DNA of 64,000 bases from Bacteriovorax sp. Its GTDB lineage: Bacteria > Bdellovibrionota > Bacteriovoracia > Bacteriovoracales > Bacteriovoracaceae. The stretch is taken from assembly GCA_014377485.1 (NCBI GenBank), contig JACMPM010000053.1, positions 1 to 64,000 of the forward strand, in the 5' to 3' direction. Both the position numbers and the translations under genes were made by a program. The notes beneath the pieces are model-generated. The model worked only from the letters and a program-made list of their open reading frames with translations, searched no databases and was not told the DNA's origin. Below, in pieces: positions 1 to 64,000 of this stretch (position 1 is the first letter of the stretch; each line of letters starts with the position of its first letter).

Positions 1-1
1 A

Positions 2-361
2 CTCACTTACTGTATGATGATTCTTAATTTAAAGACGCTTCAAGCATCTTTTACACTAAAAGGAATGGGATATCTTTTTTATCTAGGGGAGCTCATTAGT
101 TTTGATCAGCCGATGAAATTAAAATTAAAACCTCGCGACCGACTTTGTGTAATTTCTCAGGGGTCTATGAAAAATTGGGAACTTTTAACGAAGTTATCGA
201 CCAAAAAATTCTTCATGGACAACCAAACTATGGTTACCAAAGAATTAATCAATGAATTTTTCTTTGAAGTCTCTCGCAATAAATCAGGCAGTTTTTTAAT
301 TTATGATGCACTGATGGCAGTGTTAGAAATAGAAGAAAACGTCTTATACCAAATAAGTTGA
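2..361 (+). CDS. C-terminal fragment of a protein cut by the window edge; possibly a SpoIIE/PP2C-like phosphatase C-terminus
   Basis: Frame is open to the window start (codons before the ATG at 14 are sense). 'FDQPMKLKLKPRDRLCVISQG' resembles the 'L..GDrL.l.SDG' segment of SpoIIE-type phosphatases; weak evidence. Confidence 0.4.
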   Translation, partial: LTYCMMILNLKTLQASFTLKGMGYLFYLGELISFDQPMKLKLKPRDRLCVISQGSMKNWELLTKLSTKKFFMDNQTMVTKELINEFFFEVSRNKSGSFLIYDALMAVLEIEENVLYQIS

Positions 362-363
362 AA

Positions 364-393
364 AAAGAACCCCAAAATTAAATGGGGTTCTTT
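364..393. terminator. Bidirectional intrinsic terminator between convergent genes
   Basis: AAAGAACCCCA-aaattaaa-TGGGGTTCTTT perfect inverted repeat with A/T tracts on both sides. Confidence 0.85.
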
Positions 394-400
394 AATATAA

Positions 401-1591
401 TTATTTAATAGCTCTAAAACCCATTTCTAAATCATCAATCAAATCATCTACGTTTTCAATTCCCACTGATAAACGAATAAGATTATCAGTAATTCCTAAT
501 TTTTCTCTAACAGGTTTAGGGATCGATGCGTGAGTCATAATTGCTGGATGTTCAATTAAACTTTCAACACCACCAAGACTTTCTGCTAATGCAAAAAGTT
601 TTACCGTTCCTAGGAATGTCTTTGATTTTTTAATATCACCTTTTAAAAAGAAAGTGATCATCCCGCCATAACCTAACATTTGTTTCTTAGCGATAGCATG
701 TTGAGGATGTGATTTTAAACCAGGATAGACAACTCTTTCAACTTTAGGATGCTTTTCTAAGTACTGTGCTACAACCATTGCATTTTTCTGATGAGCTTCC
801 ATTCTGATTGCTAACGTTTTTAGACCGCGAAGTACCAACCAAGAGTCAAAAGGTGAGTGGCATGGGCCAATAGAATTTTGGAGAGTAAAGAGTTGTTTGT
901 GCATGCTCGAATCATTCATCATGATACATCCACCAACCACATCACTGTGACCGTTTAAATACTTAGTCATTGAATGAAGTGCAATATCAGCACCTAATAC
1001 TATCGGGTTTTGAAAATAAGGACTCATAAAAGTATTATCAACAACAGTAAGCGCCTTTGCTTTTTTAGCAATTGCAGTGACAGCAACAATGTCGGTAATT
1101 TTTAAAAGTGGGTTTGTTGGAGTTTCAAGCCAGATGAGAGCAGGTTTAAATGCTTTAACCGCTTTTTCTACTGCTTTAGCGTCTGTCGTATCGATAAACT
1201 TGAAGTTGTGCATTTTGTGAAAAACTGTCGTAAATAATCGATAAGTTCCACCGTAAACATCATCACCACAAATGATATTTGATCCGGCCGGTAGAAGATG
1301 CATAATAAGCATTTCAGCTGAAAGTCCCGAAGCGGTGACTAAACAATGCTCTGCCTGTTCAAGAGAAGCTAAGCATTCTTCCAAACGAGTTCTGGTTGGA
1401 TTATGTGAGCGAGTGTACTCATAACCCTTATGAACACCAGGAGACTCTTGTACGTAAGTTGAAGTTTGATAAATTGGTGGCATGATTGCCCCCGTTTCTT
1501 TATCAGGCTCACCACCGACATGAATAACTCTTGTAGCGAAATCATGCATGTTTTTTTTAGCTGCGACAGTTTTTGAAATTTTTTTACTCAT
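401..1591 (-). CDS. Cystathionine gamma-lyase/gamma-synthase family PLP enzyme
   Basis: Cys/Met metabolism PLP family motifs (ATRVIHVGGEPD, PPIYQTSTY, YTRSHNPTR, ALHSMTKYLNGHSDVVGG with PLP lysine). Confidence 0.93.
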   Translation of the reverse strand: MSKKISKTVAAKKNMHDFATRVIHVGGEPDKETGAIMPPIYQTSTYVQESPGVHKGYEYTRSHNPTRTRLEECLASLEQAEHCLVTASGLSAEMLIMHLLPAGSNIICGDDVYGGTYRLFTTVFHKMHNFKFIDTTDAKAVEKAVKAFKPALIWLETPTNPLLKITDIVAVTAIAKKAKALTVVDNTFMSPYFQNPIVLGADIALHSMTKYLNGHSDVVGGCIMMNDSSMHKQLFTLQNSIGPCHSPFDSWLVLRGLKTLAIRMEAHQKNAMVVAQYLEKHPKVERVVYPGLKSHPQHAIAKKQMLGYGGMITFFLKGDIKKSKTFLGTVKLFALAESLGGVESLIEHPAIMTHASIPKPVREKLGITDNLIRLSVGIENVDDLIDDLEMGFRAIK

Positions 1592-2970
1592 ATACTTTCT
1601 CTCTTCGAAATATAATTAAGGATATCGATATTTGATAATAGGTTAACTAGTTTCCCTTTCTCGGTCACAAGGACAACATCTTTTTTTAGAAGCGAGTCAG
1701 CTACATTAGACAGAAGATCGTTAATGTCGACTGTTCTGTATTTATCTGTGTAAGCAAGAGAAACTGAATCACTTAAATGATACTCGCCATTGAAAAGAGG
1801 TTTTAGTAGAGCATTTTCACTCAAAACACCTTTAATGATTCCATCGCTTACAACAGGAAGTTGAGATACACTTTTTTGTTCCATCAGTTTAATAGCGTCA
1901 CCGATATTAGCATGATCAGTGATAGAAATAACTTGGTCATTCATTTTCCCAAGGTCATTTAATAGATCTTTAATGATTACATTAAAAGAAGAGGCTATAT
2001 ATCCTTTGCTCATCATCCATTCATCGTTGAAGATTTTTGATGCATATCTATTTCCAGAATCTGGAAGGACGACAAGAATTTTTTTAGGTTCTTTTAAAGT
2101 CTGTGCGTATTTAATGGCCCCAACAATTGCAGCCCCACCTGATCCACCAGTGTAAATCCCTTCTTGTTTTAAAAGAGCACGAGTCATTAAGAATGATTCT
2201 TTATCACCAACAACAACCCAGTCATCAATGACTTTAAAATCATAATTTTCTGGAATGAAGTCTTCGCCGATTCCTTCAATTACATAAGAACGTGCACCAC
2301 TCAAATCTCCCGTTCGGGCAAATTGAGCAACGATTGATCCCTCAACATCAACTCCAACGGTTGTTAGTTTTGGCATTTTTGTTTTTAAATAAGATGAAAT
2401 TCCTGTGATTGTTCCACCAGTACCAACACCTGCCATAAAAACATCAAAGTCACCTTGAGTTTGCTCAAAAATTTCTGGTCCAGTTGTCGCTACGTGAGTT
2501 TCACGGTTCCACAAATTATCATACTGATTTACGTAGTAAGAGTTTGGAATAGTTTCAGCTAATCTTTTTGAGACAGAATAATAAGATCGGGGATCTTCTG
2601 GTTCAACATCAGTAGGACACACAACAACTTTTGCTCCGAATGCTTTCAAGTTATTTACTTTTTCAACTGATTGTTTGTCCGCCATTACGAATACACATTT
2701 GTATCCATTAACAGCTGCCCACATTGCTAAACCTACGCCGGTATTTCCCGAGGTGCCCTCGATAATTGTTCCACCTGGCTTAAGCAAACCATTCGCAACG
2801 GCTCTATCCATAATATATCCGCCAATACGGTCTTTACTTGATCCGCCTGGATTCATGAATTCTAGTTTTACGTAAATTTCAGATTTAACACCTGTCGCAA
2901 CTTTGTTAAGTTTAACTATTGGTGTATTGCCAATGGCATCTAAGATATTTTTCTTAGCTCCTTTCATCAT
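1588..2970 (-). CDS. cbs: Cystathionine beta-synthase with C-terminal CBS domain pair
   Basis: NPGGSSKDRIGGYI, EGTSGNTGVGLA, GTGGTITGISSYLK, then a regulatory CBS-type C-terminus; ATGA overlap with downstream gene. Confidence 0.92.
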   Translation of the reverse strand: MMKGAKKNILDAIGNTPIVKLNKVATGVKSEIYVKLEFMNPGGSSKDRIGGYIMDRAVANGLLKPGGTIIEGTSGNTGVGLAMWAAVNGYKCVFVMADKQSVEKVNNLKAFGAKVVVCPTDVEPEDPRSYYSVSKRLAETIPNSYYVNQYDNLWNRETHVATTGPEIFEQTQGDFDVFMAGVGTGGTITGISSYLKTKMPKLTTVGVDVEGSIVAQFARTGDLSGARSYVIEGIGEDFIPENYDFKVIDDWVVVGDKESFLMTRALLKQEGIYTGGSGGAAIVGAIKYAQTLKEPKKILVVLPDSGNRYASKIFNDEWMMSKGYIASSFNVIIKDLLNDLGKMNDQVISITDHANIGDAIKLMEQKSVSQLPVVSDGIIKGVLSENALLKPLFNGEYHLSDSVSLAYTDKYRTVDINDLLSNVADSLLKKDVVLVTEKGKLVNLLSNIDILNYISKRESI

Positions 2971-2995
2971 TTAAATTCTCCTTAAAAAATAACTT

Positions 2996-4216
2996 TTATA
3001 AAACTTCTTTAATTTCGTAAGCTGAAGCAATCGTCGCAAGTCTTGCGATGATTGAATAGATTGCATCTTTTGATTTGTGGTCTTCTACTTTTCCAACCAG
3101 ATCACTCATGCATAATTTTCTAAAAACCATACCGCGACTATTGAGATTTCCAAGACTGTCTTTTTCAGAATTGATTCTCATGAAGCCTCCCATGCTTTTT
3201 CCATCTATTAAATAAACTGTGATCTCAGCAGGATTATTATCGTATTTAATTATGGTCTCTACGCCTTCTTGGACTAAAAGTGAGGTGAATTTAATTTTAT
3301 TTTTACCCACATCCATTTTATTTCTAGTTTTGCGATTCATATTTATTATTTCTTCGCCGCTGGAAACGACACTTATTCCCATCCCGTAAGTTCCCTGTGA
3401 AGCTTTCACAAAAACTTTTGATTCGGGTTTTAACTTTGAGATTAAATCATCAACAGCACTTCCCAGTTTTTCTAATCCGTGTTTTGTTTCGAAGTCCACA
3501 TCTTCCACCGCGCGAAATTGAGCTTGAATTAAATCAGGATTTATTTCAAAGTTTTGGGCAAATTCATCTGCTACTTTTTTATAATAAGAAAAATGTATAT
3601 TTTTCTGACGTCTAAACCAACCAATTAAAGGTGTGGGAGCGATCGGCGTTATTACTTCCTTCCATTCAATCGGCCATGGATTCGATTGGTCATTATTATT
3701 AATGGCTACATCTATTTTTTCACCAAGAGCTGTAATAACTCCATTTTGAATTTGTCCTCTAATAATTTTTATAGGACTTCCTGAAGCTGAAGTGAGGTCA
3801 ATAAAATCTTCATTGTTTGGAAATAAAGCAGAGTCAAAACTCACGAAATAAGTTTTATATCCAGCCTCTTCTGTCAGTTTCGAGAGTGTGGCGAGATGAT
3901 CAAGATACATTAAATTTTTAGTATGTGACTCAGGAATAATTCCAACAGTTTTACAGTCATGATTAATTTTTTTAATTGTCTCGCGAACCAGACTAGTTGC
4001 ACCTCGAATATCTACATTGCAAAGATTGTTAAATCCTGCAGGGTACATATTATGATCAACTGGAGCATATTTTTCACGGCTCTCACGAATGTCTACACTC
4101 GAATAAAAAGGAATAGGCAAACCAATTTGTATTTGTGAAATATAGGTATTTATATTATCCCAATTTTCACATACAAATTTTTCGAGTTGATCTTTATTGC
4201 TAATTTTAAATTCCAT
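2996..4216 (-). CDS. gshA: Glutamate--cysteine ligase (Acidithiobacillus ferrooxidans-type GshA family)
   Basis: 'SSVDIRESREKYAPVDHNMYPAGFNNLCN' and 'VFVKASQGTYGMGISVV' as in this GshA family. Confidence 0.8.
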   Translation of the reverse strand: MEFKISNKDQLEKFVCENWDNINTYISQIQIGLPIPFYSSVDIRESREKYAPVDHNMYPAGFNNLCNVDIRGATSLVRETIKKINHDCKTVGIIPESHTKNLMYLDHLATLSKLTEEAGYKTYFVSFDSALFPNNEDFIDLTSASGSPIKIIRGQIQNGVITALGEKIDVAINNNDQSNPWPIEWKEVITPIAPTPLIGWFRRQKNIHFSYYKKVADEFAQNFEINPDLIQAQFRAVEDVDFETKHGLEKLGSAVDDLISKLKPESKVFVKASQGTYGMGISVVSSGEEIINMNRKTRNKMDVGKNKIKFTSLLVQEGVETIIKYDNNPAEITVYLIDGKSMGGFMRINSEKDSLGNLNSRGMVFRKLCMSDLVGKVEDHKSKDAIYSIIARLATIASAYEIKEVL

Positions 4217-4223
4217 GACGTCC

Positions 4224-5279
4224 TTACTGCTTAGATTGAACCAAAAACATTTGAGCTAATTCTTTAACATGCTCAAGTGGAGAAGGATGATTAATTTCAT
4301 GAAATTTTAATACGTTTGAAAAATTTTTACTAGCGAAGTCTTGAAGATCTTGTTCGCGAGTAGTCATTGATTCTTTCAATTGTACTAAGGCTTTGCTTTG
4401 TCCTGGATCCCAGTCATTCAAAAAGTTACCAAGGCACTTATTCATTACCAGGAAAAGATCTGCATGCATAAAGTGTCTGGCTTGAAGTTTTAAATCCTGA
4501 GCTTCAGTCATTTTTTGTTGTTCTACTGAAGTGACCAAAAACCAATTGGAAAAACTTGATTTTTTTAGTTCCTCTTGAAAATGCAGGGCTTTCAAAAAAG
4601 AGTCTCTGCATTTATAAAGTGCCAATACAGCATCGATAAATTCGCGAACAAAATCTGCACCGGTCACAGCTTCCAAATAACTTAAAAGCTTCTTCACTCC
4701 AGTTGAGACAATCATGGTAATAAAATTGCGTGCCTTTCCGCCGCCTGAAATATTTTTCCCAAGGTATTCAAAAATTTCTAAGAAAGATTTATCAAAAAAG
4801 TTCTTAATTTTTTCTGAAGAATCCAGAAAGTCGATAAAACTTTTACCAGGCGGAGTATCCAGAATAATTGTGTCGTAATAGTTTTTTTCAAGTTGTGATT
4901 GAACTTCAATTATTGACATGATCTCATTCATTCCACCGTATGGACGTGAAAGAGTTTTTATAATAGTTGATTCAAATTCGGCATGCAGGTCTTTATCAGC
5001 GGCCATTTTTTGCAAAGTCGCTCTTGGTGACATCAGCATGGCATCAAAAGTTTTTTCTTTTTGAAAACCGAAAAGATCGAGAGAAATGGTATTGATCATT
5101 CCATCATCATTATCTTTCATATTCAAAATTTGTTTCAATCGTTTGGCAGGATCAATAGTAATTAATAAAACCTTTTTGCCTTCCATTGCCAGGAAAAGTG
5201 CTCTAGCAGTAGCGATAGTCGTTTTACCAACTCCACCAGTTCCGCAAAATATTTCAACTTTTTTATAGGGTATTTTCAT
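4224..5279 (-). CDS. ArsA/GET3-family ATPase
   Basis: Deviant Walker A 'GTGGVGKTTIATA', 'LLITIDPAKRL', 'ILDTPPGKSFIDFLDS'. Confidence 0.85.
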   Translation of the reverse strand: MKIPYKKVEIFCGTGGVGKTTIATARALFLAMEGKKVLLITIDPAKRLKQILNMKDNDDGMINTISLDLFGFQKEKTFDAMLMSPRATLQKMAADKDLHAEFESTIIKTLSRPYGGMNEIMSIIEVQSQLEKNYYDTIILDTPPGKSFIDFLDSSEKIKNFFDKSFLEIFEYLGKNISGGGKARNFITMIVSTGVKKLLSYLEAVTGADFVREFIDAVLALYKCRDSFLKALHFQEELKKSSFSNWFLVTSVEQQKMTEAQDLKLQARHFMHADLFLVMNKCLGNFLNDWDPGQSKALVQLKESMTTREQDLQDFASKNFSNVLKFHEINHPSPLEHVKELAQMFLVQSKQ

Positions 5280-6079
5280 ACCAATCCCTCTACCAGGAGA
5301 GATAAATCCATTACAATATTGACGACATTAGCTTTGTCGATATGAGGTAATGAAAAATACTCTTTCACTATATTTTCTTCAAGTGCTACTTTTTGAGATA
5401 AAAATGGAGGTAAAAGATTTTCGTCGACTTGTTTAATTTCAAAAAATTTCTTAAAGCTATCGTTGACCACTAAATCACAATGCGCTTCTGTATCTGGAAG
5501 ATTATTATCAAGTTCTTTTTTTAAATCCAGAGCTTCTGAAAGTGATAGTTCCGTGGCGAGAGTCACAACATGAGTTTTTAAATTATTTGGACCTTTCAAA
5601 AAGGTTTGCATTTTATCGATGTCTTTAACGACTAAACCTGTATTAAAAATTGCTTTAAAATTTGAAGTAGATTCAAACATGGTAAGTGCATGCCCCGAAG
5701 CCGGCGAATCTAGCACGATAACCAGACTAGGGTCATCATCGAGTTCTGAAATCAAATGACCTAAAAGAATCATGTGACCCAGCCCTGGAATCATTTGAAA
5801 AAGAGATTTGAAAAAATGAGTTTTCATGATCCATGAAGCGATAGTCGTTGAGTTTAGTTTTCTGCCGATATAAATTTCAGCACCGGCTTCAATGCTCATT
5901 TCAATGGTAGGAAGATCTAACTTTTTTTCTAAATTTTTTTCAGGGGTTTGGTGAAAACAATTATACTTAACATTCACACCTTTCCTTTGAAGGTATTTGG
6001 TAAAGGCCATCGCCAATGTAGTTTTTCCCACACCTCCTTTGCCAGTAATAATATAAAGTCGATGATGTGCCAAAGGCAT
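5276..6079 (-). CDS. ArsA/GET3-family ATPase (second copy)
   Basis: 'ITGKGGVGKTTLAMAF', 'VLDSPASGHALTMFE'; 4-bp overlap with the next ArsA-like gene. Confidence 0.82.
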   Translation of the reverse strand: MPLAHHRLYIITGKGGVGKTTLAMAFTKYLQRKGVNVKYNCFHQTPEKNLEKKLDLPTIEMSIEAGAEIYIGRKLNSTTIASWIMKTHFFKSLFQMIPGLGHMILLGHLISELDDDPSLVIVLDSPASGHALTMFESTSNFKAIFNTGLVVKDIDKMQTFLKGPNNLKTHVVTLATELSLSEALDLKKELDNNLPDTEAHCDLVVNDSFKKFFEIKQVDENLLPPFLSQKVALEENIVKEYFSLPHIDKANVVNIVMDLSLLVEGLV

Positions 6080-6089
6080 AGAACACCTA

Positions 6090-6773
6090 TTAGTTGAAAG
6101 TGTAAAAAGCGAGGATCAAAAGTTTCATATAAGAGCCTTCAAGCTTAGGGCCCGAATCCTGACGGACATCAAATGGGTCGTGGTAATGGGCTATAACACC
6201 AATAGTTACATCTCTGTTTAATCGCAATTCAACACCAGCTCCGACGTTAACTCCAAATACCAATTGTTTTCTCGTTTCTGTTGGCACGCCGTTTTGAATT
6301 CGGCTGGCACTTGGAAGATAAAATCCCAATCCTCCTAAGACAAACGGAGAGAAGGCATCAAATTGAAAACCTTTTCCTTTGATCGCAAGAGCTAAGCCTC
6401 TTATTGTTGCTTCGCGATTTAAGTAAGAATGTTCGGAGTAATGTGCGTTGGCTACAAAATCAAATGAGTGGCTAGCTGAATAGTTATAATAAAGATCAGC
6501 AGTGATTTTATCATTTCCATTGTCACTGAGGTCGGAACGAAGAAATGTTTGTCCAACGCCAACCCCTAGTGAGTGCTTGTGAATTTCGCCTGGGATTATT
6601 TCACTAGAATCAGATGATTCGCTATTGCTAGCCTTTTGGGCAGATTTTTCATTGGTTAGTAGGTGAATGTTTGGCTTGACCTGTTTTTCTTCGGAGAAGG
6701 CCCGTGGGGCAAAAGAAACACCCGCCATTAAGACGGGTGTAAGTAGAACTATTTTTAAAATTTTTTTAAGCAT
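6090..6773 (-). CDS. Outer membrane beta-barrel protein with signal peptide
   Basis: Signal peptide (MLKKILKIVLLTPVLMAGVSFAPRAFS), alternating beta pattern, C-terminal aromatic 'LAFYTFN'. Confidence 0.65.
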   Translation of the reverse strand: MLKKILKIVLLTPVLMAGVSFAPRAFSEEKQVKPNIHLLTNEKSAQKASNSESSDSSEIIPGEIHKHSLGVGVGQTFLRSDLSDNGNDKITADLYYNYSASHSFDFVANAHYSEHSYLNREATIRGLALAIKGKGFQFDAFSPFVLGGLGFYLPSASRIQNGVPTETRKQLVFGVNVGAGVELRLNRDVTIGVIAHYHDPFDVRQDSGPKLEGSYMKLLILAFYTFN

Positions 6774-6812
6774 TAAGAACCTTTATGGTTTTGAGGACTA
6801 ATGCTTTGAATT

Positions 6813-7184
6813 TTAGTTTAAAGTAGTTGTAGTTTCAATAGCAGAGTTATTTTCATTTGCCATGAAAGGAGCAGCTACTTCGCCACCAAGTTTCTTTTCA
6901 AGAGCTTTGATGTGACCAGTAAAAGTTCCTTCTTCAGAGCGAATAACACGCTTAAGAAGTTCAACATCACCAGGTCTAGTTGATTTTTTCTCTTGATCAA
7001 ATAGAAGTTGAATTTGAGTAATGTAAGTGATGTCATTTTTAGTTTTATTGTCGATAACTTGGATTTCGTTACCTTCGCGAATGATTTGCGCGATCTCTTC
7101 AAGAGTCACGTAACAGCTCTGGTGAGTGTCATAAAGTTTTCTGTTTTGGTAACGTTTAATGATTCGAATGTCGCTCATGCTCAT
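6813..7184 (-). CDS. PhaR-type polyhydroxyalkanoate synthesis regulator DNA-binding domain protein
   Basis: 'RIIKRYQNRKLYDTHQSCYVTLEEIAQIIREGNEIQVIDNKTKNDIT' matches the PHB/PHA accumulation regulator N-terminal domain. Confidence 0.87.
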   Translation of the reverse strand: MSMSDIRIIKRYQNRKLYDTHQSCYVTLEEIAQIIREGNEIQVIDNKTKNDITYITQIQLLFDQEKKSTRPGDVELLKRVIRSEEGTFTGHIKALEKKLGGEVAAPFMANENNSAIETTTTLN

Positions 7185-7637
7185 TTTAATTCCCCTATTT
7201 TAAAGAGAGTCTATTTAGCTCTCTGAATTTTGCTTTCGCGGCAAAATGCCGTAACTTTTTTATCATATTTTTCTGTTGCAAAGCCTGTACGCGTACTTTT
7301 TTCACTTTCGCATTTAATGGATCTTGTCACTCACTCGAATAGCGAGTCATAATCTAGTAAACTTAGACAGTTACGGGTTTTCTCCGAGAAATTGTCGCGA
7401 CTCTCAGACGTTGCTCGCCATGAAATAACAATTTTAAATTGATGCTGTCAAACATTTTCCAAAACAATTTTTGGTGAATTTCTAGAAAATTTTAATAATG
7501 CAATTAAATCAGCTATTAGGAACATAGCGCAAAAAAATCCCTTTTATGAGAATTTCCAATTAGGGTTAAAGCTTTTAAGGGGGAAGTTCGAAAAAGAGTG
7601 ATGAGGGAGATCATTCTCTTAATGCCTTGGATGGCTT

Positions 7638-9488
7638 ATGCGTTTATTAAAAATATCTGTACTCGCAACAACCTTTTCTTTAGTCGCATGTTCGCAGCTT
7701 CCCACTGAACATAGATCCATTGAATTTAAAAAAACAGCAGATCCAGCAGTGGAATTGGGTTTTAAAAGTGATTCACTGAAAGAAATGGTAGAAAAAGCCA
7801 AATCTATTGGCGGAAGAGCTTCGGAATTCCTGGCGACGGATTTATTTATAAAAGGAAACGACGCTTCGATTCGCGGAGATTACCAGACTGCCACTCAAGT
7901 TTTTAGATATGTGGTTGAGCTGCAACCGCAGGACAATTATTTAAAGAGAAAACTCTCAATCGAATTAATTCGCATCGGGGAGCTTAAAGAAGCAGAAAAA
8001 ATTCTAGAAACAATTTTCGCTGAATCTCATAATAAAGACGATTCGATTGGATTAATTTTAGCTGGAGTTTATGCGGCATTGGAAAAACCAGAGCTGGCCA
8101 GAACGACTTATCAAAAAATTATCAATACAAGTGCCGATGCCGAAGAAGCTTGTTTATTTTTAGCAAAATCATATTCGACAGAAAAAAAATATAATGAAGC
8201 ACACGCTCTTCTTGCAAAGTGTGAAAAGAAAAGTAAAGACGATCCAGTTTATGCTTTTTACAGAGGTAAAATCGAATACGAACGCGGTCATAAGCCACAA
8301 GCCAAAAAGTTTTTTGAAAAATCTTTAAAGATGGACCATACATATTCTCAAGCGGCTTTGGCCCTAGGTGCTTTTTATGAAGAAAAAGAAGACTTAAAAT
8401 CTGCTGTAAAAACTTATAAAGCTTTTTTAGCGGCTGACGGCAACAGTGCCAGCCTTCCTGTGCTGTCGCGTTTGGTGACAGTTCTCTTTTCAATGGAAGA
8501 AAACGCAGCAGTTATTCCTTATGCTGAAACTCTCAGTTCAATTGATAATACCGACCTCAATTTGAAAGTGCGCTTGGGTCTTCTGTATTCAGATTCTGGA
8601 CGATATGAAGAGGCTACAAACCTCTTTAAAGAAGTTTTAACGGTTGTTCCTGAGTCAGATAAGGTTATTTACTATCTTGGGGCTTTAAATCAACAAACAA
8701 ATCATTTTCAAGATGCGATTGAGTTTTTCAAGCGCATTCCTGCTAGTTCAGCACTTTATGGAGATGCGGGAGTTCAAGTTGGACAGATGCTCGGAGCTTT
8801 TGCTCGAGAAGAATATGTTCAAGGTAAAAAAAGTGGGGAAGCTCAAGGCAAATTTATGGGTTTTACTGCCGAGAGAATAAAAGACCATGAAGATACTGCT
8901 GTAGAGTTCAAGATGCTTCAAGCAAGTTTCTTTGAAGACACTTTTCAATTCAAGAGCGCTATTCAAGCAATGAATGATGTTAAAACTCATAAAAACTTTA
9001 CTGAATCTCATAGTTATTATTTAGCTTCTATCATGGAAAAAGATGGACAGTATTTAGAAGCTAGAAAACTAGTTCAACTCATTGTTGATAAAGATCCCAA
9101 CAATGCACATGCCCTGAACTTTTTAGGCTATTCTTATCTGGAAAAAAATGAACGTTTGGATGTAGCTTTTAATTATATTTCTAAAGCGGTAAAACTTAAG
9201 CCTGAAGACGGGTATATTCGCGACTCTCTCGCCTGGTATTATTTCCAAACTGGAAAATATCAGGAAGCGCTATCTGAAGCAAAGAAAGCGTTTGAGTTAG
9301 TAAAAAGCGATGTTATTATCACTAAACATCTCGGGATGATTTATCAGCGCCTCAATTATTTTGATAAGGCGAAAGAATTTTTAACCGAGGCACTTAAACA
9401 AGCTCGAGTAGAAGCAGACAAAGAGGACGTATTAAAAATCTTAAACGATGTCGAAAAAGTACGTTTACCAGCTTCAGAGTCCAAATAA
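7638..9488 (+). CDS. TPR-repeat lipoprotein
   Basis: Lipobox 'SLVAC' and many TPR-like repeats (e.g. AHALNFLGYSYLEKNERLDVAFNYISKAVKLKPEDG). Confidence 0.85.
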   Translation: MRLLKISVLATTFSLVACSQLPTEHRSIEFKKTADPAVELGFKSDSLKEMVEKAKSIGGRASEFLATDLFIKGNDASIRGDYQTATQVFRYVVELQPQDNYLKRKLSIELIRIGELKEAEKILETIFAESHNKDDSIGLILAGVYAALEKPELARTTYQKIINTSADAEEACLFLAKSYSTEKKYNEAHALLAKCEKKSKDDPVYAFYRGKIEYERGHKPQAKKFFEKSLKMDHTYSQAALALGAFYEEKEDLKSAVKTYKAFLAADGNSASLPVLSRLVTVLFSMEENAAVIPYAETLSSIDNTDLNLKVRLGLLYSDSGRYEEATNLFKEVLTVVPESDKVIYYLGALNQQTNHFQDAIEFFKRIPASSALYGDAGVQVGQMLGAFAREEYVQGKKSGEAQGKFMGFTAERIKDHEDTAVEFKMLQASFFEDTFQFKSAIQAMNDVKTHKNFTESHSYYLASIMEKDGQYLEARKLVQLIVDKDPNNAHALNFLGYSYLEKNERLDVAFNYISKAVKLKPEDGYIRDSLAWYYFQTGKYQEALSEAKKAFELVKSDVIITKHLGMIYQRLNYFDKAKEFLTEALKQARVEADKEDVLKILNDVEKVRLPASESK

Positions 9489-10111
9489 CTGGCCGTATCT
9501 TAATATGTTTTTTCTTAAGTTCGTGCGCAGCGATAAGTACAAATGTTGGCACGAATGCTCAGGCACCAGCCTTTTTAACCGGTAAATTTAAAAAAATCTG
9601 TATAGAAGGGTCGGGGAAGGGAAGAATTGAACTCGTGGGATCAAAATATACTTTCGCATACGAATCCCAAATTAATCGCCTAAAAAACCTCTTTGAACTT
9701 GCCTTGGATTTTCCCATAATTGGTGAAACCAAAGTGAGTTTGAGTTTAAATCCCAAAGAAGTTTCAAAACAAATCAGCCACTCTGAGTTGATTGAAGTTT
9801 TAAAGGAAAGGGTCGGTGAGAGATCTGACCGCGACCAGATTGTGAAAACGATTGAAGAGTTTTTTGTCTTTGCTTCTGACTTCATCCGCTACAAAGCTTC
9901 GGGGGTTTATCCGGCCCATTTCACTTCAAATTCTGAAAATAATCACTTTATTCTTGGAAGAGAGACACCTCATTATAATTTCCAGGTGGATAATTTTTCG
10001 GAAAACGAAAAGTATTTTGAGCGCACCGTTTTTAAAATTTTTCTAAAATCATCCTCAACAACTAATCCCATTATGACACTCTTTTTGGTACCCCAGTCTT
10101 GTGACAAGTAA
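9485..10111 (+). CDS. Putative lipoprotein; start probably at a non-canonical ATA overlapping the upstream stop (ORF caller start is GTG 9635)
   Basis: Frame upstream of 9635 is open and encodes 'ITGRILICFFLSSCAAISTNVGTNAQAPAFLTGKF' with lipobox LSSC (9515-9526). No ATG/GTG/TTG occurs in that frame between the stop at 9395 and 9635. Confidence 0.55.
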   Translation: MTGRILICFFLSSCAAISTNVGTNAQAPAFLTGKFKKICIEGSGKGRIELVGSKYTFAYESQINRLKNLFELALDFPIIGETKVSLSLNPKEVSKQISHSELIEVLKERVGERSDRDQIVKTIEEFFVFASDFIRYKASGVYPAHFTSNSENNHFILGRETPHYNFQVDNFSENEKYFERTVFKIFLKSSSTTNPIMTLFLVPQSCDK

Positions 10112-10218
10112 GAAAACGTTGCGTCAAAAAAAGTTGGCCTAAAAAAATGACAAATGCAATGCATTCTAGATATAAATAAAAGCCCGACAATTCTATTATG
10201 CATATAAAGGATTTTTAA

Positions 10219-11976
10219 ATGAAATTGCGAAACATCTTATTGAGTGTAATGAGCGCGTCTCTTTTGATTTTTTCAGGTTGTACTAAGAAACAAAATCCGA
10301 ACGAAAAGATTTTGAATCTAATTAGTGTAACAGAGATTAAAGGTTACGACCCTATCCAAGCTGACGATCTTTACTCAGGTAGAGAAATTTCAAAAATTTA
10401 TGAAGGTCTTCTTCAGTATCACTGGTTGAAAATGCCTTATGAATTAGTTCCCAATCTTGCAGCTGAAATGCCTACAATTTCAAAAGACGGAATCACTTAT
10501 ACTTTTAAATTGCGTCAGGGAGTAAAATTCCAAGATGATATTGCTTTTCCAGGTGGAAAAGGTCGCGAAATGGAAGCTTCCGATTTCGTTTATTCAATTA
10601 AGAGAATGGCCGATTCTAGAAATCAATCGACAGGTTGGTGGACTCTTGATGGAAAGTTGAAAGGATTAAATGAATGGAGAGATAAAAACTCAAAACTTGC
10701 TGTATCAAATTATGATGAAGAAGTTGAAGGTCTTAAAGCTATTGATAAATACACATTGCAATTTAAACTAGCAAAAACTTTTCCTCAGTTTATCTATACT
10801 TTGGCAATGCCATTTGCTTATGCTGTTCCTAAAGAAGTAGTGGCAAAATATGGTAAAGAATTTATCAATCATCCGGTTGGAACAGGTCCTTACGTTCTAC
10901 CAATTTTTGATCAAGGTAAAAAAATTACTTACACAAAGAACCCAACTTTTAGAGAAAAATTTTATCCAAGTGATGCTTCTCCTGAGTTAAAACATCTGTT
11001 AGGTGACGCTGGGAAAAGACTTCCTTTAGTGGATAAAGTTGTTGTTTACGTTATGAAAGAATCTCAACCTGCTTGGTTGAAACTCAATAAAGGTGAAGTC
11101 GATTACTATAGCGTTCCAAAGGACAATTTTGCTTCAGCTGTTAAAGATAATAAATTATCTGATGAACTGACAGCAAAAGGATTCATCCTTGAAATCGCAC
11201 CTCAATTAGATGTGACTTATACAGCTTTTAATTTTGAGAATAAACTTTTCCACAATAAGAAATTAAGACAAGCAATGTACATGGCGTATGATGAAGGGAA
11301 AGCAAATACGTTGTTCTACAACAACACTGCATTTCCTGCTCAATCAATTATTCCTCCTGGAATTGCTGGTATAAATCCTAATTATAAAAATCCATTCAAA
11401 GGTCCTAAGTTAGAAGAAGCTAAAAAATTATTAGCTGAAGCTGGATACCCGGGAGGTATTGGTCTTCCTGAATTAAAATACGATATTCCAGACTCAACGA
11501 CATCTAGACAAATGGGTGAGTATTTCCAAAAGCAAATGGAACAAATTGGAGTAAAAATAAAAATCCTTTCCAGTCCATGGCCAGAATTCCAAGCAAAAGT
11601 AAAAAAGAAATCAGTTGAGATTTATGGTTTAGCTTGGGGTGCAGATTATCCAGATGCTGAAAACTTCCTACAACTATTTTATGGTCCAAATAAATCTCCA
11701 GGCGCTAACGGATCAAACTATGACGAACCAGGATTCAATAAAGAATTTGAAGTGGCAACTCAGATGCAAGATTCTCCAGAGAGAACTGCTAAGTATGAAA
11801 AAATGAATAAGTTTTTAGCTGAAGAAGTTGTTGCCCTTTTTGGAGTGCATAGACAAGCTTACATTATGGAACAAGGTTGGTTAAGAAATTATCATCCAAC
11901 TGATCTTCACCATGATGCTGTTCAATACTTAAATATTGATACGGCAAAAAAAGCAGAACTAATAAAGAAATTTTAA
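10219..11976 (+). CDS. oppA: Peptide ABC transporter substrate-binding lipoprotein
   Basis: Lipobox 'LIFSGC', SBP family 5 pattern ('LNLISVTEIKGYDPIQADD...YEGLLQYHW'); followed by oppBCDF. Confidence 0.92.
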   Translation: MKLRNILLSVMSASLLIFSGCTKKQNPNEKILNLISVTEIKGYDPIQADDLYSGREISKIYEGLLQYHWLKMPYELVPNLAAEMPTISKDGITYTFKLRQGVKFQDDIAFPGGKGREMEASDFVYSIKRMADSRNQSTGWWTLDGKLKGLNEWRDKNSKLAVSNYDEEVEGLKAIDKYTLQFKLAKTFPQFIYTLAMPFAYAVPKEVVAKYGKEFINHPVGTGPYVLPIFDQGKKITYTKNPTFREKFYPSDASPELKHLLGDAGKRLPLVDKVVVYVMKESQPAWLKLNKGEVDYYSVPKDNFASAVKDNKLSDELTAKGFILEIAPQLDVTYTAFNFENKLFHNKKLRQAMYMAYDEGKANTLFYNNTAFPAQSIIPPGIAGINPNYKNPFKGPKLEEAKKLLAEAGYPGGIGLPELKYDIPDSTTSRQMGEYFQKQMEQIGVKIKILSSPWPEFQAKVKKKSVEIYGLAWGADYPDAENFLQLFYGPNKSPGANGSNYDEPGFNKEFEVATQMQDSPERTAKYEKMNKFLAEEVVALFGVHRQAYIMEQGWLRNYHPTDLHHDAVQYLNIDTAKKAELIKKF

Positions 11977-11995
11977 TTTTTGGTAATTTAATAAA

Positions 11996-12937
11996 ATGAA
12001 TTTGTACGCATATATTTTTCGCAGACTCCTTTATGTCATTCCAGTACTTCTAGGGGTCTGTTTAATTATTTTTGTTCTCTTTAACCTTGTAGCCCCAGAC
12101 CCGGCCTATACTCTATTAGGTAAGCATGCAACTCTCAAACAGATTGCAGAACTTCACCACGAGTTAGGAATGGATAAGCCATACTTCATGCAATATTTAG
12201 ATACTGTGAAAACAGCTTTCACTTTTGATTTTGGTTATTCATGGAGTTCAAAGCAAAATATCTGGGAAATGATTAAGACAGGGGCCGGACCTTCTCTTGC
12301 TATCACTGGGCCGCTTTTCGTCTTCTCAAATATTATAGCTATTTCTCTAGCGTTGCTGGTTGCCTTCTATAGAGGAAAGCTTATTGATAAGTTTGTTTTA
12401 ATTTTATCAATTGCAGGGATGAGTATTCCAAGTTTGGCTGTTGTTCTTTTTGGACAATACTTTTTTGCTTACAAACTTGGTTGGTTTGAAATTTCAGGTT
12501 ATGAATTTGGATTTCCAAATTTCATTCCTTACGTCATTCTTCCCATCATTCTTTATATAGTCATTTCATTTGGTGCTGACACCAGGTTTTATAGAACAGT
12601 TATTCTTGATGAAGCTTATCAAGACTATGTTCGTACTGCCCGCTCAAAGGGTTTGTCGGAATTGAAAGTCATGTTTAAGCATGTTCTAAAAAATTCGATG
12701 ATTCCAATTTTAACTAATATTATTATTCAAATTCCGAGTTTAATACTTGGACTTTTATTTGCGGAATCTTTTTTTAGTATCCCTGGTTTAGGGGCAATGA
12801 CCATCAATGCAATTAATAATAGTGATTTTCCGGTAATTAAAGCGATGACTATTATGAGTGCAGTTGGATTTATTCTTTTTGGAGTACTTACAGATGTTCT
12901 TTATACTGTAGTTGATCCAAGAATGAAGTTGAACTAG
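11996..12937 (+). CDS. oppB: Peptide ABC transporter permease
   Basis: 'YIFRRLLYVIPVLLGVCLIIF', EAA loop 'YVRTARSKGLSELKVMFKHVLKNS'. Confidence 0.93.
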   Translation: MNLYAYIFRRLLYVIPVLLGVCLIIFVLFNLVAPDPAYTLLGKHATLKQIAELHHELGMDKPYFMQYLDTVKTAFTFDFGYSWSSKQNIWEMIKTGAGPSLAITGPLFVFSNIIAISLALLVAFYRGKLIDKFVLILSIAGMSIPSLAVVLFGQYFFAYKLGWFEISGYEFGFPNFIPYVILPIILYIVISFGADTRFYRTVILDEAYQDYVRTARSKGLSELKVMFKHVLKNSMIPILTNIIIQIPSLILGLLFAESFFSIPGLGAMTINAINNSDFPVIKAMTIMSAVGFILFGVLTDVLYTVVDPRMKLN

Positions 12938-12945
12938 GGGCTAAC

Positions 12946-13812
12946 GTGAGTACAGAAATAAAACAATCCAAGTCTCTATTGCATAATGCTCTTTTAAGAA
13001 TTGTCAGCGAGAAAATTTCTTTAGCTGCTTTAATTATTGTCGGTATTTATTTTCTAGTTGCTATTCTTACCGGTGCTGGACTTTTAGCCTCAGATTGGGG
13101 GAAAGAAATAGGTGCATCTTATATGGCACCAAGTTCAATTTCTTATTTTGGTACTGATATATTTGGAAGAAGTGTTCTTTTGAAAACGCTTAAGGCAACT
13201 GAGACTGCAGTTGTGATTGGTTTAGTTGTTTCAGTTATTGCTATAGTTATTGGAACGACTTTGGGAATGATCGCCGGATATTTTGGTGGTTTTATCGATG
13301 AAATTATCGTTTGGTTTTATACAACTTTTTCTTCAATACCAAACATTATGCTACTGGTAGCGATTGCTTTTATACTAGGTAAAGGCACAACAACTATCTT
13401 TTTATCTTTGGGATTAACCAGTTGGGTAGGGCTCTGTAGAATTGTTAGAGCTGAAGTAATGAAACATAAAGAAAGAGAATATATCCATGCTGCAAATGCA
13501 ATTGGAGCGTCTCACCTAAGAAAGTTATGGAGTCATCTATTGCCCAATATCTCCCATTTATTAATTATCAACTTTACTCAGACTTTCGACTCAGCAATTA
13601 AAGCGGAAGTTGTTCTATCATTTTTAGGTTTAGGAGTTGTAGGACGTCCTAGCTGGGGAACAATGATTGATGATTCAAAATTAGAATTAGCTCGTGGAGT
13701 TTGGTGGCAATTAGCAGCTGCAACTTTAGCGATGTTTTTAATCGTATTAGCATTTAACATTTTAGGAGACGCTCTTCGTGATGCGCTCGATCCTAAACTG
13801 AAAGGAAAATAA
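12946..13812 (+). CDS. oppC: Peptide ABC transporter permease (GTG start)
   Basis: '[12 protein letters not shown]', '[23 protein letters not shown]', C-terminal '[14 protein letters not shown]'. Confidence 0.93.
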
Positions 13813-13813
13813 A

Positions 13814-14809
13814 ATGGCCGAGAAGGTTTTAGAAGTAAAAGATCTCGTTGTTGAATTTAGAACTGACCGTGGAGCAGTTAAAGCGGTTAACGGCGTTAAC
13901 TTTGACGTCTTTAAAGGAAAAACAGTCGGTATCGTAGGTGAGTCTGGATCTGGGAAATCAGTAACAGCTCTAGCGATTATGGGATTAATTCCAAATCCAC
14001 CAGGACGAATTGCCAATGGCCAAATTCTTTTCGAAGGAAAGAGTTTAGTTAATATGTCGGCAAGTGAAATGAGAAAAATCAGAGGAAATAAAATTGCCAT
14101 GATTTTTCAAGAGCCAATGACTTCATTGAATCCAGTTTTTACTATTGGAAATCAAATTGAAGAAGTAATAGAACTTCATCAGCCTCATTTATCAAGATCC
14201 CTTAGAACTGCAAAAGCGGTCGATATGTTACGTCTGGTCGGAATTCCTTCTCCAGATAAAAGAATAAATGAATACCCACACCAACTCTCTGGTGGGATGA
14301 GACAGCGTGTAATGATCGCTATCGCACTTTCGTGTGAACCAGATGTTCTTATTGCAGATGAACCGACAACTGCTCTAGACGTTACGATTCAAGCTCAAAT
14401 TTTAGAGTTGATGAAAAAGCTTCAAAAAGAATTGGGAATGGGAATTATTCTTATCACTCACGATCTAGGCGTTGTCGCTGAAACTTGTGACACTGTCGCT
14501 GTTATGTATTGCGGACAAATTGTAGAGAGTGCAGATGTAAATACTCTGTTCAATCATCCAGCTCATCCATATACAAAAGGTTTGATGGATTCAATTCCGT
14601 CATTTGATTCAACGAGTGGAAGTAAAAAAGAAAGACTTCAAACAATTGAAGGGATGGTGCCTTCATTGTTCGATCTTCCTAATGGATGTAATTTTCAGGA
14701 TAGATGTTCAAAAGTAACTGATGCATGTCGTGGATCTCAAGGAGACCCCATTTTGAAACCGTCTAAAGGTGAAGGCCACTATGTGGCTTGCTTTAATCCA
14801 CTCAACTAA
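13814..14809 (+). CDS. oppD: Peptide ABC transporter ATP-binding protein
   Basis: Walker A GESGSGKS, signature LSGGMRQR, Walker [13 protein letters not shown], oligopeptide C-terminal domain with cysteines. Confidence 0.94.
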
Positions 14810-14838
14810 TTTTTTAGGTAATTTTAAGGATTGAAAAT

Positions 14839-15813
14839 ATGAGCGAGTATTTAATTGAAGTAAAAGATCTTTGCAAAAAATTCCCAATTAAAGGTGGATT
14901 ATTTGGTAGAGAAGTTGGTGCAGTCAACGCTGTTAACAACGTAAGCTTTAAAATTAAAAAAGGTGAAACTCTTGGTCTAGTTGGTGAATCTGGTTGTGGA
15001 AAAACAACTCTAGGCCGCTCTTTACTAAGATTGATCGAGCCTACATCGGGCCAAATTATCTTCAATGGCCAGAATATTGTTAATTATACACCAGCTGAAA
15101 TGAGAGCTGTAAGAAGAAAAATGCAGATCATTTTTCAAGATCCATATGCTTCTCTCAATCCAAGAATGACGGTTGGTGATATTCTCGCCGAGCCAATGGA
15201 AATTCACGGACTACATACTGAAAAAAGTAAAAGAAAAGCTCGTATGCTTGAACTACTTAACCAAGTTCAACTACCGGCAGATGCTTTAAATAAATATCCA
15301 CATGAATTCTCAGGTGGTCAAAGACAACGTATTTGTATTGCTCGCGCTCTTGCAGTAGAGCCAGAATTTATTGTTTGTGATGAACCTGTTTCTGCTTTAG
15401 ATGTTTCAGTACAAGCTCAGGTGGTAAATCTTTTGATGGATCTTCAGCGAGATCTTGGTTTAACTTTTCTTTTTATTGCTCACGATTTAAAAGTTGTAGA
15501 GTATATTTCAAATAGAGTTGCGGTTATGTATCTTGGAAATATGGTTGAAGTTGCTGAGTCAAGTGAGCTATATGGTCATGCAAAACATCCGTATACCAAA
15601 GCTCTTTTCTCGGCTATTCCTCATGCAAGTACTGCAGGTCGAGCAGGTCGAATTATTCTGGAAGGGGATATTCCAAGCCCAATGAATCCTCCATCGGGAT
15701 GTCATTTTAATCCAAGATGCTGGAATGCTACGGAAGAATGTCGTGTAAATTTTCCTCCAATCACAAATCAGTCAGGTACTCACCAGTACCGTTGTTATAA
15801 TCCGATAAAATAA
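14839..15813 (+). CDS. oppF: Peptide ABC transporter ATP-binding protein
   Basis: Walker [29 protein letters not shown]. Confidence 0.94.
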
Positions 15814-15832
15814 TTCTATCCTTGACGGAAAG

Positions 15833-15857
15833 ACTCTCTTTATTAAAGGGAGTTTTT
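15833..15857 (+). terminator. Intrinsic terminator after opp operon
   Basis: ACTCTCTTT-atta-AAGGGAGT (one G-T wobble) followed by TTTTT. Confidence 0.75.
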
Positions 15858-15932
15858 CTGAGCAATATTAATCATTTTAATTCAATTTATTTATTTTATC
15901 TCCGAAAAGCCTAAGGTAGTAACCCTCTCAAA

Positions 15933-16838
15933 ATGGTTTTTATTTTGGCAAAACTGGAATTAAATTTAAAAGATGTGAAAGGATTTATTCTTTCTCCAGG
16001 AAATATTTTTTGGCAACAAAATTCAGGTGCCCATGTTTTGTTGTCAGCAAAATCAGATTTTCTCAATTACCTATTGATAGAGAAACTTTCTAAATCCAAT
16101 TATATTTTACTTATTGAAAATCAAATCGATTTGCAGCTACAACACGACTTTGTTTTTTATTTTAAAAGTCACCAATTAGAAATATTAATAAAAGAAAAGT
16201 TGCAGTGGCGCTTGAAGCTGATGGGGCTGTTCTCTCTAGAGCTGGCAAGGGACGAAGTCTCACAGTTTGAAATTGATCAGCTTATGTGGAAAGTTTTTTC
16301 GAGAGTTGAGCATGAAGAGGCCAAGAAGTTTTTGGATAAAGACATTGATCTTTTTAAGAGAGGCATGAGTATTGCTGCCAGCTATACTATTTGCGCTTTT
16401 CTTTTAGGCTATTACAGCGATGCATTTTTAACAAAAATTTTTAATGAAACATTCTTAAATCTAATGGATTTGAATATTTCAGTACCAATTCAGACTTTAA
16501 AAATACAATTAGAAAAAATTCGAAATCTTGAACATTTAACAGCTGAAGATAACCATATGCTTGAAGATATATACCAACTGGGCAATAACAAAAATGTAAT
16601 CTTGGCCGAGCGTTATGATGGTTCTGGATACAGGCAAATTAATAAAAGTGAAATGAATGACCTGGAGATAGTGCTTGTTGCTTTAAACGAGCATTACTCA
16701 TTTGAGGATAGCTCTCACAAATCTATATTTTTCGAAATAAAAAAATCACAATTTAAATGTGATGAGAAAATTTTGAATGTGATGAGAAAATGTGTCGAAA
16801 CAAAAAAAAATATAGTGCCCATTGGAAAAGGTGCTTAA
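15933..16838 (+). CDS. Degenerate HD-GYP-like domain protein
   Basis: C-terminal 'EHLTAEDNHMLEDIYQLGNNKNVILAERYDGSGYRQINKSEMNDLEIVLVALNEHYSF' resembles the 'LT.eE...i...H......ERxDGSGYP....g..I....ri....D.y' part of HD-GYP; no catalytic HD seen and GYP reads GYR. Confidence 0.5.
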   Translation: MVFILAKLELNLKDVKGFILSPGNIFWQQNSGAHVLLSAKSDFLNYLLIEKLSKSNYILLIENQIDLQLQHDFVFYFKSHQLEILIKEKLQWRLKLMGLFSLELARDEVSQFEIDQLMWKVFSRVEHEEAKKFLDKDIDLFKRGMSIAASYTICAFLLGYYSDAFLTKIFNETFLNLMDLNISVPIQTLKIQLEKIRNLEHLTAEDNHMLEDIYQLGNNKNVILAERYDGSGYRQINKSEMNDLEIVLVALNEHYSFEDSSHKSIFFEIKKSQFKCDEKILNVMRKCVETKKNIVPIGKGA

Positions 16839-19351
16839 GTAAAATTGGAGTAAGGGGCTTGAATCACTTGACGAAAAAAAGAATCTTAATCTCGACTGAG
16901 CAACAAAATGCTCAGGTGGGAGCTTTTTTTCGTGAATTAGGATTAGAGCTTTGTTCGGTGTTTGATAAAGAGCATCTTGCAGATTACCTATTCATCGTTG
17001 ATGATTACCTGGAAGAACTAAAAATTCTTCCAAGAATTCAGACTAAAAAAATGATCGCTCCAACTTGTTTGTCCGAGGTTCGAGGTTTTTTCGACGAAAA
17101 CCTTATCAATGAAAAGCTCTCGAGAACTCTATTGAGTTCTTATTTTAGTGATGCTCAGGATTTTGACTTAGTTGATCGCTTTTCAAAAGATTTTCAAGAT
17201 GTTTTTACCCTGAAAATACATGATTATTTAAATGTCGGTTATTTTATTGATACGATTGTAGTTGAAGCTTATAAAAACAAGTTTGACTTCGATAAAATAA
17301 GAAATTATCTCAATATCGTTTTTAATTATTCTCTAAAATTAATAGAACAAAACGATGGTCATCCACCTATTGAAGTCTCATTTTCGTATTCCAATACAGG
17401 GTTTGCGGTTCAAGTTTCAATGGATGCCCCTGATTTAAATGTAAGCAAAGAATTTAATTCCAATGGCGAGAAGTTAATTAATTTTTCTTCGAATACCAAT
17501 TATTTTGAAGTTAGTTATTTAAAAAAGAGAGAGAGACTTTACCTATCTTCACTTTGGTTTAAAGAAAAAAATCTTCAATCTTTTAAATCATATTTTCTTA
17601 CTGAAATAGGTGAACGAAAAAGTCTTAAAGAAACGAATTCTACCTTGATTAATCGTTTGGATGAGGGCACGGAAATTGTATCTTACGAAGCTGTTAGTAA
17701 TAAAGCTGACCAGTCTAAAAAACTTCATTTGGCTCGAAAGTTTTGTTTGTTTATTAAGAACTTCAGAACAAGCGAAGAGTCACCAGTTGAACTTGCTTCA
17801 CTCACAATTGATGATATTGATACTTATCTTGCAAATTACCCGAGGCCAGACGCAATCCTTGCCGTTGATTTAGAAATAAAGAATTTTATTATTAAATTAT
17901 TAAATGACGACAGCTTATTCGATGGAGTAACTGACTATATTCAAAAAATTGCCAACTCCAACCTGGACTCTCATGTAGATGAAATTCAACGTATTTTAGG
18001 ACAGAAATCTCTGGAAGATATCTCTGAGATCATTAAGATAAGTGCAGGGCCTAAGGATGATAGTAATGATGTGATGAGAGTTAGTGGATGGACTGAGGCT
18101 AAAAATGAAGAAGAGTGGAAAGTAAAACGCACTGGCTTGATAGAACAAATTAAAGAACAAGTAATAAAAATTCAATCTTCTGGGCGAAATGTTGTTGAAT
18201 CCGATATTATTAAAATTGTTTCACTGGAACTCGGTGTTGATCCCGAAGTAGTAAAAAGTGTAGTTAAAGGTTTGGTTGATGAGGCTGTCAGTAGTGAATT
18301 GGTTAAAAAAGAAAAATTAGAGGACGCATTCGCACTACGTTTTCTGTCTCAACAGCCTGGTCAAGATGCTGCTCGTGAAAAATTAGAAGGACAAATTCTT
18401 CGCATGAAAAAAATCATGGATCAAATGCGTTCTGAGATTGTAAAACTTCTCGTAGAAGCCGAAGCATCTAAGAAGGAAAGAAGTTCTCCGTTTGGTGATG
18501 AACAAACATCTGAGTTGTTAGATCTTAAACAAGCACTTACAAAAACTCTCGAGATGATGAAAACGAAAGAGAAAATTGCACAAAAACAAAAAACAGATTT
18601 CGAGCAAATTTTGTCAGCTAAAGAAAATAAAATTCAAACACAGGAAACATACCTTGAACAATTAAAGGGTGAATTTTCTAGAAGTCGTGAATTTGCCAAT
18701 GAAGAAAAATTAGAATTGTTACAGGTTGAAAATAACAGCCTTACGTCTCGGCTTGAACTCGCTAATCGAAAAATTAATATCATTAACGAAAATATGAATA
18801 AACTGGATAATGATTCTACTGCGAAAAAAGAGAAAGAGCTTGTGACTTTAAAAACTAATATGCAAATGGCTCAAGCTTTGATTGAGAAATTCAAACATGA
18901 GCGATCTGACCTTGAAAGTAAACTTCTTGAGGAAAAAGAAAAAAATATAAAGTTAAGAGATGAAAAGGGCGTGACGGGCGGGCCTTCAAAAGAGCAGGTA
19001 GAAAAAGACTTGTTGATGACTAATCTCCAGGCCGAGAAAAAAAGCTTGGAAGAAAAATACAGAGCTCAGGTTTTGGAGCTTAAAAAAATGGAGCAAAAAC
19101 TCAAGTTTACAACTGCTCAATTGGAAGAATCCCAAAAACGTAAAGCACAGCCAGCCGTTGCGTCTACCAAGAGTAATGAGACCTATATTAAACAGCTAGA
19201 AAATGCCAATGCGAGGATTACTGAAGCCAATAATGAAGTTACCGAGAAGAAAAAAGAAGCTATTAAACTAAAACAAGAAAACACACTTCTAGCTTCAAAA
19301 GTGTCCGAACTTGAAAAAAAACTAGGTAATAGTGAGAAAAAAGCAGCTTAA
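16790..19351 (+). CDS. Large coiled-coil protein of unknown function (start probably the TTG near 16858-16870)
   Basis: Long open frame; C-terminal ~350 aa is charged heptad-rich coiled coil; N-terminus 'KKRILISTEQQNAQVGAFFRELGLELCSVFDKEHLADYLFIVDD' is vaguely receiver-like. Confidence 0.75.
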   Translation: MCRNKKKYSAHWKRCLSKIGVRGLNHLTKKRILISTEQQNAQVGAFFRELGLELCSVFDKEHLADYLFIVDDYLEELKILPRIQTKKMIAPTCLSEVRGFFDENLINEKLSRTLLSSYFSDAQDFDLVDRFSKDFQDVFTLKIHDYLNVGYFIDTIVVEAYKNKFDFDKIRNYLNIVFNYSLKLIEQNDGHPPIEVSFSYSNTGFAVQVSMDAPDLNVSKEFNSNGEKLINFSSNTNYFEVSYLKKRERLYLSSLWFKEKNLQSFKSYFLTEIGERKSLKETNSTLINRLDEGTEIVSYEAVSNKADQSKKLHLARKFCLFIKNFRTSEESPVELASLTIDDIDTYLANYPRPDAILAVDLEIKNFIIKLLNDDSLFDGVTDYIQKIANSNLDSHVDEIQRILGQKSLEDISEIIKISAGPKDDSNDVMRVSGWTEAKNEEEWKVKRTGLIEQIKEQVIKIQSSGRNVVESDIIKIVSLELGVDPEVVKSVVKGLVDEAVSSELVKKEKLEDAFALRFLSQQPGQDAAREKLEGQILRMKKIMDQMRSEIVKLLVEAEASKKERSSPFGDEQTSELLDLKQALTKTLEMMKTKEKIAQKQKTDFEQILSAKENKIQTQETYLEQLKGEFSRSREFANEEKLELLQVENNSLTSRLELANRKINIINENMNKLDNDSTAKKEKELVTLKTNMQMAQALIEKFKHERSDLESKLLEEKEKNIKLRDEKGVTGGPSKEQVEKDLLMTNLQAEKKSLEEKYRAQVLELKKMEQKLKFTTAQLEESQKRKAQPAVASTKSNETYIKQLENANARITEANNEVTEKKKEAIKLKQENTLLASKVSELEKKLGNSEKKAA

Positions 19352-19410
19352 TTCAAATTTTTCTTGTCAGTCTAAGGCAATTTGAGTAAAAATCATTTCT
19401 ACAAAACGAC

Positions 19411-19493
19411 GCCCTGCTGGTGAAATTGGCAGACACGCCAGACTTAGGATCTGGTGCGCAAGCGTGGGGGTTCAAGTCCCTCGCAGGGCACCA
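19411..19493 (+). tRNA. tRNA-Leu (anticodon UAG), CCA encoded
   Basis: Acceptor GCCCTGC/GCAGGGC + A + CCA; anticodon arm CCAGA-CTTAGGA-TCTGG; T arm GGGGGTTCAAGTCCC. Confidence 0.96.
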
Positions 19494-19916
19494 TTCTTTT
19501 TTTAACTATCTACATTACAAAGTTTTTTTTAAATCATTTCTTATTGTTAAGATCAAAATAGAATTTTTTTTTCAAGAAAATTTCAAATCAAAATAAGATC
19601 AGACGAAAAATCGTTAGCTATTTAAGGATACCGTAATAATTTTTTTATTTCTGTATCTTTGAATTAAGTTTAAACATGGGAAGTTCAAAAGAGTTGGTAG
19701 TCTCAAAGAAGTTTTACTTCACTATACTCAGCACTTTTAACATCACCATTACAAATCATTAAGATATTATTTACAATCTTTATGTTCTTGTTTCCTCTAG
19801 AGTAATTTTAAGTCTAGCTAAAGAAAAAAAATTTACATAGGACCTATAATTTCTTTAGAAATTGATGTAGGTTCAGCTTCATATTTTTAGCTTTTTAAAT
19901 CTAGAATGAGGAAGGA

Positions 19917-21965
19917 ATGACTTTTTTACAGAATATGGTGAATTCATCTGAATTCCTCTCTGGCGGCGGAGAGATGGGAGCACTGATTCGCACCACTGAT
20001 TGGAGCTTGACTCCCGTTGGATCGCCTGAAAGCTGGCCTAATTCACTTAAAAATCTCATACGTATGATGCTCGATAATGGCTCGCCCATGTATGTGGCCT
20101 GGGGAAGTGAACACACTCAATTTTACAATGATGCTTTTAAGTCTATTCTCGGTGCAGATAAGCATCCTTCAGCTTTGGGAGTAGATACCAAGCAAACATT
20201 CAATGAAGCCTGGAGAATTATAGAGCTAATTTTCGCAGAAGTTATGAAAGGAAAAGCCGTCTCTTATGAAGAGCGTTTACTGCCTTTTTTTCGAAATGGT
20301 TCAAGAGAAGATTGTTATTTTAATCTTTCATTTAGTCCTCTTCGTGAAGATTCGGGAAAGTTAGTCGGAGTAATGGCCATTTTCCATGATGTCACTGATC
20401 AGATGTCTTTTAGAAAATACACAGAAGAAAGTGAACAACGATATCGCCTACTGGCGGATACCATTCCTCATATGATGTGGACTTCAACGCCTGATGGAAA
20501 AGTTAACTACGCAAATGAGCCATGTCTGCAATATACCGGCATGACTTCTCAAAAAAAATATAGCGAGGGTTGGATTCAAGCTGTTCATCCGTATGATCTA
20601 CCTACAGTTTCTAGAGCATGGCTCACAAGTATGAAAACCGGGAAACCCTTTAAAGAAGAATACCGAATTAGAAAAGTCGACGGAGAGTATCGTTGGTTTT
20701 TAGGAAAAGTACTTCCGATAAAAAATAAATTTAATGAAATTTTATATTGGAATGGAACAGCCACTGATATTGAAGATTATAAAAGAATTGAAAGAGAACT
20801 TGAAACTGCTAAAGAAAATGCTGAAAATGCCAATGCTACTAAAACGGCTTTTTTAGCGAATATGAGTCATGAAATTCGAACTCCTCTAGGGGCCATCTTG
20901 GGGTTCAGTGAGCTTTTAAAAAGTGCAAATCTAGTGCATGAGTTACGCGATCAATACATAGAAACGATTAGCCGGAATGGACAAAGTTTAACTCGAATTA
21001 TTGATGATATTTTGGATCTTGCTAAAGTTGAAGCGGGAAGACTTGATATCGAACATATCGATTTTCCACTTTTTGATTTACTAACTGAAGTCATAAATCT
21101 TTTAGCTGGAAAGGCAAACCAAAAAGGAATTTATCTCACACTCACAATTGATCAAAATGTTCCTAAGAATATTTATTCAGATCCAACCAGGCTTCGCCAA
21201 ATATTTATTAATATAATCGGCAATGCGGTGAAGTTTACAGATATGGGTGGAGTCGATGTTCGTGTAAAATCTAAACAGCAACATGATGGCACACTAGGAC
21301 TGACAGTTGAAGTGAGTGACACTGGACGTGGATTAACTGAAGAACAAAAAAATCGTCTATTTGTGCCTTTCACTCAAGCAGACAATACAACAACTCGTCA
21401 ATTTGGTGGAACTGGTTTAGGACTTGCACTATCTAAGAGACTTTCAGAAGCGCTGGGCGGAACAATCACAATCGATAGATTTGAAAAAGATAGAGGATGC
21501 ACATTCATAGTAAGTTTTGTTGCGTTGGTTGGAAAAGATGGATTAGATAAGGTTAAAACTTTATCTGATTGTTTTTGTCCTTCCAAAGATCTTCCTTTAA
21601 AGGGACTTCATGTTCTCTTTGCTGATGATTCTCCAGATAATCAATTTCTCATAGAGCATTTTCTTACCATTAATGGAGCTGAAGTGAGTCTTGCAAGCGA
21701 TGGCAGTGAAGCGGTAGATAAGGCGCTAGCTGGAAATTACAATTTGGTCCTGATGGATATTCAAATGCCAAAGATGGATGGTTATCAAGCGACAAAAGTT
21801 TTATTGAAACGTGGGTATAAAACTCCGATCATTGCTCTTACTGCTCATGCTATGGCAGAAGAAAGAGAAAGAACTAAAGCTGTTGGCTTTTTAGGACATC
21901 TGACCAAGCCTTTCAACTTTACCGATCTTCTTCAAACAATTGTCAGTCTCGCTGTTGTAAATTAA
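19917..21965 (+). CDS. PAS-containing hybrid sensor histidine kinase/response regulator
   Basis: PAS segments, H-box 'ANMSHEIRTPLGAILGFSELL', N/G boxes 'FINIIGNAVKFTD', 'DTGRGL', 'GTGLGLALSK', receiver 'LMDIQMPKMDGYQAT'. Confidence 0.94.
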   Translation: MTFLQNMVNSSEFLSGGGEMGALIRTTDWSLTPVGSPESWPNSLKNLIRMMLDNGSPMYVAWGSEHTQFYNDAFKSILGADKHPSALGVDTKQTFNEAWRIIELIFAEVMKGKAVSYEERLLPFFRNGSREDCYFNLSFSPLREDSGKLVGVMAIFHDVTDQMSFRKYTEESEQRYRLLADTIPHMMWTSTPDGKVNYANEPCLQYTGMTSQKKYSEGWIQAVHPYDLPTVSRAWLTSMKTGKPFKEEYRIRKVDGEYRWFLGKVLPIKNKFNEILYWNGTATDIEDYKRIERELETAKENAENANATKTAFLANMSHEIRTPLGAILGFSELLKSANLVHELRDQYIETISRNGQSLTRIIDDILDLAKVEAGRLDIEHIDFPLFDLLTEVINLLAGKANQKGIYLTLTIDQNVPKNIYSDPTRLRQIFINIIGNAVKFTDMGGVDVRVKSKQQHDGTLGLTVEVSDTGRGLTEEQKNRLFVPFTQADNTTTRQFGGTGLGLALSKRLSEALGGTITIDRFEKDRGCTFIVSFVALVGKDGLDKVKTLSDCFCPSKDLPLKGLHVLFADDSPDNQFLIEHFLTINGAEVSLASDGSEAVDKALAGNYNLVLMDIQMPKMDGYQATKVLLKRGYKTPIIALTAHAMAEERERTKAVGFLGHLTKPFNFTDLLQTIVSLAVVN

Positions 21966-22048
21966 GAAAAAATTTAAAGCTCCTTCAATTAAATTGGTTT
22001 ACATTAGAATAATTGCAATAAACTAATATTTTTGAATAGGAAGCAGCA

Positions 22049-22430
22049 TTGGAAAAATCTCGTGAACTCGCTAGTGAGTATCCCGATGTTTTACCTGCGA
22101 CCATTAAGACTGCTGTTGAATTTTAAATCATCTCAGCTTAAATGCAAACGGCTCACATCCGGTCGATTTCATTTACTGATAAAAAAAAATGTAACACTCG
22201 CAAGAATGACTCAATTTGTGGAAGTCTTGGAAAAAGAAGAATTCGAAAAAAGAATGGAAGATCCTAAAGATCGCCGTGGAATGTTGGTCGAATTAACTGA
22301 TAAAGGCGTTTTTAAAGTCAATGAGATCATGCTTCATTATCTCTCTCGGCTAACAAACTTCACTAAAGTATTAACGACTGAAGAACGTAACCTGTTTCAT
22401 TTCCTGATGGAAAAAATCCAATCTGGTTAA
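22049..22430 (+). pseudogene. Probable remnant of a MarR-family regulator
   Basis: TTG-initiated 'LEKSRELASEYPDVLPATIKTAVEF*' (22049-22126) followed in another frame by 'NVTLARMTQFVEVLEKEEFEKRMEDPKDRRGMLVELTDKG', a MarR wing; the intervening winged-helix region is garbled or missing. Confidence 0.55.
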
Positions 22431-22719
22431 GCTTCTAATAATAGAAAATAATTTACTCTATCAACCTTATTTAGTTATTTCAAAATTCTATAAAATCTTC
22501 ACTAATTTTTTGTAAAACAGCTAGGCGTTTTTTGCCGATTCTGTCGATCATTTTGACACTAATTTGGATCTACTGTTCAATTGATATACGGCCTCATTAA
22601 GGTCTAACGGCTAAAGCATGGTCGTTAGGTAAAATTTCAAGTGGCACGAAAGGTGCCTTATAGAACAGCAGAACTATTTAAAACAGTTTCAAATCACATA
22701 CAAAATCCAGGGAGCATCT

Positions 22720-23190
22720 ATGAAAAAATTATTATTAGCTACTACGTTTTTAGCTTTAGCATCTACTTCGTTTGCAGCTACAACCGGTTCTTTATTACTT
22801 CAAGGAACTGTTGCTCAGAAAATTAGCTTAGTAGTTACTTCACAATCTATTGCTTCTACTCTAGATCTCTCAACTTCACAGACAGATTTAGTTGTTGCAT
22901 CAGTAAATGAGCAATCTAACTCAAAGACAGGTTATAAAATGACAATTTCATCTGCAAATTTAAGTAAGATTAAAAGAACGGATGGAGCTGATGTTCTTTC
23001 ATACACTATGAAATATAATGGATCTGCTGTAGGGCTTTCTTCAGCTGGTGGAACAACAATTACTAATTCAGCTGGAACTTCTGTAAATTTAAATAAGAGC
23101 GTATCAATTAGCTATACCGGTGTAGCTGCTGAATCTATGGTTGAAGGTACATACGCTGATACAGTGACTTTTACTATCGCAGCCAACTAA
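22720..23190 (+). CDS. Pilin-like secreted subunit (chaperone-usher cluster), paralog 1
   Basis: Signal peptide ending SFA-A; beta-rich sequence ending 'VEGTYADTVTFTIAAN', typical of SCPU/Csu-type pilin C-termini; upstream of chaperone and usher. Confidence 0.75.
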   Translation: MKKLLLATTFLALASTSFAATTGSLLLQGTVAQKISLVVTSQSIASTLDLSTSQTDLVVASVNEQSNSKTGYKMTISSANLSKIKRTDGADVLSYTMKYNGSAVGLSSAGGTTITNSAGTSVNLNKSVSISYTGVAAESMVEGTYADTVTFTIAAN

Positions 23191-23219
23191 TCTAAAAAGA
23201 AAAAATTATCAAGACGAGA

Positions 23220-23693
23220 GTGATGAAGAAATTATTGGCAGGAGCAACGATCTTATTAATGACGACTAGCTCGTTTGCGGCAACAACAGGAACTTTGTTG
23301 CTTCAAGGGTTAGTGGCTCAAAAGATAAGTGTTTTTGTAACTTCGCAAGCAATTGCTTCAACTCTCGACCTATCTACTTCACAGACTGATTTAGTCGTAG
23401 CTACTATGAATGAAAAATCAAATTCAAAGTCCGGTTATAAAATGACAATTTCATCTGCAAACTTGAGCAAACTTAAGCGAACTGACGGCTTAGAAATTCT
23501 TTCATATACGATGAAATATAATGGATCCGCGGTGGCCCTTTCGTCGGCTGCTGGTTCGACCATTACTAACTCATCTGCTTCTTCAGTAAATGTTAATAGA
23601 AATGTTTCAATTAGCTACACAGGTATTTCCGCTGAATTAATGGTCGAAGGGACTTATGCTGATACAGTGACTTTCACAATCGCCGCTAATTAA
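23220..23693 (+). CDS. Pilin-like secreted subunit, paralog 2
   Basis: Highly similar along its length to the preceding ORF (shared ASTLDLSTSQTDLVVA, GYKMTISSANLSK, VEGTYADTVTFTIAAN). Confidence 0.75.
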   Translation: MMKKLLAGATILLMTTSSFAATTGTLLLQGLVAQKISVFVTSQAIASTLDLSTSQTDLVVATMNEKSNSKSGYKMTISSANLSKLKRTDGLEILSYTMKYNGSAVALSSAAGSTITNSSASSVNVNRNVSISYTGISAELMVEGTYADTVTFTIAAN

Positions 23694-23756
23694 TTAGTAT
23701 CGCTAGCATTCCTCATATACGCTAAAGTCTGTCAGGTATTTAGCCGATAAGCCTAA

Positions 23757-24122
23757 ATGAAAAAAAACTTATTTTTCAGCTTATTGTTTGTAATTCAAAG
23801 TTTGAGTTTAGAGCTTAAAGCAGAATCACGCTCAACGCTCTTTCTTCGAGCCTATGTACCGGGTTCTATTAGCACTAATATCAAAGAAATGAAGTTAAGT
23901 GCCACTCAATCCCTATGGTTGTTTTCTAGTCTGTCGAATTCACGCTACCCAAGAGAAAGTCAAAAATTTGAAGTTGAGGGACTTGATCAAGCTGGTCTCG
24001 AAGGTCATATCAAAAAAGTTGTTGGAACTGATCATACTATTCAATATGAAGTCCTAATCACTCGTTTAAAATTTTCATTGGCTCCTAATAAGCCAATATT
24101 TTTAAAAATATCCGCAAATTAG
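23757..24122 (+). CDS. Divergent third pilin-like subunit
   Basis: Signal peptide; N-terminus 'STLFLRAYVPGSIS' aligns with 'GSLLLQGTVAQKIS' of the two pilins, and it ends 'ISAN' versus 'IAAN'. Confidence 0.55.
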   Translation: MKKNLFFSLLFVIQSLSLELKAESRSTLFLRAYVPGSISTNIKEMKLSATQSLWLFSSLSNSRYPRESQKFEVEGLDQAGLEGHIKKVVGTDHTIQYEVLITRLKFSLAPNKPIFLKISAN

Positions 24123-24183
24123 CTTTTCCCTCTATTCTTTTCTAGATAAGATTAATAGGACTTTAACAAGGCAGTTTCAAGGA

Positions 24184-24918
24184 ATGAAGCGAACACTCTT
24201 TTTACTTATCATAAGTTTTTCTAGCTTTCTTTTTAGTTTAAATTCTTACGCGTTCAAATTCTCTCCAATGTCTTCATCGATTGGAGTGAAGGGCAATGAT
24301 AGTAGCGCGCTTTATTTTTTGGAAAACGACACCGATCAATCTATTGCTGTCCAGGTTAATTTAGTTAAGCGAGAAATGGACATAAATGGTGTAGAGAGCA
24401 ATCCCAAAATTTCAAATGAGCTTACTCTATATCCTACACAGCTGATAATTCCACCTAACGAAAAACGTTCAGTGAAAGTTGCGTGGGTTGGAAAAGAATT
24501 ACCGACGAAGGAATTAGCCTACCGCCTGATTGCAGAACAATTGCCAATTGAATTAGAAAAAAATAAAAATAAAAAAGCCAGCATTAAAGTTTTACTTCGT
24601 TATGTAGCTGCTCTTTACGTGAAGGCAGAAGATTACAGTTCTGATATCAAAGTTGCGGAAGTTAAAAATGTAGAAAAGAAAATTTCAATCTTAATTGAAA
24701 ATGTCGGTAAAAAACATCAAGTATTGGCGAATCTTAACTTAAAATTTATTGATGAAAAGAAGAAAAAAGAAATACTACTTACTGTCGATGACTTAAAAGG
24801 AATGAGCGGTGAAAATGTTTTAGCGGATTCAAAGCGCATTTTTATTTTCCCTATGACTGGAAAGTTCTCTGAAATTAGTTCAACCGATAAGGTGAAAATT
24901 AGTTTTGATAAAGATTAA
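24184..24918 (+). CDS. Periplasmic pilus chaperone (PapD-like)
   Basis: Signal peptide; 'FKFSPMSSSIGVKGND', 'LTLYPTQLIIPPNEKRSVKVAW', 'AYRLIAEQLPI', characteristic of archaic chaperones. Confidence 0.85.
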   Translation: MKRTLFLLIISFSSFLFSLNSYAFKFSPMSSSIGVKGNDSSALYFLENDTDQSIAVQVNLVKREMDINGVESNPKISNELTLYPTQLIIPPNEKRSVKVAWVGKELPTKELAYRLIAEQLPIELEKNKNKKASIKVLLRYVAALYVKAEDYSSDIKVAEVKNVEKKISILIENVGKKHQVLANLNLKFIDEKKKKEILLTVDDLKGMSGENVLADSKRIFIFPMTGKFSEISSTDKVKISFDKD

Positions 24919-27355
24919 TCCAATTCTTCTTTTTTCCTTTTTGAGTTTAGTCATGACTCCTGTGATCAAGGCCCGTGCCGAAACACCGGATGATCTTTTT
25001 AAAAAAGTTTTTGGGAAAAACCAGGAAATAAAAAAAATAGTTATTGATGCCACCCTCGGGGATTTTTATCTGGGTGAAGTCGCAGTTTCCATTATGGGTG
25101 AAAAAATTCTATCGCTATCTGGTACTGATCTTGAAAAAATTTTACACGATAAAATTCGCGAAGAAAAAATTCCACTTTATACATTTGGAGCGACTGAGGT
25201 TTCACCAGCTAAGCTTCCTTTTAAGATTAATTATTTTCCATCAGAATTAAGGGTTGCTTTAGAATTATCTCCCAACGATTTGAAGCCTCATGATGCAAAT
25301 GTTTTTGATGAGTTGATTCCTTATTATTCTAGAAAAGCAGCGGAGCCTGCGTCCTTTAGTTTTGGAACTAATTATAAACTCGAAGATGTGCAAGTCAGAA
25401 ATTTAGATTTACCTCAATCGTTTCAAGCCCAGACCGACTCTTTCATGAATATCAAAAGTGTTGCGGCTGAAAATCAAATGAACTATCTTTCTACCCGCCA
25501 AAATAATCAATGGTATCGACAAAATTCTAAATTAACTTACGACCGTCCTAATCGTATGCAGCGACTAGAGATTGGGGATGTTAATTTTCCGATCATTGGC
25601 CTCCAGCAATCACGCTCTATAGGGGGAATCTCTTTTTATCGGGATTTTTCGCTCAATCCTTATCGGGCAACTGGGCCGACTTCTTCTTTTGAATATGACG
25701 TTGAAACTCGTTCACTAGTTAGAACTTATATAAATAATACTATTTTAAAAACGGAATACATGAATCCAGGGCGGTATTCAGTGAAGGATATTCCACTGAA
25801 CAATGGTATTAATAAAATTATCGTAGAGCTCACCGATGATTTTGGAAAAAAGAAAATTCTTATTTTTAATGAAGCCGGCTCGCTTGATCTACTGGCACCG
25901 GGGTTAAATCGTTATTCACTCGCTGCGGGATATCCGTCGACCGATACCGATACTACTAAGCAATATGACGAAAAAAATGGAGCATTCTTAACTGGTTTTT
26001 ATCAACATGGATTTAATAAAAATTGGAGTGCTGGTGGTTATGGTCAAGGAAATAAAAATTTTACTTTGCTTGGAACTAATAATATTTTAGCGACCCGTTT
26101 TGGAAACTGGGCTTTTGATGCTGTTGGGTCAAAGAATAAATTTCACGCCGGTGATGCTGTTCAAGCCACCTATCAGCTCAATCTCTTTGGAGCATATTGG
26201 TATGATAGTCATACATTAACTACTAAAATTGAATACCGCTCGCCTTGGTTCAATGAAGCGGGTGAAAATTTTGAAAATCGGTTCGATATTATTACGAGCC
26301 TTTCTTATAGCGTTCCACTTTTTGAAAGATTTAATTTGGCACTTGGTGGAAATTATCAAAATCCTAGAATTGGAGACACCGCTAAATTAGGTTTTGATAC
26401 GAGTTTGACCGCTAAAGTTTTTCAATCGAGTTCACTTACTTTTTATTGGGCTAGAAATCGCGACGACAATAAGTTGTGGTCTACACAACTTTATTTTTTC
26501 TTGAACATGACATTTGGTGATAGTTCTACTTTTGTTTCTGCTTTTTATGAAAAACAATCTCAAACTAAACGCCTGACGGTTATTCACGACAATGGGAAAC
26601 AATTAAATAATTTAAAAATGTCAGCCAGTGTTGATGACAATTCCAGCTCACGAAATGGAGCACTAGATTTGCAGTACAATACGACGCTTGCTGATTTAGG
26701 TGCACGTGAAGAAATTATTAATAATAAAGGTCACCAAGCTGGAACTAAAACATCACTTAGATTTTTAAGTTCTTTTGCTTTTGTGCATAATGGATCGGAC
26801 TCTGGCTTTTCAATCTCGCGTCCTATCTCTAACAGTTATGTACTTTTTAAACCAAACGAGGGGTGGCGAGGTCAACGCTTTGGTGTTCAATCAACTAATA
26901 GCGGAGACGACTCAAGTTCAGGTCTCTTTGGAGAATCTTTGATTTCCGGTCTTACGCCCTATCAGTACCGCCGTTTACAACTTGATCCTAGTCACTTAGA
27001 ACCAGGTTATATTTTAGGTCAGGAAAGTTTTGTAGTTTATCCGCATTACCGCAGTGGGCATTTATTTGTTGTCGGTAAATCGGGATTGTTAGTTTTAAGA
27101 GGATTTATAGTTGATAAAGATAAAAAACCTCAGCCGCTTAAAGTTGGCTTTTGGACTTCAACAACGGGAAAGGTCACACCTTTTTTTACCGGGAGAGAGG
27201 GAGAGTTTTTTGTTGAAGGTGTTGAGCCAACAAAAGGTAAAATTCAACTTGATGATGAACAATTTGAAGCGAAAGAAATTAATTTAGAATCCAGTAAAAA
27301 AGGCTTGATTGATATTGGAAATATCGAGCTCCCTTACAAAGAGAGTCGTTTATGA
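24905..27355 (+). CDS. Fimbrial outer membrane usher protein
   Basis: Large beta-barrel protein next to chaperone; 'GPTSSFEYDVETRSLVRTYINNTILKTEYMNPGRYSVKDIPLNNGINKIIVELTDDFG' is the usher middle/plug-domain pattern. Confidence 0.82.
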   Translation: MIKINPILLFSFLSLVMTPVIKARAETPDDLFKKVFGKNQEIKKIVIDATLGDFYLGEVAVSIMGEKILSLSGTDLEKILHDKIREEKIPLYTFGATEVSPAKLPFKINYFPSELRVALELSPNDLKPHDANVFDELIPYYSRKAAEPASFSFGTNYKLEDVQVRNLDLPQSFQAQTDSFMNIKSVAAENQMNYLSTRQNNQWYRQNSKLTYDRPNRMQRLEIGDVNFPIIGLQQSRSIGGISFYRDFSLNPYRATGPTSSFEYDVETRSLVRTYINNTILKTEYMNPGRYSVKDIPLNNGINKIIVELTDDFGKKKILIFNEAGSLDLLAPGLNRYSLAAGYPSTDTDTTKQYDEKNGAFLTGFYQHGFNKNWSAGGYGQGNKNFTLLGTNNILATRFGNWAFDAVGSKNKFHAGDAVQATYQLNLFGAYWYDSHTLTTKIEYRSPWFNEAGENFENRFDIITSLSYSVPLFERFNLALGGNYQNPRIGDTAKLGFDTSLTAKVFQSSSLTFYWARNRDDNKLWSTQLYFFLNMTFGDSSTFVSAFYEKQSQTKRLTVIHDNGKQLNNLKMSASVDDNSSSRNGALDLQYNTTLADLGAREEIINNKGHQAGTKTSLRFLSSFAFVHNGSDSGFSISRPISNSYVLFKPNEGWRGQRFGVQSTNSGDDSSSGLFGESLISGLTPYQYRRLQLDPSHLEPGYILGQESFVVYPHYRSGHLFVVGKSGLLVLRGFIVDKDKKPQPLKVGFWTSTTGKVTPFFTGREGEFFVEGVEPTKGKIQLDDEQFEAKEINLESSKKGLIDIGNIELPYKESRL

Positions 27356-28290
27356 AATGGACAATGATATTCTTTTTATTTTTTATCACTACTAAAACAG
27401 TGTGGGCTGATTGTGGTTATAATTTAGATACTCCAACTCTTACCTATAATTTTTCTGACTATAATCCTACAATTCAATCGACAGTCTCTATCACTCGCAC
27501 AAAAGATAATGGAGTTCCTTGTTCTAATTTTTTTATTGCCTTCACAAAAGGCTGGGCCGGAAGTTACAATCGTCGTGCAACTAATTTATCCAATGGTGGT
27601 TACATTTATTATAATATTTATAAAAATAGTAATCTAACCGGGATATTAAAAGAGCCCAGTGATATTTCATCACCAGATGAAACTTTTTTCGGAACAATTA
27701 TAAAAGATCAGACTAATTTTTATACCTATTACATGAGTCTTGCTCCTTTTGGCTCAACTCCCCCAGCGGCCGGTGCCTATTTCGATGATATTCAAGTGCA
27801 GGCTTACTCCGGAACTTATACCAATATTAATGGCTTTGAAGGCTACCGCGATATGTTTATCTATATTGTGGTTTTAAAATTTACTTCTATTTCATTAGTT
27901 GATAGTGGGGGAACTTATGATCCAACCAAAACTTCAAAAACATTAGACTTTGGAGAATTAGCAACTGGTGAAGAATTAAGTTTTGATGTGCGAGTGGTGA
28001 GCAATGCTGGATACCGCTTAAAAATTTCATCTTCAAATAATGGTCTTTTGAAATTTTCTGGAGGTTCTGGTTCACCATCAGAAATCAGTTATAGTTTTTA
28101 TTCTAATGGAAGTCAGATCGCGCTTGATAATTCATCTAGTTCTCCAGTTACTATTGCATCTGGCTCCGGTGTAACTCCTGCTCAGGGAGCAAAGGTGCCC
28201 ATACGTATAGTAATTGGAACTGTTGACAGCACCAAGCTTCCGGGTACGTATCAAGATTATATAATTTTATCTACCATCGCAACTGACTAA
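27352..28290 (+). CDS. Two-domain SCPU-like adhesin/tip subunit (CsuE-like position)
   Basis: Signal peptide; cysteine-containing N-terminal domain; C-terminal pilin-like domain 'LDFGELATGEELSFDVRVVSNAGYRLKISSSNNGLL...GTYQDYIILSTIATD'. Confidence 0.72.
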   Translation: MKWTMIFFLFFITTKTVWADCGYNLDTPTLTYNFSDYNPTIQSTVSITRTKDNGVPCSNFFIAFTKGWAGSYNRRATNLSNGGYIYYNIYKNSNLTGILKEPSDISSPDETFFGTIIKDQTNFYTYYMSLAPFGSTPPAAGAYFDDIQVQAYSGTYTNINGFEGYRDMFIYIVVLKFTSISLVDSGGTYDPTKTSKTLDFGELATGEELSFDVRVVSNAGYRLKISSSNNGLLKFSGGSGSPSEISYSFYSNGSQIALDNSSSSPVTIASGSGVTPAQGAKVPIRIVIGTVDSTKLPGTYQDYIILSTIATD

Positions 28291-28368
28291 AAAAATGTAA
28301 ATTTTTCAATCTTTAATGTTAAATAAAATTTAAATGATAAACAGGACCAACAACTTTATGGAGGCCCT

Positions 28369-28770
28369 ATGAAATCTACAATTTTAACATTAACTTTTGT
28401 TCTATTTTCGTTTTCAGCGCACGCTCTTGATAATTGTCCGATTGAATTTGGCACTGAGGATTATCTTGGAAAAGTAGCTGACATCGCTACAAACGCAACA
28501 AGTTGCTATGAAGCTTCTGAAGTTGTATCTGCATGTGCTCTTGGAGCAAGTGGAGATGTATATACTGTTTCTGCAGCAATAGAGAGATGTTCTAAAGACA
28601 TTCCAGAAATGTCTACCAAAGACACTGAGACTTACAACTATTTAGGTAGCAAATGTAACGGAAAATACGACTCAATGGAAGGAAGTATGTACAGATCTAT
28701 GAATGCTTTCTGTCATTTGTCGGTGACTAAGCTTTTTGTTGATCTATTATCTAAAGAAGAAGGCAATTAA
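28369..28770 (+). CDS. Small secreted cysteine-containing protein, function unknown
   Basis: Signal peptide (..FSFSAHA-LDNC) and six cysteines in the mature part. Confidence 0.6.
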   Translation: MKSTILTLTFVLFSFSAHALDNCPIEFGTEDYLGKVADIATNATSCYEASEVVSACALGASGDVYTVSAAIERCSKDIPEMSTKDTETYNYLGSKCNGKYDSMEGSMYRSMNAFCHLSVTKLFVDLLSKEEGN

Positions 28771-28778
28771 TTCATATT

Positions 28779-28831
28779 CCTCTTTTCTGAACGCTTTAAA
28801 ATTGCAAAAATAAAGCATTTCAGAAAAGAGG
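28779..28831 (+). promoter_or_regulatory. Long hairpin overlapping the trpS Shine-Dalgarno sequence
   Basis: CCTCTTTTCTGAA (28779-28791) pairs perfectly with TTCAGAAAAGAGG (28819-28831), plus inner GCTTT/AAAGC; 3' arm contains part of the AGAGGAG SD before ATG 28837. Confidence 0.7.
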
Positions 28832-28836
28832 AGATT

Positions 28837-29835
28837 ATGTCAAAAAAAGTCTGTTTAACAGGTATTAAGGCCACAGGAATGCCCCATCTGGGAAATTATG
28901 TTGGAGCCATTAAACCGGCCATCGATATGGCCAACTCTGGCCTCTATGATTCTTATTATTTCATCGCCGATTATCATTCACTGGTTTCAATTCACGATCC
29001 AAAACTAATGAGAAGTTTCAGCTATGAAGTCGCAGCTGCATGGCTTGCGATGGGTTTAGACCCAAGCAGAGTCACTCTCTACAAACAAAGTGATATTCCC
29101 GAAATTTTAGAACTTCACTGGATTACTTCGTGTTTTACTATCAAAGGACTTATGAATCGAGCTCATGCTTATAAAGCACAGGTTCAAGATAATGAGGTAC
29201 TCGAAAGAGATGCGGATCACGGTGTGAATATTGGTTTGTATACTTATCCTATTCTCATGGCGTCTGACATTATGATTCTCAATGCCGACGTGGTTCCTGT
29301 AGGGGCCGATCAACTTCAGCACATCGAAATCGCCCGTGATATTGCCACTGCTTTTAATAATACTTACGGCAATAAACTTAAACTTCCAAAGGCTATAGTT
29401 CGAGAAGGAAATAAACTTCTTTCTGGACTTGATGGTCGCAAAATGAGCAAGAGTTACGGAAATCACATTCCATTATTTTCAAGCGATAAAGATCTTAAAA
29501 AACTTATCAATCGAATCACTACTGATTCAAGTGGACCTACAGAACCTAAAAATCCTGCAGAGTCTTTGATCTTTGATTTTTACAGCGAATTTGCAACGCC
29601 TGAGCAGACTGAAGCACTAAGAGCTAGATACCTAAGAGGTATTGGCTGGGGAGAGGCTAAAATGGAGCTATTGTCTGTTTTAAATCATCTCTTGAAAGAA
29701 CCGAGAGAAATGTATGCCGAGCTGATGGTTAATACTACTAAGATAGATAGAATTTTAGAAGAAGGAGCTGCAAAGGTTCGTCCGCAAGCTCAGGCCCTAC
29801 TAAAAGATTTGAAGTATTCGATTGGTGTGAAATAA
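28837..29835 (+). CDS. trpS: Tryptophanyl-tRNA synthetase
   Basis: 'GIKATGMPHLGNYVGAI' (HIGH-like) and 'GRKMSKSYGN' (KMSKS). Confidence 0.97.
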   Translation: MSKKVCLTGIKATGMPHLGNYVGAIKPAIDMANSGLYDSYYFIADYHSLVSIHDPKLMRSFSYEVAAAWLAMGLDPSRVTLYKQSDIPEILELHWITSCFTIKGLMNRAHAYKAQVQDNEVLERDADHGVNIGLYTYPILMASDIMILNADVVPVGADQLQHIEIARDIATAFNNTYGNKLKLPKAIVREGNKLLSGLDGRKMSKSYGNHIPLFSSDKDLKKLINRITTDSSGPTEPKNPAESLIFDFYSEFATPEQTEALRARYLRGIGWGEAKMELLSVLNHLLKEPREMYAELMVNTTKIDRILEEGAAKVRPQAQALLKDLKYSIGVK

Positions 29836-29855
29836 AAATTTAGTCAGGAGACAAT

Positions 29856-30662
29856 ATGTTTAAACTAGGATTGTTGCTTTTACTTTCTTCAATAAACCTT
29901 TACGCACAAGACGTGATCATCAGTCCTCCCCCTCTCAGTATTGATCCTGGAGCTGGACGAGAAATGGTTCAAGATAATGCACCTGTTGGCAGTATACTTC
30001 CCGCAAAGATTGATCCAGTCGACGGTCAGTTAAAACTTGGTGAGCATAAAGCTGATGAACAGAAAAATGAAGTTAAGCAAGAAAACAAAGAAGTTATAAT
30101 AACTCCAAGACCTAATGAAGAATTCAAACTGGTAGAGCCTACAAGATATTACCCACCTCAAAAATACATTCAATTCTCATTTGGATATTTAAATTCTAAA
30201 TATGACAGAATTGATTCATCTCTAGATAACGGATCTACATTAACTGACTTTAGAGTAGTCTCTGATATGAATGAACATAATCAATTTGGTTTTGCCCTAG
30301 AGTTGATTCACGATACATCTCTAGAAACTATTCCAGAAAATATCCGCGCTCTTCAATACAAACTTTTTATGGATTATCACCATTCTATTTTTGCAGATAA
30401 ACTCGATTGGATGGCAGGCCTTGCCCTATCTATTGGGGATTATAGTATTCGTAAACTGGCCATCAATGGCAGTGGAGAAAAAGTTTACACAAAACTAAAA
30501 AGCGGAACTATCTTCGGAGTCATTCCAAGTGCCGGTCTTAGATTTTATTTAGGTGGCCGCAATAGCATCGATATTTCAGCAGAATATCATCAATATTTAT
30601 CAAAACCTCAGAGCTATATCGGAGGATTTGCTTTCGTCCCACGCTTTAGTTTTGCCTTCTAA
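29856..30662 (+). CDS. Outer membrane beta-barrel protein
   Basis: Signal peptide; C-terminal beta pattern ending 'FAFVPRFSFAF'. Confidence 0.6.
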   Translation: MFKLGLLLLLSSINLYAQDVIISPPPLSIDPGAGREMVQDNAPVGSILPAKIDPVDGQLKLGEHKADEQKNEVKQENKEVIITPRPNEEFKLVEPTRYYPPQKYIQFSFGYLNSKYDRIDSSLDNGSTLTDFRVVSDMNEHNQFGFALELIHDTSLETIPENIRALQYKLFMDYHHSIFADKLDWMAGLALSIGDYSIRKLAINGSGEKVYTKLKSGTIFGVIPSAGLRFYLGGRNSIDISAEYHQYLSKPQSYIGGFAFVPRFSFAF

Positions 30663-30825
30663 TCTTTTTTACACATAGGGCTAGTCAGAACGCATATTAT
30701 GTCGTAGAAGAGCCCTACTAATAAAACGAATCTATCCTCGTTAGTGCTTTTTTTGCGTTATAAATGTTGCGGTTTTCATTTAAAGCAAAGTGCGAGGTGA
30801 AGATCCACATTCAACGGAGTAAAAA

Positions 30826-32619
30826 GTGACATTTCAAGAATTGCCACTACGCGAGTCATTGCTTAAAGCAATCACAGAAAGAGGCTACGTAGAGCCTACA
30901 GAGATCCAACAACTAGCTATCCCAGCTCTAGCAACTACAGACACTGACTTTGTAGGACAAGCTCAAACAGGTACAGGAAAAACAGCTGCATTCGTTCTTC
31001 CACTTCTTCACAAAATTGATTCATCTTCTCGCGACGTTCAGGCCCTAATCCTAACGCCAACAAGAGAACTTGCTAATCAAATCAATGACGAAATTAAAAA
31101 ATTCTCAACATACGAAAAAATTAAAACTATCCCGGTTTACGGTGGTGTTTCTCTAGAAGGTCAAGTTCGTGGCCTTCGTCGTGACCGACCACAAATCGTA
31201 GTCGGAACTCCAGGGCGAGTTCCCGATCTTATCGAGCGCGGAGTTCTTATTTTAGACAACGCTAAATTTGCTGTCTTAGATGAAGCAGATGAAATGCTAG
31301 ATATGGGATTTATCGACGATGTTAAGTCGATTCTTTCTAATTTAGGTGCAACTAAGAAAACTTGGATGTTCTCGGCTACTATGCCAGCTCCAATTCTAAA
31401 TCTTATCAAAACTTATTTAAAAGATCCTTTGGTCGTTAAAGTTCAAAAGAAAACTTTATCAAACGAATCAATTGAACAAAAACATTACGTAGTTCGTCAC
31501 TCTCAAATGAGCGAAGCTGTTTGTAGAATTCTAGATTCACTAGAAGATTATTACGGAATGATTTTTTGTAGAACTAAAATCGATACAAAATCATTGGCAG
31601 ACGAATTGAATGCTCGTGGATATCCATCAGATTCTATGCACGGAGATATGTCACAACAACAACGTGACATTACTATGAGAAACTTTAAGAACAAAAAAAT
31701 TAACATGCTTGTTTGTACTGACGTTGCCGCTCGCGGAATTGACGTTGATAACCTTACTCATGTTATTAACTTTGGTCTTCCACAAGATATCGAATCATAT
31801 GTTCACCGTATTGGTAGAACAGGACGTGCTGGTCAAACAGGTGTAGCAATTACTCTTGTTGAGCCAAGTGAACGTTATAGATTGAGAATGGTAGAAAACA
31901 ATACGAAAGCTCGTATCGTTCAAGCTATCCTTCCAACTCCAAAAGATTTGAAGCAAGTTCTAGTTCGTAAAGAACTTAAGAAATTTGATTCTCTAATTGA
32001 AAAATTAGGAAGCTTAGAAACTGATGAAGTTTTTGCTGAAAAATTCGAATCAATGGATAAAGCAGATCTATTAAAAGTTATGTATAACCATTTATTCCAA
32101 TCTCAAATCTCTCGATACGATTCAGCCCCATCATTAGAAGTAGCAGAACAACAACGTCGTCCTGATAACAGAAATGACAACAGAACTATGGATACTCGTG
32201 GAAATTCAGCACCAGCTGCTCCACAGGGTCGTGCAACTAACAGCGGCAATATGCGCTTTTTCGTAAACATCGGAAAAGATCATGGTTTGACACTTAAAAC
32301 TCTTCTCGGCTCAATAGCTGGAATGGTAAATGTTGATGAAAGAATGATCCGCAATGTTGATATGAAAGAAACATTCTCATTCCTAGAAGTACCTGAAAAC
32401 TTTGGTGACGCACTTTTAAAAGTTACAGGGCCAACAATTAATGAGCGCAATGTTCGTTTTGAATTAACAAGATCAGCACCAATGAGCAGACCAGCTTACG
32501 GTGGTGGTGGAGATCGCGATCGCCGTCCAAGTTTCCGTGGCCGTTCAGGCGGCGGTGGAAATGGTTCATCTGATCGTGGAGATCGTGCTCCAGCTACAGA
32601 AAGATCTTTCCGCGCTTAA
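30826..32619 (+). CDS. DEAD-box RNA helicase with DbpA-like RNA-binding domain and Gly/Arg-rich tail (GTG start)
   Basis: 'AQTGTGKTAAF', 'PTRELANQ', 'VLDEADEMLDMGF', 'SATMP', 'HRIGRTGRAGQ'; C-terminal 'MRFFVNIGKDHGLTLKTLLGSIAG' and GGGG/RGR tail. Confidence 0.95.
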   Translation: MTFQELPLRESLLKAITERGYVEPTEIQQLAIPALATTDTDFVGQAQTGTGKTAAFVLPLLHKIDSSSRDVQALILTPTRELANQINDEIKKFSTYEKIKTIPVYGGVSLEGQVRGLRRDRPQIVVGTPGRVPDLIERGVLILDNAKFAVLDEADEMLDMGFIDDVKSILSNLGATKKTWMFSATMPAPILNLIKTYLKDPLVVKVQKKTLSNESIEQKHYVVRHSQMSEAVCRILDSLEDYYGMIFCRTKIDTKSLADELNARGYPSDSMHGDMSQQQRDITMRNFKNKKINMLVCTDVAARGIDVDNLTHVINFGLPQDIESYVHRIGRTGRAGQTGVAITLVEPSERYRLRMVENNTKARIVQAILPTPKDLKQVLVRKELKKFDSLIEKLGSLETDEVFAEKFESMDKADLLKVMYNHLFQSQISRYDSAPSLEVAEQQRRPDNRNDNRTMDTRGNSAPAAPQGRATNSGNMRFFVNIGKDHGLTLKTLLGSIAGMVNVDERMIRNVDMKETFSFLEVPENFGDALLKVTGPTINERNVRFELTRSAPMSRPAYGGGGDRDRRPSFRGRSGGGGNGSSDRGDRAPATERSFRA

Positions 32620-32653
32620 TAAAATCTCAGTATAATATCTTATAGATTTTTAA

Positions 32654-32686
32654 AAAGGCATTCCTTCGGGAGTGCCTTTCTTTTTT
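32654..32686 (+). terminator. Intrinsic terminator after helicase gene
   Basis: AAAGGCATTCC-TTCG-GGAGTGCCTTT (one wobble) followed by CTTTTTT. Confidence 0.9.
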
Positions 32687-32698
32687 ATAGGATGATAT

Positions 32699-33763
32699 AT
32701 GGCCAAGACTCTTATTTTCACAGGTGGCGGAAGCGGCGGTCATGTTATGCCGGCCCTCACTGTCCTTAAAAAAGTAAATGCAAATCAAGAATTCAATGTC
32801 CATTATATCGGCGGTATCAATAGTATTGAGCGCGAACTTGTTGCTGACTACAAAGTAATTTATCATCCAATTCATACGGGGAAATTACGCCGTTATCTTT
32901 CTATTGAAAATTTCAAGGACACGTTGAAAGTTTTTATGGGATTAATAGATGCCTTTAAGATTTTATGGAAATTCAAACGTCGTGAAACCTTAATTTTTTC
33001 AACTGGCGGATTTGTCTGTGTTCCCGTTGTGATCGCGGCAAAGCTTCAAGGGAAAAAAGTTTTTATCCATGAACAAACAAGTAGAGTTGGTCTGGCCAAT
33101 AAAATTTGTTCAATATTTGCTGACAAAGTTTTTATAAGTTTTGAAGATTCATTTAAATATTTTGATGAGAAAAAAACTTTTTTTTCAGGTTATCCATTAA
33201 GAGAAGAATGTTACAGCGACACTATAAATCCTGTTGTAATTAACGGAAGACTTTTGAATGATGTTGATCTTCCAATTTTATTCATTACGGGGGGTGGTAA
33301 TGGCGCACAATTAATTAATAAATTGATTCAACGAAATTTAGATGTTCTCACTACTCGATACGTAATTGTCCACCAAGTGGGTAAGGCTTTTTTTAATGAA
33401 TACACAAACTATAAACATCCAAACTATTTACCGATTGCTTTTATCGGGGCTGAGATGATTGATCTATTTAAGTTGGCTACAGTAACTGTTTCTAGGTCTG
33501 GAGCTGGAACAGTATGTGAGTTGATTGCGGTGGGAAAAAAATCAATTTATATTCCCCTGAAGATTGCTCAGAAAAATGAACAGTTTTTTAATGCTCTTGA
33601 AGCTCATAAAAAATTAGGGTCTATTATCATTGAAGAGAAAGAATTAACGGACGAATCTTTTTTAGTGGCTTTACACCAGATTGGAATGTCGAATCCGATG
33701 GTGAAAATTCAGAAACAAAATGGATTGGATTATCTCGCTCGCGAAATTCAAAGTTCGCTGTAA
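32699..33763 (+). CDS. murG: MurG-like UDP-N-acetylglucosamine transferase
   Basis: 'GGGSGGHVMPAL', 'STGGFVCVPVVIAAKLQGKKVFIHEQTSRVGLANKI', 'SRSGAGTVCELIAVGKKSIYIPL'. Confidence 0.85.
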   Translation: MAKTLIFTGGGSGGHVMPALTVLKKVNANQEFNVHYIGGINSIERELVADYKVIYHPIHTGKLRRYLSIENFKDTLKVFMGLIDAFKILWKFKRRETLIFSTGGFVCVPVVIAAKLQGKKVFIHEQTSRVGLANKICSIFADKVFISFEDSFKYFDEKKTFFSGYPLREECYSDTINPVVINGRLLNDVDLPILFITGGGNGAQLINKLIQRNLDVLTTRYVIVHQVGKAFFNEYTNYKHPNYLPIAFIGAEMIDLFKLATVTVSRSGAGTVCELIAVGKKSIYIPLKIAQKNEQFFNALEAHKKLGSIIIEEKELTDESFLVALHQIGMSNPMVKIQKQNGLDYLAREIQSSL

Positions 33764-34182
33764 GTAGCAATAAAATTTAAAACATCTATTCTTGAAACAA
33801 TTCCTTGAACGTAGTTTTCTTTATTAACGACAGGCATCCATTTTAATTTCTGTTTATAAAGAATGACTAAAACTTCTTTGAGGGTTGTTTCGGGGTAAAT
33901 AGAAGTGATATTTGTTTTGAAGTTGATACGCCCTGATAAAAGACCTGAAGCTGCCTGAATGAGAAGATCATATTCAGAAACAATTCCAATCATCATATTT
34001 TGATAATCAACTACCGGAGCACCACTAATATGATGAATGTGAAATATTTCGATTGTACTCTTAACAGTAAAATCAGCCTTGAGCATAATCACATGACTTG
34101 TCATAAATTGCGAAACAGGAGTGTCACCTATATTGGCCGTATGAGCTTTGTTTAAAATGTTTTTGTGATTCTTATCGCTCAT
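33748..34182 (-). CDS. CBS-domain pair protein
   Basis: Two CBS motifs (VSQFMTSHVIMLKADFTVKSTIEIFHIHHISGAPVVD...; TSIYPETTLKEVLVILYKQKLKWMPVVN). Confidence 0.82.
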   Translation of the reverse strand: MSDKNHKNILNKAHTANIGDTPVSQFMTSHVIMLKADFTVKSTIEIFHIHHISGAPVVDYQNMMIGIVSEYDLLIQAASGLLSGRINFKTNITSIYPETTLKEVLVILYKQKLKWMPVVNKENYVQGIVSRIDVLNFIATYSEL

Positions 34183-34859
34183 TATCCAATTCTTAGAATG
34201 TAACCACGAGATTTAATCGTTTTGATGTAACGAGAAAATGGCATTAGTTTTTTTCTTAAATTAGAAAGGTGAGTGTCGATGTTTTGGTTTTGAACGTGAA
34301 CGTTCGGCCAAAGAAGATTAGTAATATACTCTCTACTAAAAACTTTATTTGGATTCTTTGCAAGCAAATGAATAAGTTTGAATTCAATTGGTGTTAACTG
34401 TATTTTCTCTTCTGCGATTTCTGCCATCTGCATATCGCAGTAAAGTTTAAATCCATCAAAAGATAAAATATTATCTGGTGAATTAGAAGAGGGCTTTAAA
34501 GTAATTTTATTTTTTATTCGAGCAACAAGTTCTCGAAGTGAAACTGGTTTTACAATAAAGTCATCCGCTCCAAGATTAAGACCTCTGATAATTGATTCCT
34601 CAGATGGATCCCCACTAAGAAAAATAACAGGTAGATCAGGATGTGTGACTTTGAATTTTTGATAAAGTTCAAATCCATTTATTGTTGGCATGTGTAGATC
34701 GAGAAGAATTAAATCGGTTTGTGTTTTACCAAGAAATCCTAAGAGATCTAGTGGATTTTGTATTAGCTCTAAATTAAATGTAGGGGACAAAAGTTCGTTA
34801 TAACTTTTTAGATTGTCTTTAACATCATCAACAATAGTAATGTGCATTTTACGCTCCAT
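34182..34859 (-). CDS. OmpR/PhoB-family response regulator
   Basis: Receiver 'LILLDLHMPTINGFELY', 'GADDFIVKPVSLRELVARI', winged helix 'LTPIEFKLIHLLAKNPNKVFSREYI'. Confidence 0.94.
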   Translation of the reverse strand: MERKMHITIVDDVKDNLKSYNELLSPTFNLELIQNPLDLLGFLGKTQTDLILLDLHMPTINGFELYQKFKVTHPDLPVIFLSGDPSEESIIRGLNLGADDFIVKPVSLRELVARIKNKITLKPSSNSPDNILSFDGFKLYCDMQMAEIAEEKIQLTPIEFKLIHLLAKNPNKVFSREYITNLLWPNVHVQNQNIDTHLSNLRKKLMPFSRYIKTIKSRGYILRIG

Positions 34860-35036
34860 AATCCATTTATCCCTTAAGGTTGTTTATATATTAGCAGTAT
34901 AACCTAAACTCATTAGAATCTATTAAGGATAGCTTAATTTACGAAGATCTTGAGTTTATAGCCACAACTTCTTGATTTTTAAACTTTTGATTAGGATTGA
35001 AAAGGGGCGAGGTGCCAAGGAATGAGGGAAAATAGA

Positions 35037-35058
35037 GCGCCCTTATAGTTAAGGGCGC
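35037..35058 (-). terminator. Hairpin, candidate terminator of the upstream minus-strand operon
   Basis: GCGCCCTTA-TAGT-TAAGGGCGC perfect inverted repeat just 3' of the stop at 35075; weak T tract. Confidence 0.55.
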
Positions 35059-35074
35059 GAAATCTTTAAGATTA

Positions 35075-35620
35075 TTACAGTCCGAGTAGTCCATTACGAA
35101 GGTTTTCGTCACGAGGATTGATAAACCAAATATTCAAAAGAGCATGAGCAAACTCAGTTCCAGTGATTTTTTCAGCTTGCCTCCCTTTAACATTCAGGGA
35201 AACTCCATCATTAGTGAAAGTGATAATGATCAAATCATTTTTCACTACATTTACAATATTTGAATTAAATTTATCCAATTGAGCTTTAAAGCTCGCATGG
35301 TTTTTATTGGCAGCTTCCATTCCTTCAGTAAAAGCATCTTGTAATTTTTTAGCTTCAACGTCGCGAACAAAATGCATAACAATTTGTTTTGGAGCAGCTG
35401 TCGCTAAAAAAGCATTAGGGTCTTTTGTTTTTCCTTCAACAAAAAGCGCCCCATAATAAACTTTTATCTTTAGGATAGTAGCTTTTCTTATTCCAATTCC
35501 ATTGAGAACAAGATCTTTTCCTTCAACGTTAACTTTGTCTGCAAATGTTACATCATCTAGTGTTGCGGCTGTCAGATTGAAAGAGATCACCAGTAAAATT
35601 AATCCAACTAATTTTCTCAT
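35075..35620 (-). CDS. Chalcone isomerase-like domain secreted protein
   Basis: Signal peptide; 'LVLNGIGIRKATILKIKVYYGALFVE...IVMHFVRDVEAKKLQDAFTEGME' matches the bacterial chalcone isomerase-like family. Confidence 0.78.
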   Translation of the reverse strand: MRKLVGLILLVISFNLTAATLDDVTFADKVNVEGKDLVLNGIGIRKATILKIKVYYGALFVEGKTKDPNAFLATAAPKQIVMHFVRDVEAKKLQDAFTEGMEAANKNHASFKAQLDKFNSNIVNVVKNDLIIITFTNDGVSLNVKGRQAEKITGTEFAHALLNIWFINPRDENLRNGLLGL

Positions 35621-35622
35621 AA

Positions 35623-37458
35623 CTATCCTTTTCTAACTACAGAGCGCTTGTTTCCTACAAGTTCTTTTTTTCTGATACGGATTGATTGAGGAGTAATTTC
35701 TACCCATTCATCATTATCAATCCAATCTAGTGCCCATTCTAATGTTCTGTTTACAATTGGAGGTAGAATAGGGTTTTCATCCTTACCTGCAGTTCTTACA
35801 GAAGTTAAATGTTTTTCACGAACGCAGTTAAGAACTAGATCGTTTGGACGAGTTGCCTCTCCAATAACCATTCCTTCGTAAGTCATTTCACCTGGTTTAA
35901 CGAATTGTTTACCACTTGATAGAAGGTTGAAAAGTGCATAAGGAGTCATCTTCCCAGCTCTATCGGAAACTAGAGCTCCGTTTTGTCTTCCTAACATATC
36001 TCCAGTATATGGACGGTATCCCATAAATTCAGAAGACATTAATCCAGCACCGCGAGTATCAGTTAAGAAAATTCCGCGGTAACCAATTAATCCACGTGAA
36101 GGAATAACAAAAACCATACGAGTTCTTGCTTCACCAAGTGGCATCATGTTTTCCATGATTCCTTTTCTGATTGAAAGTCTTTCAGTAATAGCTCCAGTTG
36201 CTTCATTTGGAATATCAAGAACTACTTTTTCAAATGGCTCTAACTTAGTTCCGTCTTCAGCAATTTGGAATAGTACTTGCGGACGACCAACCATTAACTC
36301 AAATCCTTTACGACGAAGTTGTTCGAAAACGATTGCAAGTTGTAATTCTCCACGGCCTTTTAATAAAAAGACTTTTGGATCGTCAGTTGGTTCATATTGA
36401 AGAGCAACGTTAGTTTTAATTGAATCTTGTAAAAATTCTTCAAGTTTTCTTGAAGTTAAGTATTCACCTTCTTGGCCTGACATAGGACTTGTAGAAACTG
36501 AAACTTGTACCCCAACGGTAGGCGGTTCAACTGTAATACGTGGAAGAGGTTCTATTTTAAGTGTTGAAACGATCGTGTCACCAATTTTAGCGTTATCTAC
36601 ACCGGCAACAATAACAATTTCTCCAGCGTCAGCTGATTCTACCTCTGTAATTTTTAAAGCTGAGAATTCTTGAATGGCAGAAACTTTGAATGTTTTGTTT
36701 TTTGCTTCAGCATCACAAAGAGTGTAGTTAGCACCTTTTTTGATTGATCCTCTTTGAATACGACCGATAGCTAGAGGTCCTAGGTATGGTGAGTATGAAA
36801 GGTTTGTGACTAGAAGTTGAAGTTCAGGTCCTTCAGAAACTCTTGGCTGAGGAAAGAAATCTGAAACCATTAAATCTAGAATTGGATTAATGTCAGTTCT
36901 AACAACTTTGTAATCGTGAGTTGCCCAACCAGCGCGAGCTGAAGAGTAGATAATAGGAATATCTAAATCGAAATCTTCAATGTTAAGCATTGAAGCCAAT
37001 TCTAAGAAAAGTTCTTCAATATCATGTTTAACTTCTTCGATACGTTCATCGGGTCTATCAATTTTATTGATTACTACTGCGATTTTTAATCTTTGTTCCA
37101 TTGCTTTAGTAAGAACGAAACGAGTTTGAGGAAGAGGTCCTTCAGAAGCATCAACTAATAAAAGAATACCATCTACCATCATCAAAGATCTTTCAACTTC
37201 ACCACCGAAGTCAGCATGGCCTGGAGTATCCAGAAGATTAATTTTTGTATCTTTCCAAACGAAAGCACAGTTCTTAGCAGTGATTGTGATTCCGCGTTCT
37301 TTTTCTATTTCTCCAGAATCCATTACTCTGTCTGTCATCTGTTCGCGCTCATCAAATGTTCCCGACTGTCTTAAAAGACAATCTACAAGTGTAGTTTTTC
37401 CATGGTCGACGTGAGCTACGACGGCAATGTTTTTTAGTTTAGAATAATTCTTAGACAT
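35623..37458 (-). CDS. typA: Ribosome-associated GTPase TypA/BipA (start set to the internal MSKNYSKLKNIAVVAHVDHGKTT)
   Basis: 'AHVDHGKTTLVDCLL', 'ERGITITAKN', 'DTPGHADFGGEVER', BipA C-terminal domain. The 36 residues upstream in the ORF track do not look like TypA. Confidence 0.95.
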   Translation of the reverse strand: MSKNYSKLKNIAVVAHVDHGKTTLVDCLLRQSGTFDEREQMTDRVMDSGEIEKERGITITAKNCAFVWKDTKINLLDTPGHADFGGEVERSLMMVDGILLLVDASEGPLPQTRFVLTKAMEQRLKIAVVINKIDRPDERIEEVKHDIEELFLELASMLNIEDFDLDIPIIYSSARAGWATHDYKVVRTDINPILDLMVSDFFPQPRVSEGPELQLLVTNLSYSPYLGPLAIGRIQRGSIKKGANYTLCDAEAKNKTFKVSAIQEFSALKITEVESADAGEIVIVAGVDNAKIGDTIVSTLKIEPLPRITVEPPTVGVQVSVSTSPMSGQEGEYLTSRKLEEFLQDSIKTNVALQYEPTDDPKVFLLKGRGELQLAIVFEQLRRKGFELMVGRPQVLFQIAEDGTKLEPFEKVVLDIPNEATGAITERLSIRKGIMENMMPLGEARTRMVFVIPSRGLIGYRGIFLTDTRGAGLMSSEFMGYRPYTGDMLGRQNGALVSDRAGKMTPYALFNLLSSGKQFVKPGEMTYEGMVIGEATRPNDLVLNCVREKHLTSVRTAGKDENPILPPIVNRTLEWALDWIDNDEWVEITPQSIRIRKKELVGNKRSVVRKG

Positions 37459-37557
37459 GCGGGCTAATCCTTTGTTGGGCACTTTCTGCGCAGAAAAAAT
37501 ATATAATGAATTTCGGGACAGAATAGCATAAGATGCCCCCATATAGCGAGATAACAA

Positions 37558-39390
37558 ATGATCCAAGCAAAAAATTTATCGAAACATTTCGGTGGGCAAG
37601 AACTCTTTGACCGTGTCAGTTTTCAGTTAGGAGGCCGAGAAAGAGTTGGGCTCGTTGGACGCAATGGCTCGGGAAAATCTACCCTCTTTAAGCTAATTCT
37701 CGGAGAGTTATCAGTCGATTCTGGAGAAATTACTATTCCAAAAGGCTATAGACTCGGCGCTTTGGAACAGCACATTCATTTCACAAAACTAACTGTGTTA
37801 GAAGAATGCATCCAAGTACTCGACCCAGATGATTTTTTAGAGCACGAAGCAGAAAAAATACTTTTTGGTTTAGGTTTTTCTGATGAAGACATGCTTAAAG
37901 ATCCGAAGAGTTTTTCAGGTGGATATCAAATCAGAATCAATCTCACTAAAGTATTATTGAAAGCTCCTAATCTTTTACTGTTAGATGAGCCAACCAACTA
38001 TCTCGATATCGTTTCGATTAGATGGTTGAAATCATTTCTTAAAAATTTTCCCGGCGAAATTATGCTTATCACCCATGATAGAGAATTCATGGACGATGTA
38101 GTGACCCACACAATGGGGCTTCACCGCCAGCAATTGAAAAAAGTAAAAGGTGATACGGCGAAATTTTATGAACAGATTCTTCAAGATGAAGAAATGTACG
38201 AAAAGACACGAGAGAATTTAGACAAAAAGAGAAAGGAGATGGAAGCTTTTGTCGAAAGATTTAAAGCAAAGGCTTCTAAGGCCGCTCAGGCACAATCGAG
38301 AATGAAAGCGCTGCAGAAAATGAGCACCATGGATAAACTAAACGATGTCGATGTTTTAGGATTTCGGTTTCGTTTTCTTGAATGCCCGGGAAAGCAGATT
38401 GCAGAAATAAAGCATCTTGCTTTTTCATATGATGGTGACAAAAACAAGACTCTTTTTCATAATTTAACTTTTCCGATTAACCGCGAAGACCGCATCGGAA
38501 TTATCGGAAAAAATGGAAAAGGAAAATCAACTTTACTCAATGTAATTGGCGGAATGCTTGAACCAACTCTCGGAAAAGTGGGCTTCCATCCAGCTGCACG
38601 AGTCGGTCATTTTGGTCAGACAAATATCAATAGACTAAATATGGAAAATACTATTATTGAAGAAATTCAAGAAGAGAATTCTGATTTGAGTATTTCGGGT
38701 GTAAGAAATATTTGTGGAACGATGATGTTCGAAGGTGATCTTGCCAAGAAAAAAATTAAAGTTTTATCCGGTGGGGAGCGCGCACGCGTACTACTTGGAA
38801 AAATATTAGCAAAACCGGCCAATCTCTTATTGCTTGATGAGCCAACCAACCATTTGGATATGGAATCAATTGAGTCACTCACTGAAGAGATTGGAAATTT
38901 TCCAGGGGCAGTTGTCATTGTCACTCACAGTGAGATTATGCTGCGCAATCTTGCCACTAAATTAATTATTTTCCACAATGGAAATGCAGAAGTTTTTAAT
39001 GGAAATTATGACGAATTCCTGGAAAAAATTGGATGGGAAAGTGAAGAAACCAAGCCCAATAAAACGGGAAAACGCAAGTTAACAGAAAAGGAAATTAAGC
39101 AACGCCGTGCCGAGATCGCAATCGAGCGCGCAAAAGTTTGTAAACCAATGAAGGAAGAGATTGAAATTTCTGAAAATGAAATTACCAAGAATGAAAATCT
39201 GCTTCACCGAATCAATGCCGAGATTGAAAAAGCAGCTGCTAGTCAAGACAGTGCCAAGTTAAATGACTACACTCATGCTGTAGGCAAACTCAATCAATTG
39301 ATTGAGAACTTACTTGAAAAATTAACTAATGCTACTGAGAGTTTAGATTTTATTAATAAAAAATATGATCATGAATTGGAGCAATTATGA
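37558..39390 (+). CDS. ABC-F family ATPase
   Basis: Two ABC domains: 'GRNGSGKST', 'LLLLDEPTNYLD'; 'GKNGKGKST', 'VLSGGERARV', 'LLLLDEPTNHLD'; ABC-F linker and coiled-coil tail. Confidence 0.95.
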   Translation: MIQAKNLSKHFGGQELFDRVSFQLGGRERVGLVGRNGSGKSTLFKLILGELSVDSGEITIPKGYRLGALEQHIHFTKLTVLEECIQVLDPDDFLEHEAEKILFGLGFSDEDMLKDPKSFSGGYQIRINLTKVLLKAPNLLLLDEPTNYLDIVSIRWLKSFLKNFPGEIMLITHDREFMDDVVTHTMGLHRQQLKKVKGDTAKFYEQILQDEEMYEKTRENLDKKRKEMEAFVERFKAKASKAAQAQSRMKALQKMSTMDKLNDVDVLGFRFRFLECPGKQIAEIKHLAFSYDGDKNKTLFHNLTFPINREDRIGIIGKNGKGKSTLLNVIGGMLEPTLGKVGFHPAARVGHFGQTNINRLNMENTIIEEIQEENSDLSISGVRNICGTMMFEGDLAKKKIKVLSGGERARVLLGKILAKPANLLLLDEPTNHLDMESIESLTEEIGNFPGAVVIVTHSEIMLRNLATKLIIFHNGNAEVFNGNYDEFLEKIGWESEETKPNKTGKRKLTEKEIKQRRAEIAIERAKVCKPMKEEIEISENEITKNENLLHRINAEIEKAAASQDSAKLNDYTHAVGKLNQLIENLLEKLTNATESLDFINKKYDHELEQL

Positions 39391-39836
39391 TTTTAAAATT
39401 TGTTGTTTTAACTTTATTGTCTCAACTAACTTTTGCTGAAGAACCAGCGAAAGTACCTGCTGCCGAATGCCGCGGTGACTTTAAAATGATCGTTACTGGA
39501 TTAGATAGTGATGAAGGACAAATTAAATTCGATCTTGACAATGCCGCTGATACTTTCAAGCCAAAAGAAAACGGGAAACCTGCGTTCACTAAAGGAAGAT
39601 CCCCTATAAAAGACAAGCGCGTGGAATATATTTTTAAAGATATTCCTTGTGGTGAATATGCCGTCAAGTTGTATCACGATGCCAATATGAACCAAGAGCT
39701 TGATAAGAATTTTCTTAGAGTACCAAAAGAGCAATACGGATTTTCTAATTGTAAGGGATGCATGCTTCCTCCAAATTGGGAGAAGGCTAAATTTCATTTT
39801 GACAAAGAGCATCCAACTATAACAATTGAGCTTTAA
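39387..39836 (+). CDS. DUF2141-like secreted protein
   Basis: 'VTGLDSDEGQIKFDLDNA...YIFKDIPCGEYAVKLYHDANMNQELDKNFLRVPKEQYGFSN' typical of DUF2141. Confidence 0.82.
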   Translation: MILKFVVLTLLSQLTFAEEPAKVPAAECRGDFKMIVTGLDSDEGQIKFDLDNAADTFKPKENGKPAFTKGRSPIKDKRVEYIFKDIPCGEYAVKLYHDANMNQELDKNFLRVPKEQYGFSNCKGCMLPPNWEKAKFHFDKEHPTITIEL

Positions 39837-39854
39837 ATCTCAAAATCAATAATT

Positions 39855-41051
39855 TTATAATTTCAATCCCACATTGAAATGAACGTGGGACGACTTGTCC
39901 TGAATATTATAACCATATTCGACATTGATTCCTGGAATACTTATTTTTTTTAAGTAATAACGAAACCCGGTACCAATTGTATTTTCATTGAGATGAGCTC
40001 CACCGTAAATTGGATTGATTAATACGGTGCGAGTGTTTTCAAAAAAAGCTACAGCGTACAAACGATCCCAAACATTGTGTTGATACTGAAGCATTGTAGC
40101 TGCATATCTTTGCATATGAATTGATTCACCGTCGTATCCTCTAAAGCCTTCATGAGCACCCTCGGAAAAATTATAAAAAAATGTTTTCGCAGAGGCAAGA
40201 CCGAGGTTTTCAGAGAAGTTTATAAAGTGATGATCAAAAATTGGATATGAAGAAACGAATTCAACTTTACCATGAAAAAAAGTATCTCCTCCATCTTTTG
40301 GACGAAGGGCATAGACGTTTGATGTAATAAAATACCCTTTAAAAAGAGTATCGAGTTGTTCATAGAATTTAATATTAAATCGTGAGCGCAATCCGGCTCC
40401 TTCAAATTTTTGATCAACCCTAGAGTTGATTTGAACTATATCTTTCTTAAAAAAAATTGGTCCTGTTTTGAAAACCATGTTCTTATAGAAAAAGTTTGGA
40501 GTTACTTCGAAAGCGGTAGTGCGCGATTCAAATTCAGTTTGAACAACTTTATGACGGTAAAAACGCGAGAGGGTATTTAAACGAACAACTAGTGCAGAAA
40601 TACCCAAATTTGAAGAAAAGAAATTTTCAGAGTTATAGAGTAAAAGATAATTTATTCCTGAATTGGTCCAGGCAACTGCCGGAACTAAAGTCTCCAAACG
40701 ACCGAGGAAATTGTTTTCAAATAGTCCAACCCCGCGCATATGGTAGTCGCCTGATTGAGAAATTAAGGGGACTGGAATGATAGACCACTTGTCTTCAATC
40801 TCGATTTTTAAAATACCGTTTTCAAACTTAAAAGATTTTAGAATATATTGGGCATTTTGGGAGACGCGGATTCTCAGGTCTTCAAGATCGGCAGGAGTAA
40901 GATCGTCACCCATTTGGACGTTCACTCTTCGCAGCAAAGCCCAAGGTTTAGTCTTGGTTTGGCCAGTAATTTGAATATCTTTAACGACTTCTGCTTTAAG
41001 TTGAACAGTAAATAAAATAGTTATCCAAATAAGTAAAAAGACAGCTTTCAT
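39855..41051 (-). CDS. Omp85/BamA-like outer membrane protein with N-terminal POTRA
   Basis: Signal peptide, POTRA-like 'VVKDIQITGQTKTKPWALLRRVNVQMGDDLTPADLEDLRIRVSQ', barrel ending 'SSHVHFNVGLKL'. Confidence 0.75.
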   Translation of the reverse strand: MKAVFLLIWITILFTVQLKAEVVKDIQITGQTKTKPWALLRRVNVQMGDDLTPADLEDLRIRVSQNAQYILKSFKFENGILKIEIEDKWSIIPVPLISQSGDYHMRGVGLFENNFLGRLETLVPAVAWTNSGINYLLLYNSENFFSSNLGISALVVRLNTLSRFYRHKVVQTEFESRTTAFEVTPNFFYKNMVFKTGPIFFKKDIVQINSRVDQKFEGAGLRSRFNIKFYEQLDTLFKGYFITSNVYALRPKDGGDTFFHGKVEFVSSYPIFDHHFINFSENLGLASAKTFFYNFSEGAHEGFRGYDGESIHMQRYAATMLQYQHNVWDRLYAVAFFENTRTVLINPIYGGAHLNENTIGTGFRYYLKKISIPGINVEYGYNIQDKSSHVHFNVGLKL

Positions 41052-41159
41052 ATCAAGGGCCTCTCATCGATTTTTTGACCTTCTTTTTACAAGGAATATT
41101 CTTAATTGTCATGAAACATTTAACCTAAAATTTAGCCCTTAGAAGTTGAATTCTCTAGA

Positions 41160-41197
41160 GGGGAATGCTACTTTAATTCCCTAAACATTACAGGGAT
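41160..41197 (+). promoter_or_regulatory. Candidate mutually exclusive hairpins in the leader of the phosphonate operon
   Basis: GGGAAT (41161-41166) pairs ATTCCC (41176-41181); TCCCT (41178-41182) can instead pair AGGGA (41192-41196), the likely SD of ATG 41204. Confidence 0.35.
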
Positions 41198-41203
41198 AAT
41201 GCC

Positions 41204-42133
41204 ATGCTGAATGATAATTTTTATTACTCGTTTTCGAGTGATGCTCAAAATGAAATTTATGATTATATAAAATCATTACATGTTTATAATAGAATCGAAG
41301 ATGCAAAAATTCTAGATTCTGAAGATTGTCCGACTTTTAAATATGAAATGGAAGAAGTTCGAAATGAACTTGAAAATGGAAAACGTATTGTTATTGTAAA
41401 ACCATTTATTGACCTACAAAACAAATATACAATTTTAGAACAAAGAACTATTCACTGGTTAATGGGAAATATTTTGGGCGAAACTCTTGTTCAAAACGAA
41501 GCCGGCGATAGAGCGATCTTAGTGTACGATCGCGATAGAACGAATTCTATGACCAAAGGTGCTCGCTATCATCAAACTCGCGAAGGCGGAACAATCCATA
41601 CTGATAACGTAAATGTTCCATTTAAATGGGAATACCTTTTACTCGCTTGCATTGCTCCAGCCATGGCAGGAGGAGAAAATATTTTAGTTAATGCATTAAA
41701 CGTTCTTAAAATATTAAAACAAAAACATCCTGACGTTCTGGCAATCCTTGAAAAGAATTTCTTTTGGGAACAGCGTGGAGTGGCCGAAGCAACTTATGAA
41801 GCTCCAATCATTACTTACAATCAAAAAGGCGAACCAGAATTCCGTCATCTTCGTCCTTATATGGAATCGGCCCATAATAAATTAGATCGTCCTTTAACAG
41901 ACGAGCAAATGTATTCGCTAGATACATTGGATGCCATTTTGGAGCATTCGGACAATCAGTACCGTCACTCATTTGAAGCCGGTGAAATACTTCTTACGTA
42001 CGATGCTCAAGTTCTTCACGGGCGCACTTGTTTTTCAGACGATATGAATGCAGTCGTCATTCACGATTGGATAAAAGACCATAACAAGCCATTGAAGAGA
42101 ACGATGGATCGTATTTGGGCAAAGAAACGATAA
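41204..42133 (+). CDS. TauD/PhnY-like Fe(II)/2-oxoglutarate-dependent dioxygenase
   Basis: HxD motif 'GGTIHTDNVNVPFKWEYLLLACI', distal His/Arg 'YDAQVLHGRTCF'; first gene of a tight phosphonate operon. Confidence 0.75.
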   Translation: MLNDNFYYSFSSDAQNEIYDYIKSLHVYNRIEDAKILDSEDCPTFKYEMEEVRNELENGKRIVIVKPFIDLQNKYTILEQRTIHWLMGNILGETLVQNEAGDRAILVYDRDRTNSMTKGARYHQTREGGTIHTDNVNVPFKWEYLLLACIAPAMAGGENILVNALNVLKILKQKHPDVLAILEKNFFWEQRGVAEATYEAPIITYNQKGEPEFRHLRPYMESAHNKLDRPLTDEQMYSLDTLDAILEHSDNQYRHSFEAGEILLTYDAQVLHGRTCFSDDMNAVVIHDWIKDHNKPLKRTMDRIWAKKR

Positions 42134-42152
42134 ATATCCTAAAAGGAAGTAT

Positions 42153-42896
42153 ATGTCACAACTAACAGCACTTATTTTGGCCGCAGGGTATGGCTCACGC
42201 ATTTCGGATGTGACTGATGACCCAAAAAGTTTATTGCAAATAAATGGAAAATCATTAATGGACTGGCATTTCGAAGCTTGGAAAGAAGTAGGAATTCGAA
42301 ACGTCGTTGTGGTTACAGGTTATAAGCGCGATGTACTTGAAGCTTATCTTGAAAAATACAAAATGGATTTTGATATTCATTATGCTGTCAACGAAGATTA
42401 CCGAGTTAAAGGAAACACTTATTCATTTCTTTACGGTCTAGAAAAAACGCAAGGTGATTTTTTATTGTTCGATGCAGATCTTATCTACGATACTAAAATC
42501 TTAAAAAGTTTCATCGAGGATATTACGCCTAATCAAATCCTGGTCGGAGAGAGTTCAATCGATGATATCGAATGCGCAAAAACTATGATCGACGAAGATG
42601 GATTTGTCCGCATGACGATTGATAAGCGTGCAGTCTCTGAAGAAGAACGCAAGCGTTTTACGTTTGCTGGAGAAGCTATTGGAATATTGAAATTCTCAGA
42701 AGCATTTAGAGACGATATGTACAATGCCTGTAAAAGTTTTCTTGCGGACGAAAAAAATATTTCAAAAAACTGGGAACATGTCATGAATGAGTTTTTACTC
42801 AATCACGATATGAGTATACACCAAGCATTCAGTGACCGCTGGGTAGAGATCGATAATAAAGAAGACTTGGAAAAAGCTAAAAGATTATTTAAATGA
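42153..42896 (+). CDS. Nucleotidyltransferase (LicC/PntC-type cytidylyltransferase candidate)
   Basis: 'ALILAAGYGSRISDVTDDPKSLLQINGKSLMDW', 'DADLIYDTKIL', 'WVEIDNKEDLEKA'. Confidence 0.83.
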   Translation: MSQLTALILAAGYGSRISDVTDDPKSLLQINGKSLMDWHFEAWKEVGIRNVVVVTGYKRDVLEAYLEKYKMDFDIHYAVNEDYRVKGNTYSFLYGLEKTQGDFLLFDADLIYDTKILKSFIEDITPNQILVGESSIDDIECAKTMIDEDGFVRMTIDKRAVSEEERKRFTFAGEAIGILKFSEAFRDDMYNACKSFLADEKNISKNWEHVMNEFLLNHDMSIHQAFSDRWVEIDNKEDLEKAKRLFK

Positions 42897-43762
42897 ATTG
42901 GCTTAAAGAATATAAATTATCTCTTAAAAACCTGCACGCCGAAGAGCCTCTTGACGTCTATTTTTATAGACCTCTGGCTTTTATAGTTGTTAAGACATTT
43001 TACTCACTACCTATTACTCCAAATCAATATTCTCTTTTAGCTCTTCTTTCAGGAATAGCTTCTGGATATAATTTGTTAAAGGGAACCTCTCAGAGTTTTA
43101 AATGGGGTGCCTTTTACTTCCTGCTTTTTGCTATTCTGGATTGTTGTGACGGAATGGTTGCAAGACTCAAGAAAAATGGAACTGAATTTGGCCGTCTGAT
43201 TGATGGTGTGGTTGATTATACAGTTAACGTCATTGTTTATGTAACCCTTGCTCTTGGATTAAAAAAACAATACTCCCCGGATTTATTTCAGCCGTGGTTG
43301 TTAGTTATAGTGGCCGGAGTTTCAAAAGCAATCCATTCGATTTCTTATGATCATTACCTTACTGAGTATTTGTCATATGAAAAAGGAGACGGAGGTTTTG
43401 TTGTTAGAGAAATTGAAGACCTAAGAGGTAGACTGGATGAGAGCGAAAAATCAAATGCATCTTATATTCGCCGTTTGGCATTAAAGCTATACTTAGGATA
43501 TTCAAGTATTCAGGCCGGTAATCAAGAACGCATCTTAGTTTTTAATCCACGTCTGTATTGTGAAAAAAATCTTCGCGCTCTGAAAATGTGGTCTTTTGTT
43601 GGTCCTGCTGTTCATATTTCAGTTTTAATCATCTCTTGTATCTTGAATGAGCCTTATCTTCTTTTCTTTTATTCAGTTGTCTTTGGTAGTTTATGGTTGA
43701 TTATGATGTTCATTTATCAATTCAAAATTAATCAGGAATTGTCTGAGGAAAAAGCAGCATGA
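42893..43762 (+). CDS. CDP-alcohol phosphotransferase family membrane protein
   Basis: Exact DGxxAR(x8)GxxxDxxxD motif: 'DGMVARLKKNGTEFGRLIDGVVD'; multiple TM segments. Confidence 0.9.
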   Translation: MNWLKEYKLSLKNLHAEEPLDVYFYRPLAFIVVKTFYSLPITPNQYSLLALLSGIASGYNLLKGTSQSFKWGAFYFLLFAILDCCDGMVARLKKNGTEFGRLIDGVVDYTVNVIVYVTLALGLKKQYSPDLFQPWLLVIVAGVSKAIHSISYDHYLTEYLSYEKGDGGFVVREIEDLRGRLDESEKSNASYIRRLALKLYLGYSSIQAGNQERILVFNPRLYCEKNLRALKMWSFVGPAVHISVLIISCILNEPYLLFFYSVVFGSLWLIMMFIYQFKINQELSEEKAA

Positions 43763-44397
43763 TTATCGCCTTGATCATTGGTTTAATTACAGGTTTTCTT
43801 ATCTGCATTCCGGTCGGACCGATCAATGTGTGGGTTGTGAATACTCTGATCAAACACGATTTTAAATCAGCTTTTGCCATTGCTCTTGGTGGATCCCTGA
43901 TGGATTTCATTTATTTCATGGTGATCTTAAGTGGGCTTTCACTATTTCATTTTTCACCAAAGACAATTCTGATCTTGAAGATCGTGGGAGTCGTCTTCTT
44001 GCTGGCTTTTGGACTTAAAGAATTGTTTTTTCAAAAGCAAAATTTTGTCTTGGATAAGGATATAAAAAAGAAAGAGCCAACTGTGTTTGCATTTTTTCTT
44101 TTAGGTGTAGCAATCTATTCTTCAAATCCAACTCTTGTTGCAACAATGTCTGGCTTGGCAGCAGTGATCAAATCATGGAATCTTTTTCCAAACGTTTATC
44201 GTAGTTATTTTGCTCTTTCGTTTGGACTAGCTGTGGGATCTGCTTCTTGGTTTTACATACTATTAAGAATTGTAAAAAAATATCAAAATAAAATCCCAGA
44301 AAGATTTTTTATTAATTTCAGTCGTGCCTGTGGGGCCCTAATTGTCCTCTTTAGTCTCTATATGGCATTTAATGTTTATAAGGAAAACTTTGTATGA
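43759..44397 (+). CDS. LysE/RhtB-family exporter
   Basis: '[46 protein letters not shown]', multiple TM segments. Confidence 0.8.
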
Positions 44398-46031
44398 AAA
44401 AACCTATTATCAAAAAAACAACTCAACTAAGAAATATGTTGAATTCAAATGAACTAGAATTTTTAATGGAAGCGCATAATGGAATGTCTGCGAAGATTGC
44501 CGAAGAAGCAGGATTTAAAGGTATTTGGGGTTCTGGACTTTCTATTTCTGCGGCTCTGGGAGTTCGTGATAATAACGAAGCTTCATGGACTCAAGTTTTA
44601 GAAGTTGTAGAATTTATGAGTGATGCGACGACTATTCCTATCCTTCTTGATGGTGACACTGGTTACGGTAACTTTAATAATATGAGAAGACTCGTCACAA
44701 AACTTGAGCAACGCGGAGTTGCCGGTGTTTGTATCGAAGATAAAATTTTTCCTAAGACAAATTCATTTCTTCGTACTGAAGCTCAGCCTTTAGCTGACAT
44801 GGATGAATTTTGTGGAAAAATTAAAGCAGGTCAGGACACTAAACTTGATAGTGATTTTAATATTATCGCAAGAGTTGAAGCTCTGATTGCAGGATGGGGA
44901 ATGGGAGAGGCGCTAAAAAGAGCTGATGCTTATCGCCTGGCCGGAGCAAATGGAATACTAATGCACTCAAAAATTTCTAAGCCAGATGAAATTCTAGCTT
45001 TCATGAAAGAATGGGGAGAAAGAAGTAAATTGTGTCCGATCGTTATCGTTCCAACAAAATATTACGCAACTCCGACAAATGCTTTTAGAGAAGCTAATAT
45101 CTCTGTTTGTATCTGGGCCAATCACCAAATGAGAATGGCGGTAACGGCAATGCAAAGTGTAACGAAGACTATCTTTGAAGAGCAATCTTTAATGAATGTG
45201 GAAGATAAGATCGTTTCTGTTGCAGAACTCTTTCGTCTTCAAAATGATAAAGAACTTGAAGCTGCAGAAAAATTGTATTTATCAGTTGCCGACGCTGATA
45301 AACCAAGAGCTATTTTCTTAGCTGCTTCTAGAGGAGCAGAACTTAAGGAATTAACTGAAGACAAACCAAAAGTTCTAATCGATATAAATGGGAAGCCTTT
45401 AATTGAGCAATCAATTAATACTTTCTACGAACATAATATCAAAGATATTTCAATCGTTCGTGGATATAAAAAAGAGGCATTCAAACTTCAAAATATTAAA
45501 TATTTTGATAATGATAATTTCGAAACGACAAGTGAGCTTTCTTCGCTTTTCTTAGCGAAAAAAGAAATAGCTGATCATGTCGTTATTTCTTACGGTGATA
45601 TTCTTTTTAGAAAATATATTCTCTCTCGCTTATTAGAAGAAAAAGGTGACATTACAATTGTAGTTGATGCTGCTATTAGCGATCGAGCTCCAAGTTACAC
45701 AGGAGACTTTGTTCTTTGCTCGCGTCCTCATAGTAATATTTACAGTGAAGCTCCAGCGGAACTTAAAGGAATTGCTTTCGGTAAAGCCGGAGAAAACAAA
45801 GAAGTTCAAGGTGAGTGGATTGGTCTAATGAAAACAAATAAAGTTGGTTCAGAAGTGCTTTCTAAAACGTTGGAAGAACTTTCTCAATCTCCCGACTTTA
45901 GTAAATTAAAACTTCCAGATCTTATGAATAAACTTCTTGAGAAAAAAGTAAAAATTAATGTCATGTATATTGATGGTCATTGGCTAGATGTAGATAATTA
46001 TGCTGACGTTTCACGCGGTCAGAAATTTTAA
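44394..46031 (+). CDS. pepM: Phosphoenolpyruvate mutase fused to C-terminal nucleotidyltransferase-like domain
   Basis: PepM signature EDKx5NS ('[10 protein letters not shown]'), 'DGDTGYGN'; C-terminal '[35 protein letters not shown]...[16 protein letters not shown]'. Confidence 0.94.
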
Positions 46032-46046
46032 TTTAAAGAGGATCTT

Positions 46047-47204
46047 ATGATATCAGCAGATAAGTTTTTAACACCGGCCAGAGAGCTTGGGTTTAATTTT
46101 TTTACAGGAACACCTTGTTCTTACCTAAAACCATTTATTAACTATGTTATTGACACAGACGGTTTCGATTTCATAGATAGTGTAAACGAAGGTGAAGCGG
46201 TAGCAATCGCAGCGGGAGCAACAGTCGCTGGTAAGCGCGCTGTCGTTATGTTTCAAAACTCAGGTTTGGGAAATGCGGTTAATCCGCTTACTTCATTAAC
46301 TTATACTTTTAATATACCGGTAATGGTGATTACGACTTTAAGAGGAGAGCCAGGTGGAGCTCACGATGAACCACAGCATGAGTTGATGGGACAAATCACA
46401 ACTGAGCTTCTTGAGACAATGAGAATGAAATGGGCTTTTTTTCCAAATACTGAAGCAGATGTTATGCCAGCTTTAAAATTGGCCGATGATTATATGAAAT
46501 CAACAAATCAGCCATTTGTTTTTGTGATGAGAAAAGATGATATCTCTGATTACAAACTCCAGAAGAAACCAGCAGTTTCGCAAAAAGTACTTTCAGTAAA
46601 TCATTCCGATCTATTCGAACTTGGCTATAAAGAACGCACAACCAGGACTCCTGTTCTTGAAGTGATTCAAAAAGAATTGGGACAAGACGTGGCAGTGATA
46701 GCGACTACTGGAAAAACTGGACGTGAGCTATACGAAGTCGGCGATCTTAAAAATCAATTTTACATGGTTGGTTCAATGGGTTGTGCATTAGCTTTTGGCC
46801 TGGGCATTGCTCTTGTGAAACCAAAGTTAAAAGTTGTGGTTATTGATGGTGATGGTGCACTTTTAATGAGAACCGGAACTATGGCAACGGTTGGTGCTTA
46901 CCGTCCGAATAATTTAGTTCATATATTAATTGATAACGAAGCTCATGATTCAACTGGTGGTCAAGGGACAGTTACGGGCGGAATTTCATTTGGTGCCGTA
47001 GCCCTGGGATTTGGTTATGAACAAGTTTACTCAACTGATAAACTAGAGGCTTTTAAAAACATACTTGGTGTAGTTAAAAATTCAAAATCATCTACTTTTA
47101 TACATTTGAAAACTCAAAAGGGTTCACCAGAAAAACTCGGAAGACCTAAAGTTACTCCTGCTGAAGTAAGTCTTCGTTTTGCGGAATTTGTTCAGTCTAA
47201 ATAA
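46047..47204 (+). CDS. ppd: Phosphonopyruvate decarboxylase
   Basis: ThDP-dependent enzyme: 'FFTGTPCSYLKPFINYVI', 'NEGEAVAIAAGA', 'DGDGALLMRTGTMATVGAYRPNNLVHILIDNEAHDSTGGQGT'; directly follows pepM. Confidence 0.94.
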   Translation: MISADKFLTPARELGFNFFTGTPCSYLKPFINYVIDTDGFDFIDSVNEGEAVAIAAGATVAGKRAVVMFQNSGLGNAVNPLTSLTYTFNIPVMVITTLRGEPGGAHDEPQHELMGQITTELLETMRMKWAFFPNTEADVMPALKLADDYMKSTNQPFVFVMRKDDISDYKLQKKPAVSQKVLSVNHSDLFELGYKERTTRTPVLEVIQKELGQDVAVIATTGKTGRELYEVGDLKNQFYMVGSMGCALAFGLGIALVKPKLKVVVIDGDGALLMRTGTMATVGAYRPNNLVHILIDNEAHDSTGGQGTVTGGISFGAVALGFGYEQVYSTDKLEAFKNILGVVKNSKSSTFIHLKTQKGSPEKLGRPKVTPAEVSLRFAEFVQSK

Positions 47205-47220
47205 TGATTAATATTTTGCT

Positions 47221-47246
47221 CGGCAGGAGTAATTCTGCCGATTTTT
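47221..47246 (+). terminator. Intrinsic terminator after ppd
   Basis: CGGCAG-gagtaatt-CTGCCG followed by ATTTTT. Confidence 0.82.
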
Positions 47247-47386
47247 CTAAAAAAAAACTTTCATCTTCTATTTTAATACCTGTTCAAATTAATACAAAAT
47301 TTTTTCGTCTACTCTTTAGACTTTTGAATGCCTTTTTATTGAGTTAGAATTATCACTCGTATAAGAATGAATTTTTAGGAGAAACC

Positions 47387-49369
47387 ATGTTTATTCAGTT
47401 AGTACTATTGTCGAGTCTGTTATGTGCCACCAGCTCATTTGGGGCCTCAAGTGAAATACCTTTGAAGAGAGAATTTCCGCTCAATGATAAAATAAATCCA
47501 TGTGAAAATCTTTATGAACATGCCTGTTCAAAGACCATTGAAAGTTTTCAATTGCGTGCTGATCGCCGTAGGCATTCATTTGCTTTTAGTGATTCGGCAG
47601 AACGCATTCTTGAATTTAAAAAGAATTACATAAAAGACCTAACTTCTAAAGAAGCTGATTCGCCGGTCTCTGGTCAAATTAAAAACTTTTATCTTTCTTG
47701 TATGAATAAAGATGCAAGAGCTAAAGAAGAGACAAATGAAATTCAAAAATTGATGGATGATCAGAAAAAAATAACAGATAAAAAAGAATGGTTTAAAACT
47801 CAAGCCGGAAAAATTCATAGCGGTAAGAGTGGTTTTATTGGTTACTCTACGAATGATAATTTTGATGATGCAAGAAAATCAGATTTAATGTTGGGAGTTG
47901 GCTATTCCTTACTACCTGAAAAAAGTTATGCGAAAAATGAAGTATTGATTAAGGCCCTTGCTGTCCTTGTTACTGATTTTTTCAAAACGATTGGCGCAGA
48001 CCATCCGGAAGAGAGGGCTAAAACAGTTCTTAAGTATGAGATAGATCAACAAGACAATCGCTTCTTTCCTGTTGAGGCGCGAATTGCTTACTCGCTAAGA
48101 AGATTCGTTACTAAAAAAGAATTGTTAAAAAAATATCCCGATCTTCAATTAAACGTTTTCCTGAGTCAAATACCGGAAGCGACTTTTATTAGGAATATGA
48201 ATCCTAAAACAATACCTTTCCTTAATAAAATAGCTAAAACTTATTCACTTGATGAACTTAAAACATTAGAAATGTTTTATGAACTTAGATCAAAGTTAGA
48301 TCAGGGTTATCCTACATTTTATGATGAAGCTTTTGTTTTCGCTAATAAATTTCTTGGCGGTAAGAATAAAAGATCTGAGTTAGATGAAGAATGTACAACT
48401 TTAACCATGCATCGTTTTGGGGCAGAGTTTGACTACCTTGTATTGCCAAAGATGTTTCCAAACTTCTCATCAGAAAAGGTAGCGGATCTCGTTGGAAAAA
48501 TTAAAAAGAGTATCTTAGCATCTTTATCTAAGAACACCTGGCTATCTCCTACTGCTAAAAAAGAAGCGGAAAGAAAAATTTCAACAGCTTTTATGCGCTT
48601 AGTTTCACCTCAAAATTTTACTGACTGGAAATTTTTACCTACAGCTGCTTATGGAAAAGATACATATCTGGCCAATATTGAAAAACGCAATGGGATATCT
48701 GAGACCAGAGAATTTAAGTTTTTTAGAGAGTTGAAAGATATTCGTTCATGGGAGGGAGTTGAGCCATTAGAAGTAAATGCATTCTATCAACCTTCTTATA
48801 ATCAATTCACAATGCTTCAAGGGATTTTACAGTACCCATTTTATGATCAAAAAAGCTCTGAGATTGAAAACCTTGCAGGAGTTGGGATGGTCGTAGGGCA
48901 TGAACTTGGTCACGCCATTGATGATCAAGGATCAAAATACGATGCAGATGGAAAATTAAGAGACTGGATGACAGCCAAGGATCTTGTAAAGTTTAAAGAG
49001 TTAACAAAATCTTTAATTGAGCAATACTCAAAAGCAGGAATGAATGGGGAATATACACTTGGCGAAAATATTGGTGACCTCGTGGGATTGAATGCTGCTT
49101 ACGATGCTGCATTTTCAACCGACAATACTGCATCTGCTTCAGACTTAAAGTCACAGAAGAAAAATTTCTTTTTAAACTATGCTCGTTCATGGTGTGAGGT
49201 TCAACTCCCAGGAGTTAGAGATTTACGATTAAAATCTGATCCGCATTCACTAGGAGTTGCGAGAGTAAACGAGGTCGTAAAACACTTTGCTAGCTTTAAG
49301 GAAGCATTCGATTGCAAGGATAGTGATCCTATGATCTTTTCGGCCGAGCAAAGAGTGCATATCTGGTAA
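47387..49369 (+). CDS. M13-family (neprilysin-like) zinc metallopeptidase
   Basis: 'VGHELGHAIDDQGSKYDADGKLRDWMT' (HExxH), 'GENIGDLVGL', 'NAFYQPSYN', signal peptide. Confidence 0.93.
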   Translation: MFIQLVLLSSLLCATSSFGASSEIPLKREFPLNDKINPCENLYEHACSKTIESFQLRADRRRHSFAFSDSAERILEFKKNYIKDLTSKEADSPVSGQIKNFYLSCMNKDARAKEETNEIQKLMDDQKKITDKKEWFKTQAGKIHSGKSGFIGYSTNDNFDDARKSDLMLGVGYSLLPEKSYAKNEVLIKALAVLVTDFFKTIGADHPEERAKTVLKYEIDQQDNRFFPVEARIAYSLRRFVTKKELLKKYPDLQLNVFLSQIPEATFIRNMNPKTIPFLNKIAKTYSLDELKTLEMFYELRSKLDQGYPTFYDEAFVFANKFLGGKNKRSELDEECTTLTMHRFGAEFDYLVLPKMFPNFSSEKVADLVGKIKKSILASLSKNTWLSPTAKKEAERKISTAFMRLVSPQNFTDWKFLPTAAYGKDTYLANIEKRNGISETREFKFFRELKDIRSWEGVEPLEVNAFYQPSYNQFTMLQGILQYPFYDQKSSEIENLAGVGMVVGHELGHAIDDQGSKYDADGKLRDWMTAKDLVKFKELTKSLIEQYSKAGMNGEYTLGENIGDLVGLNAAYDAAFSTDNTASASDLKSQKKNFFLNYARSWCEVQLPGVRDLRLKSDPHSLGVARVNEVVKHFASFKEAFDCKDSDPMIFSAEQRVHIW

Positions 49370-49389
49370 TATTTAATGATGAGGTTTTT

Positions 49390-50502
49390 ATGAAACAAGT
49401 TAAGAGAAATATTCTTCTTAATCCTGGACCTGCAACTACAACTGATACTGTAAAAAACGCAATGGTTGTTCCCGATATTTGTCCTCGCGAATTAGAGTTT
49501 GGTGAACTGACACTTTCAGTACGTAATGATCTAATTCGAGCTGCTTATGGTGAAAAAAATCACACTTGTGTAATGCTTACTTCTTCTGGGACAGGTGGAG
49601 TTGAAGCTTGTTTAACTTCAGTTGTTCCTCATAATCAAAAAGTTTTGATTTTAAACAATGGCGCTTACGGTGAGAGAATGCAAAAAATCTGTGACGCTTA
49701 TAGCGTTGAGCACGTAGATTATAACCAGGAGTGGGGACGCCCGCTGGACCTGAATGCAGTCGAAGAACTTCTCAAGCAACATGCAGGTGTTATTTCCCAT
49801 TTAGCCTTTATTCACCACGAAACAACTGTGGGTATCTTAAATCCACTCAGTGAAATATCCACACTTTCTCAAAAATATGAAGTTGAGACGATTGTCGATG
49901 CTATGTCTTCGTTCGCCGGGATGATGATCAATGTAGAAAAAGACAATATTCATTACCTCGTTTCTTCATCAAACAAATGTATTCAAGGGATGGCGGGAAT
50001 TAGTTTTGTAATAGCTAATACTAAGTCGCTCCTAAAAACCAAAGAAATTAAAGCTCGTAATTTTTATTTTAATTTACTTGAAAATCATCTTTATCTGGAA
50101 AAAAACAAGCAATTCCTTTTTACTCCTCCAGTACAAACACTCTATGCTTTACGCCAAGCTGTGACCGAATACTTTGAAGAAGGCGCTGAGAATAGATTTG
50201 CTCGCTATGCTTCATTATATGAAATTATGAAGAAAAAAGTTGTCGAGCTAGGTTTTGAATTTTTAATAGAAGAAAAATATCATGCTAAATTATTGACGGC
50301 CATAATGGATCCAAAAAATCCAGCATACTCATTCAATGAAATGCACGATTATTTATTTGATAGAGGATTCACTATTTATCCGGGGAAAGTGGGAAATAAA
50401 AATACTTTTAGACTTTCTAATATTGGGGCGATATATCCCAAAGACATGGAAGATTTTTTAATAGTATTTGAAGAATATCTTCGTATTAAAAAAATAATCT
50501 AA
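49390..50502 (+). CDS. phnW: 2-aminoethylphosphonate--pyruvate transaminase-like aminotransferase
   Basis: 'ILLNPGPATTTDTVKNAMVVPDICPRELEFGEL', PLP lysine 'VSSSNKCIQGMAGISFV'. Confidence 0.9.
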   Translation: MKQVKRNILLNPGPATTTDTVKNAMVVPDICPRELEFGELTLSVRNDLIRAAYGEKNHTCVMLTSSGTGGVEACLTSVVPHNQKVLILNNGAYGERMQKICDAYSVEHVDYNQEWGRPLDLNAVEELLKQHAGVISHLAFIHHETTVGILNPLSEISTLSQKYEVETIVDAMSSFAGMMINVEKDNIHYLVSSSNKCIQGMAGISFVIANTKSLLKTKEIKARNFYFNLLENHLYLEKNKQFLFTPPVQTLYALRQAVTEYFEEGAENRFARYASLYEIMKKKVVELGFEFLIEEKYHAKLLTAIMDPKNPAYSFNEMHDYLFDRGFTIYPGKVGNKNTFRLSNIGAIYPKDMEDFLIVFEEYLRIKKII

Positions 50503-50503
50503 A

Positions 50504-51076
50504 ATGCACAATAGAGAATTATCAAAGGCCATCAGCGAGAAATTAAGTGAAGTTTCGGATGTCTTTGGCCATTTCCAACAAAAGACCGGGCTCACTTGTC
50601 CAACAGGCTGTGGCAAGTGTTGTTTGAAAGCTGATATTTCTTGTTCGCCGTATGAGCTTTTACCTATGGCGTTTAATCTTATTGACACTGGAAGAGCGGA
50701 AGAAGTTTTAGAAAATGCGAGATTGTATAAAGAGAATATTTGCTTATTTTTAAAAGTAAATGATCAATCTCAAGGGACTGGCAGCTGTAGTGAATACGAA
50801 CATCGTCCTTTTATTTGCCGGGCCTTTGGTCTTTCGGCACGACGTGGTAAACATGAAATAATTGAGCGTTTAATTTGTAAAACTCTGAGTGAAATTGAAA
50901 TTAGTAAACCCCATATTAAAATAGTGGATGAGGAAATTCCACAAATTGATCTATGGAAAAAAAGATTGGAATCGATTGATCCACACCTGTTAGAAAATGA
51001 ACTTCCTATTCATCAAGGAATAGCTATTCTTTTGGAGAGATTATTATTATGGAAAAAATTGTCTGAGCAAACTTGA
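50504..51076 (+). CDS. YkgJ-family cysteine cluster protein
   Basis: 'CPTGCGKCCLKADISCSPYEL' and distal 'CSEYEHRPFICRAFG'. Confidence 0.85.
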   Translation: MHNRELSKAISEKLSEVSDVFGHFQQKTGLTCPTGCGKCCLKADISCSPYELLPMAFNLIDTGRAEEVLENARLYKENICLFLKVNDQSQGTGSCSEYEHRPFICRAFGLSARRGKHEIIERLICKTLSEIEISKPHIKIVDEEIPQIDLWKKRLESIDPHLLENELPIHQGIAILLERLLLWKKLSEQT

Positions 51077-51084
51077 TTTACAAA

Positions 51085-51477
51085 CTAAAGTTTAGCCCTA
51101 ATTATGGCTTCACCACTTATTCTTAAAAGTTGGTCAGGACCAAATGCTTCTGTTTTGACTGTAAAAATGGGTTTGCCTTCTTTTTGTCCAATAACCTCTA
51201 ACCGATAATTTAAAACTTCATCTACATAAACTGGTGCGTGAAATTTAAATGTTTGATTGAGATAAATTGTTCCTGCGCCTGGAAATTTATTTGCAAATAT
51301 TTTTGAAAAGAATGATGCTGACACCATGCCATGAGCGATGCGTCCTTTGAAGCCTTGAGCCTGGGCAGCACTATCTTCAAAATGAACTGGGTTAAAATCC
51401 CCGGAGAATTCCGCAAATTTCTCTATAAGAGTGGTTGTGATTTTAATTTCCTCTTGGTAAATGTCTCCAACTTTCAT
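51085..51477 (-). CDS. MaoC-like (R)-specific hydratase
   Basis: 'FAEFSGDFNPVHFEDSAAQAQGFKGRIAHGMVSASFFSKIFANKFPGAGTIYLNQTFKF' hotdog/MaoC motif. Confidence 0.9.
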   Translation of the reverse strand: MKVGDIYQEEIKITTTLIEKFAEFSGDFNPVHFEDSAAQAQGFKGRIAHGMVSASFFSKIFANKFPGAGTIYLNQTFKFHAPVYVDEVLNYRLEVIGQKEGKPIFTVKTEAFGPDQLLRISGEAIIRAKL

Positions 51478-51521
51478 TATGATGTCCTTACTAAATTTAT
51501 TTCTTGTTCAAGGTATTTTAA

Positions 51522-52508
51522 TTGATGAAGATCCTTTTGGCATCGCTTTTATTTATTTATGCGACTCTTGTTTTTGCCTACGAGCGCGAATTCATTGTCA
51601 CAGATATAATAAGCGACCAAAGTTTACAGATTCAGCGAATTGATAAACAGATTGAAGTTGCCCCAGGTGATATTCTTGCAATTTATTCTCATCAAACGAA
51701 GCTTGTACTTGGCTATGCCAGAGTCGCTTCAATCACAGATAGTTCTGATTTTTTTATTGCTATCATTGAAACTCATAATAAAAATGGCCTCATTCGACCA
51801 GAAAACTATTTACGCAAATTAGACTTAACAAAAATCAATAATGATATTCCGGCTCGCTATGATCTAACCTATAGAGCTGAAAGCAACGTCGCTGCAAAAT
51901 ATCGACCGTTAGTTTATGCGGGATTAGTTCAAGGAATGACGGCATCCAATTTAAATAAAAAGGAATGGATTTTAGGACCTTCGGTTTTGGCCTATGGACT
52001 AACATCTAGAACCCAATTGGATATTAATTTGGCATCGGCTATTTTTGGAGTGGCCAATTTAGCAGTTAAAAATAAATTGATTGATAATGATGATTACGAA
52101 CTCTCTGTTGAAAATGGTTTTCAATATTATCACACGAGTAAAAAAGGTTCTTATCAGTTTACTGGAAATTTAGACATGGCCTCTAATTCTAATTTCAAAT
52201 CGTACGCCAAGTTTAAATTATTTACTAAAAAGCCTGAAGATCAATCTCTTAACAACAGCGAAGAGTATACTCGCGATTTAAACCTGGAATTACAATTTTC
52301 TTATGGATATATTTTCTCTAACTGGAATCAGTTAATCTTTGGACCAAAGATTGATGTTAATAAAAAAAATGTTGGAGGTGTCGTTGCGTATTATATCGTA
52401 GAAAAAAATATCAATACCATGTTTGGTGTTTCTTCTACTGATTTTTCAGAATTACGTCTGGGAAAACAAGCCTATCTTGTCAATTTAGATTTTTGGTGGA
52501 GATTTTAA
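51522..52508 (+). CDS. Putative outer membrane protein
   Basis: Signal peptide, beta-barrel-like pattern ending 'QAYLVNLDFWWRF'. Confidence 0.5.
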   Translation: MMKILLASLLFIYATLVFAYEREFIVTDIISDQSLQIQRIDKQIEVAPGDILAIYSHQTKLVLGYARVASITDSSDFFIAIIETHNKNGLIRPENYLRKLDLTKINNDIPARYDLTYRAESNVAAKYRPLVYAGLVQGMTASNLNKKEWILGPSVLAYGLTSRTQLDINLASAIFGVANLAVKNKLIDNDDYELSVENGFQYYHTSKKGSYQFTGNLDMASNSNFKSYAKFKLFTKKPEDQSLNNSEEYTRDLNLELQFSYGYIFSNWNQLIFGPKIDVNKKNVGGVVAYYIVEKNINTMFGVSSTDFSELRLGKQAYLVNLDFWWRF

Positions 52509-53185
52509 AATCTTATATCTTGAAATGTTTTTACCTGGTCATGTCCAGAATAAGGAATATCTTCCAGGCGCACTAATTGAATTGTTTTAAATCCTACTTT
52601 TTTCGCAGCTTCTAATTCTTCTGAAATATCCGAGAGGAAAATAATTTCAGCTGGATGAATATTTAACTTAAGACTTATATTTCGATATGAATTTTCTTCG
52701 CGTTTAGGTCCGATAGAAGTATCAAAGTTGTTGGAAATAAAACAATTGAGATCGCCATAGATTGAGTATCCAAATAGATCTCTTTGCGCTTCTATAGAGC
52801 CAGATGAGTAGATCCCAAGAGTAATATTGGCACTATGCCATTTTTCTAAAGCCTCTGGAACATCTTGATAGACATGACCTTTGAGTTCTCCTGAAAGGTA
52901 GCCTTCACTCCAGATCAAACCCTGAAGTTTTTTAAGCGCAGGATGTTTACGGTCTATTTTAACCCATTCGATTAATTGTGCGATTGATTGTTCGTCATTT
53001 AATTGAATTTGATTCTCTAGAGCTGTCGTCTGTTTAGTTTCAGCTATAATGTTTTTTATTTGCTCTTCATTTTTATGTGTATTGATATAAGTCGAAATTC
53101 GATCTTTAGAGTAAGGAAATAAAATGTCGTGAACAAAACTAATCGAAGTTGTTGTCCCTTCGATATCCATTAAAATATATTTCAT
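52505..53185 (-). CDS. mtnC: Enolase-phosphatase E1 (acireductone synthase)
   Basis: 'MDIEGTTTSISFVHDILFPYS', 'GLIWSEGYLSGELKGHVYQDVPEALEKWH', 'GIYSSGSIEAQRDLFGYS'. Confidence 0.95.
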   Translation of the reverse strand: MKYILMDIEGTTTSISFVHDILFPYSKDRISTYINTHKNEEQIKNIIAETKQTTALENQIQLNDEQSIAQLIEWVKIDRKHPALKKLQGLIWSEGYLSGELKGHVYQDVPEALEKWHSANITLGIYSSGSIEAQRDLFGYSIYGDLNCFISNNFDTSIGPKREENSYRNISLKLNIHPAEIIFLSDISEELEAAKKVGFKTIQLVRLEDIPYSGHDQVKTFQDIRF

Positions 53186-53715
53186 AAGGTGTGTGAATTG
53201 TTATAGTTTTGATCCACTCCAGAGTCGGTATAATTAGCAACCCAGCCGTCCATATTTGTAAAAATTCTAATGGCCTTTACGAAATATCCAGGAGCAAGGT
53301 CAAACCAGTGACGGAAATTTTTTGGCACAGACATAAAGTCCCCACGCTCACAAGTTACACAAAGAATTTCTTCATTGTCCAAGTGAAACCAAAATTTACC
53401 TTGGCCATCGACAAAAAAACGTATCTCATCTTCGCTATGAGTGTGCTCTTTCATGAATTTTTCTCTTATCGCCATTAGGTTTTCTGTAAGTGGATGAACA
53501 TTGATAACGTCGGCCGTGGCGTAACCATTTTTATCCATGAAAGGCTTTAATTCATGGGCGTAAGCATCTAGAATGGCTTCTTGGCTTGCATCGTTTGCTA
53601 AAAGCTTTGAAGCTTCCCATTGTGCAATCATGATACCATGTTGTGATAATAAATTTTGAATTGTTTTAAAATCTGTTATCGTAATATTTTCTTTTGCTTT
53701 TAATAGTGTAGCCAT
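53182..53715 (-). CDS. mtnD: Acireductone dioxygenase
   Basis: 'FMKEHTHSEDEIRFFVDGQGKFWFHLD...VPKNFRHWFDLAPGYFVKAIRIF' (HxHxxxxE...H). Confidence 0.95.
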   Translation of the reverse strand: MATLLKAKENITITDFKTIQNLLSQHGIMIAQWEASKLLANDASQEAILDAYAHELKPFMDKNGYATADVINVHPLTENLMAIREKFMKEHTHSEDEIRFFVDGQGKFWFHLDNEEILCVTCERGDFMSVPKNFRHWFDLAPGYFVKAIRIFTNMDGWVANYTDSGVDQNYNNSHTL

Positions 53716-54362
53716 TAATTACCTCTGCGAGAATTTAAGTAGTATTTGAAAATATATTCAAAAACTTCCAAGTGTCTTTTGGCTTCTTCAACACTATCGC
53801 CCCAAACGTAAACGCCATGGCCTCGAAGTAGAAGTCCGTAATTATTTTTTTGTTGTAAGATTGAGGGTTTAATTTGTTCTGCCAATAAAGCGATGTCTTG
53901 AGTATTATCAAAACAGGGAATATTAATTTTTAAGTCGTGAGTTTTAATTCCTTTAAAACCTTTTAAAAGTTCAAGTCCTTCTATAGTTGCGTAGGGAAGA
54001 CCTGTAAAAAGATCGGCAAATAAAAGTGAGTCTAATAAATGACTATGTAGAACACAGTTTGCATTTGTTATTTGATAAATGCTTAAGTGAATATCAGTTT
54101 CGTCAGATGACTTTCGACCGGATTTAATATAATCAGGAAGCATTATTCTTGTTTCGAAATAAATAGGTAGAAAATTGTCTTCAGTAAATTTACTTTTATC
54201 AATGCCCGATTCTGAAACGAGGGCAATGTCTGGACTGGTTTTTGAACGTAAAGAGTAGTTGCCGCTGGTCGCAGGATTATGGCCCATACTATTCATCACC
54301 CGAACAAGTGAGGCCAGTTTTTTCATTTCTTCGTAATCTTGAGCACTAATGATAAAGGACAC
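53715..54362 (-). CDS. mtnB: Methylthioribulose-1-phosphate dehydratase
   Basis: Class II aldolase fold: 'GHNPATSGNYSLRS', 'VLHSHLLDSLLFADL', 'LLLRGHGVYVWGDSVEEAKRHLEVFEYIFKYYL'. Confidence 0.93.
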   Translation of the reverse strand: MSFIISAQDYEEMKKLASLVRVMNSMGHNPATSGNYSLRSKTSPDIALVSESGIDKSKFTEDNFLPIYFETRIMLPDYIKSGRKSSDETDIHLSIYQITNANCVLHSHLLDSLLFADLFTGLPYATIEGLELLKGFKGIKTHDLKINIPCFDNTQDIALLAEQIKPSILQQKNNYGLLLRGHGVYVWGDSVEEAKRHLEVFEYIFKYYLNSRRGN

Positions 54363-54442
54363 AACGTTCCTGGGTAAAAGTATTTACTCTATATATTAAA
54401 TCTTGCTATAAAAGACAAAAAAAATATCCTCAAAGGACGATA

Positions 54443-55603
54443 ATGAAGCCAATAAATCATACTGTGATAGAATTTAAGGAATCGATCTTCTCCACTATGA
54501 CTAAGCTCGCGATTGATCATGAAGCAATCAACCTCTCACAGGGCTTTCCAGACTTTGACGGACCTAAATGGATTATAGACCTTGCTAAGAATGCCATGGA
54601 TCAAGGACATAAATTAGGCAATGTTGGGAAAAATCAATATGCTCCATCAGCAGGAATACTTCCTTTGAGAGAAGCGATCTCAAAGAATTATAAACGTTTT
54701 TACAATCTTGATTTTGATTCTGCTAATGAGGTTGTCGTTACAAATGGTGCCACTGAGGCTATCTTTTGTGCATGCATGGCGCTCATTAATCCAGGTGATG
54801 AGGTTATAGTTTTTGAGCCATTTTATGATTCTTATTTAGCTTCATTAAAAATGGCCGGGGCAATCGTGGTGCCAGTTACTTTGAAGGCACCAGCTTTTAC
54901 TTTTGATAGTGAAGAACTTATTGCTGCCATTAATTCAAAAACCAAAATGCTTATTTTGAATAACCCTCATAATCCAACAGGAAAAATTTTTACACGAGAA
55001 GAAATCAAGATCATTGCTGAGCTCGCTCGAAAATTTGATTTTTATATTTTATCAGATGAAGTTTATGAGTTTTTAACTTTTGAAAATAGTCATACTCCAA
55101 CTGCGTGTTTTGAAGACCTGGCCAATAGAACAATCACCATTTCATCGACCGGAAAAACCTTTGGCTTAACCGGATGGAAAATTGGTTGGGCCTGTGGTCC
55201 AAAAGAAATCATTAAGGCCATTCACAACGTTCATCAATTCACAACTTTTTGCGTGGCCCATCCGCTGCAAGTGGCAATGGCAGAAGCTCTAGGAAAGATG
55301 GATGATTATTTAATTAATTTTAAAAGTCAGTACCGTGCAAAAAGAGATTATTTAGTCTCTGGCTTAAAAAATGCAGGTTTTAATGTGTTAACTCCCGCTG
55401 GAACATATTTTGCCATGGCGATATTAAAGGAAGGCGAAAACGATATTGAATTTTGTCAGAAACTTATTCGAGAAAAGAAAGTTGCGGTCATTCCGACTTC
55501 AGCTTTTTATATAAAATCCAACGCCGGAAGTGGAATGATTCGTTTTTGTTTTGCAAAGACTGATGAGACACTTAAAAAAGCCATTAGTAATTTAGCTTTA
55601 TAA
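54443..55603 (+). CDS. mtnE: Class I aminotransferase, probable methionine (KMTB) aminotransferase
   Basis: 'AINLSQGFPDFDGP', 'LNNPHNPTGKIF', 'SSTGKTFGLTGWKIGW'; adjacent to mtnBDC. Confidence 0.8.
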   Translation: MKPINHTVIEFKESIFSTMTKLAIDHEAINLSQGFPDFDGPKWIIDLAKNAMDQGHKLGNVGKNQYAPSAGILPLREAISKNYKRFYNLDFDSANEVVVTNGATEAIFCACMALINPGDEVIVFEPFYDSYLASLKMAGAIVVPVTLKAPAFTFDSEELIAAINSKTKMLILNNPHNPTGKIFTREEIKIIAELARKFDFYILSDEVYEFLTFENSHTPTACFEDLANRTITISSTGKTFGLTGWKIGWACGPKEIIKAIHNVHQFTTFCVAHPLQVAMAEALGKMDDYLINFKSQYRAKRDYLVSGLKNAGFNVLTPAGTYFAMAILKEGENDIEFCQKLIREKKVAVIPTSAFYIKSNAGSGMIRFCFAKTDETLKKAISNLAL

Positions 55604-55634
55604 AAAAAGCCATCTTTAAAGATGGCTTTTTTTG
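55602..55634. terminator. Bidirectional intrinsic terminator between convergent genes
   Basis: AAAAAGCCATCTTTAAAGATGGCTTTTTTT perfect palindrome flanked by A and T tracts. Confidence 0.95.
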
Positions 55635-55653
55635 TCTGAAATTAAAATACTAA

Positions 55654-58600
55654 TCAAGTTGTCATAAAAATTTTCTTCATAATACTTCCGGCCCATACTC
55701 TAAATCTTTCGATATAAGTATAAGCTGCAGGAATAACCACCAAAGTTAAAACCGTTGATGAAATAAGACCACCTATTACGGCGATACCCATTGAGGTTCT
55801 TTGTTTCGAAGCTTCGTTTAATCCGATTGCTAGAGGAATCATCCCCGCAATAAGAGCAAATGAAGTCATGAGAATAGGGCGAAGTCTTGATTTACCAGAT
55901 GCAATAATTGCATCATAAAGACTAAGACCTTGTTGCACCTGTTGATTGGCATAGTCGACCAGTAGAATAGAGTTTTTTGTTGCGACTCCGAGTAACATAA
56001 TACATCCAATCATTGAAAAAAGATCCAGTGACGAATGAGTGATGGCCAGTGCATAGAAAGCTCCACACATTGCCAGAGGTAGAACCAACATAATTGTAAG
56101 CGGTGTAACAAACGACTCATACAATGAGGCAAGTACAAAGTAGATAAACATAATTCCAAGTCCAGCTGCAACCATCATGTTGGCAATCAACTCTTGAAAG
56201 TTTTCAGCTTGTCCTACAAATTGGTAGCGCATATTGCTTGGGAGTTTTATTTCATCACTTAATAAACGTTTAATATCTGTAATCGCTCCGCCCATACCCG
56301 GACCATCCGGTGCAATGTCAGCTGAGATTTGAATATAGCGACCACGGTCCTGGCGATTAATATTGGCAGGACCTGTAGTTTCTAGTGGAGTCGTCATACT
56401 ACTCAACTTAATAAGAGAGTTGTTGATGTTTGGAACAAAAGTTTCGTTATAACCTTTCTTTAAATCGCGCTGATTTTCTTGTAAGAGAACTCGAATATCA
56501 TACTCTTCACCTAGTTCGCGGAAAACAGCAGCCTTTGATCCTTCAATCATCGTTCTAAGCTCTGAACCCATAAGTGTAGTTGAGACACCAAGTTTTTGCG
56601 CCTTAGTTCTATCTGGCACAACTTGGAATTCAGGTTTACCTGGACGGTTAGTTGTATCAACATCTTTTAGTGCCGGGTGATGCTTAATTTTTTCAAATAA
56701 TAATCCAGAATATTTTTCAATTTCTTTCATATCGTCACCAACAATATTGATGTTGAAAGGACGCTGACCGCCACCGACAGCATCGATATCTCTAACTGCA
56801 GGATTGGCGTAGGCAAAAGGTTTTAATTGAGTTCTTATTCTTTCTTTAAATTTTGAAGTAGTAAGTCCTGGACGTTTTTTTCCAGGGATTAGGTTTACAA
56901 AGATAGTTGCTTTTTCTGGCTGTCCGTTTGCATCACCAACAGTTAGAACGGTATTCAAAACTTCTTTGTTTTTTCTTATTAGATTATCAATCTCAGTTGC
57001 AACTGAATTCATTCCATCCAAACTTGTTCCCGGTTTTAAATCTATTGAAACCAGGAATTCACCTGCATCTGGAGCTGGGATAAATGTTTTTGGCACAGTC
57101 TTTAGGGCTGCGAAACTTGCGATAAAAATAAAAAAAGCACTTAGAAGAATTATCATTGGTTTTTTTAATGAAAATTTTAAAACACCAACATAAACATCTT
57201 CTAACCAATTTTGGAATTGATTAAATTTTTCTAAAAGAGCACCCAAAGTGTGATCGTAAATTCCTTTTTTTATTTTAATATGCCCAGGTTCGTGATGTTC
57301 AATTTTTCCTGCAAAATAGGCAGAAAGCATTGGTGCCATCGTTAGAGCATCGAAGAGAGAAATGATAAGTGCAAAACATACAGTGAGTCCGAATTCTTTA
57401 AAGAACTGTCCAACAACACCATCAAGAAAAGCAATAGGTCCAAACACTGCTATAACTGTAAGAGTTGTCGCGACAACTGCAAGTGTAACCTCGTTTGTTC
57501 CTTTGATTGCAGCGGTCACTGGATCAGCACCCATTTCAATATGCCTGAAAATATTTTCCCGAACAACAATTGCATCATCAATCAAGAGACCAACTGCCAG
57601 TGACAAGGCTAGAAGAGTCATAATATTTACGGTGAAACCTGCTGCCGCAAGAAGAATAAATGAACCGAGAAGTGAGTTAGGAAGAGCAAGTCCCGTAATG
57701 ATTGTCGAGCGTCCTGAACCCAGGAAAAAATAAACTACGATAATTGTAAGAATAACTCCGAAGACAATAGTTTCATAAACATCATCTACGTTTGCTTTAA
57801 TTTGTCTTGAACCATCGCGAACAACTTCTAAATGAATATTGCTATTTTCAGTTTTAAGAGAGTCATTTATTTTAAGCGCTTTCATTTTTATAGCCTCAGC
57901 TACACCAATTGTATTTGACCCAGATTGTTTATAAATTGAAAGGAGAATAGCCTTCTGACCATTGTAATAGCCGTAACCTTTTCTTTCTTCTAATGAATCT
58001 TTTACTAATCCTACGTCTTTTACTGTGACTGGAATATCATTTCCAATAAAATTGACAATGGTAGACTCGATTTCATTTATCGTTTTATATTCACCTAAAG
58101 TTCTAAAAACAGAATCAGTAGTGCTACTTGAAACCTTTCCAGCTGGAATGTTCTGACCCGAAATTTGAAGTCGACTGGCAACTTGAGAAGCAGAAATTTC
58201 TCGCGACTTCAATTTATTACGATCAAGTTCAACTTTGATTTCTCTTTTTCTACCACCGACAATATCAACCAGACCAACTTGATTCACTTGTTCAAATTGC
58301 GGCTTAATTTTTTTATCTACAACCTGATAGAGTTCACCGTCAGGTAAATTAGACTGCACAGCTATGGTGATAATAGGCTGATCGGCCGGATCTATTTTAC
58401 GAATTACCGGCTCATTAATTTCAGTTGGTAGTTTTTTTCTGGCTGCAGAAACTTTATCGCGAACTTGTTGTTCTGCGTATTTTATATCTGTAGATAGGTT
58501 GAATTCTGCAATAATCACTGAAACGTTTTCTAAGTTTTGAGAAGATAGTTTTTTTAATCCAGGAACATTTGATAATTCTTCTTCGTAAACTTTGGAAACT

Positions 58601-58785
58601 AATGTTTCAACTTCTTCGGGGCCAGCCCCTGGGTAAACGGTAGTAACTGTAACAATCGGAAAAGTTACATTTGGAAATAAGTCGACTGGAAGTTTCTTGA
58701 GTGAAAGCCATCCAACCACTAGAATAACTGTAACGATACATGTGATAAATACGGGACGTTTGATAGATAGGCTGGCCAAATTCAT
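55654..58785 (-). CDS. RND-family efflux transporter (HAE1/AcrB-like)
   Basis: 'MNLASLSIKRPVFITCIVTVILVVGWLSLKKLPVDLFPNVTFPIVTVTTVYPGAGPEEVE', 'GLLIDDAIVVRENI', 12-TM architecture. Confidence 0.95.
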   Translation of the reverse strand: MNLASLSIKRPVFITCIVTVILVVGWLSLKKLPVDLFPNVTFPIVTVTTVYPGAGPEEVETLVSKVYEEELSNVPGLKKLSSQNLENVSVIIAEFNLSTDIKYAEQQVRDKVSAARKKLPTEINEPVIRKIDPADQPIITIAVQSNLPDGELYQVVDKKIKPQFEQVNQVGLVDIVGGRKREIKVELDRNKLKSREISASQVASRLQISGQNIPAGKVSSSTTDSVFRTLGEYKTINEIESTIVNFIGNDIPVTVKDVGLVKDSLEERKGYGYYNGQKAILLSIYKQSGSNTIGVAEAIKMKALKINDSLKTENSNIHLEVVRDGSRQIKANVDDVYETIVFGVILTIIVVYFFLGSGRSTIITGLALPNSLLGSFILLAAAGFTVNIMTLLALSLAVGLLIDDAIVVRENIFRHIEMGADPVTAAIKGTNEVTLAVVATTLTVIAVFGPIAFLDGVVGQFFKEFGLTVCFALIISLFDALTMAPMLSAYFAGKIEHHEPGHIKIKKGIYDHTLGALLEKFNQFQNWLEDVYVGVLKFSLKKPMIILLSAFFIFIASFAALKTVPKTFIPAPDAGEFLVSIDLKPGTSLDGMNSVATEIDNLIRKNKEVLNTVLTVGDANGQPEKATIFVNLIPGKKRPGLTTSKFKERIRTQLKPFAYANPAVRDIDAVGGGQRPFNINIVGDDMKEIEKYSGLLFEKIKHHPALKDVDTTNRPGKPEFQVVPDRTKAQKLGVSTTLMGSELRTMIEGSKAAVFRELGEEYDIRVLLQENQRDLKKGYNETFVPNINNSLIKLSSMTTPLETTGPANINRQDRGRYIQISADIAPDGPGMGGAITDIKRLLSDEIKLPSNMRYQFVGQAENFQELIANMMVAAGLGIMFIYFVLASLYESFVTPLTIMLVLPLAMCGAFYALAITHSSLDLFSMIGCIMLLGVATKNSILLVDYANQQVQQGLSLYDAIIASGKSRLRPILMTSFALIAGMIPLAIGLNEASKQRTSMGIAVIGGLISSTVLTLVVIPAAYTYIERFRVWAGSIMKKIFMTT

Positions 58786-60209
58786 TTGGTACCTCCGGCA
58801 CTGTAAATTTTAAGTTGTGAATAGATATTTAAAATATTTGTTTCATTTTGAATCCTTGCTAATTCTGATTGTGCATAATCTTGTTCAAAGTTTAATACTT
58901 GAAAAGTTACTGTGCGACCTTTAGATAAGCGGTCTCTTTCGTTAGATGCTTTAATTTTTTGAGCTTCTTCAATCTTTTCGACAAGAGACAGTTTCGCTTT
59001 AGCATCTTCAAATCGCGCGGCTAAGTCATTCCATTGTTGCTCTTGTTCAAAAAGTTTTCGTTGGAAATTTTGATCAGCTGCAATTTGTTCTTTTTTATAT
59101 CCGCTTATGTTGTCACTTGTGGTGCCAAAATCTAGAGGGGAGATAAAGCGAAGACCAATTGCTTTTGTATTATGGTCAGATTTATACGAGTTGGTAATAG
59201 CTTGGTTAGTTTCCGGATTGCGTCCATTTAATGCATAAGTTCCATATACTTCAAAGGTTGGCTTATTTTTTTCGATAGAAAGATCAGCACTGGCTTTAGA
59301 AATTTTTTGAAGTTCTAGAGCGGCTTTAGTATCCTCTCTTAATTCTTCTTTAGAGGGCAATGTAAGTTTTTTAATTTTATTTGAATCAACGGACTCCAGC
59401 TCTTCATCTAAAACTTCACTATCAACCCCTCTAAATGAATTAACTGATCGTTGCAGTGTTTTTAAATCTTGCATTGTGCTTTTGAGTTCGTATTCACGCG
59501 CTTTGTAGTTTGCATCTGCCTGCAAGAAATCTGAACTTTCAGCCAGGCCGTTTTTAAGTCGGTTTTGGTTCCAGACTTTAATCTTTTGAGCACGTTCCAA
59601 ACTTTCTTTTTGAACTTTTACTACTTTGCGAATTTGTGAAAGCGACCAATAAAGTGATTCTGATTGAGCAAGTGTCGCTTTCATTTTATAACTCTCAGAA
59701 TGTTTTGTTGCAAGAGCTTGAGAGGTAATAATCGTTACTTGTGAGTTGCTTTCTCTTCCCAAGAAATTTCTCCAAAGTGATTGAGATAGTTCGAGGGTTG
59801 CAACACCGTCATGAAAATCACTTACCGGTAAAAAAGCCGGGCTGGCATCATATATTTTAGTATGAGAGAGATTGTAGCCTAGCTTTCCTTGAAGTCCGAA
59901 ATTAAATTGCTGTAAAATTCCAGCTGTTACATAATTATAATCAGTGCGATCACCTTGAGCATTGATGTTGGTTGTGGGCTTTTTATCAACTGCAGTTTGG
60001 GCTTGAGCAAAGACACTAGGTCTAAAGATCAGTTTACCCTCGTTAGAGCGTTCTTGCGCTCCTTCAACAATTAATTTACTTGCAGTCATTGACTGGTTTT
60101 TTCCTTCGACTTGCTTAAGAAAATCATTCAATGATAATTGAGCCGAAAAGCTCACTGTAGGGGCCGCTATCACTAAGGCTAATAGCGTGCTAGCACGAAA
60201 AAGCAACAT
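58782..60209 (-). CDS. TolC-family outer membrane efflux protein
   Basis: Signal peptide, OEP-type helical repeats, ATGA overlap with the RND gene. Confidence 0.9.
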   Translation of the reverse strand: MLLFRASTLLALVIAAPTVSFSAQLSLNDFLKQVEGKNQSMTASKLIVEGAQERSNEGKLIFRPSVFAQAQTAVDKKPTTNINAQGDRTDYNYVTAGILQQFNFGLQGKLGYNLSHTKIYDASPAFLPVSDFHDGVATLELSQSLWRNFLGRESNSQVTIITSQALATKHSESYKMKATLAQSESLYWSLSQIRKVVKVQKESLERAQKIKVWNQNRLKNGLAESSDFLQADANYKAREYELKSTMQDLKTLQRSVNSFRGVDSEVLDEELESVDSNKIKKLTLPSKEELREDTKAALELQKISKASADLSIEKNKPTFEVYGTYALNGRNPETNQAITNSYKSDHNTKAIGLRFISPLDFGTTSDNISGYKKEQIAADQNFQRKLFEQEQQWNDLAARFEDAKAKLSLVEKIEEAQKIKASNERDRLSKGRTVTFQVLNFEQDYAQSELARIQNETNILNIYSQLKIYSAGGTK

Positions 60210-60213
60210 AGAA

Positions 60214-60867
60214 TTACTCCTGAATTTTTATACCATCAAAAAAGATGGTGATTATATTATTTATAAATAGTTCTGAATAAACTGGATCTCGTAGTGTTCT
60301 ATTAAAGTATTTTTCACCAACATGATCAACTCTTAGAGTCGTCGTCAAGTTATGAAAAAATGCAGATGTAATGATCATTGTATCGAGATCAGATCTGATA
60401 AGATTTTTAGTTTTTGCATCTTCAAACATTTCTGCAAGAGTCGTATAAACTTTTAAGAATGTATCTTGAAAAATATCGGCGATTAATGGGTTTTCTGTTT
60501 CAATTTCTCTACAAATCATTTTAGTGGTGTACATATTTTCCAAGCCTTCTTTGATGAAATCTTCACAGAAAAGTTTAATTCTGAGTTTTAGTTCTTCAAA
60601 AGAATTGGGCTTAGTTAATATTTTTGAAGCTGAGCTTAGGCGGCTTTCACCATAGATTTTAAAGCATTCTCTATAAAGTCCTTCTTTTCCACCGAAGTGA
60701 TACTTGATAGCACTCACGTTTACTTTTGCACCTTCGCAAATGTCTCTGATAGAGGCACCTTCAAATCCTTTTTCACAAAAATGTTTTCGGGCTTCAGCCA
60801 AGATTAGGTCTCGAGTGTCAGCTGGAATAATCTTTTTTCCAAAAAAAGAACAAACTTTTTCAACCAT
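60214..60867 (-). CDS. TetR/AcrR-family regulator
   Basis: 'TRDLILAEARKHFCEKGFEGASIRDICEGAKVNVSAIKYHFGGKEGLYRECF' TetR HTH; first gene of efflux operon. Confidence 0.93.
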   Translation of the reverse strand: MVEKVCSFFGKKIIPADTRDLILAEARKHFCEKGFEGASIRDICEGAKVNVSAIKYHFGGKEGLYRECFKIYGESRLSSASKILTKPNSFEELKLRIKLFCEDFIKEGLENMYTTKMICREIETENPLIADIFQDTFLKVYTTLAEMFEDAKTKNLIRSDLDTMIITSAFFHNLTTTLRVDHVGEKYFNRTLRDPVYSELFINNIITIFFDGIKIQE

Positions 60868-60978
60868 TAGGCTCCTTAAATCATTACTTATTTATAACGC
60901 GAATGTTTGAGATACTAACATAAGTGTTTAAAAAATTAAAACGTTTGTTTGAAAAAATAATTACAGGATAAATAAAAT

Positions 60979-61938
60979 TTATGGCTTATGATGTTTCAGT
61001 GCGATGGAATTAATACAATATCTTAAGCCCGTTGGATGGGGCCCATCCTCAAAAACATGCCCTAAATGGGAATCGCAGTGAGCGCATCTTACTTCTATTC
61101 GTTTCATCCCGATGCTTTGGTCTTCGATTAAACGAACGTTTTCTGTGCCAACAACATCATAAAAAGCAGGCCAACCACTTCCAGAGTTATATTTGGTTTC
61201 AGATGAAAAAAGCTCATGTCCACATCCGGCACAGGCATATAATCCAACTTCAAAGAATAAGTAATATTCACCAGAAAATGGACGCTCTGTTCCGCACATG
61301 CGAAGAATTTGATATTCTTCTTCGTTTAGCTTCTGTTTCCAATCGTCACTGCTATTGTTGATTAGTTTAAGTTTATCCAAAGTTATTTGATCTGAATTAA
61401 GCACTTCGTTCTCACGAATTTTTTTGTAAGCTTTTATTGCAGTTAATAAGATTGCAACGAAAACAAAGAGACCGACTATTCCGTATACCATACTTAAGAC
61501 ATTTTTTAAGACAACTAGAAAAACAATCGCTACTAAAAAAATGGTAGAAATTTCATTAATAATTCTCAATGCCATTGGAGAAAAGGATGTATTATTATCT
61601 TGCTGCTGATTAAAAATACTGTGCAAAAAAATATGATAAGCGTAGAGTCCAGCAACGAATATTAGCTTTAAAACTAGCCATGGATATTGAGTAATCGGCC
61701 AGAATTGAGAAGCGAGAGTTGATCCAAAAATTAAAACAGCAATAGCAGATGGCCAGGTAATTCCATACCACAATCTTCGTTGCATGATTTTATATTGGTC
61801 TTGAAGAATTTTTCTTTCAGTTGGAATTCTTGTTTCTGCTTCGGCAAAATAAACAAATAGCCTTGGCATATAAAACAAACCTGCAAACCAGGTCACAACC
61901 GAAATAATATGAAGGGATTTAAAAACTAAGTAGTTCAT
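60979..61938 (-). CDS. Fusion: HemJ-like protoporphyrinogen oxidase (N-terminal) + MsrB methionine-R-sulfoxide reductase (C-terminal)
   Basis: N-terminal 'FKSLHIISVVTWFAGLFYMPRLFVYFAEAE...LWYGITWPSAIAVL...WLVLKLIFVAGLYAYH' (HemJ); C-terminal 'GLYACAGCGHELFSSETKYNSGSGWPAFYD...EVRCAHCDSHLGHVFEDGPHPTGLRYCINSIAL' (MsrB with two CxxC and catalytic Cys). Confidence 0.9.
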   Translation of the reverse strand: MNYLVFKSLHIISVVTWFAGLFYMPRLFVYFAEAETRIPTERKILQDQYKIMQRRLWYGITWPSAIAVLIFGSTLASQFWPITQYPWLVLKLIFVAGLYAYHIFLHSIFNQQQDNNTSFSPMALRIINEISTIFLVAIVFLVVLKNVLSMVYGIVGLFVFVAILLTAIKAYKKIRENEVLNSDQITLDKLKLINNSSDDWKQKLNEEEYQILRMCGTERPFSGEYYLFFEVGLYACAGCGHELFSSETKYNSGSGWPAFYDVVGTENVRLIEDQSIGMKRIEVRCAHCDSHLGHVFEDGPHPTGLRYCINSIALKHHKP

Positions 61939-61969
61939 AAGTTTTGGATTCTAGGATAGATTATCGATT

Positions 61970-62572
61970 ATGAATAGAGTGTTTTACATTTTTCGTCACG
62001 GGGAAACTGACTGGAATCGCGAACGCCGATGCCAAGGTCATACTAATACATGCCTCAACGAGAAGGGCAAGCAGCAGGCTTTTGAACTTGCGCAAAAAAT
62101 GCAAGATTATCCAATTGATATAATCGTTTCAAGCGATCTCGAGCGTGCACTTAGCACTGGAGCATTAGTTGCTGAAAAAAAAGGTATTTCATTATTAGTG
62201 GATTCACGCCTAAGAGAGATGAGCTATGGAGAGGCTGAAGGAATGCTTTATGATGAAGCAGTCGCCCTTTATGGAGCAGAATTATGGAAGAAACTTCAAT
62301 GCTTTAAACAGGATAATGACCATGTCGGGTTTCCAGGCGGCGAGACCAGGAAAATAGCACGAGAGAGATTTCATGCAGCATTAATTGAGTTAATTGAAAG
62401 CACAAACTATCAATCAATTGGAATTAGCACTCACGGAGGTGCACTTCGAAACATTCTTCACAGTTTTTTACCAGAAGACCATTTAATGCTCCCAATTCCT
62501 AATTGTGTTGTTTATAAATGTGATTACCTTTCAGATCAAAAAATATTCTTAGTTGATCCAAAACCTCTATAA
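61970..62572 (+). CDS. Histidine phosphatase family (phosphoglycerate mutase-like)
   Basis: 'YIFRHGETDWNRERRCQGHTNTCLNEKGKQQA', 'SSDLERALSTG', 'STHGGALR'. Confidence 0.93.
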   Translation: MNRVFYIFRHGETDWNRERRCQGHTNTCLNEKGKQQAFELAQKMQDYPIDIIVSSDLERALSTGALVAEKKGISLLVDSRLREMSYGEAEGMLYDEAVALYGAELWKKLQCFKQDNDHVGFPGGETRKIARERFHAALIELIESTNYQSIGISTHGGALRNILHSFLPEDHLMLPIPNCVVYKCDYLSDQKIFLVDPKPL

Positions 62573-62665
62573 AACTCCAACTAAAATACTAAGGTATTTA
62601 ACTAAAAATGCCTTTTCTTGCCTCTTAGTTGAAAGAAACTAATAAAATGGATTAAACTAGTTGAA

Positions 62666-63478
62666 GTGAGGTTTCTTATTATGAAATTTAAATACATTGC
62701 TTTCATTCTTTCTTTAACTTCTATTTCATTTGCTCAAGGAGCACAAAGAAATCTTTGTGATGATCTTGTAGACAGTGGGACGTCTTCATCTGAACAGATT
62801 AAAAAATGTTTGGACGATCCAAGGTTCGGTCCATCTGTTCATTATAAAGAGCAGGAAGCCAATAAAAAAATTAAAGTAGAAACTGCAAAAGTTGAAATTG
62901 CAGATGCTGCCAAAAAGAAAGACAATCTAGAAATCAAAAAATTCACTTCAGATGATCTCTTTGATGCAGGATTTGGAAAACCATTTTATGCAATAAGAGG
63001 GGATTACCGCAATCACCGTTATAAAGAAAAAAGAATTACTGAAGGTGATGCTCTTTGTGCTTATCTAGGTTATGAAAAAGCCATTAAGAGTATTGTTTCT
63101 CCAGAACTTTGGGAAAATAAAAACGGCAATGTTAAAGTTGATAAACAAGGCTTAATCGTCGACACAAATATGTTGGGACTCGTTAGTAAAACTCCAGAAA
63201 TCTATCGCGACGAAGAATACAAATTCACGGTCAGAAAATATGTTGAGATTACTTGTGTAAGAAGAAAAGACAAAGCGATTGATGCTTCTGAAGATTCTCT
63301 AAAAGTAGTCACAGAAGATCTTTTAATGTTGAATGAAGAATTAAATACACCTTCGAAGAAAGATTCAAATTCAGGTGTTAATAATGGATCTCGATCAAGT
63401 TCGGCCAAGGATGGAAAAACTACTAATGGTTACAATCCACCAGATTGGGCAAAAGATTCTCAAACTATTGGCAAATAA
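62666..63478 (+). CDS. Secreted protein of unknown function
   Basis: Signal peptide (..LTSISFAQGA), low-complexity Ser/Asn-rich C-terminus. Confidence 0.6.
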   Translation: MRFLIMKFKYIAFILSLTSISFAQGAQRNLCDDLVDSGTSSSEQIKKCLDDPRFGPSVHYKEQEANKKIKVETAKVEIADAAKKKDNLEIKKFTSDDLFDAGFGKPFYAIRGDYRNHRYKEKRITEGDALCAYLGYEKAIKSIVSPELWENKNGNVKVDKQGLIVDTNMLGLVSKTPEIYRDEEYKFTVRKYVEITCVRRKDKAIDASEDSLKVVTEDLLMLNEELNTPSKKDSNSGVNNGSRSSSAKDGKTTNGYNPPDWAKDSQTIGK

Positions 63479-63485
63479 TCCCTAG

Positions 63486-63517
63486 GTCTGCTCAATGTTT
63501 TTTAGCTTTGAGCAGAC
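63486..63517. terminator. Intrinsic terminator between convergent genes
   Basis: GTCTGCTCAA ... TTGAGCAGAC perfect 10-bp inverted repeat followed by TTTATATTTT. Confidence 0.75.
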
Positions 63518-63527
63518 TTTATATTTT

Positions 63528-63998
63528 CTAATTATCTTTTCTACTCAAAGTAAAATTTGTATCTATTGCTACCGTGTCTGCTACATTAACTCCGAGATAG
63601 CTCGGAATTTCAATTCCAAAATCTGTTAGTTTGATACTAAATTTAGCAACCAATTCTAAAGATTCATTGAGAGAAAAAATTCCTGTTATAATTTGTTCTT
63701 TTCCATGAAGAGTTAATTTCCCCTGAAAGGCTTGATTTTTAATAGTTGTAGGTTTGGTTTCAAAACCATCAGGCAAAGTTATATTTTCAATTTTTAAAAG
63801 TGCTGTTGGATACTCTTTAACCTGTAAAAAATTATCCTTCATATGTTCATCGCGAAGACCAATACCAGTATCGAGATCTTTTAAAACTAAGTTAGATTCA
63901 ACTGACATTTTGTTGTTTTCAATTATCGCTTTCGTTACAGGAGCAGGTGCTTTTCCTTTAATTCTTATCATTGCTGGTTTTCCAATAGCTAAAAAATT
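63528..63998 (-). CDS. YceI-like family protein, 5' end cut by window edge
   Basis: Frame open to the window end ('NFLAIGKPAMIRIKGKAPAP...'); 'VLKDLDTGIGLRDEHMKDNFLQVKEYPTALLKIENI' is the YceI motif. Confidence 0.82.
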   Translation of the reverse strand, partial: NFLAIGKPAMIRIKGKAPAPVTKAIIENNKMSVESNLVLKDLDTGIGLRDEHMKDNFLQVKEYPTALLKIENITLPDGFETKPTTIKNQAFQGKLTLHGKEQIITGIFSLNESLELVAKFSIKLTDFGIEIPSYLGVNVADTVAIDTNFTLSRKDN

Positions 63999-64000
63999 AA

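Follow-up and report, generated by a model that had tools for sequence, protein, structure and literature searches.

A sphingophosphonolipid with a 1-hydroxy-2-aminoethylphosphonate head group has been described from Bdellovibrio (Bacteriovorax) stolpii (Watanabe 2001 and Jayasimhulu 2007, as cited in PMC8154272, PMC5648825 and PMC6148460), a member of the same family, the Bacteriovoracaceae, as the organism analysed here. The initial annotation of our locus had named this lipid, and these sources bear it out. The serine palmitoyltransferase (SPT) of B. stolpii is known (A7BFV8), and a literature search found no assignment of a gene set for the lipid itself. The B. stolpii lipid is a chemical finding, whereas the Bacteriovoracaceae locus described below is known from genes alone; its predicted product, ceramide bearing hydroxylated 2-aminoethylphosphonate (AEP), matches the known lipid.

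On the genetic side, the Pnt pathway characterised through the PntC proteins of Treponema denticola and Atopobium rimae (PMC6697681) shares with our locus PepM, Ppd, the AEP transaminase (AEPT) and a PntC-type cytidylyltransferase, and the fusion of PepM to a second nucleotidyltransferase domain occurs both here and in the Pnt clusters of oral anaerobes. The Pnt clusters carry LicD or glycosyltransferase genes, and their predicted role is to supply glycans, whereas our locus has a CDP-alcohol phosphotransferase as its acceptor enzyme and, in addition, a dioxygenase. The same enzyme classes are found in Nostoc clusters, where pepM, a nucleotidyltransferase, a CDP-alcohol phosphatidyltransferase and a 2-oxoglutarate oxidase were read as a phosphonolipid cluster, with a pathway that follows Yu et al. 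2013 in adapted form and with HAEP in the abbreviation list (PMC5987646). The idea of a phosphonolipid cluster thus has a precedent. Cyanobacteria differ from our organism in gene order and protein families, the dioxygenase of Moorena L085 being 28% identical over 172 residues, and no link to ceramide was found in the text of PMC5987646. New here are the link to ceramide, the gene set of the Bacteriovoracaceae and the TauD clade of the dioxygenase. A further parallel is the ceramide phosphoethanolamine synthase (CPES) of Drosophila, a membrane enzyme with a CAPT domain that forms the head group on ceramide (PMC9550178) and shares the motif D(X)2DG(X)2(A/Y)R(X)8-16G(X)3D(X)3D with our phosphotransferase; CPES is eukaryotic and handles phosphate rather than phosphonate, and the likeness is one of CAPT domain class only.

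The locus lies on contig 142 of a 3.95-Mb assembly (G000), within the 64,000-nucleotide stretch analysed here (the window), and its genes indicate that it is probably the head-group branch of a 1-hydroxy-AEP sphingophosphonolipid pathway. An ORF check found the seven pathway ORFs where the initial annotation had placed them, all on the plus strand, in the families it had named and with the 4-bp overlaps it had reported at 42893, 43759 and 44394. PepM, Ppd and AEPT were called by NCBIfam equivalog cut-offs; the dioxygenase, the nucleotidyltransferase, the phosphotransferase and the LysE-family membrane protein (43759..44397, PF01810, E 1.5e-17) were called at family level.

PepM (44394..46031) consists of a PEP_mutase domain fused to a C-terminal nucleotidyltransferase-like domain (NTP_transf_3) and scored 391 bits against TIGR02320 (cut-off 320). 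Its closest PDB structure is the PEP mutase 1m1b (E 3.9e-129), and the EDKX5NS active-site motif that it carries is intact in every available PepM orthologue whose sequence covers that region. Ppd, the phosphonopyruvate decarboxylase (46047..47204), is a TPP enzyme that reached 415 bits with TIGR03297 (cut-off 313), and AEPT (49390..50502, Aminotran_5) reached 413 bits with TIGR03301 (cut-off 361). A PEP mutase with both motif and equivalog score, accompanied in the same locus by Ppd and AEPT equivalogs, makes up the biosynthetic AEP pathway that had been proposed for the locus. A different reading is that the product is a small-molecule phosphonate or that the genes serve the catabolism of AEP, given that a soluble phosphonate could leave the cell through a LysE-type exporter and that the AEPT-like PhnW works in degradation too. 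PepM and Ppd are, however, biosynthetic; PhnX gave no match over the cut-off in any of the 14 genus genomes (0/14), which upholds the PhnX part of the earlier observation that no degradation genes lie nearby; and a phosphotransferase with the full CAPT motif sits in the operon of all dioxygenase-bearing genera, apart from G005, where it is relocated, and G003, a fragmented assembly in which it was not found. Catabolism of the PhnWX or PhnY*Z type and small-molecule phosphonate synthesis were rejected, and we regard either role as extremely improbable.

Two proteins of the locus have a nucleotidyltransferase or nucleotidyltransferase-like domain. The stand-alone nucleotidyltransferase (42153..42896, PF12804, NTP_transf_3) contains GYGSRISDVTDDPK, in agreement with the PntC consensus GXG(T/S)RX4-8PK, and its best PDB match is Tde-PntC (6pd1/6pd2, E 8.8e-14), so that both the motif and the closest similarity are those of a PntC-type enzyme. 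The motif is present in 18 of the 19 orthologues, that of G018 deviating. In the PepM-fused domain the glycine-rich PntC consensus was absent from all orthologues checked, and the stand-alone protein is for this reason the likelier CMP-AEP synthase. We propose it as a candidate CTP:AEP cytidylyltransferase, a reading in keeping with the initial suggestion that AEP is activated to CMP-AEP.

Across the genus the order dioxygenase, nucleotidyltransferase, phosphotransferase, LysE, PepM, Ppd is kept, with the transaminase gene a few kilobases downstream, and other genera of the family show the seven-gene order again, with proteins 27-75% identical and catalytic motifs intact; in total, gene order is conserved in seven genera. 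Sharing of this order across the genus and further genera is not chance. The lysE gene is kept in all complete operons except those of G018 and G010. Distances between operon genes correlate at 0.83-0.99 for all pairs, values that show co-inheritance and single out no partner. The closest named relatives, metagenome genomes labelled Bacteriovorax sp. and Bacteriovoracaceae bacterium, have a PepM 84-95% identical to that of the window; these were found by an octapeptide scan, which passes over most of the divergent PepMs in other genera of the family.

The initial annotation had placed AEPT at 49.4 kb, and the gene is indeed there; the detail to be added is that ppd is followed in the window by a terminator-like hairpin and by a gene for an M13-family (neprilysin-like) metallopeptidase (47387..49369, plus strand, PF01431/PF05649), which together separate it from the transaminase gene. 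In the genera of G057, G107 and G068 and in the genus member G007, the transaminase gene lies directly 3' of ppd and no M13 gene occupies the gap. Because the two genes adjoin in these relatives, we read the peptidase gene as an insertion outside the pathway and the ancestral unit as one of seven genes, and a role for the peptidase in the pathway was rejected. The hairpin (47220..47241, plus strand; nine pairs and a T tail, 15 bases 3' of ppd) suggests that the transaminase gene is now transcribed separately; it has the longest stem among the matches listed in a pattern scan whose overall count was near chance. A promoter scan gave matches at chance level only.

Two genomes depart from the common arrangement. 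The first, G028, is the sole PepM-positive genome of the family without the dioxygenase; its PepM-Ppd-NTP-AEPT genes stand inside a polysaccharide cluster, with neither dioxygenase nor CDP-alcohol phosphotransferase. Set beside the dioxygenase-bearing loci, it appears to offer a natural contrast in which AEP goes to a glycan in one case and to a lipid in the other. This genome, together with the prediction that most Pnt-type clusters tailor cell-surface glycans or lipids (PMC6697681), speaks for the possibility that AEP in our locus is placed on a surface polysaccharide or other glycan, in which case the phosphotransferase would use a sugar or a polyprenol-linked acceptor and the product would be a phosphonoglycan. 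Yet it is precisely the glycan-type locus of G028 that has neither the dioxygenase nor the phosphotransferase, and a LicD, glycosyltransferase or polysaccharide gene was found neither in the locus of the window nor in the operons of G057, G107 and G068, which are contiguous; this makes a glycan acceptor very unlikely. In the second genome, G094, a phosphotransferase-LysE pair adjoins a PntC-AEPT fusion, a divergent PepM-Ppd pair lies elsewhere, and the family genome search found no dioxygenase; this may be an unhydroxylated version of the pathway.

The integral membrane CDP-alcohol phosphotransferase (42893..43762, PF01066, CDP-OH_P_transf) would determine the acceptor. The CAPT motif, in the form DX2DGX2ARX8GX3DX3D, is complete in 19/19 orthologues, so that the protein has the DX2DGX2ARX8-16GX3DX3D signature of the class in a multi-helix membrane protein, as judged from its helical model. 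This structure model (pLDDT 84) matches AF2299, and a fold search with it returned AF2299 and IPCT-DIPPS and PIP synthases rather than choline or ethanolamine phosphotransferases, leaving the acceptor undecided by fold. Gene positions in relatives are more informative. In G005 the phosphotransferase gene is absent from the phosphonate operon and sits instead on contig 35, flanked on one side by a second bCerS-like gene and on the other by a gene for a sphingolipid delta-4-desaturase bearing the signature PF08557. In G003, a gene for this same desaturase stands directly upstream of lysE-pepM-ppd, and in G101 one lies within the SPT operon. From these positions it would follow that the phosphotransferase travels with ceramide genes, and those in G005 and G003 point to ceramide as the acceptor. 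The initial proposal of a lipid acceptor thus gains a complete catalytic motif and a positional link, and we propose the protein as a candidate CMP-phosphonate:ceramide phosphonotransferase.

The initial annotation had advised a genome search for SPT, and G000 proved to have it, on contig 88, with Sphingobacterium SPT as best solved relatives (E 2e-108). Neighbouring genes encode a GNAT acyltransferase, an SDR reductase, a PAP2 protein and a fatty-acid hydroxylase; SPT, GNAT and SDR form what we take to be a bCerS/CerR arrangement, and the SPT, acyltransferase and reductase genes for making ceramide are all present. Among 130 family genomes, SPT occurs in 21 of the 21 that are PepM-positive and in 54 of the 109 others (Fisher's test on genomes, 3e-6). 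Counted by genus, the association is 8/8 against 25/40 (p = 0.044), and shared ancestry therefore explains part of it. The positional link of the phosphotransferase is stronger evidence for ceramide than this co-occurrence.

An acceptor of another kind must be weighed here, namely diacylglycerol, in which case AEP, hydroxylated or not, would end up on a glycerophosphonolipid and the ceramide genes would serve other lipids. Diacylglycerol and CDP-diacylglycerol are established as common substrates of CDP-alcohol phosphotransferases, the ceramide operon of G000 is unlinked to the phosphonate locus, and many SPT-positive relatives have no PepM. Set against these points are the flanking of the G005 phosphotransferase gene by two ceramide genes, the desaturase gene that adjoins the G003 phosphonate operon, the presence of SPT in every PepM-positive genome and the sphingolipid nature of the family's known lipid. 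On balance we consider diacylglycerol a distinctly unlikely acceptor and favour ceramide.

The first gene of the operon (41204..42133) encodes an Fe(II)/2-oxoglutarate dioxygenase of the TauD family (PF02668, E 9.8e-20), in which HTD, the distal H272 and R274 (HTD...HGR) are conserved in 19 orthologues. The initial annotation had called it a PhnY-type enzyme, and of this the dioxygenase class stands and the type does not. PhnY*-type AEP dioxygenases belong to the PhyH (phytanoyl-CoA dioxygenase) family. No PhyH match was found in the window dioxygenase, for which Pfam yields TauD and CsiD only, and PhnY* identity was dropped for that reason. In the literature it is PhnY* that names the AEP dioxygenase, PhnY proper being a dehydrogenase (PMC8154272). 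The best PDB match is FrbJ (5eqn, E 2.5e-14) and the best NCBIfam match TmpA, at 44.5 bits and below the cut-off of 400; both belong to the same Fe/2OG TauD-like superfamily and are the best characterised phosphonate-acting relatives found, at a low similarity that carries no substrate equivalence. The protein is thus best described as a TauD-family dioxygenase nearest FrbJ and TmpA, at distances too large to fix its substrate. Its structure model (pLDDT 41) was too low in confidence for use. The dioxygenase was found in 20/21 PepM-positive family genomes, always as the first gene of the pepM operon, and the other 109 genomes gave one weak, unrelated match only.

We propose this protein as a candidate C1-hydroxylase of AEP, CMP-AEP or lipid-AEP. 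It might instead act on the ceramide part or on some other substrate than the AEP carbon chain, leaving plain AEP as the head group: enzymes of the TauD family act on a wide range of substrates, the models for TmpA and for butyrobetaine and trimethyllysine dioxygenases all score similarly weakly, and a stand-alone 42% paralogue occurs in G000, G001, G004 and G011, the G000 copy having no phosphonate genes nearby. This we judge unlikely, in view of the near-restriction of the dioxygenase to pepM-bearing genomes and its fixed place in the operon, the phosphonate hydroxylase FrbJ as nearest solved structure, the separate fatty-acid hydroxylase gene already available for ceramide, and the 1-hydroxy-AEP of the family's known lipid. 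C1 hydroxylation of the AEP unit therefore remains our preferred reading.

From what was observed, namely gene content, conservation, motifs, the ceramide genes, the linkage of phosphotransferase to ceramide genes and the co-occurrence, we infer the following pathway, together with all its substrates, the relative timing of hydroxylation and transfer, and the lipid product. PepM would convert PEP to phosphonopyruvate, Ppd would decarboxylate this to phosphonoacetaldehyde, AEPT would aminate the aldehyde to AEP, and the stand-alone PntC-like nucleotidyltransferase would convert AEP to CMP-AEP. The membrane phosphotransferase would then transfer the phosphonyl group from CMP to the primary hydroxyl of ceramide, supplied by the unlinked operon of SPT, bCerS-like and CerR-like genes. 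The TauD-type dioxygenase would hydroxylate the AEP unit at C1 to give the 1-hydroxy-2-aminoethylphosphonate head group; action on AEP, on CMP-AEP or on the lipid is each compatible with the scheme. LysE may translocate the lipid or one of its precursors. The initial interpretation of the locus is supported in this form, those of its predictions that were checked at genome level having all held and its C1 hydroxylation and lipid product being read from the genes. With somewhat less assurance than we attach to the head-group branch, we lean towards regarding this as the first bacterial sphingophosphonolipid gene set, in which a phosphotransferase puts a CMP-activated phosphonate on ceramide and a new TauD-type enzyme hydroxylates C1, in at least seven Bacteriovoracaceae genera.

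The locus supplies seven testable candidate genes for the 2001 chemistry of B. stolpii and, if the scheme is true, the dioxygenase and the ceramide phosphonotransferase are two new enzyme functions. As a marker in genomes, the seven-gene set also points to producers of R-HAEP, a phosphonate with poorly known natural sources. Phosphonolipids resist ordinary phospholipases, and they may shape the protection of their own membranes in predators that live inside other bacteria.

Phosphonate gene sets lacking the dioxygenase were found in the family Bacteriovoracaceae. In one genome, G094, a nucleotidyltransferase fused to an AEP transaminase (AEPT) resembles Tde-PntC, and this fusion is adjoined by a CDP-alcohol phosphotransferase and LysE, with a divergent PepM and Ppd encoded at a separate site (L218, L224). 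No dioxygenase was found in G094, whose gene set may represent a version of the pathway without hydroxylation. The polysaccharide gene cluster of G028 (L158) contains PepM-Ppd-NTP-AEPT and includes neither the dioxygenase nor a CDP-alcohol phosphotransferase.

Related clusters were also present on contigs labelled as lying outside the family. At the end of a contig labelled Cytophagales bacterium (L033), the CDP-alcohol phosphotransferase (35% identity), NTP (70%), LysE (61%) and PepM (88%) occur in an altered gene order. Horizontal transfer would explain this locus, as would mis-assembly of the bin. A cyanobacterial cluster in Moorena sp. SIO3H5 (L085) combines PepM-NTP, Ppd, AEPT, a TauD-like dioxygenase (28%), CDP-alcohol phosphotransferase and NTP genes.

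Paralogues of the window dioxygenase (41204-42133) occur in G001, G004 and G011 as well as in the window genome, where the surroundings of a stand-alone copy (42% identical; contig 27, L164 8945-9889) contain neither phosphonate nor lipid genes. Within the window, an M13 (neprilysin-like) metallopeptidase (47387-49369) lies between ppd and the AEP transaminase gene, an insertion restricted to part of the genus. Judged by eye, three minus-strand ORFs in the region 52505-55603 resemble a methionine salvage set, and a putative class I aminotransferase gene comes next.

A second cluster in the window genome (L198; contig 81, 128000-140041) and in G001 (L199; contig 5) pairs a CDP-alcohol phosphotransferase paralogue (about 30%) with an NTP_transf_3 gene. 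Taken together, the two loci also encode a myo-inositol-1-phosphate synthase, a GFO/IDH oxidoreductase, a class III aminotransferase, a HAD protein and an LPG_synthase_TM protein, a composition which resembles an (amino)inositol-type lipid head-group pathway following the same logic as the phosphonate locus.
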